Below are positions 1-64,000 of a stretch of DNA of 64,000 nt, piece after piece (the first letter of the stretch is position 1; the number at the start of each line of letters is the position of its first letter). The DNA is taken from assembly GCA_016866235.1 (NCBI GenBank), contig VGMW01000003.1:163625-227624 (forward strand). The letters are read 5' to 3'. A program made the translations under genes and the position numbers. The notes beneath the pieces were generated by a model that was not told the DNA's origin, did no database searches, and saw only the letters and a list, made by a program, of their open reading frames with translations. Origin of the DNA: Bacteroidota bacterium. Lineage in GTDB: Bacteria > Bacteroidota > Bacteroidia > Cytophagales > Cyclobacteriaceae.

Positions 1-164
1 TCAGGCGTGATCGTTGGATAATGATTGAATGGGAAAATCTGACAATAAATGTTCAGCTCACGTATCCTTCTGGCAATCAGCTGAGTATACTGAGAGCCGA
101 AGTCCAGAATAAGGATTTGTTCAGGCATGCGGCAAAAATAACCTTTGGCAGGTATTTAGTCTGA
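1..164 (+). CDS. C-terminal fragment of an unidentified protein (cut by left edge)
   Basis: One frame is open from the left edge to a TGA at 162-164 and encodes about 53 residues ending in ITFGRYLV. The tail has the alternating polar and hydrophobic pattern of closing strands in outer-membrane barrels, but this is too little to name a family. It converges on the barrel gene at 167-790, with two bases between the stop codons. Too short to identify; the reading frame is only a probable CDS. Confidence 0.45.
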
Positions 165-166
165 AA

Positions 167-790
167 TTACCAGTTAAGATACACCAGCCCGACCTGAAGG
201 TTCAGGGACGAAAGTCCTTTGTAATCGAAGTCAGGCGCCTTCACAAACGAATGGTCAAGGCTAAGGGTGGTAAATGCGCCCCAGGAAGTCTTGTTTCCAA
301 ACCTGAAAATGGCACCACCATAAGGTCTGATGATACCGGACCATTTTCTTTCTGAATTCTGATAAACATTGTAATAAAGTCTTAAGGATGAATAAGAGGC
401 TCCGCCACCAAAACCGGCATATGGAATTATTTTTTTATCCGGAGTAAACAAATATTCTCCTGACATGGTAATGGCGTACTGATCCACATAGCCAAAATAG
501 TCTGTGAAGACCGCACCATTGCCTGTAGGATATACTCTCGGTTCTGTGTAGTCGTTGTAACCTGAATAGGTAAAATCAAATCCTGCTGAAAGTTTTTCAT
601 TCAGCAGTTCCCGATACAGGAGTTTAATTCCCCTAACGGAGGGCCTGTTAATGAATTCTCTGTTTGACAAGGGCATTGAACCTACCGCAGCAACGCCATA
701 ATATTTATCGAAATACTGTGCCTTAACACCAAAAGAGCACAGCGAAATTACAATCGCCAGAATTATAGACTTCAATTGGAAACACTTCAT
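167..790 (-). CDS. Outer-membrane beta-barrel protein (small, about 207 aa)
   Basis: The product starts with a clear signal peptide (residues 1-24, ending VKAQ) and continues as alternating short strands rich in Tyr, Phe and Gly. It ends in the aromatic-terminated strand LQVGLVYLNW, which is typical of an outer-membrane barrel with a C-terminal insertion signal. About 180 mature residues fit an eight-stranded barrel. Its start overlaps the end of the DUF4136 lipoprotein gene by four bases, so the two are probably co-transcribed and may both belong to the outer membrane. No ligand or enzymatic role can be read from the sequence. Confidence 0.75.
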   Translation of the reverse strand: MKCFQLKSIILAIVISLCSFGVKAQYFDKYYGVAAVGSMPLSNREFINRPSVRGIKLLYRELLNEKLSAGFDFTYSGYNDYTEPRVYPTGNGAVFTDYFGYVDQYAITMSGEYLFTPDKKIIPYAGFGGGASYSSLRLYYNVYQNSERKWSGIIRPYGGAIFRFGNKTSWGAFTTLSLDHSFVKAPDFDYKGLSSLNLQVGLVYLNW

Positions 791-1413
791 TTTTTCTTCA
801 GATAGGGAGATTGGTCGAAGGCCTGATCGACAGCCACTAAAACCTTCGAAAGCGGATCGGGTGAATTATACAGGTCGCCGATCCTTGCCACCCAAACCAC
901 CTGATACTTTTTATCGGGTGTAAGATTTTTCAGGTCGATGATTTCGATTACCAATGTTCCGGTCTGGTAGGAGAAATTTTGGACCAACGGATAGCCGTAA
1001 AATCCACCAAAACCATAATTATAAAATCCAGAATAACCGTAGCCAGGGTAACCGAACATATAATTCGGATAGCTGACGGACTGGTAAAATCCCTGGTTAT
1101 CGAGTACATAAGCACTTATACCCAGGTCTGGCTCATTCTTTTTATTGGTGAGCGTGTAGCCCCCTTTGGACATCCTGAAACTGATTTTTGAGACTACATC
1201 CGCGGCATAGCGTCCAACCACGAGCGTATCTTCAGATGCGTTGCTGACGTACCCGAGGGTATCCGGTGGAATGGCATACGAGGTGTATTTCGAGAAATCG
1301 ATGTTGTCCAAAAAGCTGGTTTGAACCAGCATGTTTTGTGTTAGGTCGTTAACATCCGGTTCTGCTCCGCAACCAACCAGGAAAGGCAACAATAAAAAGA
1401 GTAATCTTTTCAT
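787..1413 (-). CDS. DUF4136-type outer-membrane lipoprotein
   Basis: The product begins with a lipoprotein signal, the lipobox ending in VGC at Cys15. The rest matches the DUF4136 pattern: an early FSKYTSYAIP strand, a middle segment (VSKISFRMSKGGY, then PDLGISAYV), a Tyr/Gly-rich insertion at about 115-140, and a late LVIEIIDL...VVWVARI motif. DUF4136 proteins are small envelope lipoproteins of unknown function, common in Bacteroidota and Proteobacteria. It lies immediately upstream of, and overlaps, the barrel gene at 167-790, which suggests a two-gene operon. The Tyr/Gly-rich stretch is low complexity and probably flexible. Confidence 0.8.
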   Translation of the reverse strand: MKRLLFLLLPFLVGCGAEPDVNDLTQNMLVQTSFLDNIDFSKYTSYAIPPDTLGYVSNASEDTLVVGRYAADVVSKISFRMSKGGYTLTNKKNEPDLGISAYVLDNQGFYQSVSYPNYMFGYPGYGYSGFYNYGFGGFYGYPLVQNFSYQTGTLVIEIIDLKNLTPDKKYQVVWVARIGDLYNSPDPLSKVLVAVDQAFDQSPYLKKK

Positions 1414-1495
1414 GCTTCAAATTTCGAAACCATTAGACGTAAAAGTAGTAGAACTGGTTTAAAGAAAATTTGAAATTGAGCCTGAAATCCGGAAA

Positions 1496-2368
1496 TCAGC
1501 GCTCTATAGGATAACAGTACTCACTCAGATAATCACCCGCATCGTCTATACCTGCATAAAATGCGCGGTTGAACAGGCTGCAAGCTTCGTCAGTCCTACC
1601 CCACTCCTGAAAAACAACGCCCTTAAGAAAGATCAATTCAGGGGTTTCAGGTTCTGCCAGCAATCCAAGGGTGATGTAGGTCATAGCCTTATCATTCTGA
1701 TTCTGCTCTAAACAATATGAAGCCGCATACTGATAAGTGGCCACAAAAGTAAAGTCCAGTCCAATGGCCTTATTGTAGTTAAACATGGCGCTATCATAAT
1801 CTCCTTTTTTATAATAGATATAACCCAACAAGGCAACACCCTCAGCATTCTCTTCAACAGAAAGACCACGCTTCAAATCAATCAATGCGGAATCTAATTT
1901 TTCCAATCCAAGATAGGCAGCGGCACGCAGCCGGTATATCCTTGGCCACTCTTCTTCCTGAAGGAACGATAGTGCATTGTTGAGGCTCGCGAGCTGGTCA
2001 TTAAATCGTAACTGCTTTTGATAGATAATGGACTTAAGAATATAAGCCTGAGGAAAAGTTGGTATCCCAGTAATGAATAAATCCAAATCTGAAATGGCAT
2101 ATTCCCATTCATCTAGATAGAAGTAGCACACAGCCCTGTAATACCGTGCTTCAAAGTATTTTGATTCCGGAGTGATTTCATCCCCTTTTGAGGCTTGTGC
2201 AGCCTCAATGATTCTGGTGTAGATATCGACAGCCTTAAAATAATCCTCCTCTTCCATTGCGGCTCGACCTTCTTCTATCCACTGCTCAGGTGATGCGACA
2301 GGCGTTACCTGAGCAACCAGATCAAAGAAAAAACTCACTGCCAATACGAAAAGGAAGGCCTTACGCAT
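1496..2368 (-). CDS. Exported tetratricopeptide-repeat protein
   Basis: This 290-residue protein has an N-terminal signal peptide (about residues 1-19, ending LVAQ) followed by an almost continuous run of helical TPR-like repeats. Several carry the usual W/G/Y...A...Y/F spacing, for example around EGRAAMEEEDYFKAVDIYTRII, the YYKKGDYDSAMFNYNKAI unit and the final EWGRTDEACSLFNRA unit. TPR proteins serve as protein-binding scaffolds; this one would act in the periplasm. It lies 23 bp downstream of typA on the same strand and may be read through from it. No specific partner can be inferred. Confidence 0.8.
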   Translation of the reverse strand: MRKAFLFVLAVSFFFDLVAQVTPVASPEQWIEEGRAAMEEEDYFKAVDIYTRIIEAAQASKGDEITPESKYFEARYYRAVCYFYLDEWEYAISDLDLFITGIPTFPQAYILKSIIYQKQLRFNDQLASLNNALSFLQEEEWPRIYRLRAAAYLGLEKLDSALIDLKRGLSVEENAEGVALLGYIYYKKGDYDSAMFNYNKAIGLDFTFVATYQYAASYCLEQNQNDKAMTYITLGLLAEPETPELIFLKGVVFQEWGRTDEACSLFNRAFYAGIDDAGDYLSEYCYPIER

Positions 2369-2391
2369 GCTGCGGAATTTAAAACATCACA

Positions 2392-4209
2392 TTATGACGA
2401 GGTCTTGTTTCGGTCACGCTTTCTGTCGTTTTCGTTCAAAAGAATTTTTCTCAAACGAATGGACTTGGGGGTTACCTCAACATATTCATCAGACTGAATA
2501 TATTCTAACGCTTCTTCCAGGGAGAACTTGATGGCAGGAGCAATCTTCATTTTTTCATCAGAGCCGGATGCTCGGATGTTCGTGAGCTTTTTGGTCTTGG
2601 TGACGTTTACCACCAAGTCTCCACTTCGACTGTTTTCACCAATTACCTGTCCTTCATAAACTGGGTCATTTGGATCAATAAAGAACTTTCCACGGTCTTG
2701 AAGATTGTGTAAACTGTAAGGGATGGCCTCACCGGGCTCCATGGAGATCAATGAACCGTTGATCCTTCCAGGAATTTCACCTTTGAATGGCTGATATTCT
2801 TTATACCGATGGGTAACTACTGCTTCTCCAGCGGTTACGTTCATGAGATAATTCCTCAAGCCAATGATACCACGCGAAGGAATAATGAACTTCAATATCA
2901 TCCGATCACCCTTCGGCTCCATGTTGGTCATTTCACCTTTTCTAATTGACACGGTTTCAATGGCTTTACCCGCATCTGTTTCGGGTAGGTCTATGGTAAG
3001 TTCTTCCACCGGCTCACTGCGTACTCCATCGATTTCCTTGAAAATTACCTGAGGCTGTCCAATTTGTAACTCGTAGCCTTCTCTCCTCATGGTTTCAATC
3101 AACACGGATAAATGAAGCACACCACGGCCGAAAACCAGGAATGAATCTGCTGAACCGGTTTCGCCAACCCTTAGCGCAAGATTCCGTTCCAGCTCTCTGT
3201 CCAGCCTTTCCTTGATGTGTCGTGAGGTAACAAATTTTCCTTCTTTTCCATAGAATGGCGAGTTGTTGATGGTGAACATCATGCTCATGGTAGGTTCATC
3301 GATGGCGATGCTCTTCATGCCTTCCGGCTGTTCAGCATCTGCGACAGTATCGCCGATTTCAAATCCTTCCAATCCGACAATCGCACAAATCTCACCTGCT
3401 TTTACCACCTCAACTTTTTGCTTTTCAAAACCTTCAAAAACATAAAGTTCTTTAATACGGTGTTTAATCGTCGTGCTTTGATCTCTCTTGACGAGTGAAA
3501 TTTGTTGTCCCGCTCTGATCTCACCACGGTGGACCCGACCAATGGCCACTCTACCGATGTAGGATGAATACTCGAGTGAGGTGATCAGCATTTGCAGGTT
3601 TCCGGTGGCTGTTTTAGGCGCTGGGATATATTGTATGATGCCATCAAGCAAACTGTTGATGTCCGTTGTTGGCTTCTTCCAATCGGTGCTCATCCATCCT
3701 TGCTTGGCTGAACCGTAAAAAGCAGGGAAGTCAAGCTGATCTTCAGTAGCGTCGAGGGCAAACATTAAATCAAATACCGATTCATGTACTTCCTCTGGCG
3801 TACAGTTTTTCTTATCAACTTTATTAATCACTACGATGGGTTTAAGACCCATTTGAATGGCCTTTTGGAGAACGAATCGGGTCTGTGGCATAGGACCTTC
3901 AAAAGCATCGACCAGCAACAAACATCCATCGGCCATATTTAAGACGCGCTCTACTTCACCACCAAAATCACTGTGGCCGGGCGTATCAATAATATTGATT
4001 TTATAGTCCTTGTAGCGAACAGATACGTTTTTTGCCAGAATGGTAATACCCCGCTCACGTTCGAGGGGATTGGAGTCCATGATTAACTCACCTGGATTTT
4101 CATGTGCTTTAAACAATTGTCCTGCATGAAGCATTTTATCAACCAAAGTAGTTTTTCCATGGTCGACGTGCGCAATGATTGCGATGTTCCTGATCTTCTC
4201 AACCTCCAT
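2392..4209 (-). CDS. typA: Ribosome-associated GTPase TypA/BipA
   Basis: This translational GTPase binds the 70S/50S ribosome and assists large-subunit assembly and stress adaptation. The 605 residues match the usual family length. The G-domain motifs are intact: P-loop AHVDHGKT at 13-20, switch I RERGITI at 51-57, DTPGH at 75-79 and NKVD at 129-132. They are followed by the beta-barrel domain II, the EF-G-like domains III/V ([11 protein letters not shown]) and the BipA C-terminal domain ending in [10 protein letters not shown] Bacteroidota-type -7 box (TATCTTTG on the minus strand, 4255-4248) sits 38 bases before the ATG. Nothing is missing, so it should be functional. Confidence 0.97.
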
Positions 4210-4247
4210 AATAAGCCTAAAAAAGGGCGTTAATAAAATTTAAGCGG

Positions 4248-4255
4248 CAAAGATA
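4248..4255 (-). promoter_or_regulatory. Probable -7 promoter box for typA
   Basis: Read on the minus strand the bases are TATCTTTG, a perfect fit to the Bacteroidota housekeeping consensus TAnnTTTG, 38 bases upstream of the typA ATG. No convincing TTG is seen at the -33 position, so the call rests on the -7 box alone. Confidence 0.45.
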
Positions 4256-4317
4256 ACCCAATAAGCCGACCCACCCCTATCGGTTGGACAGATTTAGGGA
4301 AATAGAAACAGAAAGGA

Positions 4318-5208
4318 TTAAAACTTGATTCGAACAAAACTTCCCATCGGAAGGGGAACTGATTTTTCGGATCGAATAAGAAATTCTCCGAAGGTCTGTT
4401 CACCGGTTTTAAAGTGACGACGAACAACATTCATTCCCACTTGAGCAGAATAACCAGCCGCATATAGGCTCATCAAAAAGAACACAGGCTCCTTGCTTAG
4501 CAATCTGGATGTTTCGCTGACAAGCTCATCGATTTTTTCAGCCAGTGTCCACTTCTCGCCATCCGGCCCTCTTCCATACGGCGGCGGATCCATGATAACG
4601 GCATGATAACTATTCCCACGTTTTACTTCACGCTTAACAAACTTCATGGCGTCCTCATAAACCCATCGAATTGAATCAAGCCCGTTCAACAACATATTCT
4701 GACTTGCCCAGTTCAATCCAGGCCTTGAAGCATCAACATGAGTAACCTCTGCACCTGCCATCCTGCACACCATTGAAGCAGCTCCGGTATAGGCGAAAAG
4801 ATTGAGGACCTTAGGTTTATGAACCGGGGACGATTTAAGTGCGTCAAAAATAAAATTCCAGTTGGCGCCCTGCTCCGGAAAAATACCCACATGGCCAAAT
4901 CCAGTTAAGGCGAGTCGGAGTTTTAGATCGAACTTATGGTCATATCGATACGAGACATTCCACGATTCCGGCATCTTTCCTTTCCAACCGCCTTTAACCT
5001 CATCGGTAAAACGATAATGCTCCTTCTGCTCCCGATCAAACCGTGCGTCTGAAAGTTTTTTCCATTCAGACTCAGGCAACACAGGTTCCCACAATGCCTG
5101 AGGTTCAGGACGGATGATTCGGTATGGCCCAAACCGCTCCAACTTTTCACCAAAGCCGCTGTCAATCAATTCATATTCGGTCCAGGAATCAGGTGAGAGG
5201 GTAAGCAT
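4318..5208 (-). CDS. Class I SAM-dependent RNA methyltransferase, RlmI/RlmK-like
   Basis: The product has the Rossmann-fold methyltransferase core of the large-subunit rRNA cytosine-C5 family. SAM-binding motif I is LNLFAYTG at 135-142, an acidic residue ends strand 2 (VTHVDAS), and motif IV is DPPPYGRG at 207-214. The N-terminal 100 residues resemble the beta-rich extension seen in RlmI-like proteins that lack a full PUA domain. At 296 residues it is shorter than E. coli RlmI (about 396), as is common for Bacteroidota members. It follows the TrmH-like gene by 24 bp on the same strand, forming a probable two-gene RNA-modification operon. The exact target base is not determinable. Confidence 0.8.
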   Translation of the reverse strand: MLTLSPDSWTEYELIDSGFGEKLERFGPYRIIRPEPQALWEPVLPESEWKKLSDARFDREQKEHYRFTDEVKGGWKGKMPESWNVSYRYDHKFDLKLRLALTGFGHVGIFPEQGANWNFIFDALKSSPVHKPKVLNLFAYTGAASMVCRMAGAEVTHVDASRPGLNWASQNMLLNGLDSIRWVYEDAMKFVKREVKRGNSYHAVIMDPPPYGRGPDGEKWTLAEKIDELVSETSRLLSKEPVFFLMSLYAAGYSAQVGMNVVRRHFKTGEQTFGEFLIRSEKSVPLPMGSFVRIKF

Positions 5209-5232
5209 TAGTTTAAAATTATTGAGTAAGCA

Positions 5233-6024
5233 TCAATTTTTTTTCATTGCACGCTGTCTAACTGCTTCGTAAACAACCACAGCAGCGGCATTCGAAACGT
5301 TGAGTGAATCATTGTTGCCTTTCATTGGGATAATAACCCTGGCATCTGCACCCTGCCACCAAAACTCGGTAAGACCTGTTGCTTCAGTTCCAAGGATCAG
5401 TGCAGTGCCGGTTGTATAATCCTCGAGATAATAAGGACTTGATGATTCCAAGTGTGTGGCCACCACCCTTATTTTATTTTTTCTAAGCCATTCCATAGCC
5501 TCCTGGGAACTCGCCAATGCCAATGGAACTGTAAAAATGCAGCCCAGACTTGACCTTACCACATTTTGGTTGTAGGGATCGGTCTGTGGATCGCATACAA
5601 TCACTGCATCAACCCCTGCCCCATCCGCTGTTCGTAATACCGCACCGAGATTCCCTGGCTTCTCAACCGATTCCAAAACCAGCAACAACGGATTTTTTGA
5701 AATCCGAATATCTGAAAGCTGATGCATTTTCATTTTTGCTACCACCAGCATCCCGCCGGAGTTTTCGCGAATGGCAAGCTTTGAAAAGACATCCTGAGTG
5801 ACTTCAATTTTTTCATCCACCTGATTGAAGAAAGCAAGTTCAACATCCTGTGGAATCAGGTCTTTGCTAAAGACAATTGCCTTGAATTCATAGCCTGCAG
5901 CAGCAGCATGCCCTATCTCCTTAACACCCTCTATCAGAAAAAGTCCACTAGACCTTCGATTCCGAGGCTTTTCAAGGTCTAGGATGCTTTTTAACCTTGG
6001 ATTTTTGATGCTGGAAATAATCAT
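5233..6024 (-). CDS. TrmH/SpoU-family RNA 2'-O-methyltransferase
   Basis: The three SPOUT motifs are present: KPGNLGAVLRTADGAG (motif 1), LGTEATGL (motif 2) and IPMKGNNDSLNVSNA (motif 3). Together they form the knotted SAM site and supply the catalytic Arg. The N-terminal segment (IKNPRLKSILDLEKPRNR then FLIEG) matches the RNA-binding substrate domain. I place the start at the ATG at 6024 because homologues begin with MIxSxKNPxxK; an upstream ATG at 6099 would add 25 atypical residues running into the mtaB promoter. At 263 residues it matches the RlmB/TsnR-like branch. It is divergent from mtaB. Whether the target is rRNA or tRNA cannot be told. Confidence 0.85.
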   Translation of the reverse strand: MIISSIKNPRLKSILDLEKPRNRRSSGLFLIEGVKEIGHAAAAGYEFKAIVFSKDLIPQDVELAFFNQVDEKIEVTQDVFSKLAIRENSGGMLVVAKMKMHQLSDIRISKNPLLLVLESVEKPGNLGAVLRTADGAGVDAVIVCDPQTDPYNQNVVRSSLGCIFTVPLALASSQEAMEWLRKNKIRVVATHLESSSPYYLEDYTTGTALILGTEATGLTEFWWQGADARVIIPMKGNNDSLNVSNAAAVVVYEAVRQRAMKKN

Positions 6025-6108
6025 GTCGTAATCAGGCTGTAAAGATGCCGAAAAATCAGGCTCAAGATCCAATACAGCATCCACCAATCGGATCTTCAAG
6101 GATTCATC

Positions 6109-6116
6109 TATTTTTG
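6109..6116 (+). promoter_or_regulatory. TATTTTTG -7 box directly in front of mtaB
   Basis: The octamer TATTTTTG fits the Bacteroidota TAnnTTTG -7 consensus and ends only four bases before the GTG start of mtaB. If used, transcription would begin at or a few bases into the start codon, giving a leaderless message. No -33 TTG is visible about 20 bases upstream. Confidence 0.35.
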
Positions 6117-6120
6117 CCCC

Positions 6121-7458
6121 GTGAAAAAAGTTGCTTTTTATACGCTCGGATGCAAACTGAATTTTTCAGAGACAAGCTCACTGGCGAGATCCTTTGAGGA
6201 ACGTGGTTATAAGAAGGTGGACTTCACCGATCGTCCTGATATTTTCATCATCAATACCTGCTCGGTTACAGAAAACGCCGATAAAAAATGCAGGAAGGTA
6301 GTGAGAGAAGCAAGATCCATTTCGCCTGATGGATATGTGGCCCTGGTTGGATGCTATGCACAACTGAAGCCAAAGGAGATAGCTGAAATCCCAGGCGTGG
6401 ATGCCGTGCTGGGTGCAGCTGAAAAATTCAGACTTCACGAATTGATAGGCGATTTTATTCGGAAGGAAATTCCTGAGGTGCACGCCGGACCCATTGAAGA
6501 AGCGAAACAATTTACAGGCACCTGGTCATCGCAAGATCGAACAAGGTCTTTTCTTAAGGTTCAGGATGGTTGTGACTATTCCTGTACATTTTGCACCATC
6601 CCTAAAGCAAGAGGAAGCAGTAGAAGTGACAGCAGCGATTCATTGGTGAATATTGCAAGGCAAATTGGTGCCAATGGCGCGAAGGAAATCGTTCTCACGG
6701 GTGTTAACACGGGGGACTTTGGAATCAGGGATGGGGTAAGGACAGAAAAGTTTATTGACCTGATCCGGAAGTTGGACGAGGTTGAGGATGTAGAGCGGTT
6801 TAGAATATCCTCTATAGAGCCCAACTTACTTACCGATGAAATCATTGCGTTTGTAGCTGGTTCAAAACGGTTTATGCCCCACTTTCATATCCCGCTTCAA
6901 TCGGGTTCAGACCGCATACTCAAGCTTATGAAGCGTCGGTATTTAAGACAGACATACACCTCACGGGTAGAGGAAATAAAAAAACGAATACCAAATTGTT
7001 GTATTGGTGTAGATGTTATCGTGGGATTTCCCGGTGAGTCTGATGAAGACTTTGATGAGACCTACCGTTACCTGGCAGATCTCGATATTTCTTACCTCCA
7101 CGTTTTTACGTACTCGGAGCGGGAAAATACAATAGCGGCCACGATGGATGGTTCAGTGCCGGTCAAAGTCAGAGCTGAACGTTCGGCGCGATTGCATGGC
7201 TTATCTGACAGAAAGCGAAGAAAATTTTATCTGGATAATGTTGGTGGGTTGTTCAACGTTCTTTTCGAAAATGACATCAGCGATCAAAAGATGTTTGGGT
7301 TTACCGAAAACTATATTCGTGTCGGAATCCCTTATGATCCTTTGATGGTGAATGAAACTAGACATGTCAGGTTGGATAAAATTCTGGATGACATGACCGG
7401 TGAAGCTGAGGTATTAGAGGCGCATGAAGAAAGGCCATCATTCCCCATTCAGAGGTAG
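6121..7458 (+). CDS. mtaB: tRNA A37 methylthiotransferase MtaB (t6A to ms2t6A)
   Basis: This radical-SAM enzyme inserts a methylthio group at C2 of N6-threonylcarbamoyladenosine-37 in tRNAs decoding ANN codons. The three Cys of the N-terminal UPF0004 cluster are at 11, 47 and 78. The radical-SAM motif CxxxCxxC is at 151, 155 and 158. The downstream IEPNLL, HIPLQSGS and GFPGESDEDF motifs are all present, and a TRAM-like C-terminal region follows. The 445-residue length is typical. The start is GTG at 6121: the sequence MKKVAFYTLGCK is the usual N-terminus for the family, and no ATG lies upstream. It is divergent from the TrmH-like gene. Confidence 0.93.
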   Translation: MKKVAFYTLGCKLNFSETSSLARSFEERGYKKVDFTDRPDIFIINTCSVTENADKKCRKVVREARSISPDGYVALVGCYAQLKPKEIAEIPGVDAVLGAAEKFRLHELIGDFIRKEIPEVHAGPIEEAKQFTGTWSSQDRTRSFLKVQDGCDYSCTFCTIPKARGSSRSDSSDSLVNIARQIGANGAKEIVLTGVNTGDFGIRDGVRTEKFIDLIRKLDEVEDVERFRISSIEPNLLTDEIIAFVAGSKRFMPHFHIPLQSGSDRILKLMKRRYLRQTYTSRVEEIKKRIPNCCIGVDVIVGFPGESDEDFDETYRYLADLDISYLHVFTYSERENTIAATMDGSVPVKVRAERSARLHGLSDRKRRKFYLDNVGGLFNVLFENDISDQKMFGFTENYIRVGIPYDPLMVNETRHVRLDKILDDMTGEAEVLEAHEERPSFPIQR

Positions 7459-7499
7459 TGATATTTGAGATCATTTTTCAATAAGCAATAAAATACAAA

Positions 7500-7516
7500 G
7501 GGTCCCGATGGGACCC
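7500..7516. repeat. Short palindrome GGGTCCC-GAT-GGGACCC
   Basis: A perfect 7-bp inverted repeat with a 3-base loop lies 42 bases after the mtaB stop. It is the first of a set of similar palindromes in the 7459-8096 gene-free stretch. It could act as an mtaB 3' hairpin, but no T tract follows, so it is better read as a REP-like unit. Confidence 0.7.
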
Positions 7517-7549
7517 CATCGATCAATTAATTCCATAGCAAGAAGCAAT

Positions 7550-7566
7550 TGGTCGCGATGCGACCA
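7550..7566. repeat. Palindrome TGGTCGC-GAT-GCGACCA in tandem copy 1
   Basis: A perfect 7-bp inverted repeat with loop GAT lies in the centre of the first 168-bp copy. The outer bases (CAAT on the left, TTG on the right) would pair only with a bulge, in contrast to copy 2. Confidence 0.75.
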
Positions 7567-7717
7567 TTGTTGTTCATATAAGATCTTTTAGAATTCAACA
7601 ATAAATTGTGGATTCAATTGACCTATAAATCGTTTTAAAAATTTAATTACTAGAATCAAATATTAAGCCAGCCATCAAAGGTCCCATCGATCAATTAATT
7701 CCATAGCAAGAAACCAT

Positions 7718-7734
7718 TGGTCGCGATGCGACCA
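7718..7734. repeat. Palindrome TGGTCGC-GAT-GCGACCA in tandem copy 2
   Basis: The same inverted repeat lies 168 bases further on. Here the stem extends without a bulge to 10 bp (CATTGGTCGC with GCGACCAATG), because bases outside the core differ from copy 1 in a way that improves pairing. Confidence 0.75.
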
Positions 7735-7846
7735 ATGTTGTTCATATAAGATCTTTTTGAATTCAACAATAAATTGTGGATTCAATGGACCTATAAATCG
7801 TTTAAAAAAATTAATTACTAGGATCAAATATTAAGCCAGCGATCAA

Positions 7847-7863
7847 AGGTCCCATCGGGACCT
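7847..7863. repeat. Palindrome AGGTCCC-ATC-GGGACCT
   Basis: A perfect 7-bp inverted repeat with loop ATC lies at the right end of the second tandem copy. It is the reverse-loop form of the palindrome at 7500. Confidence 0.7.
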
Positions 7864-7897
7864 ATTGTCCTTAACGCACGAATTAAAATTCATATAA

Positions 7898-7914
7898 GGG
7901 TCCCATAGGGACCC
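7898..7914. repeat. Palindrome GGGTCCC-ATA-GGGACCC
   Basis: A perfect 7-bp inverted repeat with a 3-base loop, preceded by TTCATATAAG. That same phrase accompanies the palindromes in the two 168-bp copies, so this looks like a third, degenerate member of the repeat family. Confidence 0.7.
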
Positions 7915-8096
7915 ATTCATTCCTATTTCTAATTTTTCAAATCAATCAATTTCATTAGGACCATTATTATTTACGTGTCGTTAACAAATAATATGATGGA
8001 TCATCCAGGATTCAATCGACCCGTAAATCATTCCAAAAAATAAAGGCTAAAAAAATCTAAGTCTTGAAATGAAATGCAACCAATCGATAATAGCCC

Positions 8097-8756
8097 TTAA
8101 TCCCCCTCCACCACCAAGCCATCATTTAAGCGCAAGATTCGATCGGAAAGGTCAGCCAGCGCAGGGTTATGCGTAACCAACACAAACGTCTGACCCAATT
8201 CATTCCTAAGCTGTAGAAAAAGCTCATGCAATTCCGCCGCATTTTTTGAATCGAGGTTACCGCTGGGTTCGTCGGCTAAAACAAGGTCAGGCTTGTTGAT
8301 CAGTGCCCTGGCAACGGCAACACGCTGCTGCTCTCCTCCAGACAATTCCGATGGCTTATGATCCCCTCGGTCAGAAAGCCCTAAATAACCCAACAACTCT
8401 TTCACACGGTTCTCAAGCGCAACCATCGACGTGCCGGCAATCATGCCCGGGATCATGATGTTCTCCCTTGCAGAAAATTCAGGAAGTAGATTATGAAACT
8501 GAAAAATAAATCCAATATGCCTGTTCCTGAAGGCAGCCAACTGATTAGAATTTAAATTGAATACGTTCGTACCGCTGATCACCACCTCACCAGCATTCGG
8601 ATGGTCAAGGGTACCGATGATGTGCAACAAGGTTGATTTCCCGGCACCGGATGCCCCCATCACCGAAACAATCTCGCCTTGGGCAATGGTCAGATCAATG
8701 CCCTTCAAGACCTGAAGCGATCCATAGGATTTCTTTAATTGTCTGGCACTGACCAT
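8097..8756 (-). CDS. ABC transporter ATPase, LolD/MacB type
   Basis: This 219-residue nucleotide-binding subunit has Walker [10 protein letters not shown] at 34-42, the Q-loop [12 protein letters not shown], signature LSGGEQQ at 138-144, Walker B LVLADEP at 158-164 and the H-loop THN. The [12 protein letters not shown] wording and the short length are typical of LolD, which powers release of lipoproteins from the inner membrane, and of MacB-like exporters. No LolC/E-like permease lies next to it, so its partner is elsewhere. It is divergent from sucC, with 56 bases between the two starts. The fold is certain and the substrate less so. Confidence 0.85.
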
Positions 8757-8765
8757 GGCTTGGTG

Positions 8766-8796
8766 TTGAATTAAAGGTTTAAAAAATTTAGCTTGC
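8766..8796 (+). promoter_or_regulatory. Bacteroidota-type promoter for sucC
   Basis: TTG at 8766-8768, a 20-base spacer and TAGCTTGC at 8789-8796 closely match the TTG-N19/21-TAnnTTTG consensus. The predicted start site is about 10 bases before the sucC ATG at 8813. The moaE promoter has the same layout. Confidence 0.55.
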
Positions 8797-8812
8797 CACC
8801 AAATTCCGAGCT

Positions 8813-10024
8813 ATGAACATTCATGAATATCAGGCCAAAGATATCCTCAAAAAATTCGGCGTCGCAGTCCAGAACGGCATCGTTGCCGACACGCCCGACA
8901 AAGCACTGGCCGCAGCCAAAGAACTTCAGCAAACAACTGGTACTAAGTGGGTTGTAGTGAAATCTCAAATCCACGCCGGCGGACGGGGGAAAGGTACTAT
9001 TCGTGAAACTGGATCCCGTGGTGTCGTACTCGCTAAGTCGCTGGACGAAGTAGTGGAGAAATCCAAAGCCATCCTGGGCGGCACCCTTGTAACCCACCAA
9101 ACCGGTCCCGCCGGAAAAAAGGTCAGCAAGGTCCTAATCGCTGAAGATGTCTACTATCCAGGTGAATCAGAGCCTAAGGAATATTACATGAGCATCCTGT
9201 TGGATCGCGCGACCAGCAAGCCCGTTATAATGGCTTCAACCGAAGGCGGAATGAACATTGAGGAGGTTGCAGAAGCAACACCGGAAAAAATCATTAAGGA
9301 GTGGATCGATCCTGCTTATGGATTACAACCCTACCAGGCAAGAAAGGTTGCTTTTGCGCTAGGTCTGGAGGGTAATGCTTTCAAGGAAATGGTGAAATTC
9401 ATTCACTCGTTATACAGTGCCTACATAGGACTTGACGCATCGATGTTTGAAATTAACCCCGTCCTAAAAACCTCCGATAGCAAAATTCTGGCTGTTGATG
9501 GTAAGGTGAATCTCGATGACAATGCCTTGTTCCGCCACAAAGATTTGGAGGCATTGAGGGACATATCGGAGGAAGATCCACTTGAAGTGGAGGCAGGAAA
9601 ATCAGGATTGAATTACGTCAAGTTGGACGGCAACGTTGGTTGCATGGTCAATGGCGCTGGCTTGGCAATGGCGACAATGGATATCATCAAACTTTCAGGC
9701 GGTGAGCCAGCTAATTTTCTGGATGTCGGAGGTGGCGCGAATGCCCAAACCGTAGAAGCAGGTTTCCGAATTATCCTAAAGGATCCTAATGTAAAAGCGA
9801 TTTTAATCAATATTTTCGGCGGAATTGTGCGGTGCGATCGTGTAGCCAATGGTGTAGTGGAAGCCTATAAAAAGGTGGGTGATATCCCTGTGCCGATTAT
9901 TGTTCGGTTGCAGGGAACCAATGCGGAAGAGGGAGCAAAAATCATCCGTGAATCCGGATTAAAAGTATTTTCGGCCATTCTTCTGAAAGACGCTGCAAAA
10001 AAGATCTCGGAAGTATTGCAATAA
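8813..10024 (+). CDS. sucC: Succinyl-CoA synthetase (ADP-forming) beta subunit
   Basis: SucC joins with SucD to convert succinyl-CoA to succinate with formation of ATP or GTP in the TCA cycle. The product opens with the canonical [17 protein letters not shown] of the ATP-grasp domain, carries the GGRGKG loop, and ends with the CoA-ligase domain ([13 protein letters not shown], then [10 protein letters not shown], then [10 protein letters not shown]). The 403 residues match the usual length. sucD is not adjacent; sucC alone is separated here, which is common in Bacteroidota. The DUF6089 gene follows 37 bp downstream. Confidence 0.96.
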
Positions 10025-10061
10025 AACCTTTCTGGGTAAATTTAATCTCCAAAATTTCATC

Positions 10062-10928
10062 GTGGTGAGATTAAACCTTTTACTGATTGCGATCCTTCTA
10101 CCATTTATTTGTGACGCGCAATCGTTTTTTAATCTCCGAAGACATAGAAACCTTACAGTTTTCGCTGGTTCCGGGACTGCAGCATATTTTGGTGAATTAT
10201 CGAATCCTGGTAAGCTCAACAAGCCCAGGTATAGTTTCGTTGCAGGCTCTGAATTCTTTTTTCTGCCACGATTTTCATTGCGCGCAGAAGCCATTTGGTT
10301 CCGGATCGCAGGGGATGATGCGATTGCAAACGATGACCGAAAACTTCGCAACCTCTCCTTTTTTGCGAACAACAAAGAGTTCAACGCCGTAGCAACGGTC
10401 AATCTCGTGCCGCTACCCTCCCGGTTTGATCTTCGATCGTATTTTAATGTCTATGGTTTTGCCGGAATGGGATTACTGGTCATGAACCCGAAAACCAAGT
10501 ACGATGGAAAAACTTATGCCTTACAGCCCATTCAAACCGAAGGCGTGGCATACAGTCGATTTCAACCTGCCTTTCCGGTTGGATTTGGAATCCGATTCAC
10601 CTACAAAATGGCGGCAAGTATTGTCGCCGAGGGTGGCTATCGGTTTTTGAGAACAGATTACTTGGATGATGTAAGTGGAATTCCAGACCCTGATCGGCCA
10701 ACAAAAGGAAAGTTTCCAGATCCAGCCACGCTTTCAAGTGATATCGCTAGAACACTTTCAGATCGTAGTAACGGACAAGCTGTGGTCCGTGGAAATCCAA
10801 CATTTAACGATGGTTATTTCCTTTTCAACATCAAGCTGGAATACTATCTCGAGCATGCCTTTGACCCATTTCATAAGGATCGCCTGAAGACCATACGAGC
10901 CATAGATAAGGCCCCGAGGCGAAAATAA
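10062..10928 (+). CDS. DUF6089-type outer-membrane barrel protein
   Basis: The product begins with a signal peptide (about residues 1-19, ending CDAQ). It then shows the pattern I associate with the DUF6089/THC0290_0291 group of Bacteroidota: LTVFAGSGTAAYFGEL, a PRYSFVAGSEFFF strand, NNKEFNAVATVNLVP, VYGFAGMGLLVMNPKTKYDGKTY, and the late GYRFLRTDYLDDVSG. All point to a beta barrel anchored in the outer membrane. The start is GTG (10062 or 10065). A weak promoter (TTG 10015-10017, 19-base spacer, TAAATTTA) overlaps the end of sucC. It ends three bases short of the convergent 1501-residue gene. Function unknown. Confidence 0.75.
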   Translation: MVRLNLLLIAILLPFICDAQSFFNLRRHRNLTVFAGSGTAAYFGELSNPGKLNKPRYSFVAGSEFFFLPRFSLRAEAIWFRIAGDDAIANDDRKLRNLSFFANNKEFNAVATVNLVPLPSRFDLRSYFNVYGFAGMGLLVMNPKTKYDGKTYALQPIQTEGVAYSRFQPAFPVGFGIRFTYKMAASIVAEGGYRFLRTDYLDDVSGIPDPDRPTKGKFPDPATLSSDIARTLSDRSNGQAVVRGNPTFNDGYFLFNIKLEYYLEHAFDPFHKDRLKTIRAIDKAPRRK

Positions 10929-10931
10929 CCC

Positions 10932-13900
10932 TCATCGACTCACCACCCATTTGATCGTTTTTGTACTGGCTGATGTGCTGATTTCAACCAGATATACGCC
11001 TGGCTTGATGCCTTCGATGCTAAGTTCATTTCCAGGAGTTGGCTGATGTTTTTCCAATACCATTCTACCGAGTTGATCCCTGACCACAACCCTGACCAGA
11101 TGCTCACCTCCTGTAAAAATTCTAAATCTGCCGTCTGCAGATGGATTAGGATAAAGTCTGAATGCCTCCTTTGTGTCCATAAAATCCGCTTTACGCTTCC
11201 TAATGAAAAACCGGTTCAAGGAAACGCTGTCACGAAGTTCAAATGAATACGAACCCCCTGTAATCCTATGGGCTTCATTTAGTTCCCGATCAACAAGCTC
11301 CAGGTCATCCAAGTTAAACCCTGATGCTGGTTCAAATCGAAGGCTCATACTTGATGTTTTAGGTGCTCTTATTTCAATCGGTATTTCCGTAACATCCGAG
11401 ATGGCATAATGCGCCATGGACTGCCCATCTTCAGATCGGAGATTCACAGATAATTTCTCGCCAGGAAGGGCAAATCCATGTTGATGTGAATCAATATTAC
11501 CCTTTGATGTTGAGTTCATTACAAAGAAAGAACTTACCTCTGCTTGATCTGATTTAAGTATGATTCTTAGGTGTGGATAAATCGACGCTGACTGGCGATA
11601 AAACCGCGCCTGACTTGTTTTGGCTTGCTCATGTGCCACCAACCTTGGATTGGCTCCGGTGCTATGTATCCAGAAGGCCTGCCCCAGCGCGATCTTTCCA
11701 CCAGGTAAATCACCAATTCCTGTAGACGCGTCATAAGTTTTATAGGTTCCATTGGACACATCTTTAACAAATATCAGCGGATGGATATTCACCATTGGCC
11801 CTCCCCGACCATCAGACCATTTGGACGGATCCAATGACCAAACAATGTCCGAGGGGTAAGGATTCGCCACCAGGTTCCATCCATCATCGGGCCAGTTGGG
11901 TGGATTGGAGAACGTATGGGTGACTTTCAAATCAACATCGCCTCTTGATTCCCCTGACTTCAATTCACCCTTGACCGTCCAATGGAATCCCTTCCAGGCC
12001 CAGTAGTCATTTGGCATAAGTATATACCCTCTACCAGACCACAATGGACTGGTAAAACCCTGTCGAACAAACCCATAATCCTTATACCCGAGTACAGTTT
12101 CTTCATAACTGTAGGAATATCGAAGGTTAAACCAATCGCAAGGAACTAGGTCCTGGAAACGGGCACCTGACACCGGACTACCAATGTAGCGGTAATCCCG
12201 ACCCACCGGAGGCATGTACCGTCTAACTGAAATCTGTCCAATAAGCCGTGTGGTTAACGGTATTGGATCGATCCCGGCAGACCCCGCAGGACTTGTCTCT
12301 AACACCAGCAGTCCATCGCCACAATGGAGAATCGAATGATCGCCCAGTTTGAGCCTGCCTGTAAGATTTATTCCCGTTTGAACGGTAACCGTATCCTTTG
12401 TAAGAACTTTTAGATCACGTACCGCGAGCCTATGAGTACCTGAAATGATCTGCTTTCCCTGCCCGATTAAATCCACCTGTGCCGAATCAGCATGGATTGG
12501 GCCGTTCAACCTTAGATCTCCCCCAATTTGTACCTGCTCTGGAATTAACAGTGATCCCGAAACAGTCAAATGATTCAATGCTAGCGGTGCATTACCCTTC
12601 AATTGACCTTCACCTGAAAATTGAACAGTACCATTCGCCGCTTCAAAAACTCCATTGTTGTCAAAAATCCCATCAATCTCCATGACTGCAGGTGCTTTGA
12701 TGTATGCATTATTGACCACGGAGCCAGTCTTTAATGTATCACCTGTTATTTTAAATCTACCACTATTGATTATCAATGATTTATCAATCTCTAATTGATT
12801 TAAAATCTCAATTGAATCTTTCACTCCAACCACCACATTATTCAAGGAACCTAGGGCCTCATTTCCTGATTTCATGGATTGTCCATAATAATAAAGGTCA
12901 TAGGATCCCGATCTAGGCGGTATGCCCGTGTATTCAGCACTAGACCATCTGATCACTTTTGAATCAGTCCCAATGGTTAATGAGTCGGTAAGATTTGCAA
13001 GTCTACCATTAGACAGGATCAATGAGTCAGAAACCATAACCGCCCGATTTAATGAAACCACACCCCCAAGGTCAACCTTCATTGTACTTAAAGCACCTCT
13101 TGACTCCGGGCCAGCCTCCAATGAATTGAATACCTGCCCACTTGCATATTCCAGATGGTAGGGGCCTCCGGTCGGTGGATTTGAATTCAATGCCGCTAAA
13201 GCAGCGTCGGGTGTTCTGATTATGGAGGCATTAGGATCCATGGAAAGGAAATTTCCAACCTCAAACTCACCATCCTTCAGAAAAAGCTGACCTGTAATAT
13301 TGAGTGGTGACTTTAAACGAATGTGCGGCGTGATCGGAACGCCAGTAATAGGATTGGTCTGCGCAGATCTGTCCAATATGAGTTTTCCAAGGTTATTCGC
13401 GGAACCTGAGAAGGCAAGGTTGTTATCAATCCCTCCGAAGGCTGATGTAATCAGCAAAACTGAACTCATGTCGGACATCAGGACTCCGTTAGGCTGGTTG
13501 GTCTGGATGTTTCTTTGTAGCTCTAGGCTCGTGCCACCAAAATCCAGTCTGCCGCCGAATAGAATCATCGGGGAAATTATTTTAAGTGGTGCCGTTATTT
13601 TCAGATCACCAGATTGGATGGTCAGTCCACCGGTGTATCCTGATGCAGTGGAAAAATTTCCAAGTACCAGTTCCTGATCGATTTGTAATCGGGTATTTCC
13701 TCCGGGAATATTCAGATTTAGTGATTCTAGGTTAAAAGGTTGATCAACTGGAAATGATCTGGAGAAAACCCTTGGTGAACCACCAATGTTAACCTGAGAA
13801 TTATTTCCACGGAATTGAATAAATCGACTTCCCCTGAAATCACCATTTAAATTGAGGACAGTATTCCCCGTATTGGACGTAAGGCTACTGGAAATCACCA

Positions 13901-15437
13901 TGCCATTTCCTTCCAACACCAATGCGCCATCGACCGTAAGTGCCACAGCCGATGTTTGATTACTGGTATTTACCTCTATACCACCACCGGAGATATCCAG
14001 ATTACCCCTGACCGTCAGGTTATTTTTAGACACCACGAGATTACCTCGTATAATAGAGAGATCACCTCCGCAAACAGCAGTTGTACCGGTGGCTGCGGTG
14101 GATACCCCTGTGGAATTATCAATGATGGATTTAACTCCACTGGTTGATGGATGGTCACCTCCAATAAATTGTGGACTTGTGCCGCCATAAATAATGGTTG
14201 ATCCTGAACGCCAGGTTTGTGTTCTGACCTTTATGGAACCATTATTGTTCTGCCCTTTTTGAATGGCACCCAGCGGGTCAGATGACTCCACGATCAATGT
14301 CGCGCCGCCGGTAAGGTCACCACATTCGAAAGTGTTACCGACAAAACTTGATCCATCAGGAACCCTTACAAATGCACCTGGTGCCAGATGATAATGGAAT
14401 GATCCTACGATATTTCCACGATTGATGAATAGCTGTGTTGTTCTTCCCTCTAAAAACAAATCCCCTACCCGATTGGAGTAAGCAACACTGGCATCAATGG
14501 TACCGCCCTCTAAACGAAAGTCACCCTTTACCCTCAAATCAGCACCAGAGGAAGATGTACCACCGGATCCGCTGCTGAAATAGAGTAAGCCCTGATTCAT
14601 AAAAAATCTACCCGCAATATTGAACACTGAAATTCCTTGTTCACAGTATCGTGATCCAAGTGGATTGGAAGACCGAAAATTAAAATCACCACCTACGGAA
14701 ACCGTTACTAAACTATTGCATAACCCTGTTTTTGAAATAGAGAATCTGGCGCTTCCATCAACATTAAAATCACCACCGATTGAAAGATTGTGGTTGGAAG
14801 CTTTGGTTAGCCTAAGGACTTGTCCATTGGTCGTTTTTATGGTGAAGGAGCCGCTAATATTGCTCAGTAAACCATTCAAAAAGAAGTCGGCTGTGAGCAG
14901 AGGTGTATCCCAAACCACATTTCCGAAAGATTGTGACCATTGTCCAGCGGACGTAGCCTCGGTGGTTGATGTATAGCCAATGATAGAAACAGTTGAAAAA
15001 TTTGACCAGCTGGCCAAAGGAATGACACCCTCTGAATCTGAGAAGTTGTGCAGATAGGTAGATTCCGGACCGAAAATTAGGCCATCGCGGTCACCTTGAA
15101 GTGCGCCTCGATTGATGATCTTTCCACCCGATCCAACGATAAGGTATCGGTTTGAAGGCCCCTTGGTTACTTCAGCTGTTGAGGAGAGTTCTAGTGTTCC
15201 AAGGATAAGCGTGTTATCAAGCGCAATCTTTTCGTTGATCAACAGTTGATGCCCTGATTGCACGGTTATGGAATCGCTGCTTGCATTTGGGAATGTACTG
15301 GATGTAATCCATCCGCTGGTTGAATAAACTTCCCAAACCGTTTTATCGATCCAGTTTCCACTTTTTGCAGATCTGAATACCTGCGAATAAGAAGGGATGC
15401 AAAAAAGTAGAAATAGTAAAGGCGTTAGAATTTTCAT
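10932..15437 (-). CDS. Large T9SS-secreted surface protein (1501 aa, type A sorting domain)
   Basis: A signal peptide (residues 1-18, ending SYSQ) is followed by an opening typical of Bacteroidota surface proteins (FRSAKSGNWIDKTVWE, then DSITVQSGHQLLIN). About 1000 residues of repetitive beta-strand text follow (INRG..., LVLEGNG..., GNLVVSKNNLTVRGNLDISGG), suggesting a long right-handed beta-helix stalk. A second globular part (about 1080-1330) carries WFNLRYSYSYEE and NLVANPYPSDI, as in T9SS proteins with no enzymatic domain. The last 75 residues form a type A sorting domain with the YPNPSADGRF motif, ending KTIKWVVSR. It would be exported by T9SS and anchored to the cell surface; adhesion is an inference. 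No catalytic motif seen. Confidence 0.85.
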   Translation of the reverse strand: MKILTPLLFLLFCIPSYSQVFRSAKSGNWIDKTVWEVYSTSGWITSSTFPNASSDSITVQSGHQLLINEKIALDNTLILGTLELSSTAEVTKGPSNRYLIVGSGGKIINRGALQGDRDGLIFGPESTYLHNFSDSEGVIPLASWSNFSTVSIIGYTSTTEATSAGQWSQSFGNVVWDTPLLTADFFLNGLLSNISGSFTIKTTNGQVLRLTKASNHNLSIGGDFNVDGSARFSISKTGLCNSLVTVSVGGDFNFRSSNPLGSRYCEQGISVFNIAGRFFMNQGLLYFSSGSGGTSSSGADLRVKGDFRLEGGTIDASVAYSNRVGDLFLEGRTTQLFINRGNIVGSFHYHLAPGAFVRVPDGSSFVGNTFECGDLTGGATLIVESSDPLGAIQKGQNNNGSIKVRTQTWRSGSTIIYGGTSPQFIGGDHPSTSGVKSIIDNSTGVSTAATGTTAVCGGDLSIIRGNLVVSKNNLTVRGNLDISGGGIEVNTSNQTSAVALTVDGALVLEGNGMVISSSLTSNTGNTVLNLNGDFRGSRFIQFRGNNSQVNIGGSPRVFSRSFPVDQPFNLESLNLNIPGGNTRLQIDQELVLGNFSTASGYTGGLTIQSGDLKITAPLKIISPMILFGGRLDFGGTSLELQRNIQTNQPNGVLMSDMSSVLLITSAFGGIDNNLAFSGSANNLGKLILDRSAQTNPITGVPITPHIRLKSPLNITGQLFLKDGEFEVGNFLSMDPNASIIRTPDAALAALNSNPPTGGPYHLEYASGQVFNSLEAGPESRGALSTMKVDLGGVVSLNRAVMVSDSLILSNGRLANLTDSLTIGTDSKVIRWSSAEYTGIPPRSGSYDLYYYGQSMKSGNEALGSLNNVVVGVKDSIEILNQLEIDKSLIINSGRFKITGDTLKTGSVVNNAYIKAPAVMEIDGIFDNNGVFEAANGTVQFSGEGQLKGNAPLALNHLTVSGSLLIPEQVQIGGDLRLNGPIHADSAQVDLIGQGKQIISGTHRLAVRDLKVLTKDTVTVQTGINLTGRLKLGDHSILHCGDGLLVLETSPAGSAGIDPIPLTTRLIGQISVRRYMPPVGRDYRYIGSPVSGARFQDLVPCDWFNLRYSYSYEETVLGYKDYGFVRQGFTSPLWSGRGYILMPNDYWAWKGFHWTVKGELKSGESRGDVDLKVTHTFSNPPNWPDDGWNLVANPYPSDIVWSLDPSKWSDGRGGPMVNIHPLIFVKDVSNGTYKTYDASTGIGDLPGGKIALGQAFWIHSTGANPRLVAHEQAKTSQARFYRQSASIYPHLRIILKSDQAEVSSFFVMNSTSKGNIDSHQHGFALPGEKLSVNLRSEDGQSMAHYAISDVTEIPIEIRAPKTSSMSLRFEPASGFNLDDLELVDRELNEAHRITGGSYSFELRDSVSLNRFFIRKRKADFMDTKEAFRLYPNPSADGRFRIFTGGEHLVRVVVRDQLGRMVLEKHQPTPGNELSIEGIKPGVYLVEISTSASTKTIKWVVSR

Positions 15438-15534
15438 GGTCTTTTTTGACCACGAAAATGATTAACCGGTTACTTTCAGGCTACGGGAAAAACACCCAAT
15501 TGGAAGGGGATTTTGACGGGTTTTTTTGGCCTGC

Positions 15535-16674
15535 CTACCCTTCCGAAACTCTAAATTTATAATAAGTTGATTTGAATTCAGGGACTATCTCTTTCATCAA
15601 GGCTACCATTTTTAGTTCATTCCGATCCTGAATCAACTCATAAAACAGATCAACTAAAATTGAGATTTCTTTAAAGTCCATTTCTTGAATCTTTGCCTTC
15701 AAAATTTTTGGATGGTGTGTAGGAATGGTGTTTTCAGTTTGATAGAATAATTCCTCAGATAGCTTTTCGCCCTCACGCAGACCTGTAAATACAATTTCAA
15801 TATCTTTTCCTTGTTCTTTACCCGACAATTCAATCATTCTTTTAGCCAGGTCTAAAATGCTAATTGGCGTACCCATATCAAAGAGAAAAATTTCTCCTCC
15901 CTGACCAATTGCACCTGCTTCGAGGACAAGCCTGCATGCCTCCGGTACAGACATAAAATATCGACACACCTCGGGATGAGTAACTGTAAGAGGTCCACCA
16001 GATTTAATTTGACGTTGGAAAATCGTGAAGACTGAGCCACTGGAACCCATTACATTACCGAACCGCGTAGTAACAAATTGAGCATATCCGTAATTAGATT
16101 TTCCCAAAGACTGCACATAGAGCTCCGCGACCCTTTTCGTGCAGCCCATGATACTTGTAGGATTTATAGCCTTATCGGTTGAAATCATAATGAACTTTTC
16201 AACTCCAAATTTAAGCGCAAAGTCAGCAACTATTTTTGTCCCAAGTATATTAACACGGACGGCCTCAGAAGGATTTTTTTCCATCATCGGTAAATGCTTA
16301 TACGCGGCAGCGTGATAGATGACTTCAGGCTTGAATTCCTCGAATATAGATTCCATTCTACCCTTATCTGTTACATCGGCAAGCAAGTAAACCAAGCGTG
16401 CCTTTCCCTTGATCTCAGCAAGCTCCAATTCAAGTTCGTACAGCTGTGTTTCTACCTAATCAACTAAGATTAGGACACGAGGCTGAAGGTTTAATATTTG
16501 CCTGAAGAGTTCAGAGCCTATGGAACCTGCAGCCCCTGTAATTAAAACAGACTTGTTAACGGTGGTTGACAAGAGAACGCTGTCAGATAAAACAATTTCA
16601 TCTCTACCAAGAACATCTTCTACGGTGAAGTTTTTTATTTTACTTAATTCATCCTTAATTATTCTATCCTTCAT
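15535..16674 (-). pseudogene. Remnant of a CapD/WbpM-type polysaccharide epimerase/dehydratase: 5'-truncated, in-frame amber codon
   Basis: Read on the minus strand from 16674, the frame carries the interdomain linker (VEDVLGRDEI), the NAD-binding TGAAGSIGSEL loop and then VLILVD. A TAG stop at 16458-16456 follows, and the frame continues with VETQLYELELELAEI, the AAAYKHLP motif, the STDKAINP catalytic segment (Lys of the YxxxK-like site) and the normal C-terminus. The stop lies exactly where relatives have a Gln in VDQxE, so a single CAG-to-TAG change explains it. About 250 residues of the usual four-helix membrane domain and first Rossmann domain are missing upstream; double stops lie 60 bases before the ATG. 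Intact relatives make UDP-sugar intermediates for capsule and exopolysaccharide. Probably dead. Confidence 0.85.
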
Positions 16675-16746
16675 GTCAGAGTATTTAGGTCGTTTTTTAG
16701 GATGTTATCATGAAAACAAATCCAATGAAGGACCAAAAAAATAAAG

Positions 16747-16950
16747 TCATAAGGACTGACTTTTTTTAGTAGAGAATCTTGTAATCAGAAGGGAAAAAAT
16801 AAATCCAGAAAAGCAACCCATGATCACCAACATCCATATGAAATCATCAACGGGCACGGTACCAGGGTTGGATGGCGGCGGAGGAGGTTGCCCAGCCATC
16901 AAGTCAACAAAAGAGATACTATAAATGACAAATAATAAGAATCTTTTCAT
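16747..16950 (-). CDS. 67-residue membrane peptide with PPPPP and VD motifs (possible sorting-signal peptide)
   Basis: The product has a signal peptide (about residues 1-19, ending LMAG), then GQPPPPPSNPGTVPVDD, one hydrophobic helix (about 38-58) and a short basic tail (TRFSTKK). This layout of a Pro-rich stretch, a Pro-Ile/Val-Asp motif, a transmembrane helix and basic residues resembles the tiny PID-CTERM-like sorting proteins found near exopolysaccharide genes in Bacteroidota. It sits between the remnant epimerase and a headless T9SS fragment, so it may be a survivor of a decayed surface-polysaccharide locus. The family assignment is from memory of the pattern and is uncertain; no enzyme partner is in the window. 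Confidence 0.6.
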   Translation of the reverse strand: MKRFLLFVIYSISFVDLMAGQPPPPPSNPGTVPVDDFIWMLVIMGCFSGFIFSLLITRFSTKKSQSL

Positions 16951-16965
16951 TCGGATATACTCAAA

Positions 16966-17535
16966 TTAATGTTTTGGAATAATTAATTTCTTCATTTGTT
17001 GACCCGAGCTATGAGTCAATTTCAGGAAATATACACCCGGCTTAAACTCAGTTAAATCAATTCGATTATCAGTTAGCCCTGAAAAATGACTGATCTTCAA
17101 CCCTGAAGAATTAAATATCTGCAATACACAATCTGAGATTCTTTGATTGGAATTGATAAATACAAAGTTACTAAGTGAAGGATTTGGATAAATTTCAAAT
17201 GCCAGGAAATCCTTTTTTGTTTTTGGCTTAAGGGAGAGATAAAACCTATCTCTAACGTCATTACCGGGTTCATGAACAACAAAATCATATTTCCGATTTT
17301 CAATAAGCACAGAGTGACCAGTATAGTTATCAATAAGATAAAGATTGTGACTAAAAATAAAATCTTCCGCAAACTCAAAATTTAAACTGTACAATCCTTT
17401 ATCTCGCACCCTATAACCAATTGGAATTCTCAAAGAATCAAGTATCGAAAGTTTGGTGAACTCAGGATTTAATTTGTTTTGAATTAAGACATCTAGGAAA
17501 CTCGCACTCCCGCGTGTTCCTTTTCTAATCCTCAC
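16966..17535 (-). pseudogene. Headless fragment of a T9SS type A surface protein
   Basis: The frame holds 189 residues without a signal peptide. Its content is the pre-terminal beta region of T9SS cargo proteins (LSILDSLRIPIGYRV, then LYLIDNYTGHSVLI and DRFYLSL), followed by a complete type A sorting domain (FEIYPNPSLSNFVFI to KKLIIPKH). Such C-termini normally end proteins of 500-2000 residues. The nominal GTG start overlaps the stop of the 624-residue gene upstream, and there is no room for an export signal. It therefore looks like the 3' end of a gene whose 5' part was lost by recombination. A short translated product could not reach the T9SS. Confidence 0.75.
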
Positions 17536-19406
17536 TTCCCAATAACCTTACCATCTTTAGAAACTACGACCGCAGAAGGTCCATTGGCGGTATCGATGGT
17601 GATGCTGAGTTCACCGGTCTCTTTGATAAAATCAACAGCCAGCGGCAGTCCATCCAACATCAACAAAGGAGACCAGACCACAAATCCATCGCTGGCATAA
17701 ATCTTGGCTACCATTACCGGCACTTTACCATTTACTTTTTCCTGAGAAATAATAACAGGGAAGAAAATTGAATTGCCCTGGCCTGCAACAGCAAATCCTT
17801 TAAAGAATGACTTTTTGCTCACCGCAAAAATTGCTTTATCCAAAGGGAAATCAACTTTAATTCCCACACCTTGTCCCCCTCCCTGTGAAACCTTTCTGTT
17901 TCCTGTTATCTGATAAAAGTAACCAAACGGATGGAGCAAACTATCGTAACGAACTCCTGCTGTGTATGTCTCATCATTAAAAACCAACGGCACAAAACCC
18001 TCTGATTCTATTCCAGCCTGTGCAGGAACAAGTTTTTTACCATCACGGATGTATTTCAACTCCTCCTTGAGTGCTGAAACTTGTTGCTCCAAACGACTTA
18101 ATTCACGGGCAGCGAATTCACGGTAAGTCCGCATGGAGGCCGCCACCATACTTCCCTCCCGATACGTATCCTTAATGAATACCCTGAAATCCAATACCTC
18201 ACTTTCTAAATCTCTATTCAACTCCTTTGATGCAACACTGTCCATCACCCGGATTGCACGCAATTCATTGGAAAGCCTGTTGAACCTTAGCATCAAATTA
18301 TCGGTCAGCTTATCCTCACGACCAAGTGCCTGCTCCGATCCATATTGCAATTCCGCCATCTTAATTCTGAACAATGCATAAGGAAGCGGATCCTCATCAT
18401 ACTTGTATAAGTCAGCATTGAAAATCGTCTTGGATAGCGCCTGCAATTCACCCATCACTGAAACAGAGTCCTGTCTGATTTTTGACATCAATTCACCCAA
18501 TTTTATGTCGGAAGCCACAAGGCTTTCGTTGATGGGAAGAATCTCATTTTTTATTGCGTCAATGCAATCCGTGGAGAACTGGCTGAAATCCCACAGCCTC
18601 AAATCATCCTGATAAAAATCAGCACCACCTTGTCCATCCTGCCTGATATCCTTTATTTCCTGCGCCTTCAAAACCTGATTGTAAGGAACATGGCCGATTT
18701 GAGTTTTGATGGACTTGTACATGTTGAGCGAATAATACAAAGAGTCCTGTCTTGATTTCAGTTTTTCTAGGTTGGCCACAACATCCTCATCGGCCCTCAA
18801 TAAAAACTGGTTAAGGTTTTCATATGCACCGGTGATCTCTTTAAAAAACTGAACATTGGATTCATATACTGTTTGAGCCTGAACAAAATAGCGCTTCATG
18901 CGCTGCACTTTTTGAAGGCGCTCACGGTTATCGCGAACCTGTTTTTCCAAACGGTAGCGAACATCCTCTAGAGAAATACCAAACTTACCTGTACGTTGGT
19001 CACGTCGGGCAAAGGATTGAAAGAAATCTTCGTAACGACTTAGTTCTTTATCATCCAGGTTTTTAATAGAAAGTTCTAAAAAGTAATTGGAGGAGTCCCC
19101 CATGATTTTCAATCGATCGGTATCCTTCAGCACATCTGCAGCATTGTATCGCGCCTGATAGATGAACCCCATAAACATGAAAGCATTGGAGTTATCGGTA
19201 TTCTCAACCAAATACCTTTTCAGGTCATTGAATAAAGTATTGCTGACGTTGCAGATCTGATCTTCGCCCGCACCTTTTGCGATACCCGCAACAAGCTCAG
19301 GGGCAAGTTCCTTCTTGTAGTTTTTTGCTTTCTGGCCATAGACATAACCAGAAAAGTTCAGTGCCAATATGATCAGGACAAACTTTCTCACGATGCGGGA
19401 CTCCAA
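17532..19406 (-). CDS. Exported coiled-coil protein of unknown function (624 aa)
   Basis: I do not recognise this protein. It starts with a signal peptide (residues 1-24, ending VYGQ). It then has a helical first half with long charged heptad-like stretches (RYRLEKQVRDNRERLQKVQR; later a run around ELSRLEQQVSALKEELKYI at about 440-460), consistent with coiled coils. The last 170 residues are beta-rich and glycine-rich. It has no lipobox and no transmembrane helix beyond the signal, so it is probably periplasmic or secreted. The T9SS fragment overlaps its stop codon. The coherent, full-length frame suggests that it is intact; a structural role in the envelope is speculation. Confidence 0.7.
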   Translation of the reverse strand: MESRIVRKFVLIILALNFSGYVYGQKAKNYKKELAPELVAGIAKGAGEDQICNVSNTLFNDLKRYLVENTDNSNAFMFMGFIYQARYNAADVLKDTDRLKIMGDSSNYFLELSIKNLDDKELSRYEDFFQSFARRDQRTGKFGISLEDVRYRLEKQVRDNRERLQKVQRMKRYFVQAQTVYESNVQFFKEITGAYENLNQFLLRADEDVVANLEKLKSRQDSLYYSLNMYKSIKTQIGHVPYNQVLKAQEIKDIRQDGQGGADFYQDDLRLWDFSQFSTDCIDAIKNEILPINESLVASDIKLGELMSKIRQDSVSVMGELQALSKTIFNADLYKYDEDPLPYALFRIKMAELQYGSEQALGREDKLTDNLMLRFNRLSNELRAIRVMDSVASKELNRDLESEVLDFRVFIKDTYREGSMVAASMRTYREFAARELSRLEQQVSALKEELKYIRDGKKLVPAQAGIESEGFVPLVFNDETYTAGVRYDSLLHPFGYFYQITGNRKVSQGGGQGVGIKVDFPLDKAIFAVSKKSFFKGFAVAGQGNSIFFPVIISQEKVNGKVPVMVAKIYASDGFVVWSPLLMLDGLPLAVDFIKETGELSITIDTANGPSAVVVSKDGKVIGK

Positions 19407-19448
19407 AAATAGAACAAATACCCTTTTGTTTTAACAAAAATCATAGCG

Positions 19449-20510
19449 TTATAGATCCGTTCTTGTTACCCGCTCACAATCCATAATGAGTTCAGAACCA
19501 AAGAGCTGTGCAGGGGTTCGATAGCCGCCGCTGCCCTTAAATGATCCAAGCCTCAAGGCTATGTTAATACTCATCAAATAGGTGACCGTGTATCCATTGG
19601 GGGTCTCCATCAATGATTGTACCAAATGCCCTTTTTCATTGGATGCCTGCCCCCATAGCAAGGTTTTCCCCGTTTTTAAGGTATTATCCGAAGGACCGGG
19701 AGGCCTGGAGTCAATCTGCTTTTTAATAAAGGTTCTTAGCCAGTTTGTTTTAAAAATCCAACCGAACCGGGTCAGCAACCTAAACATTCGTATTTGCTTT
19801 GCGGAGGCACCCAGGTAAATCCGGATCGATGGAATTCCGGTCGTGTGAAAAGCCGTAGATATATCACCCCAGGAAATGCACCATGATTCCATTTTAACAG
19901 AACCAAAATCAATCTGACGTTGTCTCAAATTTTCAGGAACAGGCACAAGCTTACCATTCGATCGCATCAAAGATGGTTCACCAAAATTTTGTAGTGCAGT
20001 CTTAGCGGTTCCTCTGGAAACACCTGAAGGAACGGATGCAAATGCCATAACGAGGTTGTTTGCATCCGGTAATCGATTTTTCAAGTGTAGGGCAAGGCAA
20101 TCGGTGGGAACAACATCAAAACCTGTTCCTGGCATTAGCACAACTCCACGCGATGAAGCTTTACCATCCAATAATTTCAAATCTTCGAAAACTTTATATT
20201 CACCGGTGATGTCGAGATAATGTGTTCCGGCTTCGATGCACGCGAGTGCCATGGATTGTGCCGTTGATGAAAATGGACCTGCACAATGCAAAACTACAGT
20301 GCTCTTTTTAAGCAAATCAACCAAACCCTGATGGTCGGTAATGTCAACAGTGTTACAGGAATAACCAGATTGTTGGCTTTGAACATTCAATTTTTCAGCG
20401 CTGCGGCCTGACAATAAAATCTTCAAGCCTCTGCGTTTACACTCCTGAACAATCAGATTTCCGGTATAACCGTAGGAGCCATAAACGATTAAATCAAATT
20501 CACGATCCAT
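19449..20510 (-). CDS. Saccharopine dehydrogenase-like NAD(P)-binding oxidoreductase
   Basis: The N-terminus DLIVYGSYGYTGNLIV is a Rossmann GxxGxxG-type loop in the form typical of the saccharopine-dehydrogenase / trans-acting enoyl reductase group. This is supported by VLHCAGPFSSTAQSMALACIEAGTHYLDITGE and by PGTGFDVVPTDCLA. In that family the reductase acts on lysine-pathway or lipid-type substrates; most bacterial members, like this one, have no known substrate. The 353 residues are near the family norm. The sorbosone-type dehydrogenase gene lies 25 bp upstream on the same strand, so the two may form an operon. Confidence 0.8.
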   Translation of the reverse strand: MDREFDLIVYGSYGYTGNLIVQECKRRGLKILLSGRSAEKLNVQSQQSGYSCNTVDITDHQGLVDLLKKSTVVLHCAGPFSSTAQSMALACIEAGTHYLDITGEYKVFEDLKLLDGKASSRGVVLMPGTGFDVVPTDCLALHLKNRLPDANNLVMAFASVPSGVSRGTAKTALQNFGEPSLMRSNGKLVPVPENLRQRQIDFGSVKMESWCISWGDISTAFHTTGIPSIRIYLGASAKQIRMFRLLTRFGWIFKTNWLRTFIKKQIDSRPPGPSDNTLKTGKTLLWGQASNEKGHLVQSLMETPNGYTVTYLMSINIALRLGSFKGSGGYRTPAQLFGSELIMDCERVTRTDL

Positions 20511-20535
20511 TTTATCAATAGAGGTTTAGCATACT

Positions 20536-21666
20536 CTAAGCCTTATAGGTAATTCGGTAGACCACGCCGCGTTTATCATCGCTAACCAACATGGATCCAT
20601 CTGCCATAATCAGAATGTCCACCGGGCGACCAGATACTTTCTGACTTTCTTCGTTTAGCCATCCAGAGGCAAATGTTTCATAGGCAATTACCTTACCGTT
20701 TTCGACCGTGGCCATCCCGATTTTATACCCACTTTTTTTAGACCGATTCCAGCTGCCATGCTCGGCAATAAAAAGTTTGTTTCGGTATGCGGACGGGAAC
20801 ATGGATCCAGTATAAAATTTCAATCCAAGGGGCGCGACATGGGCGCCCAGTTTTTTTGCAGGAGCAGTAAACTCCTTGCAGTTACGTTTGTCGCCAAACT
20901 CAGGATCAGAAATCTCTCCGGCATGGCAGAAAGGAAATCCGAAATGCTGTCCAGGACCGGAAGCCATATTTAACTCACATGGCGGAACATCATCGCCTAA
21001 CATGTCACGGCCATTGTCGGTGAACCATAAGGAACCATTATCAGGTTGCCAGGTAAAGCCCACAGTGTTGCGAATTCCCTTGGCAAAAACCTCTAACCCT
21101 GAACCATCCGGATTCATCCTGGTCAAAGAAGCGTAAACCGCATCGCCTTTGTCACAAACATTACAGGGCGCACCAACGGGTACATAGAGTTTACCATCAG
21201 GACCAAAGGCAATGTATTTCCATCCGTGCCATCCATCGGTAGGAAATTTATCATAGACAATCACAGGTTTGCCCGGTGAAGTCAATTGCTTTTCAATGGA
21301 CGGGAACTTTAGGATCCGGCTTACTTCTGCGACATACAAATCACCGTTGCGGAAGGCTACACCGTTGGGCATATTTAAACCTTTTGCGATGGTATATTTT
21401 TGCTCAGCTTTTCCGTCGCCATCCTGATCCTTTACGGCATAAACTGCATCACCGGATTTATTTCCGACAAATACCGTTCCTGATGGCGAGATTGCCAATG
21501 ATCTGGCGTCATCAACTGTTGCGTACAGGGAAATTGAAAATCCCTTGGGCAGCTTTACTTCTGGGAAGTTTGTTTCACCCGTTGCTGTCTCCTTTATTTC
21601 AGATTTTCCGGAGCAAAACAATAAAAGTCCGGAACAGATGATGGCAGAAAAACCTGACAATTTCAT
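20536..21666 (-). CDS. PQQ-type sugar (sorbosone-like) dehydrogenase, exported
   Basis: The 376-residue protein has a signal peptide with a possible lipidation Cys18. A six-bladed beta-propeller of the soluble glucose/sorbosone dehydrogenase family follows: ARSLAISPSGTVFVGN, LNMPNGVAFRNGDLYVAEVSRI, WHGWKYIAFGPDGKLYVPVGAPC, GIRNTVGFTWQPDNGSLWFTDNGRD, and the final GRPVDILIMADGSMLVSDD. Family members oxidise aldoses or related sugars with PQQ in the periplasm; many Bacteroidota homologues have no proven cofactor. It carries extra Cys pairs (CNVCDKG) that may form disulfides. It is followed closely by the saccharopine-dehydrogenase-like gene. Confidence 0.82.
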   Translation of the reverse strand: MKLSGFSAIICSGLLLFCSGKSEIKETATGETNFPEVKLPKGFSISLYATVDDARSLAISPSGTVFVGNKSGDAVYAVKDQDGDGKAEQKYTIAKGLNMPNGVAFRNGDLYVAEVSRILKFPSIEKQLTSPGKPVIVYDKFPTDGWHGWKYIAFGPDGKLYVPVGAPCNVCDKGDAVYASLTRMNPDGSGLEVFAKGIRNTVGFTWQPDNGSLWFTDNGRDMLGDDVPPCELNMASGPGQHFGFPFCHAGEISDPEFGDKRNCKEFTAPAKKLGAHVAPLGLKFYTGSMFPSAYRNKLFIAEHGSWNRSKKSGYKIGMATVENGKVIAYETFASGWLNEESQKVSGRPVDILIMADGSMLVSDDKRGVVYRITYKA

Positions 21667-21737
21667 AATGCGTTGGTTTTTGGTTAAAACGCCTTAGACC
21701 TAGTTTTCAATCTTAAAATCAAGTCTGAAAAGTACCT

Positions 21738-21745
21738 TATTTTTG
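21738..21745 (+). promoter_or_regulatory. Probable -7 promoter box (TATTTTTG) for the ABC-F gene
   Basis: TATTTTTG fits the TAnnTTTG consensus 16 bases before the ATG at 21762. No clear -33 TTG is seen, so support is partial. Confidence 0.4.
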
Positions 21746-21761
21746 CCGCTCTTTCAGTAGA

Positions 21762-23660
21762 ATGCTTTCAATAAACAACATTTCATACTTCATTGGCGGT
21801 CGAGCCCTCTATGAAAATGCTTCTGCGGTGGTCAAACCGGGCGACCGCATCGGACTGATAGGGCTAAATGGCAAAGGAAAGTCTACCCTACTGAAAATTA
21901 TTGAAGGCTCTATTACGCCTGACGCCGGTACGATTAGTAAGAGTCGAGATTGCACCATTGGATTTCTAAATCAGGACCTCTTATCCTTTCAGTCCGACGA
22001 CCCGATTCTGGAGGTTGCGCTTGGCGCATTCCGGGAGGCTCGTGAGGTTCATGCGGAAATCGATAAAACCATCCATGAGATGGAAACCAATTACTCAGAT
22101 GTATTGGTTACCAAGCTCACCAACCTGCAGGAAAAATTTGAGCAGCTGGATGGTTACACCATGCAGGCACGAGCAGAGGAAGTTCTGGAGGGAATTGGAT
22201 TTTCTACCACCGATTTGAGTCGTCCACTGCGACAATTCTCCGGTGGTTGGCGCATGAGGGTTATGCTCGCCAAGCTCCTATTGGAAAAGCCATCCTTATT
22301 GATGCTGGATGAGCCTACCAACCACCTGGATCTTCCCTCCATTGAATGGGTTGAGAATTACCTGAAAAATTATGATGGCGCGGTAATGGTGGTTTCACAC
22401 GACCGGGTTTTTCTAAACGGAGTCACCACCAAAACCATCGAGGTGACCAACCAGCAGCTGGTCACTTATGAGGGTAATTATGATTATTATCTGACTGAAA
22501 AAGAACTCAGGGAAGAAATTCAGCAAAATGCATTTGAAAATCAGCAACAAAAAATAAGACAAGCAGAAAGATTCATAGATCGCTTCAGGGCCAAAGCCAC
22601 CAAAGCCCGTCAGGTTCAATCTAGGATTAAGATGATTGAGCGGATGGACATGATTGAGGAAGTCACTGATGATCAGGCTTCAGTTAATTTTCGGTTTAAT
22701 TTGAAGCAGCAGAGCGGAAGGAATGTTGTTCAGCTTAATCATATTTCAAAGTCGTATGGTGATCTCTCCATTCTTAAGGACACAACCATAACGATTGAAC
22801 GTGGTGATAAAATTGCGTTGATTGGCGCCAATGGAAGAGGAAAATCAACCTTGTTAAGGATTTTATTTGGATCAGAGCCTATTGAAGGCGAGCGGATCGG
22901 AGGATACAATGTGATTACCGGGTTTTATGCACAGCACCAATTGGAATCGCTGCATGTTGAAAATGAAATACTGGATGAACTCAAACAGGCGGGATCTGGA
23001 AAAACAGACCTTGAACTAAGAAATGTCCTGGGGTGTTTTTTGTTTTCAGACGACGATGTGTTCAAAAAAATCAAGGTTTTGTCCGGTGGAGAAAAATCGA
23101 GGGTTGCGCTGGCAAAAACACTGATTTCAGAAGCTAATTTTTTGCTCCTGGATGAGCCTACCAACCACCTTGATTTCATTTCAGAAAATATTTTGGTTCA
23201 AGCCTTACAGCAATACCAGGGATCGTTTGTGATTGTCTCCCACAACCGACATTTCATTTCTCAGGTTGCCAATAAAATCTGGTACATCGAAGACGGACAA
23301 ATCAAACAATATCCTGGTACCTACGAAGAGTATCAGTATTGGAAGACCAAACAGGTCAAGCTTGAACCTGAAGTCAAAGTTGCTCCTAAGCCAAAGGAGG
23401 TGAAACAGGAGAAGCAGGAAAAGAAAACTGATCCTGGTTTTCCGAAAAAGGACCTTGAAAAAAAGATTTCAAAAGTTGAAGAGGAGATTGCAGCGCTTGA
23501 AACAGAGAAAAGGGGGATTGAATTGGAGATGGCTATGCCTGAAACTTATAGTCAACCTGACCGGTTTCAGGAATTGAATGACAAGCGCATCAAATGTGAG
23601 GATTCGCTTAGGGTTAAAAATCAATATTGGACCGATTTGATGGAAAAGCTTGATAACTAA
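21762..23660 (+). CDS. ABC-F family ATPase (Uup/EttA-like)
   Basis: A soluble protein has two ABC cassettes and no membrane segment. Cassette one has Walker A GLNGKGKST, signature FSGGWRMR and LLMLDEPTNHLD. A linker rich in Gln, Lys and Arg follows (QQQKIRQAERFIDRFRAKATK), typical of the ABC-F P-site tRNA interaction motif. Cassette two has GANGRGKST, LSGGEKSR and LLLDEPTNHLD. The last about 100 residues are a Lys/Glu-rich coiled coil, as in Uup. These proteins act on the ribosome, relieving stalled translation. The 632 residues fit. One base separates its stop from the likely GTG start of the T9SS plug gene. Confidence 0.92.
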   Translation: MLSINNISYFIGGRALYENASAVVKPGDRIGLIGLNGKGKSTLLKIIEGSITPDAGTISKSRDCTIGFLNQDLLSFQSDDPILEVALGAFREAREVHAEIDKTIHEMETNYSDVLVTKLTNLQEKFEQLDGYTMQARAEEVLEGIGFSTTDLSRPLRQFSGGWRMRVMLAKLLLEKPSLLMLDEPTNHLDLPSIEWVENYLKNYDGAVMVVSHDRVFLNGVTTKTIEVTNQQLVTYEGNYDYYLTEKELREEIQQNAFENQQQKIRQAERFIDRFRAKATKARQVQSRIKMIERMDMIEEVTDDQASVNFRFNLKQQSGRNVVQLNHISKSYGDLSILKDTTITIERGDKIALIGANGRGKSTLLRILFGSEPIEGERIGGYNVITGFYAQHQLESLHVENEILDELKQAGSGKTDLELRNVLGCFLFSDDDVFKKIKVLSGGEKSRVALAKTLISEANFLLLDEPTNHLDFISENILVQALQQYQGSFVIVSHNRHFISQVANKIWYIEDGQIKQYPGTYEEYQYWKTKQVKLEPEVKVAPKPKEVKQEKQEKKTDPGFPKKDLEKKISKVEEEIAALETEKRGIELEMAMPETYSQPDRFQELNDKRIKCEDSLRVKNQYWTDLMEKLDN

Positions 23661-23661
23661 A

Positions 23662-24930
23662 GTGAATATTGTTGATCTACTAAGAAAAAGTTCATTGGTC
23701 ATCATCCTTTTGATGCTATTGAGCGAAGTTCAGGGGCAGCCTTTGAATGGAATAGAAATTCCAGACGGCAAGATCAAATCCATTATGATCTATCAGGAGA
23801 CTGGAGGACCTTATCAGGAAATGCAATCGCCTGCAGCACCATTAGAAGAACAACGGTTGGTGGTAGAGTTCGATGATTTGCGCGAGAATTCCGAAACCTA
23901 TTACGCTAAAATTTTGCATTGTGACCACCGTTGGTCCAGGTCAAGGTTAAGAGACCTGGATTTTCTTGCCGTGTATAATGAATTCAATCTTAATGATTTT
24001 GCCTTTTCCAACGATACGCACATACCCTATGTGCATTTCAGATTTCCGATACCGGAAGTGAAACTTCCTGGGAATTACATTTTATTGGTTTACAGGGATG
24101 GTGACTTAAAAAATCTTGCTTTTTCAAGAAGGTTCATGGTGTTCAGCAATCAGATGATGGTGGCACCAATGAATAGGCCGGGACAAGGAACCTTATATCG
24201 AAATCTTCAGGAAATCAATTTCTCGGTAAGCTATGCAGGACTGAATATCCCTGATCCGACCGCAAATATTTTTGTGGTGGTCCGACAGAACAATCGATGG
24301 GATAATGCTCTATATGGGCTCACCCCATCCAGAACAGATACATACCGCGAAAATCTGGAGTTCCAGTTTTTTGATCAGCGATCGGCCTTCAGGGCGGGCA
24401 ATGAATTCAGATTTGTTGATTTCAGTTCACTGAATTTTCCAGGCAGGAACACCGGTTATGTTGATAAGAGCAAAAAACCATTTCATGTTTTTGTTGGGCT
24501 TGACCGAACACGTGGAAGTGAGGCCTACGCGCAGTTTGGTGATTTGAATGGAAACTTCATCGCCGGGAATCGTGATTTTGGCAATGGAGCGGTTACGGGA
24601 CAATATGTCTATGTTCATTTTAAAATGGAGCAAACCGGACTACCGGATGACGCGATATATGTTGGAGGAAATTGGTCCGACTGGTCTACCGCTGAGGGTT
24701 ATCGAATGAAGCCTGCCGCAGACGGAACGTTGGAAGCGATGGTTTTATTGAAACAAGGATATTATGACTATTGCTATTTCACACAACAATCTTTCAAGTC
24801 AGGCAATCCCATCGAGGGAGACCATTCCATGACGGAAAACAGCTATGAAATTTTGGTGTATAACCGAAATTTTCAGAGTGGTGCAGAGATGCTGATGGGA
24901 TACAGCAGGTTTAGCCTTAATGGCCGCTAG
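23662..24930 (+). CDS. T9SS plug protein (DUF5103)
   Basis: The product has an uncleaved-looking short N-terminus and then a signal peptide (ending EVQGQP). The DUF5103 body follows: KSIMIYQETG, LEEQRLVVEFDDL, YYAKILHCDHRWSRSRL, PYVHFRFPIPEVKLPGNYILLVYRDGD, and a long beta region ending MGYSRFSLNGR. The family was found bound to the SprA channel as the protein that closes it from the periplasmic side. I prefer the GTG at 23662, directly after the ABC-F stop, to a TTG at 23650 that would overlap it. It ends inside the 3' end of the convergent Cas6-like gene (14-base overlap). It agrees with the T9SS cargo genes elsewhere in the window. Confidence 0.85.
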   Translation: MNIVDLLRKSSLVIILLMLLSEVQGQPLNGIEIPDGKIKSIMIYQETGGPYQEMQSPAAPLEEQRLVVEFDDLRENSETYYAKILHCDHRWSRSRLRDLDFLAVYNEFNLNDFAFSNDTHIPYVHFRFPIPEVKLPGNYILLVYRDGDLKNLAFSRRFMVFSNQMMVAPMNRPGQGTLYRNLQEINFSVSYAGLNIPDPTANIFVVVRQNNRWDNALYGLTPSRTDTYRENLEFQFFDQRSAFRAGNEFRFVDFSSLNFPGRNTGYVDKSKKPFHVFVGLDRTRGSEAYAQFGDLNGNFIAGNRDFGNGAVTGQYVYVHFKMEQTGLPDDAIYVGGNWSDWSTAEGYRMKPAADGTLEAMVLLKQGYYDYCYFTQQSFKSGNPIEGDHSMTENSYEILVYNRNFQSGAEMLMGYSRFSLNGR

Positions 24931-25729
24931 CAGTGATCCTGGATGACTGGGAAACCAATACTGGTTCCCCGGCGTTGTTTGCCAGATCTAACATACCAAA
25001 CCCCTTATGGGTTGAGTGGCCAAGGCCATGTTTGTATACGAATTCCAGCACTTTAGGGGAAGCAAAAAGCGTAAATGGAAAAGTATATCCCCTGAGTTCA
25101 TAACGGATATCGGAATCGAACATCGGATAGATCCTGGAGAACTTCTTGTGGCTGTCATCGAGCCGCTTTAAATAATCCTTATCAGGCACCAGTTGAAAAC
25201 GATAGAATGCTGAAAGCTCTTCCGGCGAGAATCTGCCGGATGATTCCATTCTGGCCAGCGTCAATTCATAAAGCAAATCAGAAAATTCATCTGATTCTGG
25301 TGAAATGAACCGTTTTTGATCTTCCTCTCCGAAAGTGGCAGGCAATAAAGCCAGCGGCGAAAGGCATAAAAACTTTCCATATTCAGTGAAGCTGACTTCG
25401 GGTTCGCGTTCAAATCGTTCTGGTGAAAGGTTTAGGTTTCCAACCATTACCTCTCCCACTGAAAAAAGGGATTTTTCAAAATAGTCGATGAAATCCTCAC
25501 TGCCGGAGGAGATCACAAGGGTAACCTTTTGGGAGAAAAAATGAAGGCCTTGCCGGGAGATTTTGGTCTGACCTTTCAAACCGGAGAAGTTGAAATCCTG
25601 AAAATCCAGGTATTGCTTCTGACCTCCCTTCACGAGCACGCCCCGTATTACCTGGGCAATAAGGAACTGGTGGTGGAACGGAACGTAAGCACCTCTGTTT
25701 TTAAGATCAAAGATTAACCGGACTCTCAA
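24917..25729 (-). CDS. Orphan Cas6-like RNA endonuclease-fold protein
   Basis: The 270 residues have the Cas6 layout: an N-terminal RAMP strand (RVRLIFDL, then VPFHHQFLIAQVIRGVL), the FNFSGL and KVTLVISS strands, a second RAMP domain, and the hallmark glycine-rich loop GLGHSTHKGFGML at 235-247. Cas6 normally cuts CRISPR precursor RNA. Here no array and no other cas gene are in the window. The His commonly found on the first helix, just before the F-x-FS strand, is not evident (VLVKGGQKQYL); His19 and His20 lie earlier. It may therefore be inactive or act differently. It sits between ychF and the T9SS plug gene, a housekeeping neighbourhood. Confidence 0.8.
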   Translation of the reverse strand: MRVRLIFDLKNRGAYVPFHHQFLIAQVIRGVLVKGGQKQYLDFQDFNFSGLKGQTKISRQGLHFFSQKVTLVISSGSEDFIDYFEKSLFSVGEVMVGNLNLSPERFEREPEVSFTEYGKFLCLSPLALLPATFGEEDQKRFISPESDEFSDLLYELTLARMESSGRFSPEELSAFYRFQLVPDKDYLKRLDDSHKKFSRIYPMFDSDIRYELRGYTFPFTLFASPKVLEFVYKHGLGHSTHKGFGMLDLANNAGEPVLVSQSSRITASGH

Positions 25730-25897
25730 ACCACTTGAGGATTAGGCCAAAAAATGGGTTACCTAAACCAAAAAATATTTTGGATTAAGCTAAACTACTT
25801 AAAATCAGGTAAATCCGAAAGAGTTAGAGGCCTAGTACAGCCTTAGGTTTTAATTAAATATAAGATAAATAGGTATTATAGACTGATAATCAATCTA

Positions 25898-27001
25898 TTA
25901 TACATTAAATCGGAAGTGCATAACATCGCCATCAGCCACCACATATTCCTTGCCTTCAATGGCCAATTTGCCTGCGTCGCGGCAACCGGACTCGGTACGG
26001 TACTTTTCGTAGTCAGGGATTTTAATGACTTCAGCCCTAATAAATCCACGTTCAAAATCAGTGTGGATAACGCCTGCAGCCTGAGGGGCTTTCCAGCCCT
26101 TTTGAATGGTCCAGGCTCTGACTTCTGTCTCACCAGCCGTGAAGTAGGTAATGAGGTTTAAAAGATGGTAGGCAGCCCGGATGAGCTTCTCCAGACCAGA
26201 TTCGGTTAGTCCATATTCAGCCAGAAAAACCTTTCTGTCTTCAAGGGATTCCAACTCGGCTATTTGGGCTTCCAGGGCAGCAGAAACCACCACCACTTCT
26301 GCACCCTCGTCCTTTACCAAATTCCTGAGCGCCTCCACATGTTCGTTGCCTGTGCTCACCGATGATTCATCGACGTTGGCAACATAAATGACGGGCTTCA
26401 ATGTCAACAATTGTAAATCGAAAATGGCCTTTAGATCATCTTCGTCCGCCTGCACAGCCCTGGCATTTTTACCTTCCAGCAATGCCTGTTTAAACTTCAA
26501 CAGTGATTGAAGCTCCTTTTTTGCCTTCGCATCCCCACTCTTTGCCGTACGCTCAACCTTGGAAATCTTCTTTTCCACCGACTCCAGGTCTTTAAACTGG
26601 AGCTCTGTATCAATGACCTCTTTATCGTAAATGGGATTTACCTTGTTATGCACGTGCACAATGTTGTCATCGTCGAAACAACGGATAACATGTGCAATAG
26701 CATCTACCTCACGGATGTGGGCAAGGAATTTAGAACCCCGACCAATGTCTTCGCTTTGACTGGCTCCCTTGATCAGGCCGGCTATATCAACGAATTCAAA
26801 TGTTGTTGGTACAATTTTTTTGGGATTTACCAGTCTTGCCAGGATGTTCAACCTTTCATCCGGAACCATTACAACGCCAACGTTTGGCTCGATGGTACAA
26901 AACGGAAAATTGGCCGCTTCTGCCTTATTGTTGGAGAGTGCATTAAACAAGGTGGACTTGCCAACGTTGGGCAAGCCTACTATACCGCATTTTAAACCCA
27001 T
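25898..27001 (-). CDS. ychF: Redox-regulated ATPase YchF
   Basis: This Obg-family P-loop protein (OLA1 group) prefers ATP. It opens with [23 protein letters not shown] (P-loop GLPNVGKST), has the [18 protein letters not shown] switch [11 protein letters not shown] (G3), a noncanonical NxxE-like region ([13 protein letters not shown]), and the C-terminal TGS domain ([17 protein letters not shown], ending [11 protein letters not shown]). The 367 residues match the family. It binds ribosomes and has roles in oxidative-stress control in other bacteria. Its start is 49 bases from the end of the mutarotase gene. Complete and conserved. Confidence 0.96.
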
Positions 27002-27050
27002 AATTGCTTTACAATCGGGCGCAAATATAGAAAGAACAGGCTCTGTTCAA

Positions 27051-28160
27051 TCAGCGTACACCAAACCTGTAGATGGTCCTTTGACGGTAGGTTTGTCCGG
27101 GCTTTAAAACTGTTGAAGGGTAATCCGGTTTATTTGGTGAATCGGGGTAATGTTGCGCTTCCAGGCAAAAGGCAGAACGAAATTCATAGGGTTTTCCACC
27201 CTTTCCGATGTCTCGTCCACTTAAAAAATTACCGGAGTAGAACTGTAAACCAGGCTCGGTGGTGAATACCTCCATAATTCTTCCTGAGGAGGGCTCAGAT
27301 ACCCTTGCCGCCAACGATAATTCTCCAGGTGTCTTTTTATTCAACACCCAGCAATGGTCGTATCCATTTCCCCGCTTTAATTGTTCATTTTCAATTGAGA
27401 TCCTCTCCCCTGCGGCGTGGGGATTCATAAAATCAAATGGTGTTTCTGTTACGGGCGCTGGCGCTCCGATTGGGATTAGTCCGGCATCAACCGGTAGGTA
27501 TTGATCAGCAAAAAGTTCAAAGCTGTGATCAAGGATATCACCACTCCCCTCACCCTTCAAATTAAAAAATGAATGGTGGGTTAGGTTAACGACCGTCTCG
27601 CGGGTGGTCACAGCCACATAGTCAATGATCAGTTCATTGTTGTCGTTGACCAGATATGTAACCGTTGCGGTAAGTTTGCCCGGATAACCCTCTTCCCCGT
27701 CTTCACTGATGTAAGTTAATTTCAAGGCATCGTGTCCATCAACATCTTCCTGTTTGGCTGACCACAAAACATTATGAAAACCATTTGGACCTCCATGAAG
27801 GGCATTGGCCCCATTGTTGGTGGCTAGCTTGAAGGTGTCGTTGCCTAGAATAAAATTTCCATTGGCGATGCGATTACCATACCGACCGATCAGTGCGCCA
27901 AAATATGGGTTGCCTTGTGGATACTGAGTAACGGAATCATATCCCAAAACAACATCTGCGAAGTTTCCGGAACGATCAGGCACGAGCAGTGAAACGACTT
28001 TACCACCAAAATTGGTGATGGTGACCGTCATTCCGGAGGCTCCTTTAAGGGTGAATAATTTTAATGACATATCATCTTCAGTTTGTGAGGCTTGCTCTGA
28101 ATTTTTTACGCAGCCGGTCAGTACAATGGCCAGGCCTATTAAGGTGGTGATGGTTTTCAT
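27051..28160 (-). CDS. galM: Periplasmic aldose 1-epimerase (galactose mutarotase), lipoprotein
   Basis: The product interconverts alpha and beta anomers of aldoses. A lipobox (VLTGC, Cys17) places it on a membrane facing the periplasm. The mutarotase fold motifs are present: LTITNFGGKVVSLLVPDR, GRYGNRIANG, the catalytic His region (VNLTHHSFFNL), and the catalytic Glu segment FCLEAQHYPDSPN near the C-terminus. The 369 residues are usual for the family. It lies downstream of the M1 aminopeptidase gene with a four-base overlap, so both are probably one transcript. Confidence 0.9.
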   Translation of the reverse strand: MKTITTLIGLAIVLTGCVKNSEQASQTEDDMSLKLFTLKGASGMTVTITNFGGKVVSLLVPDRSGNFADVVLGYDSVTQYPQGNPYFGALIGRYGNRIANGNFILGNDTFKLATNNGANALHGGPNGFHNVLWSAKQEDVDGHDALKLTYISEDGEEGYPGKLTATVTYLVNDNNELIIDYVAVTTRETVVNLTHHSFFNLKGEGSGDILDHSFELFADQYLPVDAGLIPIGAPAPVTETPFDFMNPHAAGERISIENEQLKRGNGYDHCWVLNKKTPGELSLAARVSEPSSGRIMEVFTTEPGLQFYSGNFLSGRDIGKGGKPYEFRSAFCLEAQHYPDSPNKPDYPSTVLKPGQTYRQRTIYRFGVR

Positions 28161-30766
28161 TTATTGGTTTCAATTTTAAAAAATTTCCGGCGAATGGTGT
28201 TTGCTCTTTTTACCTGATCAATGGATTGTAAAACTGCCCGCCTTAAGAAGGGTGAAAGATCTGGGCGTGCAGCCAAATACGCATCAACTACTTTTAGCGC
28301 GGCATCTGAATAATGGTTGGTTAGGGAGACTTCGAGCCACCCTTTTGGAAAAAATATGTCACCTGTTTGCTGAATTTCTTCAAGCATATTCAGGCTTTCA
28401 CCAAGGTAATTGAAGGATTCATCTACCCTCGTTGGATGGTGCAGGTACCGTAAACCCTCCAGCACCCATGGTTCTTGTACGCGCTCGGCAGGATTTTTTA
28501 GCTTATTGAAGAATGAAGTTCGGCTGGAGACAGATGGCGAAACAGGTGTAGAAATAAATTGAAGCTGAGCTTTGCGGTCAGGATTGGTTAGTCGATTCAA
28601 TTCAACATCAATGATTGAATCAGAAAGTGAGGGAAGTCTGAGGGAAAGGCCCAAGGCAAGGTTCATACGATCAGATTCAGAAATTTTAAGGCCAAAATCG
28701 CGTTTTCCCATCCAGATGCTTTTAAGCTGTCTGGTTCCGTTTTCGGTGGTTGCAATGGATCGGAAAAGATTGAAGAGTGTACGGCGCACGGAGATGTTGC
28801 TTTCCGTGTCCAGACGGTTAAGCACTACCTCCTCTGCGCTTGCTGAAATCGAGGATCGACTTGCTGAAGGCAAAAATTTCCAATAGAGGTCTGAAAACCT
28901 GGATGATATGTAGTCCAGGATCAAAGGGTTTTTCTCGCTTTGAATTCCCTGTAACAGTGCATTTGCCAAGTATTCCGGATGGACATTGGCTTGAAGAAAT
29001 TCCTCCCACAACATGATCCAGGTTCCAGCTTTACGTACAGGATTAACCTCCTTATGAATTGATGAAAGTGCATCCTCAACCATGATCTGATCAAGCTTAA
29101 AATATCCATATCCCCTGCTGTCCGAATTCGGAATGATCTTACTGCCAGGAAGAATCCTTTGATCCTTAATGACAAGCTGACTTCCACTCATGGGTAAATC
29201 AATTTGAAAAGTATCAGACGAATTGTTGAGTAATGAAACCTGAATTGATTGCGGCCAATTGATTTTCCTGGAAGGATCCATCAGGCTGACTTCCAGTGAA
29301 CCCTTTGAGAGGCTAAAATGGTATCCTGGCATCCCTGGCTGCTTAATCCAGGAGCTATTCCAGTCGTTTAAATTTTTATTGGTCTGTTTTGACAACACCG
29401 CCAGGAGATCATCCCATGAAGCATTGGCGTATTGATATTTCTTTAGATAGCTGGATAAGCCCTTTCGAAAATTTTCTTCACCCATCATCGATTCCAGGTT
29501 TCGCATCATGATGGGTGCTTTTTGATAGATAATGGCACCGTAAACCGTACCTGCCATATTAAGGTTTGGGAGATTCTGCTGAATCGGATTTGCTCCAGCG
29601 GTACGATCGATCGCATAGGCCGAGGGGTAGTGAGCTAGCAAAAACCGGAGTTCATGGTTGATTTCAGGAAAGGAAGGGTTAACCATTTTAGCCGCCATCA
29701 GATTAGCAAAAACCTCTTTTAGCCAGACATCAGAAAACCACTTCATGGTAACCAGATTACCAAACCACATGTGTGCGACTTCATGGGAAATAAGAGAGGC
29801 GCGGGAAAGTTGTTCATTAATGGAAGCTCCTTCATCCAGAAAAAGACTACCTTCTTTATAAAAGATACTTCCAGGATGTTCCATTCCACCGTATTGAAAA
29901 GGTGGCAGCAAAGCAAAATCAAGCTTTGGATACGGGTATTGGATGCCAGTGTACTCCTCCATCCATCGAAGCGCTTTGGTATGAAGACTGAAAATGACAT
30001 CAACATTAGATCGAACCTTCTTTGAATCGTTTTCACGGTAATACATCGTCATACCGGATTCATGCGTCAACTTTTGAAACTTTCCAGCTGCAAATGCAAA
30101 CTGATAGGTACTGAGGTGATCAGCTTTTGAGAATTTTATGGTTTTACTTTCAAGGGAGGAGTCCAACGAAACTTTTGAACCATTAGAAACGGCTTCCCAA
30201 TCTGGAGGAATTTTTAAAGAGAGTTGGAAGCTGGCTTTAAGATCAGGCTGATCGAAGGACGGAAAGCAGTCGGAGGCTCGGTCGGGCACCAACAACGTGT
30301 AAAGGAATTCAGGATTTCTGTTCAAAGAGCCCTCGCCTGCCAGAAATTGAATACGGGCTTCATTTTTGCCGACGTAAAGCGCAGCGCCTGGAAGAATGAT
30401 ATGCCCATATTGAATGATCTTTTCTGAAACTGATACTGTGCTGCTGTTGGAGTGTAACAGTTTGTCATTCAATGTTATTTTTTGAATATTTTCAGCCGAA
30501 TCCTTGAAATCCAGGAGGAGTTGATTAGGAATTTTTTCCAGATCAAAGACAATTTTAATTGCTGCAGGAATGGAGTCGTTCTTATCTCTTGGAATTTCAA
30601 AATACAACTCATAATTAAGGTTGCTGATGTACGATTTGCGGCTGGCAGCCAGCTTTTCTGAGACCCCGGGCTCTACTGGATTGTCCTTACATCCAACGAG
30701 CAGCAGGCTGAATAATATCAGGGCAACTGGATTGAGTGCAAAATGCTTTGGAAGCGACATGTTCAA
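28157..30766 (-). CDS. M1-family zinc aminopeptidase, lipoprotein
   Basis: A lipobox (LLLVGC, Cys26) anchors this 869-residue enzyme to the envelope. The catalytic centre is intact: zinc ligands H328 and H332 in HEVAH, third ligand E351 in WLKEVFA, and the aminopeptidase exopeptidase motif GGMEH at 293-297, a variant of GxMEN. The order is the usual beta saddle, thermolysin-like domain and helical C-terminal domain (about 500-869). It would trim peptides from the N-terminus in the periplasm. The final helices are long, as in ERAP-like members. It shares a four-base overlap with the mutarotase gene downstream. Confidence 0.9.
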   Translation of the reverse strand: MNMSLPKHFALNPVALILFSLLLVGCKDNPVEPGVSEKLAASRKSYISNLNYELYFEIPRDKNDSIPAAIKIVFDLEKIPNQLLLDFKDSAENIQKITLNDKLLHSNSSTVSVSEKIIQYGHIILPGAALYVGKNEARIQFLAGEGSLNRNPEFLYTLLVPDRASDCFPSFDQPDLKASFQLSLKIPPDWEAVSNGSKVSLDSSLESKTIKFSKADHLSTYQFAFAAGKFQKLTHESGMTMYYRENDSKKVRSNVDVIFSLHTKALRWMEEYTGIQYPYPKLDFALLPPFQYGGMEHPGSIFYKEGSLFLDEGASINEQLSRASLISHEVAHMWFGNLVTMKWFSDVWLKEVFANLMAAKMVNPSFPEINHELRFLLAHYPSAYAIDRTAGANPIQQNLPNLNMAGTVYGAIIYQKAPIMMRNLESMMGEENFRKGLSSYLKKYQYANASWDDLLAVLSKQTNKNLNDWNSSWIKQPGMPGYHFSLSKGSLEVSLMDPSRKINWPQSIQVSLLNNSSDTFQIDLPMSGSQLVIKDQRILPGSKIIPNSDSRGYGYFKLDQIMVEDALSSIHKEVNPVRKAGTWIMLWEEFLQANVHPEYLANALLQGIQSEKNPLILDYISSRFSDLYWKFLPSASRSSISASAEEVVLNRLDTESNISVRRTLFNLFRSIATTENGTRQLKSIWMGKRDFGLKISESDRMNLALGLSLRLPSLSDSIIDVELNRLTNPDRKAQLQFISTPVSPSVSSRTSFFNKLKNPAERVQEPWVLEGLRYLHHPTRVDESFNYLGESLNMLEEIQQTGDIFFPKGWLEVSLTNHYSDAALKVVDAYLAARPDLSPFLRRAVLQSIDQVKRANTIRRKFFKIETNK

Positions 30767-30806
30767 AAGTACCGCTACCAGCTTTTAAATCAAACAACCA
30801 ATCAGA

Positions 30807-33113
30807 TCAGAAGTCAAGTCGCCAAGTAAGCACGGGAATTATTCCCAACTGATACCGTGGCTTGATGGAGCGAAGGAAGGTGTCGTAATAATATCCAGCA
30901 CTATTTAACCGGTTCGTGACATTTTGAATATCAATTGAAATGGTCCTGGTGAATTTGGTTTTATTTTTTCTCCAGTTTACCCGAAGGTCAAGTCTCTGGT
31001 AATTGGGTAATTGAATGGCATAACCGCTTTGGTGGGTAAAAATGGTTGTGCCTGCAGCTTCAGAAGCCTCCTGGTCGATAACCGGTTGACGCTGTCCACC
31101 GAAGGCTAAGATTTTTATGTGCAACCCAATAACTTGTTTTCTCAATTGCCATTCCTTACCTGACAGGAATGCGCTGGTATATCGTCCGGAAAATCTTGTA
31201 GGCAAAAACTTGCCAGATTGATCATCCTTGAATCGGGAAGTATAAAGACTTCCGGAAGCAGAAAAATAAAAGTTATTGTTGAATTTTTTCTCCACGTTAC
31301 CTTCTACTCCTTGATGAATGGCATTACCCTCCACCAATGTTTCTGCAAGCATAAACTCGTCAAATTGATTGATCCAGGAAAGCGTATTAACGGCATTGGA
31401 AGTTACGGGTATCCTGGTTAGGTAATGACGATAAATGGAACTCCTGAAGGTTAAGCCAGTGCCCAATGAACGTGAATATTCCATATATAATTGATGGGAT
31501 TTGGTCATGGGGAGTCTTCGAAATCCAGGTTGCGCCAGAAGTATGGCAGGCTGTGTTTGACTGGTGATTCCGTAACCGCCAGATAGGAGTCCTCCAATAA
31601 ACCGGTGATTCACCACCATCCTGGGTTCGAATGAACCAGAAGACGATGCTGTATTAAAAACATAACGTAGCGCGGTATTCCATTTCCATCCCAGGAAATT
31701 CCAAGTCCAGGAGGTAAAGGGCTGGAATAAAAAAGTAGAAACCCTACCACTGAAAGACGAGAAGTCGGGCCCAATTCCTGACGAGGAAACTGTTCTGATG
31801 GCCAGGTCGTCATGGGTAGAAGAAAAATTCAAACCAGATTCACTTGAATAATATTTTCGGTTCTCAGTGATTTGAATAAATCCGGAAATGACGGATTTGA
31901 TAAAACTGGAAGAATCGCTCATTAGATGCGGAAATGGAACCGGCTTGCTTAAAGCATGTCTATCCTGGTTGATACCGGAGAAGGCCAAGCCAGTTTTTAG
32001 ATACTGTGAATTCCAAATCTTTTTCTCCAGCCTCAACCCCACCCCTTGTACACCACCACTAAAATGAATGTTGTACCGATCTTTTTCGGATTCCCAGTTG
32101 GATTGATCCTTCGCCAGAAATTCATTGGAACTTACTCCAGCGAAACCGAATACTGAGAGCGTTCCACCTTTTCTGAGCGGATTAAAAAAATGAAACGTAA
32201 GATCACTGAAATTAATCTCCTCATCTCCAAAATTTACGCCCGCTTTGCTTAACAATCCGACCGTTGAATATCGGAAGTTGACCAGGTAGGAACCGTTCGC
32301 TTTAGAAGACAACGGACCTTCTGCAGATAAATCGATACCCAATAGGCCAGCCTGTACACCGTATTCAGGCTTCTCCTGGTTGCCTATCCTTAGACTCATA
32401 TCAATCGCGCCTGAAAGGACATTACCAATGCTGGCCGGTAATACCCCATTGTAAAAATTAGTTTTGTCCAAGACTTGTGCGCTTAGCACACTTACACCAC
32501 CACCGGTACTGACCGGTCGATCGTTAAGCGTGCCTGCGTTGGCGAGGTGGTTAGGATTAACGATGTCTAAGCCCTGAAGCCGCCACAAAATTGCATTGGG
32601 TGAGTAGCCACGGATGGCAATGCTGTTGCCCTGATCGTTTGCAGGCACTACACCTGGAAGTGTTGTGGCCAAGCGAAGTGGATCAAAGAAATTGGCTGCC
32701 ACCCGAATTGTTTTTTCAATGGCGAGACCATAGTTACCGGGCACTATTTCCTGTCGGGCGGAAGAGACTTCAATTTCGTCCAACTCAATGGGTACAAGAC
32801 TTTCCTTCAGCTCGACGGTCAGCTCAATTTTTTTCGCAGCTGTTACCAAAACTTCCTGCCCATCAAAAACAAGCCCCGGGAATGCTGCTGATAACAGGTA
32901 TCGACCTACAGGAACCTGATTAAAAAGAAATCGACCCAGGGAATCCGATTGGGCTGAGTATGGTTGCTTGCCTTGAAGAATGAGGGCGACATTTGGAAGA
33001 GGGCCGGAAGGACCAATGACTCTACCCCCTACTGCTTGGGTTGCCTGACCACACACTATTAGGGTATGGAGTAGTGACAGGATAAATACATAGAGGAAAG
33101 GACGTAAGTTCAC
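30807..33113 (-). CDS. TonB-linked outer-membrane receptor with carboxypeptidase-regulatory-like N-terminus
   Basis: A signal peptide is followed by a carboxypeptidase-D-regulatory-like domain (about 25-115; LPNVALILQGKQPYSAQSD). Next comes a plug domain (LRLATTLPGVVPANDQGNSIAIRGYSPNAILWRLQGLDI) and a barrel of about 500 residues that ends on a hydrophobic strand (LGIIPVLTWRLDF). This layout is the Bacteroidota TonB-dependent transporter pattern. No SusD-like partner is adjacent, so it is not a standard glycan-uptake pair, and its substrate is unknown. It lies 40 bases from the aminopeptidase gene and shares its strand, so it may be co-transcribed. Confidence 0.88.
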   Translation of the reverse strand: MNLRPFLYVFILSLLHTLIVCGQATQAVGGRVIGPSGPLPNVALILQGKQPYSAQSDSLGRFLFNQVPVGRYLLSAAFPGLVFDGQEVLVTAAKKIELTVELKESLVPIELDEIEVSSARQEIVPGNYGLAIEKTIRVAANFFDPLRLATTLPGVVPANDQGNSIAIRGYSPNAILWRLQGLDIVNPNHLANAGTLNDRPVSTGGGVSVLSAQVLDKTNFYNGVLPASIGNVLSGAIDMSLRIGNQEKPEYGVQAGLLGIDLSAEGPLSSKANGSYLVNFRYSTVGLLSKAGVNFGDEEINFSDLTFHFFNPLRKGGTLSVFGFAGVSSNEFLAKDQSNWESEKDRYNIHFSGGVQGVGLRLEKKIWNSQYLKTGLAFSGINQDRHALSKPVPFPHLMSDSSSFIKSVISGFIQITENRKYYSSESGLNFSSTHDDLAIRTVSSSGIGPDFSSFSGRVSTFLFQPFTSWTWNFLGWKWNTALRYVFNTASSSGSFEPRMVVNHRFIGGLLSGGYGITSQTQPAILLAQPGFRRLPMTKSHQLYMEYSRSLGTGLTFRSSIYRHYLTRIPVTSNAVNTLSWINQFDEFMLAETLVEGNAIHQGVEGNVEKKFNNNFYFSASGSLYTSRFKDDQSGKFLPTRFSGRYTSAFLSGKEWQLRKQVIGLHIKILAFGGQRQPVIDQEASEAAGTTIFTHQSGYAIQLPNYQRLDLRVNWRKNKTKFTRTISIDIQNVTNRLNSAGYYYDTFLRSIKPRYQLGIIPVLTWRLDF

Positions 33114-33227
33114 GGCCCAAAAAAAGCAAAGAATAGTCAGCCGGAGGTTAGAATGGGATTAAAAAGTTGGCCCTAAAAAGAAATTGATAAGGGCTTTCTA
33201 TCAATGTAGGAAATCGTGGTATAAAAA

Positions 33228-33250
33228 AACGCCCGGTAAAACCGGGCGTT
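33228..33250 (-). terminator. Rho-independent terminator for the TIM-barrel gene cluster
   Basis: The hairpin AACGCCCGGT-AAA-ACCGGGCGTT is a perfect 10-bp stem. On the minus strand it is followed by a run of seven T (opposite the A run at 33223-33229). It lies 38 bases past the stop of the gene at 33288-34142 and ends the long minus-strand sugar-oxidation cluster. Confidence 0.88.
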
Positions 33251-33287
33251 TCAGGTTCAATATTAATTCAATCTTAATGGATCAACA

Positions 33288-34142
33288 TCAACCAAGGACT
33301 TTCAAAAGGCTCTGAATAGAATTTTTTACGCTCTGGGAGGAGGAAACCGGATAGGTTTCCTGTTCAATGTAAAAGTGCTTCATGCCAGACTCCGAAGCCT
33401 TTGCGAAAATTGGTGTAAAGTCAATACTACCAGTTCCTACATCAGCATTTTTAGATCGATCAGACTTATCCATATCCTTGACATGCCACTGTTCAAAACG
33501 TCCAGGATAGGCTTTAAAATATTCAAGTGGATTTTTACCAGCATTTACCACCCAGTATAAATCCAATTCAATGGATACCATTTTTGGATCCAGCTCCTTA
33601 AGCATTACATCCATAATGGTCTTGCCTTCCACCTGTCCGAACTCAAATGCATGGTTGTGGTATCCCATTCGCAAACCTCGCTTTGCCGCCACCTCTGCAC
33701 CCTGATTAATTGTCGCACAGGTCTTCTTTAATGCATCAAGCGTATTGTAATACTTGTTCTCCAAATAGGGAACCACCACATATTTCTGACCCATTGCCGC
33801 TGCATCATCACACGCTTTCTCCCACCCACTGGAAACCAGGTCAATTCCATAATGCCCACTCACGGTACGCATACCCAAACTCTTCACATGCACTGCATAA
33901 TCCGATACTGTAAGTCCAAATAACTTTCCGTTACCATATCCATACGTTTCCAATTCCTTATACCCATAGGAAGCAACATCGGATAATATCTTCTTCGGAT
34001 CTTTTCCAATGACATCTCTGAGCGAATACAGCTGAAGTCCAACTCTATCTTTATAGGTTGACGCACCAGCAAGGAGATTGTTTACTGTACCAGCAGCCAG
34101 TGATGTTAATGCGAGCTGTTTAACAAAGGATCTTCTTTTCAT
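33288..34142 (-). CDS. Exported sugar-phosphate isomerase/epimerase-like TIM barrel (Tat-like signal)
   Basis: This xylose-isomerase-like (AP-endonuclease 2 family) TIM barrel has an N-terminus MKRRSFVKQLALTSLAAG resembling a twin-arginine signal with RR at 3-4. I use the ATG at 34142, because an upstream one at 34175 would overlap the preceding gene by 11 bases and precede the signal. Metal-site features are present: MGYHNHAFEF, SIELDLYWV, the QWHVKDMDKS His-Asp segment and FYIEQETY near the end. Relatives isomerise or epimerise sugars, including 3-keto sugars. It is the last gene of the cluster before the terminator. Confidence 0.85.
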   Translation of the reverse strand: MKRRSFVKQLALTSLAAGTVNNLLAGASTYKDRVGLQLYSLRDVIGKDPKKILSDVASYGYKELETYGYGNGKLFGLTVSDYAVHVKSLGMRTVSGHYGIDLVSSGWEKACDDAAAMGQKYVVVPYLENKYYNTLDALKKTCATINQGAEVAAKRGLRMGYHNHAFEFGQVEGKTIMDVMLKELDPKMVSIELDLYWVVNAGKNPLEYFKAYPGRFEQWHVKDMDKSDRSKNADVGTGSIDFTPIFAKASESGMKHFYIEQETYPVSSSQSVKNSIQSLLKVLG

Positions 34143-34164
34143 AAAAAAATCAATTTTTTGTTTT

Positions 34165-37100
34165 CTATTGAGCACCTAAACCGGCATGCACAAAAATGAA
34201 CAATGACTTGTCTTTCCCTGCTGTCGGATTTTTAAATACGATGGTAATGTCGCCCCTATCCGGTAATCCATTAAGTCCTACTGTAGCAGACCGCATGGAA
34301 ACTCCCGCCTGAATCGGAATTGCAGGAGCCGACAACAAATTGGCTGTTCCCAGTTTTTTTCCATCCGGTCCACCCAAAAAAATCTCAGCATTTCCTCCCG
34401 GACTAGACTCACCGATTAGAACCACTCTTGGAGAAATTGAATTGATCTGTCGCAAATCCACATCCTTAAAGGTGACAAACGAGCCGTCAAATACATTATT
34501 GAAGATTTTTCCTCCCCTATTGTCAGCGTCCGCGCGCATGCCAGGACTCATCACCACATTATCTGCTGCAGTGAGGTAAGGTGATTTCAAAACTTTTTCA
34601 CTAGAAACCGTCAATGATGGAAGTCCATCTTTACCCTTGTCGCTGTATCGGGCAGAAATAAGGTAGACGCCTCGGGTATTCATTGGATTGGCATCTGCAT
34701 TCTCAAACTTAAGATCACCCGCGATCTTCATCTGTCCCTTCTTTTCTTTCGCAAGGGACAAAATATACGATGCCATTTGAGACGCATTCTCTTTAGATAT
34801 CTGAGGATGGGCAGCCATCGCCACATCACCCCAAACTCCGGAGCCACCCTTTATAATTTTATCACTGAGTCTGTCTATGGCTGATGGATCTTTTTCATAC
34901 TTCTTTGCCACATCCAGGTATGCAGGGCCAGCTGACTTCTGGTCAATCAAATGGCAACTTTTACAATCACTTTCCGCAATCAACAATTCACCGGGGTGAT
35001 TGGGCTGCTGATGACCTTGTGCAGCAAGTGTTTTATCGTATCCCTGCGCAACAAAACTTGCGCTCACAGAAACTTTGTCCGATGGAATGGTGCCGTCTTC
35101 TGTTGAACCGTCCTCAGCATCGGTAACGGATACTTTGTACTTACCAGTTTTACCTGCAAAGAAATAAGTTTCATTTCCCTGAACGGAGATGTTGATCTGA
35201 GGTGTGGCATTGCCTGCAATAATTACCAGTTCAGCTGTCGCTGAAGTGCCTTCTTTATCTGTTATTTTAAGCATAGGACGGTACACACCAGGTTTAGCAA
35301 GGGTATAGCTAAACTTTCCATCGGCTGAACTTAATTCTTTGCCATCAATGGAAAGGCTATAGGTTAATGCGCCAGCGTCAGGATCTTCACTGCCTTCAGC
35401 AGAAAATTGAACCTGAAGAGGTACTGAGCCCGAAGTCTTGTCCGCCGAAAATTTCGCAACGGGTACACGATTGTTTGGATTCCAATCGATGCGGCACAGC
35501 CGTGCATCTTCATTATGACCAAACCACTTTGTTCCATACTCCAAAACATAGAGCCTTCCATCAGGACCGAATTCCATGTCAATCGGGTTGTTGAAGGTGG
35601 TCTTGTCCATGAAAGGTTCGATGTCGGTTATTTTTCCATTTTCATCCAAACTCACCAAGCGCATCCAACCACGCATCCATTCATAAATTATAAGTTTACC
35701 ATTAAAGTAGTCGGGGAATGCATTAGGCTGACCTTTAAAATCATCGCTATAAAAGACTGGTCCTGCCATCGCATTTCTTCCACCAGTGCGCATCAAAGGA
35801 AAATCCGGAGACTCCGCATAGGGGTAATAAATGAACGGATCTGACAAAGCAGGCAAATCAGCTTTACCGGTATTGTTGGCTGAAAGATTTTTAGGCGCCT
35901 TGGGATCCTGACCAGGTGAAACCGTTTTCTTATCAAAATCATAATTCGCATAAGCGTAATTGTTTCCGATGAAGAGTGGCCAGCCAAAATATCCAGGGCC
36001 TTTTGCCAGGTTTACTTCATCGTAACCTCTGGGTCCTCTGGACTCGCTGTCGGTGCCGGCATCAGGTCCGACTTCACCCCAATAGAGGTATTTCCGTTTG
36101 CTATCGAACGAAATACGATATGGATTCCGCAATCCCATCGTATAAATCTCAGGTCGCGTTTTAGGTTCACCTTTTGCGAATAAGTTGCCTTCAGGTATGG
36201 TATAGGAACCATCTGGCTCAGGGTGGATTCTAAGGATTTTACCCCTCAAATCATTGGTATTGGACGATGATCCACGCGCATCAAAAGGTGTCCGACCTGG
36301 TCTATCGTCGGATGGAGAATAGCCATCGGATTCAAATGGATTGGTATTGTCGCCCGTAGAAATAAACAGGTTTCCATCCGGATCGAAAGTTAGTGAGCCT
36401 CCCGTATGACAACAGGTCTGGCGTTGAACAGGCACATCGAGCATCTGTTTTTCCGTAGACATATCAATTTTGCCATCCTTGAATTCAAAACGACTCAAAA
36501 CATTTGCAGAACGATCCGGGTGCGAATAGAAGACATAAAGCCAATTGTTTTCCTTGAAGTTTGGATCCCGTGTAAGTCCAATCATTCCATCTTCTGACTT
36601 ACTCCATACATTAAACGTATTAATCAACTTCAGTGAATCGGTCGAGGGGTCATACAACTTAACGCCACCTTTACGCTCAACAAAAAGTATTTTACCATCA
36701 GGAAGGATTGTCATCTCTGTTGGTTCGTCAAGGAAATATTTCAAGACCACTTTGGAGAAGCGGTTTTCTTCAGGTGCCCGTTTCGCGGTGGCTTTGTTGT
36801 AGCTGATTTTGGCAGGACCAACGGCATAATCCAAGCCCAATTCTACTGCATTCATGAAGTCAGCATCTTTGTAGCTCTGGTTGGTGTGACCGAAACCGAT
36901 GTAAAAGGATCGTCCACCGTCGTAATCATGATACCACATAATGGGATGGTCGGCTCCATTCTCTCCTCCCTTGTATGACGATTCCTCCAGATTGTAAAGG
37001 ATCTTAATGTCAGGAGAGATTTTTTTGTAATTGTACCATTCATCCCAACGCTTCCATTCCGGCTTCAGTTTACCTTCTTTGTCACCAGGAAAATCATTTA

Positions 37101-37524
37101 CTTTTTTCATCACTGCTTCCTGTTGAGCTGGGTGACTCTTGAAATAGGCGCCGACAAGTTTACCATACCACCACCAATCGTATTCGGTATCAGCTGCAGC
37201 ATGGATTCCGAGGTATCCACCACCGGCCTGTATAAACCGCATGAAATCGGACTGTTGCTGAAGATTCAACACATCGGCTGTTGTTGACAGAAATACAACG
37301 GCATGGTATTTCTTAAGATTTTCTTCGGTGAATGCTTCTGCTGATTCAGTGGTATCGACCCGATATCCTTTTTTAGCCCCAAGGTTCATGATCGCCAGTT
37401 TTCCGGAGTCGATTGATTCGTGTCTGTAGCCTTTCGTTTTGGAGAAGATTAGAACGGCTGGCTGCTGATTGCATGAGGTGAGCACCCATGAAAGGATCAG
37501 AAGGGTTAGGATGGATCTAAACAT
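34165..37524 (-). CDS. Giant ThuA / sugar-dehydrogenase / PKD / cytochrome c fusion (1119 aa)
   Basis: A signal peptide (ending LTSC, possible lipobox at about residue 18) is followed by several domains. A ThuA domain (about 25-235; VLIFSKTKGYRH, GGGYLGIHAAAD) comes first. A glucose/sorbosone-dehydrogenase beta propeller follows (about 260-690), with DGKILFVERKGGVKLY, RQTCCHTGGSL, NDLRGKILRIHPE and DMEFGPDGRLYVLEY. Next is a PKD-like domain (about 690-785). A class I cytochrome c has heme motif CKSCH at 854-858 and a Met ligand in VAMAAHP, and a C-terminal carbohydrate-binding-like beta domain runs from about 940 to 1119. A propeller that oxidises a sugar with its own electron carrier fits the neighbouring cytochrome and isomerase genes. 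Confidence 0.88.
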   Translation of the reverse strand: MFRSILTLLILSWVLTSCNQQPAVLIFSKTKGYRHESIDSGKLAIMNLGAKKGYRVDTTESAEAFTEENLKKYHAVVFLSTTADVLNLQQQSDFMRFIQAGGGYLGIHAAADTEYDWWWYGKLVGAYFKSHPAQQEAVMKKVNDFPGDKEGKLKPEWKRWDEWYNYKKISPDIKILYNLEESSYKGGENGADHPIMWYHDYDGGRSFYIGFGHTNQSYKDADFMNAVELGLDYAVGPAKISYNKATAKRAPEENRFSKVVLKYFLDEPTEMTILPDGKILFVERKGGVKLYDPSTDSLKLINTFNVWSKSEDGMIGLTRDPNFKENNWLYVFYSHPDRSANVLSRFEFKDGKIDMSTEKQMLDVPVQRQTCCHTGGSLTFDPDGNLFISTGDNTNPFESDGYSPSDDRPGRTPFDARGSSSNTNDLRGKILRIHPEPDGSYTIPEGNLFAKGEPKTRPEIYTMGLRNPYRISFDSKRKYLYWGEVGPDAGTDSESRGPRGYDEVNLAKGPGYFGWPLFIGNNYAYANYDFDKKTVSPGQDPKAPKNLSANNTGKADLPALSDPFIYYPYAESPDFPLMRTGGRNAMAGPVFYSDDFKGQPNAFPDYFNGKLIIYEWMRGWMRLVSLDENGKITDIEPFMDKTTFNNPIDMEFGPDGRLYVLEYGTKWFGHNEDARLCRIDWNPNNRVPVAKFSADKTSGSVPLQVQFSAEGSEDPDAGALTYSLSIDGKELSSADGKFSYTLAKPGVYRPMLKITDKEGTSATAELVIIAGNATPQINISVQGNETYFFAGKTGKYKVSVTDAEDGSTEDGTIPSDKVSVSASFVAQGYDKTLAAQGHQQPNHPGELLIAESDCKSCHLIDQKSAGPAYLDVAKKYEKDPSAIDRLSDKIIKGGSGVWGDVAMAAHPQISKENASQMASYILSLAKEKKGQMKIAGDLKFENADANPMNTRGVYLISARYSDKGKDGLPSLTVSSEKVLKSPYLTAADNVVMSPGMRADADNRGGKIFNNVFDGSFVTFKDVDLRQINSISPRVVLIGESSPGGNAEIFLGGPDGKKLGTANLLSAPAIPIQAGVSMRSATVGLNGLPDRGDITIVFKNPTAGKDKSLFIFVHAGLGAQ

Positions 37525-37604
37525 ATTTTTAGGGTAAGGGTTTTAAAATGGAAAAAGGCCGACAAAATCATGCCGGCCATAGGTTCAAGTATGAGCAGTG
37601 GTTT

Positions 37605-38000
37605 TCAATGCTCTTTTTCACCATCGAGTGATAGGACGTATCTGGCCATTTTTTCAGCATCCGCAACGGTGATGTCGGGATGGGCGGTCATGGGAATCTG
37701 TCCCCACACGCCCTGTCCGCCCTGAATAATTTTTTGCGCCAGCATGGATACGTTAGCAGCCGTGAACTCATATTTTTTCGCCACCTCGGTATGGGCAGGG
37801 CCAATGAGCTTATTCACTGAATGATGGCAGGTTTTACAGTCGCTGCCCGCAACAAGCTTTTCACCCTCCGCAATTGGATCGGATGCGGTCGCAGATCCAT
37901 CATTGACAACAAATTCCTCAGAGGAGGTTGTATCTTTTTTACTTCCACAAGAACTGAGGGCAAGTACAAGAACAGGGACAAGGAAAAAAATGTATTTCAT
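37605..38000 (-). CDS. Lipoprotein cytochrome c (small, 131 aa)
   Basis: A lipobox (LALSSC, Cys18) tethers this class I cytochrome to the envelope. The heme motif CKTCH is at 55-59, and the likely axial Met104 sits in QIPMTAHPD. The domain is clearly paralogous to the one fused into the neighbouring 1119-residue protein; KYE, KII-GG-GVWG, AHP-I and MA-Y-LSL align along the whole heme domain. It probably accepts electrons from the fused dehydrogenase or passes them on to the respiratory chain. It is separated from the fusion gene by 80 bases and from the downstream TIM-barrel gene at 38015 by only 14. Confidence 0.9.
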   Translation of the reverse strand: MKYIFFLVPVLVLALSSCGSKKDTTSSEEFVVNDGSATASDPIAEGEKLVAGSDCKTCHHSVNKLIGPAHTEVAKKYEFTAANVSMLAQKIIQGGQGVWGQIPMTAHPDITVADAEKMARYVLSLDGEKEH

Positions 38001-38014
38001 GAAAAAATGGTTTA

Positions 38015-39067
38015 TCAGATTCCTAAAACTTTCTTAATCAATTTGGTGTCTTTTCCGGTTGATGCAAAATCATCAAATGCCCGTTCCGTAACTCGGATGA
38101 TGTGGTCTTTAATAAAAGGTGCTCCTTCTGCAGCTCCCTGTTCAGGATGCTTGAGGGCACACTCCCACTCCAGTACTGCCCATCCATCGTAATCGTATTG
38201 CGCAAGTTTGCTGAAGATTGATTTGAAGTCAACCTGACCATCACCCAGTGAGCGGAATCGACCGGGACGATCTACCCAACCCTGGTATCCTCCGTAAACG
38301 CCACTCTTTCCATTGGGATTGAACTCGGCATCTTTTACGTGGAACATTTTAATGAATGAATGGTAGTGGTCGATGTACTGCAGATAATCCAATTGCTGCA
38401 GAACAAAGTGACTTGGATCGTATAGAATGTTGCAACGTTTGTGTTTACCGGTTGCCTCCCAAAAGCGTTCAAAGGTAACTCCATCATGCAAGTCTTCGCC
38501 TGGATGGATTTCATAGCAAAGGTCCACTCCTACTTTATCAAATGCATTGAGGATTGGAACCCATCTTTTTGCCAGCTCTTTAAAACCATCTTCAACAAGT
38601 CCGGCTGGCCGCTGTGGCCAGGGATATACCGTATGCCACATCAATGCACCGCTGAAGGTCACATGGGCCTTGAGTCCAAGGTTTTTACTGGCTTTGGCAG
38701 CATTTTTCAACTGCTCGATGGCCCAATTGGTTCTTTGTGCAGGCTTACCGTGGACGGACTTTGGCGCAAATCCGTCGAACATTTCATTGTAGGCAGGATG
38801 AACGGCCACGAGTTGACCCTGTAAGTGGGTAGACAATTCAGAGATTTCAAGACCGCAGGATTCCACGGTACCTTTTAAATCATCGCAGTAGGTTTTGCTT
38901 TCGGCTGCTTTTTTCAGATCGATACATCGAGGATCCCAGGTTGGAATTTGAACACCAACATAGCCAAGCGAATAGGCCCAATTGCAAATTGATTTAAGGT
39001 TGTTGAAGGGAGCTTTATCGCCCATAAACTGGGCAAGAAAAATTGCCGGTCCTTTGATTGTTTTCAT
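38015..39067 (-). CDS. Sugar-phosphate isomerase/epimerase-like TIM barrel (cytoplasmic)
   Basis: The 350-residue protein has no signal peptide. It carries the xylose-isomerase-like TIM-barrel features: SLGYVGVQIPTWD, VGVDLCYEIHPGEDLHD (Glu ligand), NILYDPSHFVLQQLDY (Asp/His), FIKMFHVKDAEF (His-Lys-Asp), and the terminal Glu in WAVLEWECALKHP. It differs clearly from the exported barrel at 33288, so the cluster has one in each compartment. It is followed, with a three-base gap, by the Gfo/Idh/MocA gene on the same strand, which suggests that they work on the same substrate in the cytoplasm. Confidence 0.88.
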   Translation of the reverse strand: MKTIKGPAIFLAQFMGDKAPFNNLKSICNWAYSLGYVGVQIPTWDPRCIDLKKAAESKTYCDDLKGTVESCGLEISELSTHLQGQLVAVHPAYNEMFDGFAPKSVHGKPAQRTNWAIEQLKNAAKASKNLGLKAHVTFSGALMWHTVYPWPQRPAGLVEDGFKELAKRWVPILNAFDKVGVDLCYEIHPGEDLHDGVTFERFWEATGKHKRCNILYDPSHFVLQQLDYLQYIDHYHSFIKMFHVKDAEFNPNGKSGVYGGYQGWVDRPGRFRSLGDGQVDFKSIFSKLAQYDYDGWAVLEWECALKHPEQGAAEGAPFIKDHIIRVTERAFDDFASTGKDTKLIKKVLGI

Positions 39068-39070
39068 TGA

Positions 39071-40231
39071 TCAGTATTTGATTTTGGTCCACTTTTTATT
39101 TGATGCCGATGACTTGACTGCTGCTTCGATGAAGGCCATCCCTTTCACGCCATCATGGACATCGGGGAAATCATATTTCGAGGCATCGATTTTTTTACCC
39201 GGCTTGTGGTCGTGCACTGCCTTTGAAAAATTCCTGTAGAGATTCGCGAAAGCCTCAAGGTATCCTTCAGGATGACCGGATGGAGTTCGGGTATTTGACT
39301 TGGCCACATCGGATAAATATCCCCAGCCTGCGCGAATGGTCTCTTTAGGCTTATCCAGCCATTTAACCTCAAGGGTATTGGGCTCTTCCTGTCGCCAGGT
39401 CAAGCCGGCCTTCTCACCATAAACTCTGATGTTCAGGTTATTTTCTTCACCTGCCGCAACCTGAGTTGCCATGAGTATTCCACTTGCTCCATTGTCAAAG
39501 CGAATCAGCATGGAGCTGTCATCGTCCAATTTCCTGCCTTTGACAACGATACTAAGCTGAGCATTGATTTCGGTGATGTCGGCGCCGGTGATGTATTCAG
39601 CCAGGTTAGCTGCGTGTGTTCCAATGTCACCGATGGCACCACCAGCACCTGAGCGCGTGGGGTCGGTACGCCAGCTTGCCTGCTTGTTGGAAGAACCCTC
39701 GAGGAAGGTAGAGAGCCAACCTTGAGGATATTCAACGAACACTTTTCTGACTTTACCAATTTTACCGCTTCGAACCATTTCGCGCGCCTCTTTCACGAGC
39801 GGATAGCCTGTATAGGTATGGGTTAAGGCAAAGACCAGACTGGTTTTTTGCACCAGTTTCTCCAGCGCCTTCGCCTCTTTAAGATTAAAAGAAAGTGGTT
39901 TATCGATGATCACATGGAAACCATTTTCAAGAGCCATTTTAGCGGGGCCATAATGAACATGATTGGGCGTGACAATGGAAACAAAATCCATCCGCTGATT
40001 TGCTGGTAACGCTTTTTCCTTTCGGATCATTTCTTCATAGCTACCATATACGCGTGTCGGATCGAGACAGAGTGATTCACCGGTTGCTTTTGATTTTTCG
40101 GGACTGCTGCTGAAAGCGCCGCATACCAATTCAATTTCTCCATCGAGGTTTGCTGCCCTTCGGTGAACAGCACCAATAAATGCATCGAGGCTTCCGCCCA
40201 CCATCCCCATTCTCAATTTCCTTTTTGCCAT
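39071..40231 (-). CDS. Gfo/Idh/MocA-family oxidoreductase
   Basis: The 386-residue NAD(P)-dependent enzyme opens with a Rossmann segment ([22 protein letters not shown]) and has the family's DKP motif in [12 protein letters not shown], where the Lys is catalytic. The [19 protein letters not shown] segment provides the second catalytic His. Members oxidise or reduce sugars, inositols or sugar amides, often at C3. As first gene of the cluster read from the right it may set the pathway: keto-sugar formation here, isomerisation by the TIM barrels. The promoter must lie in the 600-base stretch to the right; I found no clear box. Confidence 0.9.
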
Positions 40232-40837
40232 AAACTGTCGATTGTTAGAACCTTAAATTTATTGACTGGGTTTCAATACACCACCGGGATTGGGGTATTT
40301 TTTAAAGGTTTTTTATGGAGCTGAGCTGGCTGAATCCGAGGATATTTTTTGAGAGGAAATAATTGGTGATCAATGGGTTCAGGGGAAAATAGGGCGAGGT
40401 AAGCGTTATAGGTGCAGAGCGGTTAATTAGGTGTTATTTGGTGGAATCTCATTGAATTGGTTTATGCATTTGGTATCAATTTGAAGATCTATTTTTTTAC
40501 TTGGGCTCTAACGTTTTTAGGGCTCAAAAAATATCTTATGCCTTAGACCAACATTCATCACGTTAAGGTATCGCTCCTACGGAGCTCATTTTTTAATCAA
40601 ACACGTAGGCTATAAACCTTTAGCCCCTCCGGGGCTATCGACCCAAATGATTTATACTTTTTCATTGGTTGGATGTTTCCTTATATAAATAGAAAATAGG
40701 ATTGAAACGTGTAGGTAATGAGGAGAATTCATCCCAAACACTCAAGGCACCACTGGAATAAAAATCAAGGGCGTTATTGAAAAGTTTGCATCCTCGATTA
40801 TGATTGATGTAAGGGTTATACGAAATAAACCCAGCGC
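40232..40837. other. Gene-free 606-bp stretch with REP-like palindromes
   Basis: No frame with coding character is seen on either strand. The left half is AT-rich and may hold the promoter of the Gfo/Idh/MocA gene. The centre has two short GC-rich palindromes (see the entry at 40573-40637). The right part, after 40680, is plain, with no recognisable motif. Confidence 0.6.
40573..40637. repeat. REP-like pair of palindromes
   Basis: GCTCC-TAC-GGAGC at 40573-40585 and TAGCCCC-TCC-GGGGCTA at 40621-40637 are each perfect inverted repeats with 3-base loops. The 35 bases between contain the linker GTAGGCTATAAACCTTTAG. The pairing of a CTACGGAG box and a CCCCTCCGGGG box is a form I associate with dispersed repeats in Bacteroidota, perhaps mobilised by REP-associated transposases; none is in the window. 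Confidence 0.65.
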
Positions 40838-43312
40838 CTAAACAAACTTCATTCTCACCTTCATAAAAATTGAACCAAAAAAGAACAACAGAATCAACCA
40901 GTTTGCAGACGCGGTGATTTTATCTCCAACCACAAAAGGTGATGGTTCAAATTTGAATTCAATCTGATGCTCACCCGCAGGAATCAAAAGTCCACGAAGG
41001 ATATAGTTTACTCTTACCATCGATGCCTGCTTGCCATCAATAGTTACCTCCCATCCCTCCGGATAATAGACTTCTGAAAATACAGCCATTCCATCTTTAG
41101 CATTGATCGACCGGTACAGCATCTTCCTTGGACTTCTTGACTCAAGGGTGATGCGGGAAAGACTATCCCGTCCTACAATAGCTTTGGACGCCGCTTCAAA
41201 TTTATTTCGGTCAACGACAGCCGTTGAGGAGAGATCATTTTCAGAGGTCATTTTCAATTCTTCCGTTGGATTTTCAACGGCTAAAATTTTATTCACAAAC
41301 CATGCCGGTCCAAAGGCTCGTGGATTGGGGATAACATTCTCCGGCTCAGGACCGTAAACAATGTACTTTACATTTAGCATGTTGGTGGCAGTCATTCGGT
41401 CAAAATCCAGGTTACCGGTTCTCGCACCTTCAATAAATTGTTGGGTCTGAGGAGCAATTAAGGAGTCGTATAAATCCTGGTAGCGCCTGATTTTCGCACC
41501 ATGGTATCCGCCTATGGAATGATGAAAATAGGATGTCCTTGCTTCGTTCATCGGGCCAACGAGATTGTACACCCGGTAGTAGGAAGTGTCTTGTAGGATC
41601 AGCTTATCGGCCTCTGTCATTTGAACAGCATCTTCAGCTTTACGACGGTATTTATCTTCTCCAAAGTACCGAGTGTTGAAAGAGAATATATCCACCATAA
41701 CCACCACCATAATCAATCCGCAAAAAGACAATACAGAAAGTCGTCGGAACAATTCAGACCACAGGGAAATAAAAATGATCGAAATAAAAATCAAAGACCT
41801 GACGGCATCGCTGCGCAACAACCCCTGTCGATCTTCTTTCATGGCATTCAGCAACCAGACTGGCAGCTGCGCTTCCTCAGGCCTTGAGAAATTACCAAAT
41901 CCGCCAATCAAAATAAGTAATAAACACAAGCCCCCGGTTACCCCAAAGGCTGTGAATAATCCCTTACGGTTTTGTTTGTTGATGCCGGACTTCAAAATAC
42001 TTTCCAATCCCATCATGCCAATCAAAGGCATAGCCATGAGAATCATCACCAGAGTGAAAGTTACCGATCGGAACTTGTTGTATCCTGGCAAATAATCAAA
42101 GACGAAATTGTTAAAGGCCGCAAAGTTAGAACCCCAGCTCAGCACGATAGACAGAACCGAAACGGGTAGCAACCACCACACCCATCGTCGGTCGATGTAA
42201 AATAATCCGACCACAAAAAGAAAAACCATGACCGCGCCGGCGTAGTAAGGGGCTGTATTGGACTGACTACCCCAATACGCGATGGTGTATGGCGCAAGTT
42301 GATTGGCCAGCTGTGGGTCAGTGGAGGTGGCCAGTGCCTGATAGGTTTTGCCTGATTCATTGCTGATCAGGGATTCCATGGTACTGCCGCCAAGAATATT
42401 AGGAATCAATAAGGTCAGCGGCTCAATGATTCCATTGCTGTATTCAAAGGCATATTCGCGATTCAGTCCTCCTGAACCATTACCTGCCTGCTGTACATTT
42501 AATTCAGACTTTCCGCGGATTGAATACTTTCCGTATTCGGTTACCGACCAAAACTGTCCAAAAAAGGACGCAGCAGCAAAAACTGCAGCGACTAACCCCA
42601 AGCCAGCGGAACGAACAAAATCGGATACCGTTTTAGTTTTTACTGATTCAACCAATCTTACTATTCCGTAGGCCAACACCATCAACAAAAGGTAGTAGGT
42701 CATTTGTAGGTGGTTTTCTCTTAGGTGTAGTGCCAATGCCATGGAGGTAAATGAAAAGCCTAAAAGGGTTTTACGCTCAAAGAGCAAATGGATTCCAGCC
42801 AATACCGCTGGCATAAATGCAATTGCTCCTATCCTACCGTTGTGACCTGCACCTAGACCTATGATCATGAATGAGGAGAACCCAAAAGCAATAGCGCCAG
42901 TGATGGCGAGCCAGGGCCGGACACCAAATACAATCAACAGCAAATAAAAACTTACCAATGACCAGAAGATATTGGATACAGGATGGGGAAGAAATAAACC
43001 TCCGGCACGTTTGAACCAAGATATTGCTCCGTCACTCCAATCCACGCTAATCAAATAAGCAGGCATTCCACTGAAAACCCTCGATGCCCATAAGGCTTCT
43101 TCACCGGTCTCAGCTCTGTAGTCGCGCAGCTCCTTTGAAGTTCCGAGGTACTCGGTAATGTCATGCTGATTGAGGACTTTATGATCAAAAAAGATCGGAC
43201 GGAAATAGAAGACCGTCACCAAAAAAAAGAGCAAAATGGCACCTGCATGCTGCCCAATCTTTGCCAAAGGAATGTTTTTCAAGCTTGAAAATTTAGACGT
43301 GCAAAATAACAT
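40838..43312 (-). CDS. YfhO-family polytopic membrane protein
   Basis: The 824-residue protein has about a dozen hydrophobic helices (first at 24-42, last close to the end in WLILLFFFGSIF). Long extracytoplasmic loops include YYRVYNLVGPMNEARTSYFHHSIGGYHGAK, the YfhO signature region. A late periplasmic domain (about 700-800; FSEVYYPEGWEVTIDGK) is also typical. YfhO-type proteins are GT-C-like membrane enzymes implicated in glycosylating lipoteichoic acids in Firmicutes; the role in Bacteroidota is unknown. It is divergent from the NTF2-like lipoprotein gene. Confidence 0.87.
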   Translation of the reverse strand: MLFCTSKFSSLKNIPLAKIGQHAGAILLFFLVTVFYFRPIFFDHKVLNQHDITEYLGTSKELRDYRAETGEEALWASRVFSGMPAYLISVDWSDGAISWFKRAGGLFLPHPVSNIFWSLVSFYLLLIVFGVRPWLAITGAIAFGFSSFMIIGLGAGHNGRIGAIAFMPAVLAGIHLLFERKTLLGFSFTSMALALHLRENHLQMTYYLLLMVLAYGIVRLVESVKTKTVSDFVRSAGLGLVAAVFAAASFFGQFWSVTEYGKYSIRGKSELNVQQAGNGSGGLNREYAFEYSNGIIEPLTLLIPNILGGSTMESLISNESGKTYQALATSTDPQLANQLAPYTIAYWGSQSNTAPYYAGAVMVFLFVVGLFYIDRRWVWWLLPVSVLSIVLSWGSNFAAFNNFVFDYLPGYNKFRSVTFTLVMILMAMPLIGMMGLESILKSGINKQNRKGLFTAFGVTGGLCLLLILIGGFGNFSRPEEAQLPVWLLNAMKEDRQGLLRSDAVRSLIFISIIFISLWSELFRRLSVLSFCGLIMVVVMVDIFSFNTRYFGEDKYRRKAEDAVQMTEADKLILQDTSYYRVYNLVGPMNEARTSYFHHSIGGYHGAKIRRYQDLYDSLIAPQTQQFIEGARTGNLDFDRMTATNMLNVKYIVYGPEPENVIPNPRAFGPAWFVNKILAVENPTEELKMTSENDLSSTAVVDRNKFEAASKAIVGRDSLSRITLESRSPRKMLYRSINAKDGMAVFSEVYYPEGWEVTIDGKQASMVRVNYILRGLLIPAGEHQIEFKFEPSPFVVGDKITASANWLILLFFFGSIFMKVRMKFV

Positions 43313-43353
43313 TTATCTTAGGCATAATACCGCTCAACCCATCCATTAAAACC

Positions 43354-43806
43354 ATGAAAAAAGAATATAAGCTCATCTTGTTTTTGGCAGCCCTGATTTT
43401 CATTTACGGGTGTAGCAACACAGAAAGTCCAACCTTTTCAACTGCAGACGAACAGGCCATCAAACAACTTTTAGCCGAACAGCAAGATGCCTGGAATAAA
43501 GGTGACCTGGGTATTTTTATGGAGGGTTACCACCGATCGGACAGCATGCAATTCGTGGGTAAGAACGGTATCCGATTGGGATGGCAAAGCACTTTTGATC
43601 GCTACCGTGAAAGTTATCCCGACACGGTTGCGATGGGAAAACTTCATTTTGAAATTTTAAAAGTTAATGGCATCGACCACGATGCCGCTTTTCTGACCGG
43701 AAAGTTCTTTTTAAAAAGATCCATAGGTGATGCCAACGGTGTGTTCACACTTGTGTTGAGAAAATTCGATGGTAAATGGGTGATCGTCTATGACCATACT
43801 TCCTGA
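43354..43806 (+). CDS. NTF2-like (DUF4440/SnoaL-type) lipoprotein
   Basis: The 150-residue product has a lipobox (IYGC, Cys20). A cone-shaped NTF2 fold follows: helix AIKQLLAEQQDAWNKGDLGIFMEGYH, then strands SMQFVGKNGIRLGW, HFEILKVNGIDHDAAFLTGKFFLKR and VFTLVLRKFDGKWVIVYDHTS. The closing KWVIVYDHTS is the usual end of DUF4440-type domains. Members bind small ligands or act as ketosteroid-isomerase-like enzymes; nothing here fixes the substrate. A -7-like box (TATCTTAG, 43314-43321) lies upstream. It converges with the TauE/SafE gene, with 13 bases between. Confidence 0.85.
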   Translation: MKKEYKLILFLAALIFIYGCSNTESPTFSTADEQAIKQLLAEQQDAWNKGDLGIFMEGYHRSDSMQFVGKNGIRLGWQSTFDRYRESYPDTVAMGKLHFEILKVNGIDHDAAFLTGKFFLKRSIGDANGVFTLVLRKFDGKWVIVYDHTS

Positions 43807-43819
43807 ATTGGTGCCTGGA

Positions 43820-44569
43820 TTATAAGTGATCTCTGAGTATCAGAATGGCGGCAAGGAAAACAACGATGGATGTAGTACGCCTGATGTACACTGGGTTAAA
43901 AAATCCTAATCCCAGCCGCGAGCCCAATTGACCGCCAATCAAAACAGCAAGCAACAAGGGCAGCAAAAAATCCAACGGCGGGAAAGGCTGATTGTTCATG
44001 AATTGACCCAGCAATCCACTCACAGAGTTCACCAAAATAAAAACCGCTGACAATGCCGGAATTTTCTTTGCAGGCTCCCATTTTAGGAGATGAATAAATG
44101 GGCTTAAAAAAATCCCCCCACCAATACTTACAAGTCCACTTAAAAATCCAACAAATCCACCGGCCACAACTTTTGGCATTGTGTTCTTTTCTGTACCCAT
44201 CACAATGTTTTTATTAACGGGTTGGATCCAGAGCAACAGTGAGGAAACACACAATACAGAGGCAAGCAAGACGAAAAAAATTTGATCTGTCAGCCTGAAA
44301 AATCCACCGAGCCACGCCAAAGGAATACTAAGAATGATGTAGGGCCAGATCTCACGAATGGATGAATTTCTTTTGGTGATGAAGACAAAAGAACTTCCTG
44401 TTACCACGAACAGATTACACAACAAGCTTGTAGGTCTGATAATATCCGCACCCAATGAAAACGCAGGCAAGGCCAGCAAGGCCAGGTAACTTGAGCCACC
44501 TCCAAATCCAACAGAGGAATAAATCAACGCAATCAGGAAAAATGACACAGGCAAAATCCAGTATTCCAT
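43820..44569 (-). CDS. TauE/SafE-family anion exporter
   Basis: The 249-residue protein has eight or so transmembrane helices in two similar halves. The first has the signature YSSVGFGGGSSYLALLALP, and the second has the parallel GFLSGLVSIGGGIFLSPF. Members export sulfite or other sulfur-containing organic acids. I choose the ATG at 44569 (MEYWILPVSFF); a TTG at 44593 would overlap the moaA stop and add a charged stretch. It is 20 bases behind moaA on the same strand, which is notable because molybdoenzymes include sulfite oxidases, but no such enzyme is here. Confidence 0.88.
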   Translation of the reverse strand: MEYWILPVSFFLIALIYSSVGFGGGSSYLALLALPAFSLGADIIRPTSLLCNLFVVTGSSFVFITKRNSSIREIWPYIILSIPLAWLGGFFRLTDQIFFVLLASVLCVSSLLLWIQPVNKNIVMGTEKNTMPKVVAGGFVGFLSGLVSIGGGIFLSPFIHLLKWEPAKKIPALSAVFILVNSVSGLLGQFMNNQPFPPLDFLLPLLLAVLIGGQLGSRLGLGFFNPVYIRRTTSIVVFLAAILILRDHL

Positions 44570-44589
44570 GAATTCTATTCTAATTGTGG

Positions 44590-45564
44590 TCAACCACCAA
44601 TGGTGGACATGGATTGAAACACACCAGAAGCTTTTTCGGCTTCAAAGCCATCTTTTGGCCTTTCCCGGAATGACTGCATCAGACTGGCTTTAAGATCATC
44701 ATCGCTCACACCGGAACGAAGTAAATCCCTTACGCTAAGAACGCCCTGATCGTACAAACAGGTTTTAAGTATTCCCTGAGCCGTTAAACGAATGCGGTTA
44801 CAGGTCCCACAAAAAGTCCTTGAATAGGCGGCGATTATTCCGACGGTTCCGTTGTAACCAGGAATTTCATACAGTGAAGCTGTCGCCCCCGGACCGGAAG
44901 GAAGGCGTTTTAAATCAGGGTAATGACTTCTAAGTAGATTTAAAATAGCAACATGATCCCAGTTGATTTGCTGATGAAAGGACCCTGTTCCGTTGAATGG
45001 CATTTCCTCAATAAAACGAACCGATATTCCTTCTTCTCTCGAAAGCTCGGCCATTGGAATTATGTCGTCGGTGTTTTTGCCATCCATGACCACCATGTTC
45101 AACTTAACCGGGATTCGGGCTTGTCGGATTTTATGGAATGCAGTCCAGCATTTCTCAAATTCATCCCTGCGCGTGATCTGATGAAAGCGGTCTCGATCAA
45201 GGGTATCTAAACTTAAATTTACAGAATCGACCAACTGACGGAGTTCATCGATATGATCTCCGGCCAATAGTCCATTCGTCGTAAGATGTAATTCCTTAAT
45301 TCCCGGAATCTGGCGGATCATCTTCATTAGTTGTAGGAGATCCTTTCGAAGAAAGGGCTCGCCACCAGTTAACCTGATTTTGGTGATGCCCATTTCAGCC
45401 AGGACACTTACAACACGCACCAATTCTTCAAAACTCAGCAGTTCATTTTTAGGCAGGTATCGGATGCCTTCGGCGGGCATACAATAAAAGCACCGGAGGT
45501 TACAACGGTCGGTTACCGCCAGCCGGAGGTAGTTTATGAGACGATTATGGTTGTCAAAAATCAA
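44590..45564 (-). CDS. moaA: GTP 3',8-cyclase MoaA (molybdopterin pathway)
   Basis: This radical-SAM enzyme makes the first step of molybdenum cofactor synthesis, converting GTP to 3',8-cyclo-GTP. Both iron-sulfur sites are complete: C21, C25 and C28 (CxxxCxxC) and C252, C255 and C269 (CxxCx13C). The essential C-terminal Gly-Gly is present at 323-324. The start is TTG at 45564, and TAAATTTG on the minus strand (45589-45582) provides a -7 box. It is divergent from moaE. moaC, moaD, moeA and moeB are not in the window, so the pathway must be completed elsewhere. Confidence 0.95.
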   Translation of the reverse strand: MIFDNHNRLINYLRLAVTDRCNLRCFYCMPAEGIRYLPKNELLSFEELVRVVSVLAEMGITKIRLTGGEPFLRKDLLQLMKMIRQIPGIKELHLTTNGLLAGDHIDELRQLVDSVNLSLDTLDRDRFHQITRRDEFEKCWTAFHKIRQARIPVKLNMVVMDGKNTDDIIPMAELSREEGISVRFIEEMPFNGTGSFHQQINWDHVAILNLLRSHYPDLKRLPSGPGATASLYEIPGYNGTVGIIAAYSRTFCGTCNRIRLTAQGILKTCLYDQGVLSVRDLLRSGVSDDDLKASLMQSFRERPKDGFEAEKASGVFQSMSTIGG

Positions 45565-45581
45565 GGTGATTCTAAAACATT

Positions 45582-45589
45582 CAAATTTA
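45582..45589 (-). promoter_or_regulatory. Probable -7 box for moaA
   Basis: On the minus strand the bases read TAAATTTG, a perfect TAnnTTTG match, 17 bases before the TTG start of moaA. A -33 TTG is not clear. Confidence 0.45.
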
Positions 45590-45632
45590 GCAAAGCGAAA
45601 CCTTTAATTAAGACCTAAGGCTTCAACGGTCA

Positions 45633-45663
45633 TTGATTGCTATGCCCAAGGCAAATATATTGC
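45633..45663 (+). promoter_or_regulatory. Bacteroidota-type promoter for moaE
   Basis: TTG at 45633-45635, a 20-base spacer and TATATTGC at 45656-45663 give the same arrangement as the sucC promoter. The ATG of moaE follows 17 bases later. Confidence 0.55.
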
Positions 45664-45680
45664 CCACTTAAATAACCAAG

Positions 45681-46091
45681 ATGATCAAGATCACCGACAA
45701 ACCCATTGAGGTTAAGGACGCACTGGAAGGATCATCCAGTCTTTCGGCCGGGGCCATAAACGTCTTTGTCGGCAATATTCGTGAGACCTCAGGTGGAAAG
45801 AGGGTGTTATGGCTTGAGTATGAAGCCTTTGAATCGATGGCGGTGAGTGAGATCAAAAAGATTATTGATCAGGCCAAAAGTAAATGGGAGATCAAGGGCT
45901 TTGCGGTCATCCACCGGATTGGCACACTAAAGCCAGGTGAGACTGCGGTGGTGGTAGCGGTTTCAACAGGCCATAGAAAAGAGAGCTTTGAAGCCTGCTC
46001 CTTTATCATCGATTCACTAAAACAAACAGTTCCAATTTTTAAGAAAGAGGTATTTGAGAATGGTGAAGAGTGGGTATCGGCGCACCCATAA
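45681..46091 (+). CDS. moaE: Molybdopterin synthase catalytic subunit MoaE
   Basis: MoaE transfers sulfur from the thiocarboxylated MoaD to precursor Z, forming the dithiolene of molybdopterin. Family motifs are seen in order: GAINVFVGNIRETSGGK, VLWLEYEAFESMA, HRIGTLKPGETAVVVAVSTGHR, and the final PIFKKEVFENGEEWV with the catalytic Lys pair. The 136 residues match. It converges with glpD, eight bases away. It shares a control region with the divergent moaA. Confidence 0.93.
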   Translation: MIKITDKPIEVKDALEGSSSLSAGAINVFVGNIRETSGGKRVLWLEYEAFESMAVSEIKKIIDQAKSKWEIKGFAVIHRIGTLKPGETAVVVAVSTGHRKESFEACSFIIDSLKQTVPIFKKEVFENGEEWVSAHP

Positions 46092-46099
46092 TTTATCTT

Positions 46100-47740
46100 T
46101 CAGGAAGTACCGAAAAGTGCATCGTTGATCAGACCGGTGAGTTCACTCCGCTCCTTTTGTATTCTATCTTCACCCCAATTCAGTTGCTCCGAAAAAACTT
46201 TCAATACCCCATCAAGTGTGGCAGCAACTTTGGGCAGATCGAAGTAAAGTAATCCCGTGCGTCTCACATAGAAATCAGATAATTTTTCTACCGATTCGGA
46301 GACGATGCAATGAATTACCTCCGCCTCCAATAAGGCGGTTGCGGGATCGGAGGAAATCAAAGAACGACTTTGATCAAGAATTTTTTGAGACGACATACCA
46401 TAGGTATGCATCAGCCTGTGGGCTAAATTCTTTTGAGCTATGAATTCAGGGTTATTCAAAAAGCTTTCTTTTGCCTGAAAGAAGTTTTCAAGATCCGGAT
46501 AAGAGACTGAAAGTGGTAGTCGATCCGTAACACAGTCACCAAAAACATTTTCGCCTTCATTTGAAATTTTTTCCACCACCTGGTCAACGACACGCTCTGC
46601 CATTTTACGATAGCCGGTAAGCTTACCGCCGGCAATGGATAAAAGTCCGGAGGGTGATTCAAAAATTTCGTCTTTCCTTGAAAGCTCCGAAGCTGATTTT
46701 CCATCCTCGTGAATCAGTGGCCTCAATCCCGCCCATGTACTTTCCACTTCCTGAATGGAAACGCTGGAAACAGCAAAGGCATGCGCGACTGCCTTCAACA
46801 GATATTCAACGTCCTCACTTTTGGTTACTACCGCCTCCGGATTACCCGCATAGTCGGTATCGGTGGTACCAATATAAGTTTTGCCGTCACGGGGAATTGC
46901 AAACACCATCCTTCCATCGGGTCCTTCAAAATAAACAGCCTGCCTTACAGGCACATGCTGATGATCTACCACTATGTGCACACCTTTGGTTAAGTGAAGT
47001 CGCTTTCCTTCGAGCGAACCATCTTTCAAACGAAGCTGGTCGACCCAAGGACCTGTAGCATTGACCACTACCCTTCCCTTAACCTGAAATACATTTCCGG
47101 AAAGTCCGTCAACACACTCAACACCCTGTACGTTTCCGTGTTCGTTGATAAAACCTTTCACCTCGGCATAATTGAGTGCAACCGCACCATGGTCACAAGC
47201 CGTTTTGATGATTTCGATGGTAAGCCTGGCGTCGTCGGTTCGATATTCGGTGTAGAGCGCGCCTCCAATGATTCCTTTGGTATTCAGTAAAGGTTCGGCT
47301 TTAATCGTTTGTGGCCGTGTAAGCATCATCCTTCTATCCTCCTTTCGAACGCCAGCCAGCCAATCGTAGACACTTAGTCCAAAGGAAGTAAGCCAGTAGC
47401 CTGTTGACTTTCCACCCGACAATGGAAGCAACATTTTTTCTGGCAAGACCAGATGCGGTGCAATTTTATGAACCACGGCTCTTTCGCTGCCCACCTCATG
47501 GACCAATCCGAATTCAAGCTGTTTCAGGTAACGGAGTCCACCGTGAATTAATTTGGTAGAACGGCTGCTGGTTCCGTAGGCGAAGTCATGCTTTTCCAGC
47601 ATACAAACCTTTAAGCCTCTGGTAGCGGCGTCCAGTAAAATTCCTGCGCCTGTTATCCCACCACCAATAACAATCAGGTCGAAGGGAGCCTCTGTGAGGG
47701 CTGTTTTGGTTTCGTTTCGATGTAGTGCTGAAAGGGTCAA
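46100..47740 (-). CDS. glpD: FAD-dependent glycerol-3-phosphate dehydrogenase
   Basis: The enzyme oxidises sn-glycerol 3-phosphate to dihydroxyacetone phosphate at the membrane and passes electrons to quinone. The FAD loop DLIVIGGGITGAGIL is near residue 21, and GTSSRSTKLIHGGLRYL is the family signature. A second (VVNATGPWVDQLR) and the GAPDH-type substrate segment (FAIPRDGKTYIGTTDTDY) follow, and the C-terminal helical cap is complete. The 546 residues match the respiratory GlpD. glpK lies 66 bases upstream on the same strand, so the pair is a glycerol-use operon. No glpF gene is adjacent. Confidence 0.96.
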   Translation of the reverse strand: MTLSALHRNETKTALTEAPFDLIVIGGGITGAGILLDAATRGLKVCMLEKHDFAYGTSSRSTKLIHGGLRYLKQLEFGLVHEVGSERAVVHKIAPHLVLPEKMLLPLSGGKSTGYWLTSFGLSVYDWLAGVRKEDRRMMLTRPQTIKAEPLLNTKGIIGGALYTEYRTDDARLTIEIIKTACDHGAVALNYAEVKGFINEHGNVQGVECVDGLSGNVFQVKGRVVVNATGPWVDQLRLKDGSLEGKRLHLTKGVHIVVDHQHVPVRQAVYFEGPDGRMVFAIPRDGKTYIGTTDTDYAGNPEAVVTKSEDVEYLLKAVAHAFAVSSVSIQEVESTWAGLRPLIHEDGKSASELSRKDEIFESPSGLLSIAGGKLTGYRKMAERVVDQVVEKISNEGENVFGDCVTDRLPLSVSYPDLENFFQAKESFLNNPEFIAQKNLAHRLMHTYGMSSQKILDQSRSLISSDPATALLEAEVIHCIVSESVEKLSDFYVRRTGLLYFDLPKVAATLDGVLKVFSEQLNWGEDRIQKERSELTGLINDALFGTS

Positions 47741-47806
47741 GAAACTGAAGTTTAAACCTCGGCTTAAGTTCGGCTATGATTAAAATACATCCAATGACCG
47801 TTTACA

Positions 47807-49291
47807 TCAATGTTCAGCCCAATCCTTTGATCTTTCAACCGCCTTTAGCCAACGTGAATACAATCGATCCCGTTTTTCAGATGCCATGACTGGGTTGAAA
47901 GACTTATCGAGTTTACGCAGTTCGGAGAGTTCTGATTTTTTCCATAGACCTGAAGCAACACCGGCCAGCCAGGCTGCCCCGGTTGCGGTTGATTCCACAT
48001 TGGCAGGGCGCTCGACAGATGAACCCAACATATCGGATTGAAATTGCATCAGGTAATTGTTCATGGAAGCGCCACCATCGACTTTCAGACTTCGAATGTG
48101 AATCCCTGCATCTTTTTCCATGGCTGTTAGAATATCCTTGGTCTGATAGGCTAAAGATTCAAGCGTCGCTTTCACCAGATGGTCTTTTCCAGTATCGCGG
48201 GTCAAGCCGAAAACGGCACCGCGGGCATACATATCCCAATAAGGCGCACCAAGGCCTGCAAATGCAGGAACCACAAACACATCGCTTTCACCCTTTACCT
48301 TTTTAGCAAAATATTCTGAATCGGAGGACTGATCGATCATACGAAGACCATCACGTAGCCATTGGATTGCAGCACCTGCAATAAAAACACTTCCCTCCAA
48401 AGCATATTCAACCTTATTATCCAATCCCCATGCAATGGTGGTGATAAGTCCGTTCGTTGAAATTTTTGGCTGCGTACCGGTGTTCATCAACATAAAGCAA
48501 CCCGTGCCATAAGTATTCTTTGCATCGCCAGGTTGAAAGCAGGCCTGTCCAAACAAAGCTGCTTGTTGGTCGCCCGCTACACCCATGATTGGAATCAATT
48601 TGCCATCCAGGTCGGCATCACCGAAATGACCGGCGCTGGGCAATGCCCGTGGCAGCATCGCGGCAGGAATATGAAGATCATTCAAAAGTTTTTCATCCCA
48701 TTGAAGTGCATTGATGTCAAACAGCATGGTCCTGGATGCATTGGAGTAATCGGTTACATGGGCTTTCCCTCCTGACAGATTCCAGATGAGCCATGAATCG
48801 ATGGTGCCGAACGCCAACTCGCCTGCCTCAGCTTTTTGTCTTGCTCCGGGAACATTGTCCAGAATCCAATTGACTTTTGTTCCTGAGAAATAAGCATCGA
48901 TAACCAACCCAGTTATTTTTTTTACGTGTTCTGACAAACCACGAGCCTTTAACTGATCACAAAAAGAGGCAGTACGTCGATCTTGCCAGACGATGGCAGG
49001 ATAAACAGGTCGTCCTGACTTTTTTTCCCATACCACCGTTGTTTCCCTTTGATTGGTGATACCGATTGCGCGCAGATCGGTGGATTTTATTGAAGCTTTT
49101 AGAATCGCCTCATGGATTACCGCCATTTGGGTGGATAAAATTTCAGACGGATCATGTTCTACCCAACCTGCTTTCGGATAATACTGACGGAATTCCTGTT
49201 GAGCAACACTTTTGATGGAACCATCCTTCGCAAAAACCATTGCCCTGGAGCTCGTAGTACCCTGATCGATCGCTAGAATAAAATCACCCAT
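47807..49291 (-). CDS. glpK: Glycerol kinase
   Basis: GlpK phosphorylates glycerol to glycerol 3-phosphate with ATP, feeding glpD immediately downstream. The FGGY-kinase features are intact: the phosphate-1 loop [11 protein letters not shown] at about 6-16, [11 protein letters not shown] with the Arg/Glu pair that binds glycerol, the Asp-containing [23 protein letters not shown] and [14 protein letters not shown]. The 494 residues match the family. Confidence 0.97.
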
Positions 49292-49352
49292 GGTATAAAC
49301 TGGTTAAAAAGTTTTGAGGGAAGAAGTTACGAAGAAGTGCACAGATCAAAAT

Positions 49353-50003
49353 TTAATTCGGTTGCCCATTGATTACCTCCTTTACAATCTGCCTGAATTC
49401 GGATAAAATCATGGCTGTTGCACCCCAAACGATTTGTCCTTCAGCAATAAAGTGGGGCGCCTTGAGGGTGTATCCGGAGGCGTTGATCTCTGTGACACCC
49501 AACGCCTGATCCAACATCAAATCCATAAGGTTCATGGACAGAATTTGTTTGACTTCACGTGGATCCGGATTGAATTCTCCTGGACCGGGAAGCCATCCAA
49601 CAAAAGGATGTACCATGAAATTACTTGGGATCACATGAAAGGGCGTTAATCCACCGAGCATTTTAATTCGATCTGATGGTATGCCAATTTCTTCCATGGT
49701 TTCTCTTATGGCTGCAGCGGGTGGTTCTTCTGATGGTTCAACCTTTCCACCAGGCAGGCTTACCTGGCCACTGTGGGTACCGCCATAATCTGTGCGGAGG
49801 ATCAGTGGAAATGATAGACTTTCTTTGGATCCTTGAAGCAGGATTAATACCCCTCCGGCTTTCGGTGGTGTATCGTGACTGAATCTTTTTCGGGCTATGG
49901 CATCCGGAACAGCTCGGGCAAGATCGTGGGCAACCTTACCAGGCAGAGGTGCACTGAGTCGGACCTGGAGTTTTTCAAAAAAGAGTTCTGGATGGGTGAT
50001 CAC
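49353..50003 (-). CDS. NUDIX hydrolase, CoA pyrophosphatase type
   Basis: The Nudix box fits GX5EX7REUXEEXGU exactly (G-KVEPS-E-EPPAAAI-RETMEEIGI). The upstream LLLQGSKESLSFPLILRT and the surrounding TDYGGTHSGQVSLPGG match the NudL/CoAse group, which cleaves CoA to 4'-phosphopantetheine and 3',5'-ADP. Of 216 residues, the terminal helices are slightly long. The start is a GTG at 50003 that overlaps the stop of the TPR lipoprotein gene. No divergent neighbours inform the role. Confidence 0.88.
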   Translation of the reverse strand: MITHPELFFEKLQVRLSAPLPGKVAHDLARAVPDAIARKRFSHDTPPKAGGVLILLQGSKESLSFPLILRTDYGGTHSGQVSLPGGKVEPSEEPPAAAIRETMEEIGIPSDRIKMLGGLTPFHVIPSNFMVHPFVGWLPGPGEFNPDPREVKQILSMNLMDLMLDQALGVTEINASGYTLKAPHFIAEGQIVWGATAMILSEFRQIVKEVINGQPN

Positions 50004-51019
50004 CGTGAACAGATTTTCAAGAGGTTATCGTAGCGACCTGATTTTTCTACCGATCGATTGAACCATTGGCAGGCGTCTGACTTCTTGTTTTGAGCGGCGA
50101 GGGAGGCAGCAAAAAAGTAATTGATGCGGTCGACGGAGGAATCCATAGAAAGAACTTGCCGGAACAGACGCTCAGCCGAGGGGAATTCTTTTTTCTCCAT
50201 GTAGATAAGGGCGCGGTTTCTGTAAACCCATGGATTGTCTGGTTCCAGCGACATGCTCTTGTTGATGTCGGCTTCGGCTTGAGCCAGATTACCTTTCAGT
50301 AAAAAAATGTAGCCTCGATTGTTGATGAAGTGTGGATGGGCGGATTGCAGTTCAAGTGCTTGGGAGATTTTAAAGAGTGCACTGTCTGTTTTTCCGGATT
50401 CAGCATCAATCATAGAAAGGGCATTCCAGGCCTCCGCTGAATTTGAATCTATTGAGAGCGCATGTTTTAAATCAACTGACGCCAGATCATTTTTACCTTT
50501 AAAGAAATACAAAGTGCCGCGGTTCACCCACCATTCTGGCTCATCAGGTTCCCTGGCGAGGACGGCGTCCATGGCGGCTACAGCCTCATCAAATTTTTTA
50601 AGCCGCATGAGTACGATACTTTTTAAAACAAGTCCGGGAATGGTATCGGGCGCAAAGGACAAAAACTTATCGGCATCGCTTAGGGCCAGGAATAAAGCAC
50701 CGTCTTCGAGATGGGCATTGGCGCGGTTGAGGTAAAAGTCTTTTCGGGGTGAGCACTGAATGGCCTGATCGTACCAGTCGATGGATTCAGCGAAATGTCC
50801 AGTTTGGAAAGCAACGGTTCCAAGGTTGTTGAGGGCATCAGAGAAGCAGGCATCAAGACGCAGTGATTCTTTATAGTAGTTGGCCGCTGTTTGGTAATCC
50901 TGTTTTTCCAGTGCAAGGTTTCCTTTCAAGAGCAGCTGCTGTAACTGGTGGGACTTATCGCTACAAGAAATAAGGGTCATTATCAGTCCCAATAAAAGGC
51001 AGGTAGATGAACGCATCAT
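50000..51019 (-). CDS. TPR-repeat lipoprotein
   Basis: I place the start at the ATG at 51019 (MMRSSTCLLLGLIMTLISCSD; lipobox Cys at residue 19); the frame stays open to 51202, but the extra 61 residues look non-coding and would bury the signal. An ATG at 51043 (MYKIF) is an alternative. The body has about eight TPR units, each with the A-x-x-x-Y-x-x-A-I/L spacing (ALEKQDYQTAANYYKESL, GHFAESIDWYDQAI, KFDEAVAAMDAVL, NLAQAEADINKSM). It is probably a scaffold in the periplasm and is translationally coupled to the NUDIX gene. Confidence 0.85.
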   Translation of the reverse strand: MMRSSTCLLLGLIMTLISCSDKSHQLQQLLLKGNLALEKQDYQTAANYYKESLRLDACFSDALNNLGTVAFQTGHFAESIDWYDQAIQCSPRKDFYLNRANAHLEDGALFLALSDADKFLSFAPDTIPGLVLKSIVLMRLKKFDEAVAAMDAVLAREPDEPEWWVNRGTLYFFKGKNDLASVDLKHALSIDSNSAEAWNALSMIDAESGKTDSALFKISQALELQSAHPHFINNRGYIFLLKGNLAQAEADINKSMSLEPDNPWVYRNRALIYMEKKEFPSAERLFRQVLSMDSSVDRINYFFAASLAAQNKKSDACQWFNRSVEKSGRYDNLLKICSR

Positions 51020-51155
51020 TATTGACGAAAAAATCTTATACATCGACACCTTGAAATTTTTTTCAAAGGAACTGAAACATTTGAAAACAGGCTTCGTTTT
51101 TAGGATTGGAATTGAGATTCTTTCGATTCCATGTAGGTTTAGGTTTAGGGTAAGG

Positions 51156-51190
51156 AGCCCCTTCGGACGGAAGGGGTTCTTTATTTTTTG
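51156..51190 (+). terminator. Unassigned intrinsic-terminator-like hairpin
   Basis: AGCCCCTTC (51156-51164), loop GGACG, GAAGGGGTT (51170-51178), then CTTTATTTTTTG. The stem of 9 bp has one G-T wobble and is followed by a T-rich tract on the plus strand. No plus-strand gene lies upstream nearer than moaE at 46091, so the hairpin has no known transcript. It may end a small RNA. Confidence 0.55.
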
Positions 51191-51275
51191 TCTTTTTTCC
51201 AAACCGCTGATTTCAAAGAGAACCTCATCAAATACCCATTTTGGAATAACTTGCGGCCGATAAATTTAATCGGTC

Positions 51276-51779
51276 ATGAAAATCAGCCATTTAGCTTTCA
51301 TTTTATTAATAAATGCTGTTCAAATTAGTTTTGGTCAGCAAAAGTCCAATCCTTTTAAGCCCAATCCGGAATACAATAAAATAACCGACAAAGAATGGGC
51401 TGAACGTTTAAGCCCTGAGGAATACCGGATTCTAAGGCAGAAGGGTACAGAAAGAGCATTTACCGGCAAATACCTTAACAACCATGATCAGGGCACCTAT
51501 GTGTGCGCGGGCTGCGGGCAACCACTTTTCAGTTCCGAGACCAAATTTGAATCAGGCAGTGGATGGCCTAGTTTTTACAAGCCGGTAGCCGATAAAAATG
51601 TGGCTGTGGTTGCTGATTACAGTTACAATATGGTCAGAGAGGAAGTCCTTTGCAGCAAATGTGGCGGACATTTGGGCCATGTATTTGATGACGGACCAAA
51701 ACCTACCGGAAAAAGATTTTGTCTTAATTCAGGTGCAATGAAATTCAAAAAAGAAACCAACACAGGAAGTAAAAAATGA
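51276..51779 (+). CDS. msrB: Peptide-methionine (R)-S-oxide reductase, exported
   Basis: MsrB repairs oxidised methionine (R-sulfoxide). The zinc pairs are present as CAGCG and CSKCGGH, and the catalytic Cys sits in RFCLNSGA. A signal peptide (about 1-20, ending SFGQ) suggests a periplasmic site, which is common in Bacteroidota. The 167 residues include the usual [21 protein letters not shown] lead-in. TAACTTGC at 51247-51254 could serve as a -7 box. It overlaps the next gene by four bases, so they form an operon. Confidence 0.93.
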
Positions 51780-52975
51780 TTTACGACGTTGTAATCGTTG
51801 GCGGTGGAATTACTGGATTGGCCACTGCGCTTAGACTTCAAAAACAGAAGCCGGGATTAAAGATTGCTGTGCTCGAAAAGGAGGGCAAGGTGGCTATGCA
51901 CCAGACCGGCAACAACAGTGGCGTTATTCACTCCGGGATTTATTATAAACCAGGAAGTCTTAAGGCGCAAAATTGCATCCGTGGCTATCAGATGCTGATC
52001 GACTTTTGCACTGAGCATCAGGTCCCATTCGAGCGATGCGGCAAAATCATTGTTGCGACCGACGAAAAAGAAAAACCACTGCTTGAAACTATTTATGTCC
52101 GAGGAGGCGCGAACGGACTTTCGGGCCTTAAGAAACTGAGCGCTGGTGAATTAAAGGAATATGAGCCACACGTTGCCGGAATCGAAGGAATATTTGTTCC
52201 TCAGACCGGGATTGTTGATTACAGACTGGTCTCTGAGAAATATGCGGCTTTAATCGTTCGAAATGGTGCCAAACTGGTCATGGAGACCAAAGCCTTATCG
52301 ATTATAAAGAATGGTGTTACCAGTATTGTAAAAACAACCAAGGGTGATTTCGAAACCAGGCTGGTAGTAAGTTGTGCTGGTTTGTATTCAGACAAATTAG
52401 CCAATATGACCGGGGAAGGAAAGGATGTTAAAATCGTTCCATTCCGGGGAGAATATTATAAACTGAAAAAGGAAAAGGAATACCTGGTAAAAAATCTAAT
52501 CTATCCGGTACCGGATCCTAATTTTCCTTTTCTCGGTGTACACTTCACCAGAATGGCGAAGGGCGGCGTTGAAGCCGGACCCAATGCAGTGCTGGCCTTT
52601 AGTCGGGAGGGTTATAAAAAATCTGACATCAACCTGGGCGAACTTACCGAAACTTTGCTTTGGCCGGGATTTCAAAAAGTTGCTGCCAAATATTGGAAAA
52701 CAGGCCTAGGTGAAATGTACCGTTCATTTTCAAAGGCCGCCTTCACGAAAGCACTACAAAAATTAATTCCTGAAATTCAACAAGACGATCTGGTGGATGG
52801 AGGAGCAGGCGTTCGTGCGCAAGCATGCGACCGTACCGGTGGACTGGTCGACGATTTCCTGATCTATGAATCGGATCGTGCAATCCACATTACCAATGCC
52901 CCTTCCCCTGCTGCGACCTCTTCCCTATCGATCGGCGAAACCGTAGCAGGAATGGCTTTAAAAAGAATCGGCTGA
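51776..52975 (+). CDS. lhgO: L-2-hydroxyglutarate oxidase
   Basis: This FAD enzyme oxidises L-2-hydroxyglutarate to 2-oxoglutarate, passing electrons to quinone or oxygen. The FAD loop [20 protein letters not shown] opens the protein. The [20 protein letters not shown] motif is a hallmark of the LhgO family. The later [14 protein letters not shown] and [13 protein letters not shown], and the terminal [17 protein letters not shown], are also family features. The 399 residues match. It is translationally coupled to msrB, an unusual partner, and converges end to end with the PorP/SprF gene, with no gap. Confidence 0.93.
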
Positions 52976-53893
52976 TTACCAATATGAGGGACATTCCAGA
53001 CCACGATGGATTCTGGATATTTTAATCCTGTAGTTGACCATCAGCTCATGTGTTCCGGCAGAGAACCGGTTGATGTCCGATACGGTAAAATCATAAGCAT
53101 AGCCGACGTGGAAGTTGTCGTTGAGCTGAAGTTCAAATAACCCAACCAGTCCTTCTTTTAGTCGGTAGGAAACACCAAGTCCTACTTGCTTAAAGAGTAC
53201 AAAGGTCGAGTTAATGTCCATGCTGAGCGGTGCTTTATCCTGGAATCGCAGCAACGCACTTGGAAACCATTGAACCGCATCAGAAATCGGGAGGGTAATT
53301 CCGGCGGTGAGGTAATAATAACGTTGCTGACGAGCACCAAACAAAGTGGTGTCAATTTTCAACATTCTATTGTTCAGAATGTAGGGCACTGAAAATCCTA
53401 TGAAATAATCCTTGTGTCTCAAATAGAGTCCCGAACCAAAATTCGGATTCAGCCGCTGGAGTGTTCCACCCAGCTTGGGATCGTTGGGATTTTTAAGATC
53501 GAGCTTGGTAAAATCAGAACGGAAATTATTGAAACCCGCTTGAAGTCCCATCGATAAGGAGGTTGTCTTATCGAGATTGATTCGATACGCATAGGTACCA
53601 TAGAAGGAAACATCTTCATGGATTCCAATTTTATCGGCGGCAGCAATGAAACCCAGTCCGAGTTTGTTTCTTAAGAATCCGGAGTGAACAGAAGTGGTAA
53701 ACGTTTTAGGCGCTCCTTCAAGGTTGATCCACTGATTTCGGTAGATGGATGTGGTGCTCAGTTGTACCTGGGTACCGGTATAGGCAGGGTTAATCAACAT
53801 TGGATCGAACATGTACAGCGACTGAATGGGTCGCTGCTGACCATTGGCAGTTAGAGAAAGTAAGAGCAATATGATGAGGCCAAATTGTCTCAT
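52976..53893 (-). CDS. PorP/SprF-family T9SS outer-membrane protein
   Basis: The signal peptide ends in TANGQQRP. A family-specific start follows (QSLYMFDPMLINPAYTG), then barrel strands (LGLGFIAAADKIGIHEDVSFYGTYAYRI, LGSGLYLRHKDYFIGFSVPYI, and FELQLNDNFHVGYAYDF) and the closing ELMVNYRIKI. PorP/SprF proteins act with T9SS type B cargo as surface-attachment partners. Its start overlaps the end of the type B gene by four bases, so the pair is a typical cargo-plus-anchor unit. The 305 residues match. Confidence 0.92.
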   Translation of the reverse strand: MRQFGLIILLLLSLTANGQQRPIQSLYMFDPMLINPAYTGTQVQLSTTSIYRNQWINLEGAPKTFTTSVHSGFLRNKLGLGFIAAADKIGIHEDVSFYGTYAYRINLDKTTSLSMGLQAGFNNFRSDFTKLDLKNPNDPKLGGTLQRLNPNFGSGLYLRHKDYFIGFSVPYILNNRMLKIDTTLFGARQQRYYYLTAGITLPISDAVQWFPSALLRFQDKAPLSMDINSTFVLFKQVGLGVSYRLKEGLVGLFELQLNDNFHVGYAYDFTVSDINRFSAGTHELMVNYRIKISRIHRGLECPSYW

Positions 53894-56691
53894 CGCGTAA
53901 TCTCAATGTAACCCGCAACCGGTTTAGAACCGTCGCGCTTATCAATAATATAGAAATAGGTACCATCGGGCAGGTCGCGTCCCTGAAGGTATAAACCATT
54001 GACTCCTATTCCTTCAAACCGGACATCGGCATTGTTGTAGCTCGTTGCCTCATAGACCAGGATTCCAGAACGGTTGAAAATCTTGACATTGTTGTTCGGG
54101 AAATTGGTGATACAATCGATGATGAAAAAATCGTTGTTGCCGTCATTATCCTTGGAGATACCGTTGAATGTGGCAATTTCAGTTGGTACCTCAACCTCGG
54201 CAGAAGCATTACACTGCTCACGGTTAAAAACCGTTGCCCTGTATCTGCCCGGGTACAAATTAAAAGCTTGCACTCCCTTCAGGTCTGGAATGATTTGATT
54301 GGTTGTGAGATCGAGCCATGCGACACTGTCCACCAACACTGAAACCGTATCACCCGGATCTAAAACTGTTTCAGCGAGTGCGAAACCAATGGGAGGTTTA
54401 CCTGAATCCGCGCAGAAGGCAGCCTTGGCCGACATTTTCACCGAGAATTTCTTTGTGCGGTCATCAATTTTGATCAGTGCCGGCTTAGATCGGCAGGCGG
54501 TGGTCAAATCCTGAGCGACCACAGCGTAATCACCTGATTCGAGATCGAGGTAGTCGATTCCCGTAAAGTCAGCGGTACCGGAGTCGGTTGTACCCTCAAA
54601 CCAATCGAAGAGGAAGTCAACGGTCTTCCCTTTTACGGTCACCGTAGCCGAACCGTTTGCCATGAGCGGCGCACAATTGGTCTGATGGGTAAGAACAAGT
54701 GGATTTGGTGATGGAGGAAGAATTCTTCCATCGGTGATGGTTCCGGTTTTTTGGTTCTTGCAAGAAGTGAAATTGTTGGTTACTTCAACTTTGTAGGTGC
54801 CTTTGGTTTGACCGATTAGTGTATTGTTTTGAATGATGAAGACATCGGGACTGGAGGAGAACCAGTCGAAGGTATAACCACCTACTTTTCCACCATCGGC
54901 GGTTGCGGAGAGCTGACCATTATCAATGAAAGGCGTGCAATTGGTGAGCGGATTTTCTTCGAGAACAGCTACCACCGGCAGCACAGTATCGTCCTTTACT
55001 TCTTCACTGGCTGTTACCTCACAACCAGTGTTCACATCCCTAACACGAACATCGTAAGTGGCTTTCTGTAATCCTGAGGTGATGAATGTGCCTGGCAAGC
55101 CAGTGGTGGGATTGGGCGGCATTGCCTGTTCACCGGCTAGGGAACCACCTCTTATAAATGCATCAAACAGATATTGAGGGAACGGATACTGGTTGTTGGG
55201 AATGGCAAATTCAGAAAGATTAATCACGCGAACGGAAACCGATCCGTTGGGTAAGCCTGGCGCACAATTGGTCAGCTCCTCTCCTCCGGTGGCGATGGCA
55301 GGTCCAAATGATTTCGAATCGTCTTTTACAATAAAGAAATTGCTTACAGAGCATCCTGTTCCTGAATCAAATGCACGGACGGAATAATTTCCTTCATCAA
55401 GGCTGCTGATCGTTTCATTGTTTGAAATTCCAGTTCCGGAACAGCCCGCTGGATCGTTGCCGCAAAGGGTGTTGAACCACGTGTAATTGAATGGACCAGC
55501 TGTAGTCCCACCCAAGGCAGTGAGCTGAGCGCTGCCAATACCATCCGTACAAACCACCTGAAGGAAATCCTGAGTGATGTCGACTGACGGAAAAATGATT
55601 TGCTCGTCAGTGATTTCAATTTCACTTTCATCGGAGACACATCCGGTGCTGTTGTCGGTTACCCTGACCAGGTATTTACCTGCAGCTAGGTTGGTCACGG
55701 TTATGCCAGTTGCTCCTGCGATAGGATTTGCGGTGGAGCCATTAAACCACTCATAATTAAAGGAAGGAGGAAGAATGCTTGGGCCGGACACCGGTAGGTT
55801 GTCTCCAATTTTTACCGAGACTACGGATGCCTGGCCATCACCAATACAGGTTATGGTTTCAATTTTGGAGAGCTCGGCGATGTTGGGGACGCTAATGGTG
55901 AGATCCTGATCAACCGTGACGCTGGTTTCAATACTACATCCGGTTATGTTGTTGAGCAGGTTTAGCACGTAGGTACCTTCAATGGCACCAGTTATGGTGC
56001 TATTGGCAGCCGTTGAATTAGCTGTTGCCGGTGCGGGCAGGGCTGCACCCGCAAAGGACCAGGTAAATACATAGGTATCTGAAGAGCCATCCGCCTCCAA
56101 TGCAGCAGCATCTATTTGCCCATTGGCCAAACTTGGGAGACATGCAAAGTTGGAAGTAAACGAAATATCGGCCTGTGGATTGGTGCTGAGGTCTTTAAGT
56201 TCCACAGTCAGCGGGTCGGTATCACAACCTGATCCTCTCACCGGATCACCATTGCGGGTTCCGACAACAAAATATTCGCCCTCACCTATTGATGGGAAAT
56301 TGGTAACTGAAAGAATGGGGCCATTGATCACGACGCCGGAAGGATCGGACAATGAGGTTGCAGAAATTGCACCCGAGTACCATTTGAACGTGTAGTCTGC
56401 AACATTGTCAACTTCCATGGAAGTAACCTCAATCCTCCCGTCAGGCAGACAGATTAACTGGTCCTGCTTGATGATTTCCAGAATGGAGGTTGGCACGCGC
56501 TGGAATTCAAGCGTTACGTCACCCGTGGATTGACAATTGTTGGTTTGGTTTGTTACAGAAATCTGATAGAGGCCGGGACCAATTCTTGCACCGACCGGAC
56601 CGCCCAAAGCCTCCGAGTTAAAGGTGGCGGGAATTGGCGCTGAGGCCCCTATCACCTCAAAACAAAAAATCTTCGCTGAATTCCGGTTCAC
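53890..56691 (-). pseudogene. 5'-truncated T9SS type B surface protein (933 aa left)
   Basis: The frame contains many repeats of about 70-100 residues, each with a Cys pair and the TNxxTGCxxxSExxxI rhythm of PKD-like/SprB-type modules (for example VRVTDNSTGCVSDESEIEITD). It ends in the type B sorting domain (FNGISKDNDGNNDFF to GYIEITR), which is cut off after T9SS export. The start is broken: the first residues (MNRNSAKIFCFE) come from antisense sequence of a barrel gene, begin at a GTG and follow an in-frame stop three codons upstream. Authentic repeat sequence seems to start at about 56655. A normal member would have a signal peptide and often thousands of residues. Not exportable as it stands. 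Confidence 0.8.
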
Positions 56692-56875
56692 CTGGGGTCA
56701 CACCAACCTGGGAACACTCCAAACCGAAAACAGGCTCAACATCCTGAATTTCGACGATACCATGATGGTAAATCTTAAAACCATTTCCTTCGATTTGTTG
56801 TACACTTTCGGGTTCGACCGCCGGCGATCGAAACAGGGTAAGAGTACCCTTAAACCGCCCACCAGGCGACGGTAA
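56651..56875 (+). pseudogene. 3' end of an outer-membrane barrel gene (headless)
   Basis: On the plus strand the frame reads SKQKIFAEFRFTWGHTNLG..., then LNILNFDDTMMVNLKTISFDLLYTFGFDRR, the paired strands and closing F-x-F pattern of a porin-family barrel C-terminus. No signal or earlier strands exist; the frame runs backwards into sequence antisense to the type B gene. About 75 residues remain. It lies 68 bases before gltA. This gene and the type B gene meet head to head at about 56650. Confidence 0.7.
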
Positions 56876-56916
56876 TTAATTGTTACACCAAATTTTTTAC
56901 TCATCCGGCACTGGCT

Positions 56917-56924
56917 TAATTTTG
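56917..56924 (+). promoter_or_regulatory. Probable -7 box for gltA
   Basis: TAATTTTG matches the TAnnTTTG consensus exactly and ends 19 bases before the gltA ATG at 56944. The -33 region has only a T run rather than a TTG. Confidence 0.45.
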
Positions 56925-56943
56925 ACCGCATTTGAATAGAGCC

Positions 56944-58230
56944 ATGTCGGAAAAAGCACAGTTAATCATCGGAGGTAAAACCTATGAATTCCCACTTGTT
57001 ACAGGCAGTGAGCATGAGGTTGCCATTGATATCAATGACCTGTTGGAAAAGACCGGGGCGATAACCCTCGACCACGGTTTCAAAAACACAGGATCCACCA
57101 AGAGTGCCATCACTTTTCTTGATGGCGATAAGGGTATCCTCCGGTACCGGGGTTACAGTATTGAGGAATTGGCTGAAAAATCGACCTTCCTGGAGGTTTC
57201 CTACCTGTTGATCTTTGGTGAGCTCCCCAATAAAGCTGAGCTCTTCAAGTTCACCGATGAAATTAAAAAGCATACCCTCGTTCACGAGGACATCAAAAAA
57301 ATTCTCGACGGCTTCCCTTCTACGGCCCACCCCATGGGTGTTATGGCTTCACTTTTTTGCAGTCAGACTGCATTTTATCCTGAATCACTCGATCCAAACC
57401 GTTCGGCAGAAGGCGTAAGACTTAGCATCGTCCGTTCGCTGGCTAAAATGCCAACCTTTGCTGCGTGGGCTTACAAGAACGCGGTCGGACATCCAGTTAA
57501 CTATCCCGATAATTCCCTTGACTATTGTGGAAGATTTCTCAAGATGATGTTCGCTCTGCCTGCAGAGGACTATCATGTTGATCCGGTGATAGCAGATGCA
57601 TTGGACAAACTGCTAATTCTCCATGCCGATCATGAGCAAAATTGCTCTACCTCTACGGTGAGGATGGTTGGTTCCTCCAAGGCGAGCATTTACTCTTCAA
57701 TTTCGGCAGGAATCAACGCCTTATGGGGTCCGCTGCACGGCGGCGCCAATCAGGAGGTAATTATTATGCTGGAAAGCATCCGTAAAGACGGAGGAGATGT
57801 TGACAAATGGATCAACAAGGCCAAGGATAAAAATGATCCTTTCCGATTGATGGGCTTTGGGCACCGCGTGTACAAAAACTTTGACCCAAGAGCCAAGATT
57901 ATCAAGAAAGCCGCCGACGATGTTCTAGGAAAGTTGGGCATCAATGACCCTGTTCTTGAAATCGCCCAGAGGCTGGAAGAAGTTGCTTTAAAAGATTCTT
58001 ATTTCGTTGAACGTAAACTTTATCCGAACGTAGATTTCTATTCCGGCATCATTTACCGCGCGCTGGGCATTCCAGTGGAACTCTTTACCGTAATGTTTGC
58101 CATGGGGCGACTCCCTGGATGGATTGCCCAGTGGAAAGAAATGCGTGAGAATAAAGAACCGATCGGCCGTCCAAGACAGGTTTACACCGGCGCAACACCA
58201 CGGCCCTACGTGGCGATTGACAAGCGATAA
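56944..58230 (+). CDS. gltA: Citrate synthase
   Basis: The enzyme condenses oxaloacetate with acetyl-CoA, opening the TCA cycle. Motifs include FLDGDKGILRYRGYSIEELAE, the catalytic His in LHADHEQNCSTSTVRMV, the second His in GPLHGGANQEVI, and the GFGHRVYKNFDPRAK segment leading to the catalytic Asp. The 428-residue length is that of the hexameric Gram-negative type. I use ATG at 56944 (MSEKAQLI); a TTG at 56932 lies close to the -7 box and is unlikely. It leads a run of plus-strand genes up to dapA. Confidence 0.96.
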   Translation: MSEKAQLIIGGKTYEFPLVTGSEHEVAIDINDLLEKTGAITLDHGFKNTGSTKSAITFLDGDKGILRYRGYSIEELAEKSTFLEVSYLLIFGELPNKAELFKFTDEIKKHTLVHEDIKKILDGFPSTAHPMGVMASLFCSQTAFYPESLDPNRSAEGVRLSIVRSLAKMPTFAAWAYKNAVGHPVNYPDNSLDYCGRFLKMMFALPAEDYHVDPVIADALDKLLILHADHEQNCSTSTVRMVGSSKASIYSSISAGINALWGPLHGGANQEVIIMLESIRKDGGDVDKWINKAKDKNDPFRLMGFGHRVYKNFDPRAKIIKKAADDVLGKLGINDPVLEIAQRLEEVALKDSYFVERKLYPNVDFYSGIIYRALGIPVELFTVMFAMGRLPGWIAQWKEMRENKEPIGRPRQVYTGATPRPYVAIDKR

Positions 58231-58235
58231 AACTT

Positions 58236-58499
58236 ATGACCTTAGAGGAGCAATTTCATTCGGCAACCCAAGGCGTTCAATCCCTAACGCGGCGACCATC
58301 GAATGAAGAGTTGCTTTTGCTGTATGCTTTGTTCAAACAAGGTTCAGAGGGTGATGTAACCGGAGAAAGACCAATGGGATTTGATTTCAAAGCGATTGCA
58401 AAATGGCAGGCATGGTCTGATCAAAAAGGCAAATCCAAAGAAGCCGCCATGCAGGAATACATCCAACTTGCTGACAGGCTAAAAACCGCTTACAGTTAA
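58236..58499 (+). CDS. Acyl-CoA-binding protein
   Basis: The 87-residue, four-helix protein matches the ACBP family throughout. Features include the early EEQFHSATQGVQSL, the ligand-site segment LLLLYALFKQGSEGDV (Tyr and Lys that grip the CoA phosphate), GFDFKAIAKWQAWSDQKGKSKEAAMQEYI, and the final Tyr. ACBPs bind long-chain acyl-CoA in the cytosol. They are universal in eukaryotes but patchy in bacteria, though well represented in Bacteroidota. It sits five bases after gltA, so acyl-CoA handling and citrate synthesis are co-expressed. It ends directly against rsmE. Confidence 0.93.
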   Translation: MTLEEQFHSATQGVQSLTRRPSNEELLLLYALFKQGSEGDVTGERPMGFDFKAIAKWQAWSDQKGKSKEAAMQEYIQLADRLKTAYS

Positions 58500-59210
58500 T
58501 TGAATTTTCTTTACGAACCCGGCTTTGATCCCGGAGCTCCGGTACTCGGTGAAAAGGAATTGCAACACCTGAAGGTGCTGCGGGTACAACCGGACGAAAA
58601 AATTTGCATAACCGATGGGCGGGGCCATCTCCATACCTCCAAAATAATTAAGTGGGAAAAAAATAGACCAATAATTCAGGTTGAACAAACCGTATTTGTG
58701 GATCGCAAAAAACCTGAGCTTCACCTTGCCGTAGGGATTTTGCAATCGAGCGAACGAATGGAGTGGATGGTAGAGAAGTGTACGGAGCTTGGCGTTCATA
58801 CCATCAGTTTCATGATCACCCATCGCTGCGAGCGTACAAAAATAAATTTAAGCAGATTGGAGAGCAGTGCTGTCAGCGCCATGAAACAATCGCGACAAGC
58901 CTGGCTTCCCGACATTACTGGTCATGTGAAATTTGAAGACATTTTAAAAACAACCACAGCGAGTAAGTTTATTGCCTGCACAGAAAAACGAAATATGGAT
59001 CATCTTTTGAACAAGCTTAATGCGGGCCATAACAGCCTGATTTTGGTTGGCCCTGAGGGTGACTTCACAACCGACGAGTTGGAAGCGGCACAGAAAAATG
59101 GGTTTGGTTCTGTTGGTTTGGGGGGAAATGTTTTAAGGGCTGAAACAGCAGCCATTTCAGTCGCACACCTATTCCAGATCAGACAGCTAAGTAATGGAGT
59201 AAGCATTTAA
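58500..59210 (+). CDS. rsmE: 16S rRNA (uracil-1498-N3)-methyltransferase RsmE
   Basis: The SPOUT enzyme methylates U1498 of 16S rRNA. The N-terminal PUA-like domain opens with NFLYEPGF and ELQHLKVLRVQPDEKI. The SPOUT domain has GILQSSERMEWMVEKCTELGV, MKQSRQAWLPDI, VGPEGDFTTDELEAAQKNGF and LGGNVLRAETAAISV. The 236 residues match. The start is TTG at 58500, immediately after the TAA of the ACBP gene; the N-terminal sequence fits, so translation is probably coupled. ligA follows 20 bases on. Confidence 0.9.
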   Translation: MNFLYEPGFDPGAPVLGEKELQHLKVLRVQPDEKICITDGRGHLHTSKIIKWEKNRPIIQVEQTVFVDRKKPELHLAVGILQSSERMEWMVEKCTELGVHTISFMITHRCERTKINLSRLESSAVSAMKQSRQAWLPDITGHVKFEDILKTTTASKFIACTEKRNMDHLLNKLNAGHNSLILVGPEGDFTTDELEAAQKNGFGSVGLGGNVLRAETAAISVAHLFQIRQLSNGVSI

Positions 59211-59221
59211 ATTCACGCTGA

Positions 59222-61240
<2,019 letters not shown>

Positions 61241-61296
61241 TTGTGGTTGGGTCTGGTTGAAAAAAAGGACTGAAATCCTCAACTTGCGTGGCCCTA

Positions 61297-61803
61297 ATGA
61301 AAAAAGCTTTTCTAAAATATATCGCGGGAAAGGCACGAAGCCACAATAAGACCAACCGACACTCCACCCCTGCCGATCAGGTTCATAGCATTGGTATTCT
61401 TTTTACCACGGGCGATCCACTCAAACGTGATGCCATTGAATCCTTCAGGCAAAAATTAGAACGAGCAGGTAAATTGGTCAGCATTCTGGAATATATCCCT
61501 ACCCGTAAAATCGTTCACGTGTCGGGGCATCCGGGATTTTCGCCGGAGGAAATAAGTTTTTTAGGAAAGATAAAAAGTCAGGATGCCCGTCAATTCTGGG
61601 AGAAGGACTTTGATTATCTCTTTCTGGCCGATGTAGCGCCTGAGCCTGCGGTGCTGCAGGTATTGGCCAAGTCGAAAGCAAAATGTAGAGCCGGCAAGAA
61701 TCACCCCGAAATGATGCCTTATCTTGATTTTCTTTTTGATTACAAGGGTGGTACTACGGAATTGTTGGAGGGGCTTTATGCCTATTGTTCAAAATTGAGT
61801 TAA
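61297..61803 (+). CDS. DUF6913-like conserved protein
   Basis: The 168-residue protein is cytoplasmic, with no signal. It shows strands and helices like IGILFTTGDPLKRDAIESFRQKLERAGK, FLADVAPEPAVLQVLAKSKAKCRAGK and PYLDFLFDYKGGTTELLEGLYAYC. The pattern matches a Bacteroidota-only family (DUF6913 as I recall it) that commonly sits beside dapA. I prefer the ATG at 61297 (MKKAFLKYIAG) to one at 61288. Its stop is two bases before the dapA start. Function unknown. Confidence 0.7.
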   Translation: MKKAFLKYIAGKARSHNKTNRHSTPADQVHSIGILFTTGDPLKRDAIESFRQKLERAGKLVSILEYIPTRKIVHVSGHPGFSPEEISFLGKIKSQDARQFWEKDFDYLFLADVAPEPAVLQVLAKSKAKCRAGKNHPEMMPYLDFLFDYKGGTTELLEGLYAYCSKLS

Positions 61804-61805
61804 CC

Positions 61806-62681
61806 ATGAAGGAATTGAAAGGAACCGGAGTTGCCTTGGTCACTCCCATGAAAGAAAACGGGACGACTGATTTTGATGGCTTGTCGCGTCTTGTAAAGCA
61901 TGTATCGAAACTGGATTATCTGGTGGTTATGGGAACTACGGGTGAATCGGCCACCCACTCAGATGACGAGAAGGAGGCCATTTTACACCATGTTATCAAG
62001 CAAAACAAAAATCGGTTGCCAGTGGTTTTTGGCATTGGTGGCAACAACACCGCTGTGGTCACTGAAAAACTGGTGAAGTTTAAAACCAAAGGTGTTTGTG
62101 CGCTTCTAAGTGTTTCACCTTATTATAATAAACCCAGTCAGGAAGGCATTTATCAGCATTTCAAGGCAGTTGCTGAAGCAAGTCCGCTTCCTTTAATTCT
62201 TTATAATGTTCCTGGCCGAACCGGGTCTAATATGACCGCGGAAACATCGGTTCGGTTATCGGGCTTAAAAAAAATCGTAGCCATCAAAGAAGCCTCCGGC
62301 AATTTGGAACAAGCCATGCAAGTCATCAGACGTGCAAGACCTGAATTCATGGTATTGAGTGGCGAGGATATGCTCACGGTGCCAATGATGTCGGTTGGAG
62401 CTGCGGGTGTGATTTCCGTTTTAGCGAATGCCTATCCGAACCATTTTAAGAAAATGACGGATGCAGCATTGGCGGGGGATTTCAGAAGGGCAGCAAAAAT
62501 TCAAACCCTTTTTGGCGGCATCAATCCATTGATGTACGAGGAGGGCAATCCTTCAGGGGTGAAAGAAGTTTTGAAACAGATGGGTGTTTGCGGTAATGAT
62601 TGCCGTTTACCGGTTGTTCCGGTCAGCAAATCACTAAGCGGAAGGATACACAGCCAGATGGAGGAAATAAAAAAGGGGTAG
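61806..62681 (+). CDS. dapA: 4-hydroxy-tetrahydrodipicolinate synthase DapA
   Basis: DapA condenses pyruvate with aspartate semialdehyde in the lysine/diaminopimelate pathway. The Schiff-base Lys is K161 in IVAIKEASGN, Y133 in LILYNVPGRTG, and the VMGTTGESAT site at 41-50 supplies Thr44/Thr45-type contacts; the numbers coincide with those of the E. coli enzyme. I use the ATG at 61806 (MKELKGTGVAL), two bases after the previous stop; an upstream ATG lies inside the DUF6913-like gene. The TAG stop falls inside the terminator stem. Confidence 0.96.
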   Translation: MKELKGTGVALVTPMKENGTTDFDGLSRLVKHVSKLDYLVVMGTTGESATHSDDEKEAILHHVIKQNKNRLPVVFGIGGNNTAVVTEKLVKFKTKGVCALLSVSPYYNKPSQEGIYQHFKAVAEASPLPLILYNVPGRTGSNMTAETSVRLSGLKKIVAIKEASGNLEQAMQVIRRARPEFMVLSGEDMLTVPMMSVGAAGVISVLANAYPNHFKKMTDAALAGDFRRAAKIQTLFGGINPLMYEEGNPSGVKEVLKQMGVCGNDCRLPVVPVSKSLSGRIHSQMEEIKKG

Positions 62682-62701
62682 ATTTTGGTCTACCCCTTTT
62701 T
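62670..62701. terminator. Bidirectional terminator after dapA
   Basis: AAAAAGGGGTAGA and TCTACCCCTTTTT form a perfect 13-bp stem around a TTTTGG loop. The dapA stop codon (62679-62681) lies within the left arm. A-rich and T-rich flanks suit both dapA on the plus strand and the H1-like gene on the minus strand. Confidence 0.9.
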
Positions 62702-62719
62702 CAAATGAATTAGGAAAAA

Positions 62720-62896
62720 TCAGGCCTTGTTCTTCAGATCCTGAACTTCAGCGCGGATTTCACCAGCGATTTTTTTCAGCTCCTGCATACCCTTACGTAC
62801 GCGGGTACCGGCAGCACTATTTTGCTTGCTGTAAAACTTTTCAGCGTCAACTTCAATAGAAGCAATGAGGGCCTTGAGTTCTTCGAATTTTTTCAT
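62720..62896 (-). CDS. H1-like small basic protein (58 aa)
   Basis: The minus strand from the ATG at 62896 to the TGA at 62720 encodes MKKFEELKALIASIEVDAEK and then a helical, Lys-rich segment (FYSKQNSAAGTRVRKGMQEL, then KKIAGEIRAEVQDLKNKA). Short basic helical proteins of this kind in Bacteroidota are annotated as histone H1-like, after chlamydial Hc1. It would bind DNA or serve in nucleoid structure; that role is inferred from the family. Its length of 58 residues is below many prediction cut-offs. It converges with dapA. Confidence 0.8.
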   Translation of the reverse strand: MKKFEELKALIASIEVDAEKFYSKQNSAAGTRVRKGMQELKKIAGEIRAEVQDLKNKA

Positions 62897-62983
62897 TGTA
62901 TAGGGTGTTAAAGATTAGAAATTGATTTCTTGATTGCGAAGATACTCAAATATGCCAAAAAACAATTAAAAAAGGCATTTTTT

Positions 62984-64000
62984 TCAATTTTTAGTCACGG
63001 TTACAAGCTCCTCCTTGCGGTATTCGCCTGCATCAAGCTTCGATTTTAGCTTGGAAAACGTGTCCAAAGTGAGGCTTACATCCTCCAGGCTATGGGCCGC
63101 CGTAGGTATGATTCTGAACATGATAACATCCTTAGGCACAACGGGATAGATCACAACAGAGCAGAATATGTTGAAGTTCTCTCTAAGGTCCATGGCCATG
63201 TTGGCAGCCTCCCCAACCCCTCCCTTGAACAGGACGGGGGTTACCGGCGAGGTGGTGGTTCCAATGTAGAATCCTCTTTCCCTTAAACCGCCCTGCATTG
63301 CCTTAACAATGTTCCAAAGGTTACCCTTTAGCTCAGGTCTGGTTTTAAGCAATTCCAGGCGCTTGAGGGCCCCGATCACCAGAGGCATCGGCAATGACTT
63401 AGCGAAAATCTGGGAGCGGACAGAGTATCTTAAAAACTTCAAAACAGGCTTCGAACCGGCGACGAATGCACCGATGCTTGCCATTGATTTAGCGAATGTG
63501 GAGAAATAGAGGTCAATTCCATCCTGAACACCCTGCTCCTCACCTACACCGGCACCAGTTTTACCCATAGTTCCAAAGCCATGGGCATCGTCTACCAGCA
63601 ATCTGAAATTAAACTTCTTTTTAAGCTCCACGACCCCTTTCAGATTACCCTGATTACCGGACATTCCAAAAACACCTTCGGTGATCACCAGAATTCCGCC
63701 ACCGGTTTCGTTTGCCAGCTTGGTGGCACGCTCCAGTTGCTTTTCAAGGGACTCCATGTTGTTGTGTGCGTAAACAAAACGCTTACCGATGTGCAAGCGA
63801 ACGCCATCGATAATACAAGCATGTGACTCAGCGTCATAAACAATAACATCTTTTCGGTCAACTAGGGCATCAATGATTGAAACCACACCCTGATAGCCAT
63901 AGTTGAGCAGCATAGCATCCTCTTTCATCACAAAATCGGCGAGTTCACGCTCCAGTTTGAGGTGATTAACCGAGTTGCCTGACATCATACGAGCACCCAT
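62984..64000 (-). CDS. PLP-dependent alpha-oxoamine synthase, serine palmitoyltransferase-like (partial)
   Basis: The frame runs to the right edge, so 338 residues of the C-terminal part are seen. The AOS-family features are present: GARMMSGNSVNHLKLERELADF, the LVDDAHGFGTMG strand with PLP-contacting Asp and His, the Schiff-base Lys in YFSTFAKSMASIGAFVAG, and MFRIIPTAAHSLEDVSLTL. Serine palmitoyltransferase makes 3-ketosphinganine for sphingolipids. Cytophagales members may instead make capnine for sulfonolipids. Glycine C-acetyltransferase (Kbl) is closely related, so the exact acyl and amino acid partners are open. The ATG at 64000 need not be the true start. Confidence 0.82.
   Translation of the reverse strand: MGARMMSGNSVNHLKLERELADFVMKEDAMLLNYGYQGVVSIIDALVDRKDVIVYDAESHACIIDGVRLHIGKRFVYAHNNMESLEKQLERATKLANETGGGILVITEGVFGMSGNQGNLKGVVELKKKFNFRLLVDDAHGFGTMGKTGAGVGEEQGVQDGIDLYFSTFAKSMASIGAFVAGSKPVLKFLRYSVRSQIFAKSLPMPLVIGALKRLELLKTRPELKGNLWNIVKAMQGGLRERGFYIGTTTSPVTPVLFKGGVGEAANMAMDLRENFNIFCSVVIYPVVPKDVIMFRIIPTAAHSLEDVSLTLDTFSKLKSKLDAGEYRKEELVTVTKN

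Follow-up and report, generated by a model that had tools for sequence, protein, structure and literature searches.

What is a Cas6-type protein, normally the nuclease that processes CRISPR RNA, doing as a lone gene beside ychF? The question is raised by a 64,000-nucleotide stretch of a Bacteroidota genome, which was analysed as a whole and is referred to here as the window. In it a gene which we call cas6L is flanked by ychF on one side and by the gene of a type 9 secretion (T9SS) plug protein on the other (Table 1). A first-pass annotation of the window had recognised a Cas6 fold ending in a glycine-rich loop, had remarked on the apparent absence of the usual helix histidine and of repeats upstream, and had suggested that this is a Cas6 which has departed from CRISPR or, alternatively, one that serves an array elsewhere in the genome.

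Table 1. Features of the cas6L locus, in coordinates of the window; conservation is given over the 157 aligned Cas6L rows.
Feature	Position	Strand	Description
T9SS plug gene	23650..24930	+	convergent; 3' end overlaps cas6L by 14 bp; PF17116, 105.1 bits
cas6L	24917..25729	-	Cas6-fold protein, 270 aa, TTG start
Glycine-rich loop GLGHSTHKGFGMLD, residues 235-248	24986..25027	-	D248 in 157/157 rows
KKFSRIY, residues 195-201	25127..25147	-	R199 in 157/157 rows, K195 in 156 (one R)
FSGLKGQTK, residues 48-56	25562..25588	-	K52 in 157/157 rows
PFHHQ, residues 17-21	25667..25681	-	H20 in 156/157 rows
ychF-cas6L intergenic region	25730..25897	-	168 bp; no CRISPR-like array
Inverted repeat CCAAAATATTTTTTGG (CCAAAA/TTTTGG)	25768..25783	-	place of the CCGCT...AGCGG hairpin of many close relatives; candidate leader RNA
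ychF	25898..27001	-	conserved upstream neighbour, same strand; PF06071, 132.7 bits

Profile matches and predicted structure give Cas6L a Cas6 fold, as the annotation had it. The Pfam model PF01881 matches the product with 63.4 bits (cut-off 23), the NCBIfam equivalog TIGR01877 with 67.7 bits (cut-off 58.65) and the PADLOC Cas6b model with 87.2 bits, and residues 235-247, GLGHSTHKGFGML, supply the C-terminal glycine-rich loop. The RAMP-type fold and the GFG loop are common to Cas6L and to Cas6 as modelled by TIGR01877 and PF01881. The nearest folds are those of two Pyrococcus proteins, PfuCas6nc (PF0393, PDB 3UFC) and PH0350 (PDB 3QJJ), each 18-20% identical to Cas6L, so that by fold it comes nearest to Cas6 of the PfuCas6nc type; 3UFC is termed non-catalytic in a passage of PMC3652601. 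These two proteins are archaeal, whereas Cas6L constitutes a Bacteroidia family which is linked to ychF and has invariant residues of its own.

The gene is common in its order. Among 241 genomes sampled from the order (match threshold, E at most 1e-5), 132 match the Cas6L query and the scores are bimodal, 129 genomes having one strong match (E<1e-40) and three having weak matches only (about 3e-6). Eight of the 129 strong carriers possess an extra weak match of another kind (5e-9 to 8e-6), and one genome, G166, a short second fragment. Twelve weak-match proteins (L111-L122) served as CRISPR-type controls. A pattern scan for relatives, with one genome per species, yielded 343 encoding stretches, of which the best 80 were used. 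The named Cytophagales carriers among these 80 include Pseudochryseolinea, Chryseotalea, Ohtaekwangia, Fulvivirga, Algoriphagus and Cesiribacter. The MAG titles of two loci lie outside Cytophagales, Chitinophaga (L005) and Bacteroides (L012), and are taken as misnamed bins. Echinicola vietnamensis, too, has a protein of the family. In a sample of 296 genomes from the phylum, 8 strong matches were obtained, all in the window's own taxonomic family, together with 26 genomes having weak matches only. The confinement to the order which this implied was overturned by a search of 395 genomes of the class with a 31-row profile, in which 27 genomes gave strong matches (E at most 3e-53) and 7 more gave weak ones. 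Nine of the 27 belong to the window's own family and 18 lie outside the order, in families f88, f103, f121, f129 and f135. Cas6L is thus not restricted to the order, although its distribution beyond it is patchy. A further carrier is Bernardetia, where the gene resides on a 602-kb secondary replicon (L173, 6001-6813), where purQ lies three genes upstream and the other 11 features in the 12.7 kb read include no cas gene. An origin in a mobile element was considered and rejected, a phage search having returned no match and the Bernardetia replicon being the only plasmid record found.

Can such a protein cut RNA? The catalytic residues of PfuCas6 are Tyr31, His46 and Lys52, according to a passage of PMC3652601. 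Earlier alignments and a joint MAFFT alignment place their equivalents in the window protein at position 29, a gap and position 44, a mapping in which the residue numbers of 3pkm were taken to run five ahead of those in the paper. The full Tyr-His-Lys triad is found in none of 139 Cas6L rows from the order and in none of the 18 from outside it. The annotation was right about the missing histidine, for all 157 rows (139 of 139 within the order) have a gap in the active-site His column, where 9 of the 12 weak-match Cas6 proteins from this order have His. Position 29 is K in 113, R in 6, Q in 6, E in 4, D in 4 and another residue in 6 of the 139 order rows, the window protein itself having R; outside the order it is R in one row, H in one (L211, the single His among the 157) and non-basic in 16. 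Position 44 carries K or R in 6 of the 139 order rows and 3 of the 18 others, and neither in 148 of the 157. By comparison, all 21 Cas6 proteins taken from the phylum's other classes have Tyr, His and Lys/Arg complete, as do 11 of 13 weak-match Cas6 from the class (group C; the exceptions are L116 and L120), with the proviso that the neighbouring cas locus was checked for only some of these triad controls and of the Cas6b proteins discussed below. The stretch from Q21 to S49 spans 27 residues in 107 of 139 Cas6L proteins, as against 39-40 in 9 of 12 controls, and, compared with most CRISPR-type Cas6, the catalytic loop preceding the FSGLKGQTK strand is shorter by about 12 residues. The residues that are kept (Table 1) show the same pattern when the 157 rows are reduced to their 147 distinct sequences or, at 97% identity, to 137 rows. 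One of them, H20, had been singled out by the annotation together with H19. It is indeed almost invariant, but it is no substitute for the lost histidine by itself, since CRISPR-type Cas6 proteins may carry His at the same position (10 of 20 Cas6b, 2 of 21 others) and since it falls outside the PfuCas6 triad.

On these residue patterns we predict that Cas6L does not cleave RNA by the known Cas6 chemistry, and binding of RNA without cleavage is, in our judgement, rather likely. Loss of the histidine is, by analogy, no proof of lost cutting, because SsoCas6 (Sso1437), which lacks it too, cuts RNA through a network of basic residues, as described in a passage of PMC3652601. Cas6L might then be an active endoribonuclease with a rebuilt site, in which H20, K52 and R199 would stand in for the triad much as the basic network does in SsoCas6, acting on a housekeeping RNA. 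The constancy of those three residues would suit such a site, as would the K or R found at position 29 in 119 of the 139 order rows. Outside the order, however, position 29 is non-basic in nearly every row, and SsoCas6, a dimeric crRNA processor, has kept the third triad Lys, where K or R is seldom seen in Cas6L; the His at position 20, moreover, is shared with 10 of 20 Cas6b, proteins that have a histidine elsewhere. Cleavage at a rebuilt site is the strongest of the alternatives while still an unlikely one.

Cas6L also had to be set apart from Cas6b. The Cas6b of PADLOC PDLC02101 resembles it in its short loop and its P-F-x-H/Y region. The helix 1 histidine at position 29, however, is present in 20 of 20 Cas6b and in 1 of 157 Cas6L sequences, K occurs at position 52 in 3 of 20 Cas6b, and D248 is not constant among them. 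In trees the Cas6L rows used fall on one branch, with support of 100/99, of 100/100 when 19 more Cas6b are added and of 100/98 when the rows from outside the order are included; Cas6b forms a separate clade (100/100) and Cas6L does not group with it. The trees are unrooted, and it is from the narrow range of Cas6L that we infer a direction from CRISPR to Cas6L and not the reverse. A first tree (99/94, on a long branch) had suggested that Cas6L descends from the second of two Cas6 proteins encoded in a type I-B operon at L121, an idea which was discarded: with the 19 further Cas6b included, the L121 protein joined the Cas6b clade, and it has the Cas6b histidine at position 29. The L121 locus (G041, 7498-17342) is the one Cas6b case that was read, and there the gene sits in a cas operon. 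The operon is type I-B-like and has two tandem Cas6 genes, of which the first (8638-9465) encodes the usual His loop and the second is the Cas6b of PDLC02101 (9462-10130), followed by Cas5b and Cas3b, with cas1 and an array further on. A second kind of triad-less Cas6 was observed at L116 (9548-10333, in G049) and L120 (8060-8812, in G193), which grouped together with 100/98; G049 gave no cas1 match, and by eye no cas gene was seen among the L116 open reading frames between 6.1 and 13.1 kb.

The neighbour that recurs beside cas6L is ychF, which encodes a ribosome-binding ATPase. The Pfam matches in Table 1 bear out the identity of both flanking genes proposed in the annotation, and the synteny with ychF extends well beyond the window. 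Of 80 named loci, 79 have ychF as the next gene upstream of cas6L and on its strand, the exception beginning at a contig end. The same arrangement is found in 28 of 29 further loci. Of 28 loci of the order that are mostly distant, 7 show it and 21 do not; of 18 loci outside the order, 6 show it and 12 do not. The named and further sets have six identical Cas6L pairs between them, and L106 and L138 come from one genome. When 50 loci were compared all against all, ychF was the commonest neighbour, present in 17 loci and always upstream on the same strand; after removal of four close loci it adjoins cas6L in 13 of the remaining 46, which represent 10 of 17 family codes. Eight distant loci (L123-L130) have cas6L amid unrelated genes. 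Two of them contain a tandem repeated open reading frame (L129, 3444-4233; L130, 9963-10502) with the peptide EQTGLEPATPCVTGRYSNQLNYCSSH, which we take to be a spurious translation of tRNA gene repeats. A DUF3276-like gene lies upstream of ychF in 9 loci from 7 label groups (PF11680 in the one tested), and the order DUF3276-like gene, ychF, cas6L is seen at L147 (5484-7025) and similar loci. In f88, f135 and f129, a transglycosylase-like gene is situated 3' of cas6L on the same strand, about 60 nt away or overlapping, in 8 loci, for example L207 (3241-5196) and L211 (6197-8140), with PF00912 in the one tested. The adjacency of cas6L and ychF could be a chance arrangement preserved by slow rearrangement. 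That Cas6L acts in the same process as YchF is a serious possibility, to which we attach slightly less than even confidence.

The region between the two genes provides no CRISPR repeat. As the annotation had stated, repeats of that kind are absent upstream of cas6L: the window contains no CRISPR-like array, positions 24000-27200 hold two-copy imperfect repeats only, and Rfam models at gathering scores gave no match anywhere in the window. What the leaders of the close clade do share, in part of L001-L086, is a TTTATAA or TTTAGC motif, mostly with a small hairpin after it. Of 111 leaders, a total that includes loci skipped for having fewer than 120 bases upstream, 53 have the motif. In 30 rows the TTTATAA motif ends 65-74 nt before the cas6L start codon, and in these rows (21 distinct) it is followed by a stem of 5 bp with a loop of 14 nt. 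The stem pairs in 93.3% of 105 cells; shuffling gives 88.4%, with none of 500 shuffles as high, and sliding gives 30-58%. Two of its five pairs are changed on both sides, which 22 of 500 shuffles also reach; the count was made on 30 of 35 TTTATAA rows, the out-of-register L002, L022, L025, L054 and L099 having been dropped beforehand.

Such a hairpin would suit a protein acting mainly as an autoregulator, binding its own leader and tuning the expression of cas6L or of ychF. Its pairing and both-sided changes are consistent with this in part of the close clade, and the window has CCAAAA/TTTTGG at the hairpin position. Fewer than half of the leaders carry the motif, however, and distant families have no equivalent, as judged by eye and from single folds. 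RNAalifold, applied to a wide alignment of 26 leaders, found no structure. For the latter two reasons the hairpin was also rejected as a universal ligand of Cas6L. The rows are related, besides, and the T run that follows the hairpin in several leaders makes a ychF terminator possible; the hairpin may be a terminator of ychF, a leader or a ligand. Autoregulation as the main role of Cas6L is improbable.

It could also be supposed that Cas6L still works for CRISPR, acting on arrays in trans or standing by as a spare Cas6. Its own assembly (2.77 Mb in 12 contigs, 95% complete) gave no match to cas1, DevR-type Cas7, PF10040 Cas6, Cas5, Cas9 or Csm1, arrays, cas2 and cas3 being outside the search, and its one PF01881 match is cas6L itself. 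Among 14 control genomes the numbers matched were 9 for cas1, 2 for DevR, 2 for PF10040, 6 for Cas5, 4 for Cas9, 7 for Csm1 and 5 for PF01881, with none of the 4 Cas9 and 3 of the 7 Csm1 matches over the cut-off. A repeat detector found no CRISPR-like array in the window or in L001-L110, L123-L130 and L200-L219, but did find one in 5 of the 12 weak-match control loci. Across the order cas1 is present in 97 of 241 genomes, namely in 71 of 129 Cas6L carriers and 26 of 112 non-carriers, a co-occurrence greater than expected (Fisher p=5e-7, uncorrected for phylogeny or genome size) which speaks against full independence of Cas6L from CRISPR. Cas6L does not, however, depend on cas1, as the 58 carriers without it demonstrate. 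A second PF01881 protein accompanies Cas6L in 28 of the 71 cas1-bearing carriers and in 6 of the 58 others (p=2e-4). Carriers with a cas1 score above 270 bits number 24, and all but one of them (G121) have this second protein. The 43 cas1-bearing carriers that lack it have, apart from G121, a lower-scoring cas1, and may process crRNA by another Cas6 family, Cas5d or RNase III.

The association with cas1, these 43 carriers and an NCBIfam equivalog score over the cut-off are what service to CRISPR in trans has in its favour. Against it stand the lack of any tested cas gene in the window's own genome, the many carriers without cas1, the other Cas6 in nearly all carriers with a high-scoring cas1, the missing triad and the inheritance beside ychF. 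The annotation's alternative of an array elsewhere consequently finds no support at the level of cas genes, and was rejected with respect to those searched (cas1, Cas5, DevR, Cas9, Csm1 and a second Cas6). Service in trans, or as a spare, is very improbable, and it is very likely that Cas6L works outside CRISPR.

Over 17 pairs with 85-99.5% protein identity and dS below 1.5, the median dN/dS of Cas6L is 0.020 (range 0.007-0.149), showing strong purifying selection on cas6L in close pairs. Distances between Cas6L proteins track those between the YchF proteins of 74 loci, with a Mantel r of 0.64 that none of 999 permutations reached. At the close loci the Cas6L proteins have a median identity of 67% and the YchF proteins one of 79% (74 loci); the T9SS plug proteins, compared over 75 loci, have 48%. 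The 129 strong matches of the order are free of internal stops, the short second fragment of G166 having one; 4 of the 18 strong matches outside the order (L202, L209, L216, L217) span a stop, which lies beyond the end of the full-length frame. A decaying CRISPR remnant without function, which the deleted catalytic loop might bring to mind, is scarcely credible in the face of this dN/dS, of intact frames and of a residue set that stays invariant across 33 deep members with pairwise identities of 31-96%.

Distribution, synteny, selection and residue patterns thus favour the annotation's main idea of a Cas6 that has departed from CRISPR. The best explanation as a whole is that Cas6L is such a protein, likely binding RNA, presumably non-cutting by the known chemistry and probably engaged in the process in which YchF acts; taken in all its parts it is put forward tentatively, its chances being a shade below even. 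A CRISPR Cas6 would have been taken over in a lineage ancestral to several Bacteroidia orders, and would have retained the fold while losing the cutting chemistry. The invariant basic set K52, K195 and R199, together with H20, would contact RNA, the RNA being a housekeeping species and not a CRISPR repeat, and Cas6L would help YchF or share its regulation. The RNA-binding route is plausible given the argument, in a passage of PMC3652601, that Cas6 may owe as much of its importance to a chaperone-like role as to cutting. A more specific proposal, possible though doubtful, is that the cleavage-dead protein acts with the ribosome ATPase YchF, and maybe with the DUF3276 protein, as an RNA chaperone that binds structured cellular RNA in the core RNA metabolism of several Bacteroidia orders.

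Reuse of CRISPR parts has precedents of other kinds, which in the review passages of PMC8730458 concern effector modules and repeat RNAs. One described there is an array-less module derived from type I-E in Streptomyces, located beside a STAND NTPase. Like Cas6L it represents Cas proteins put to another use, but it is a four-gene effector, whereas Cas6L is a lone gene beside a core gene. The closest kind of protein is the non-catalytic Cas6. What is new is a family often found without cas1, beside ychF and in several Bacteroidia orders, and no description of it was found among the papers listed in a search of the open-access literature, preprints and most subscription papers being outside its scope.

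These results have a practical side. Some of the 1,380 proteins obtained in the first search may be true CRISPR Cas6, and the named entries among the 120 listed are all called 'CRISPR-associated endoribonuclease Cas6'. Many of the Bacteroidota database proteins bearing that name are probably misnamed, and CRISPR surveys which use it as evidence would miscount. We know of no earlier housekeeping gene made from a CRISPR processing nuclease; if the explanation favoured here is true, it would show that core genes can arise from a CRISPR nuclease.
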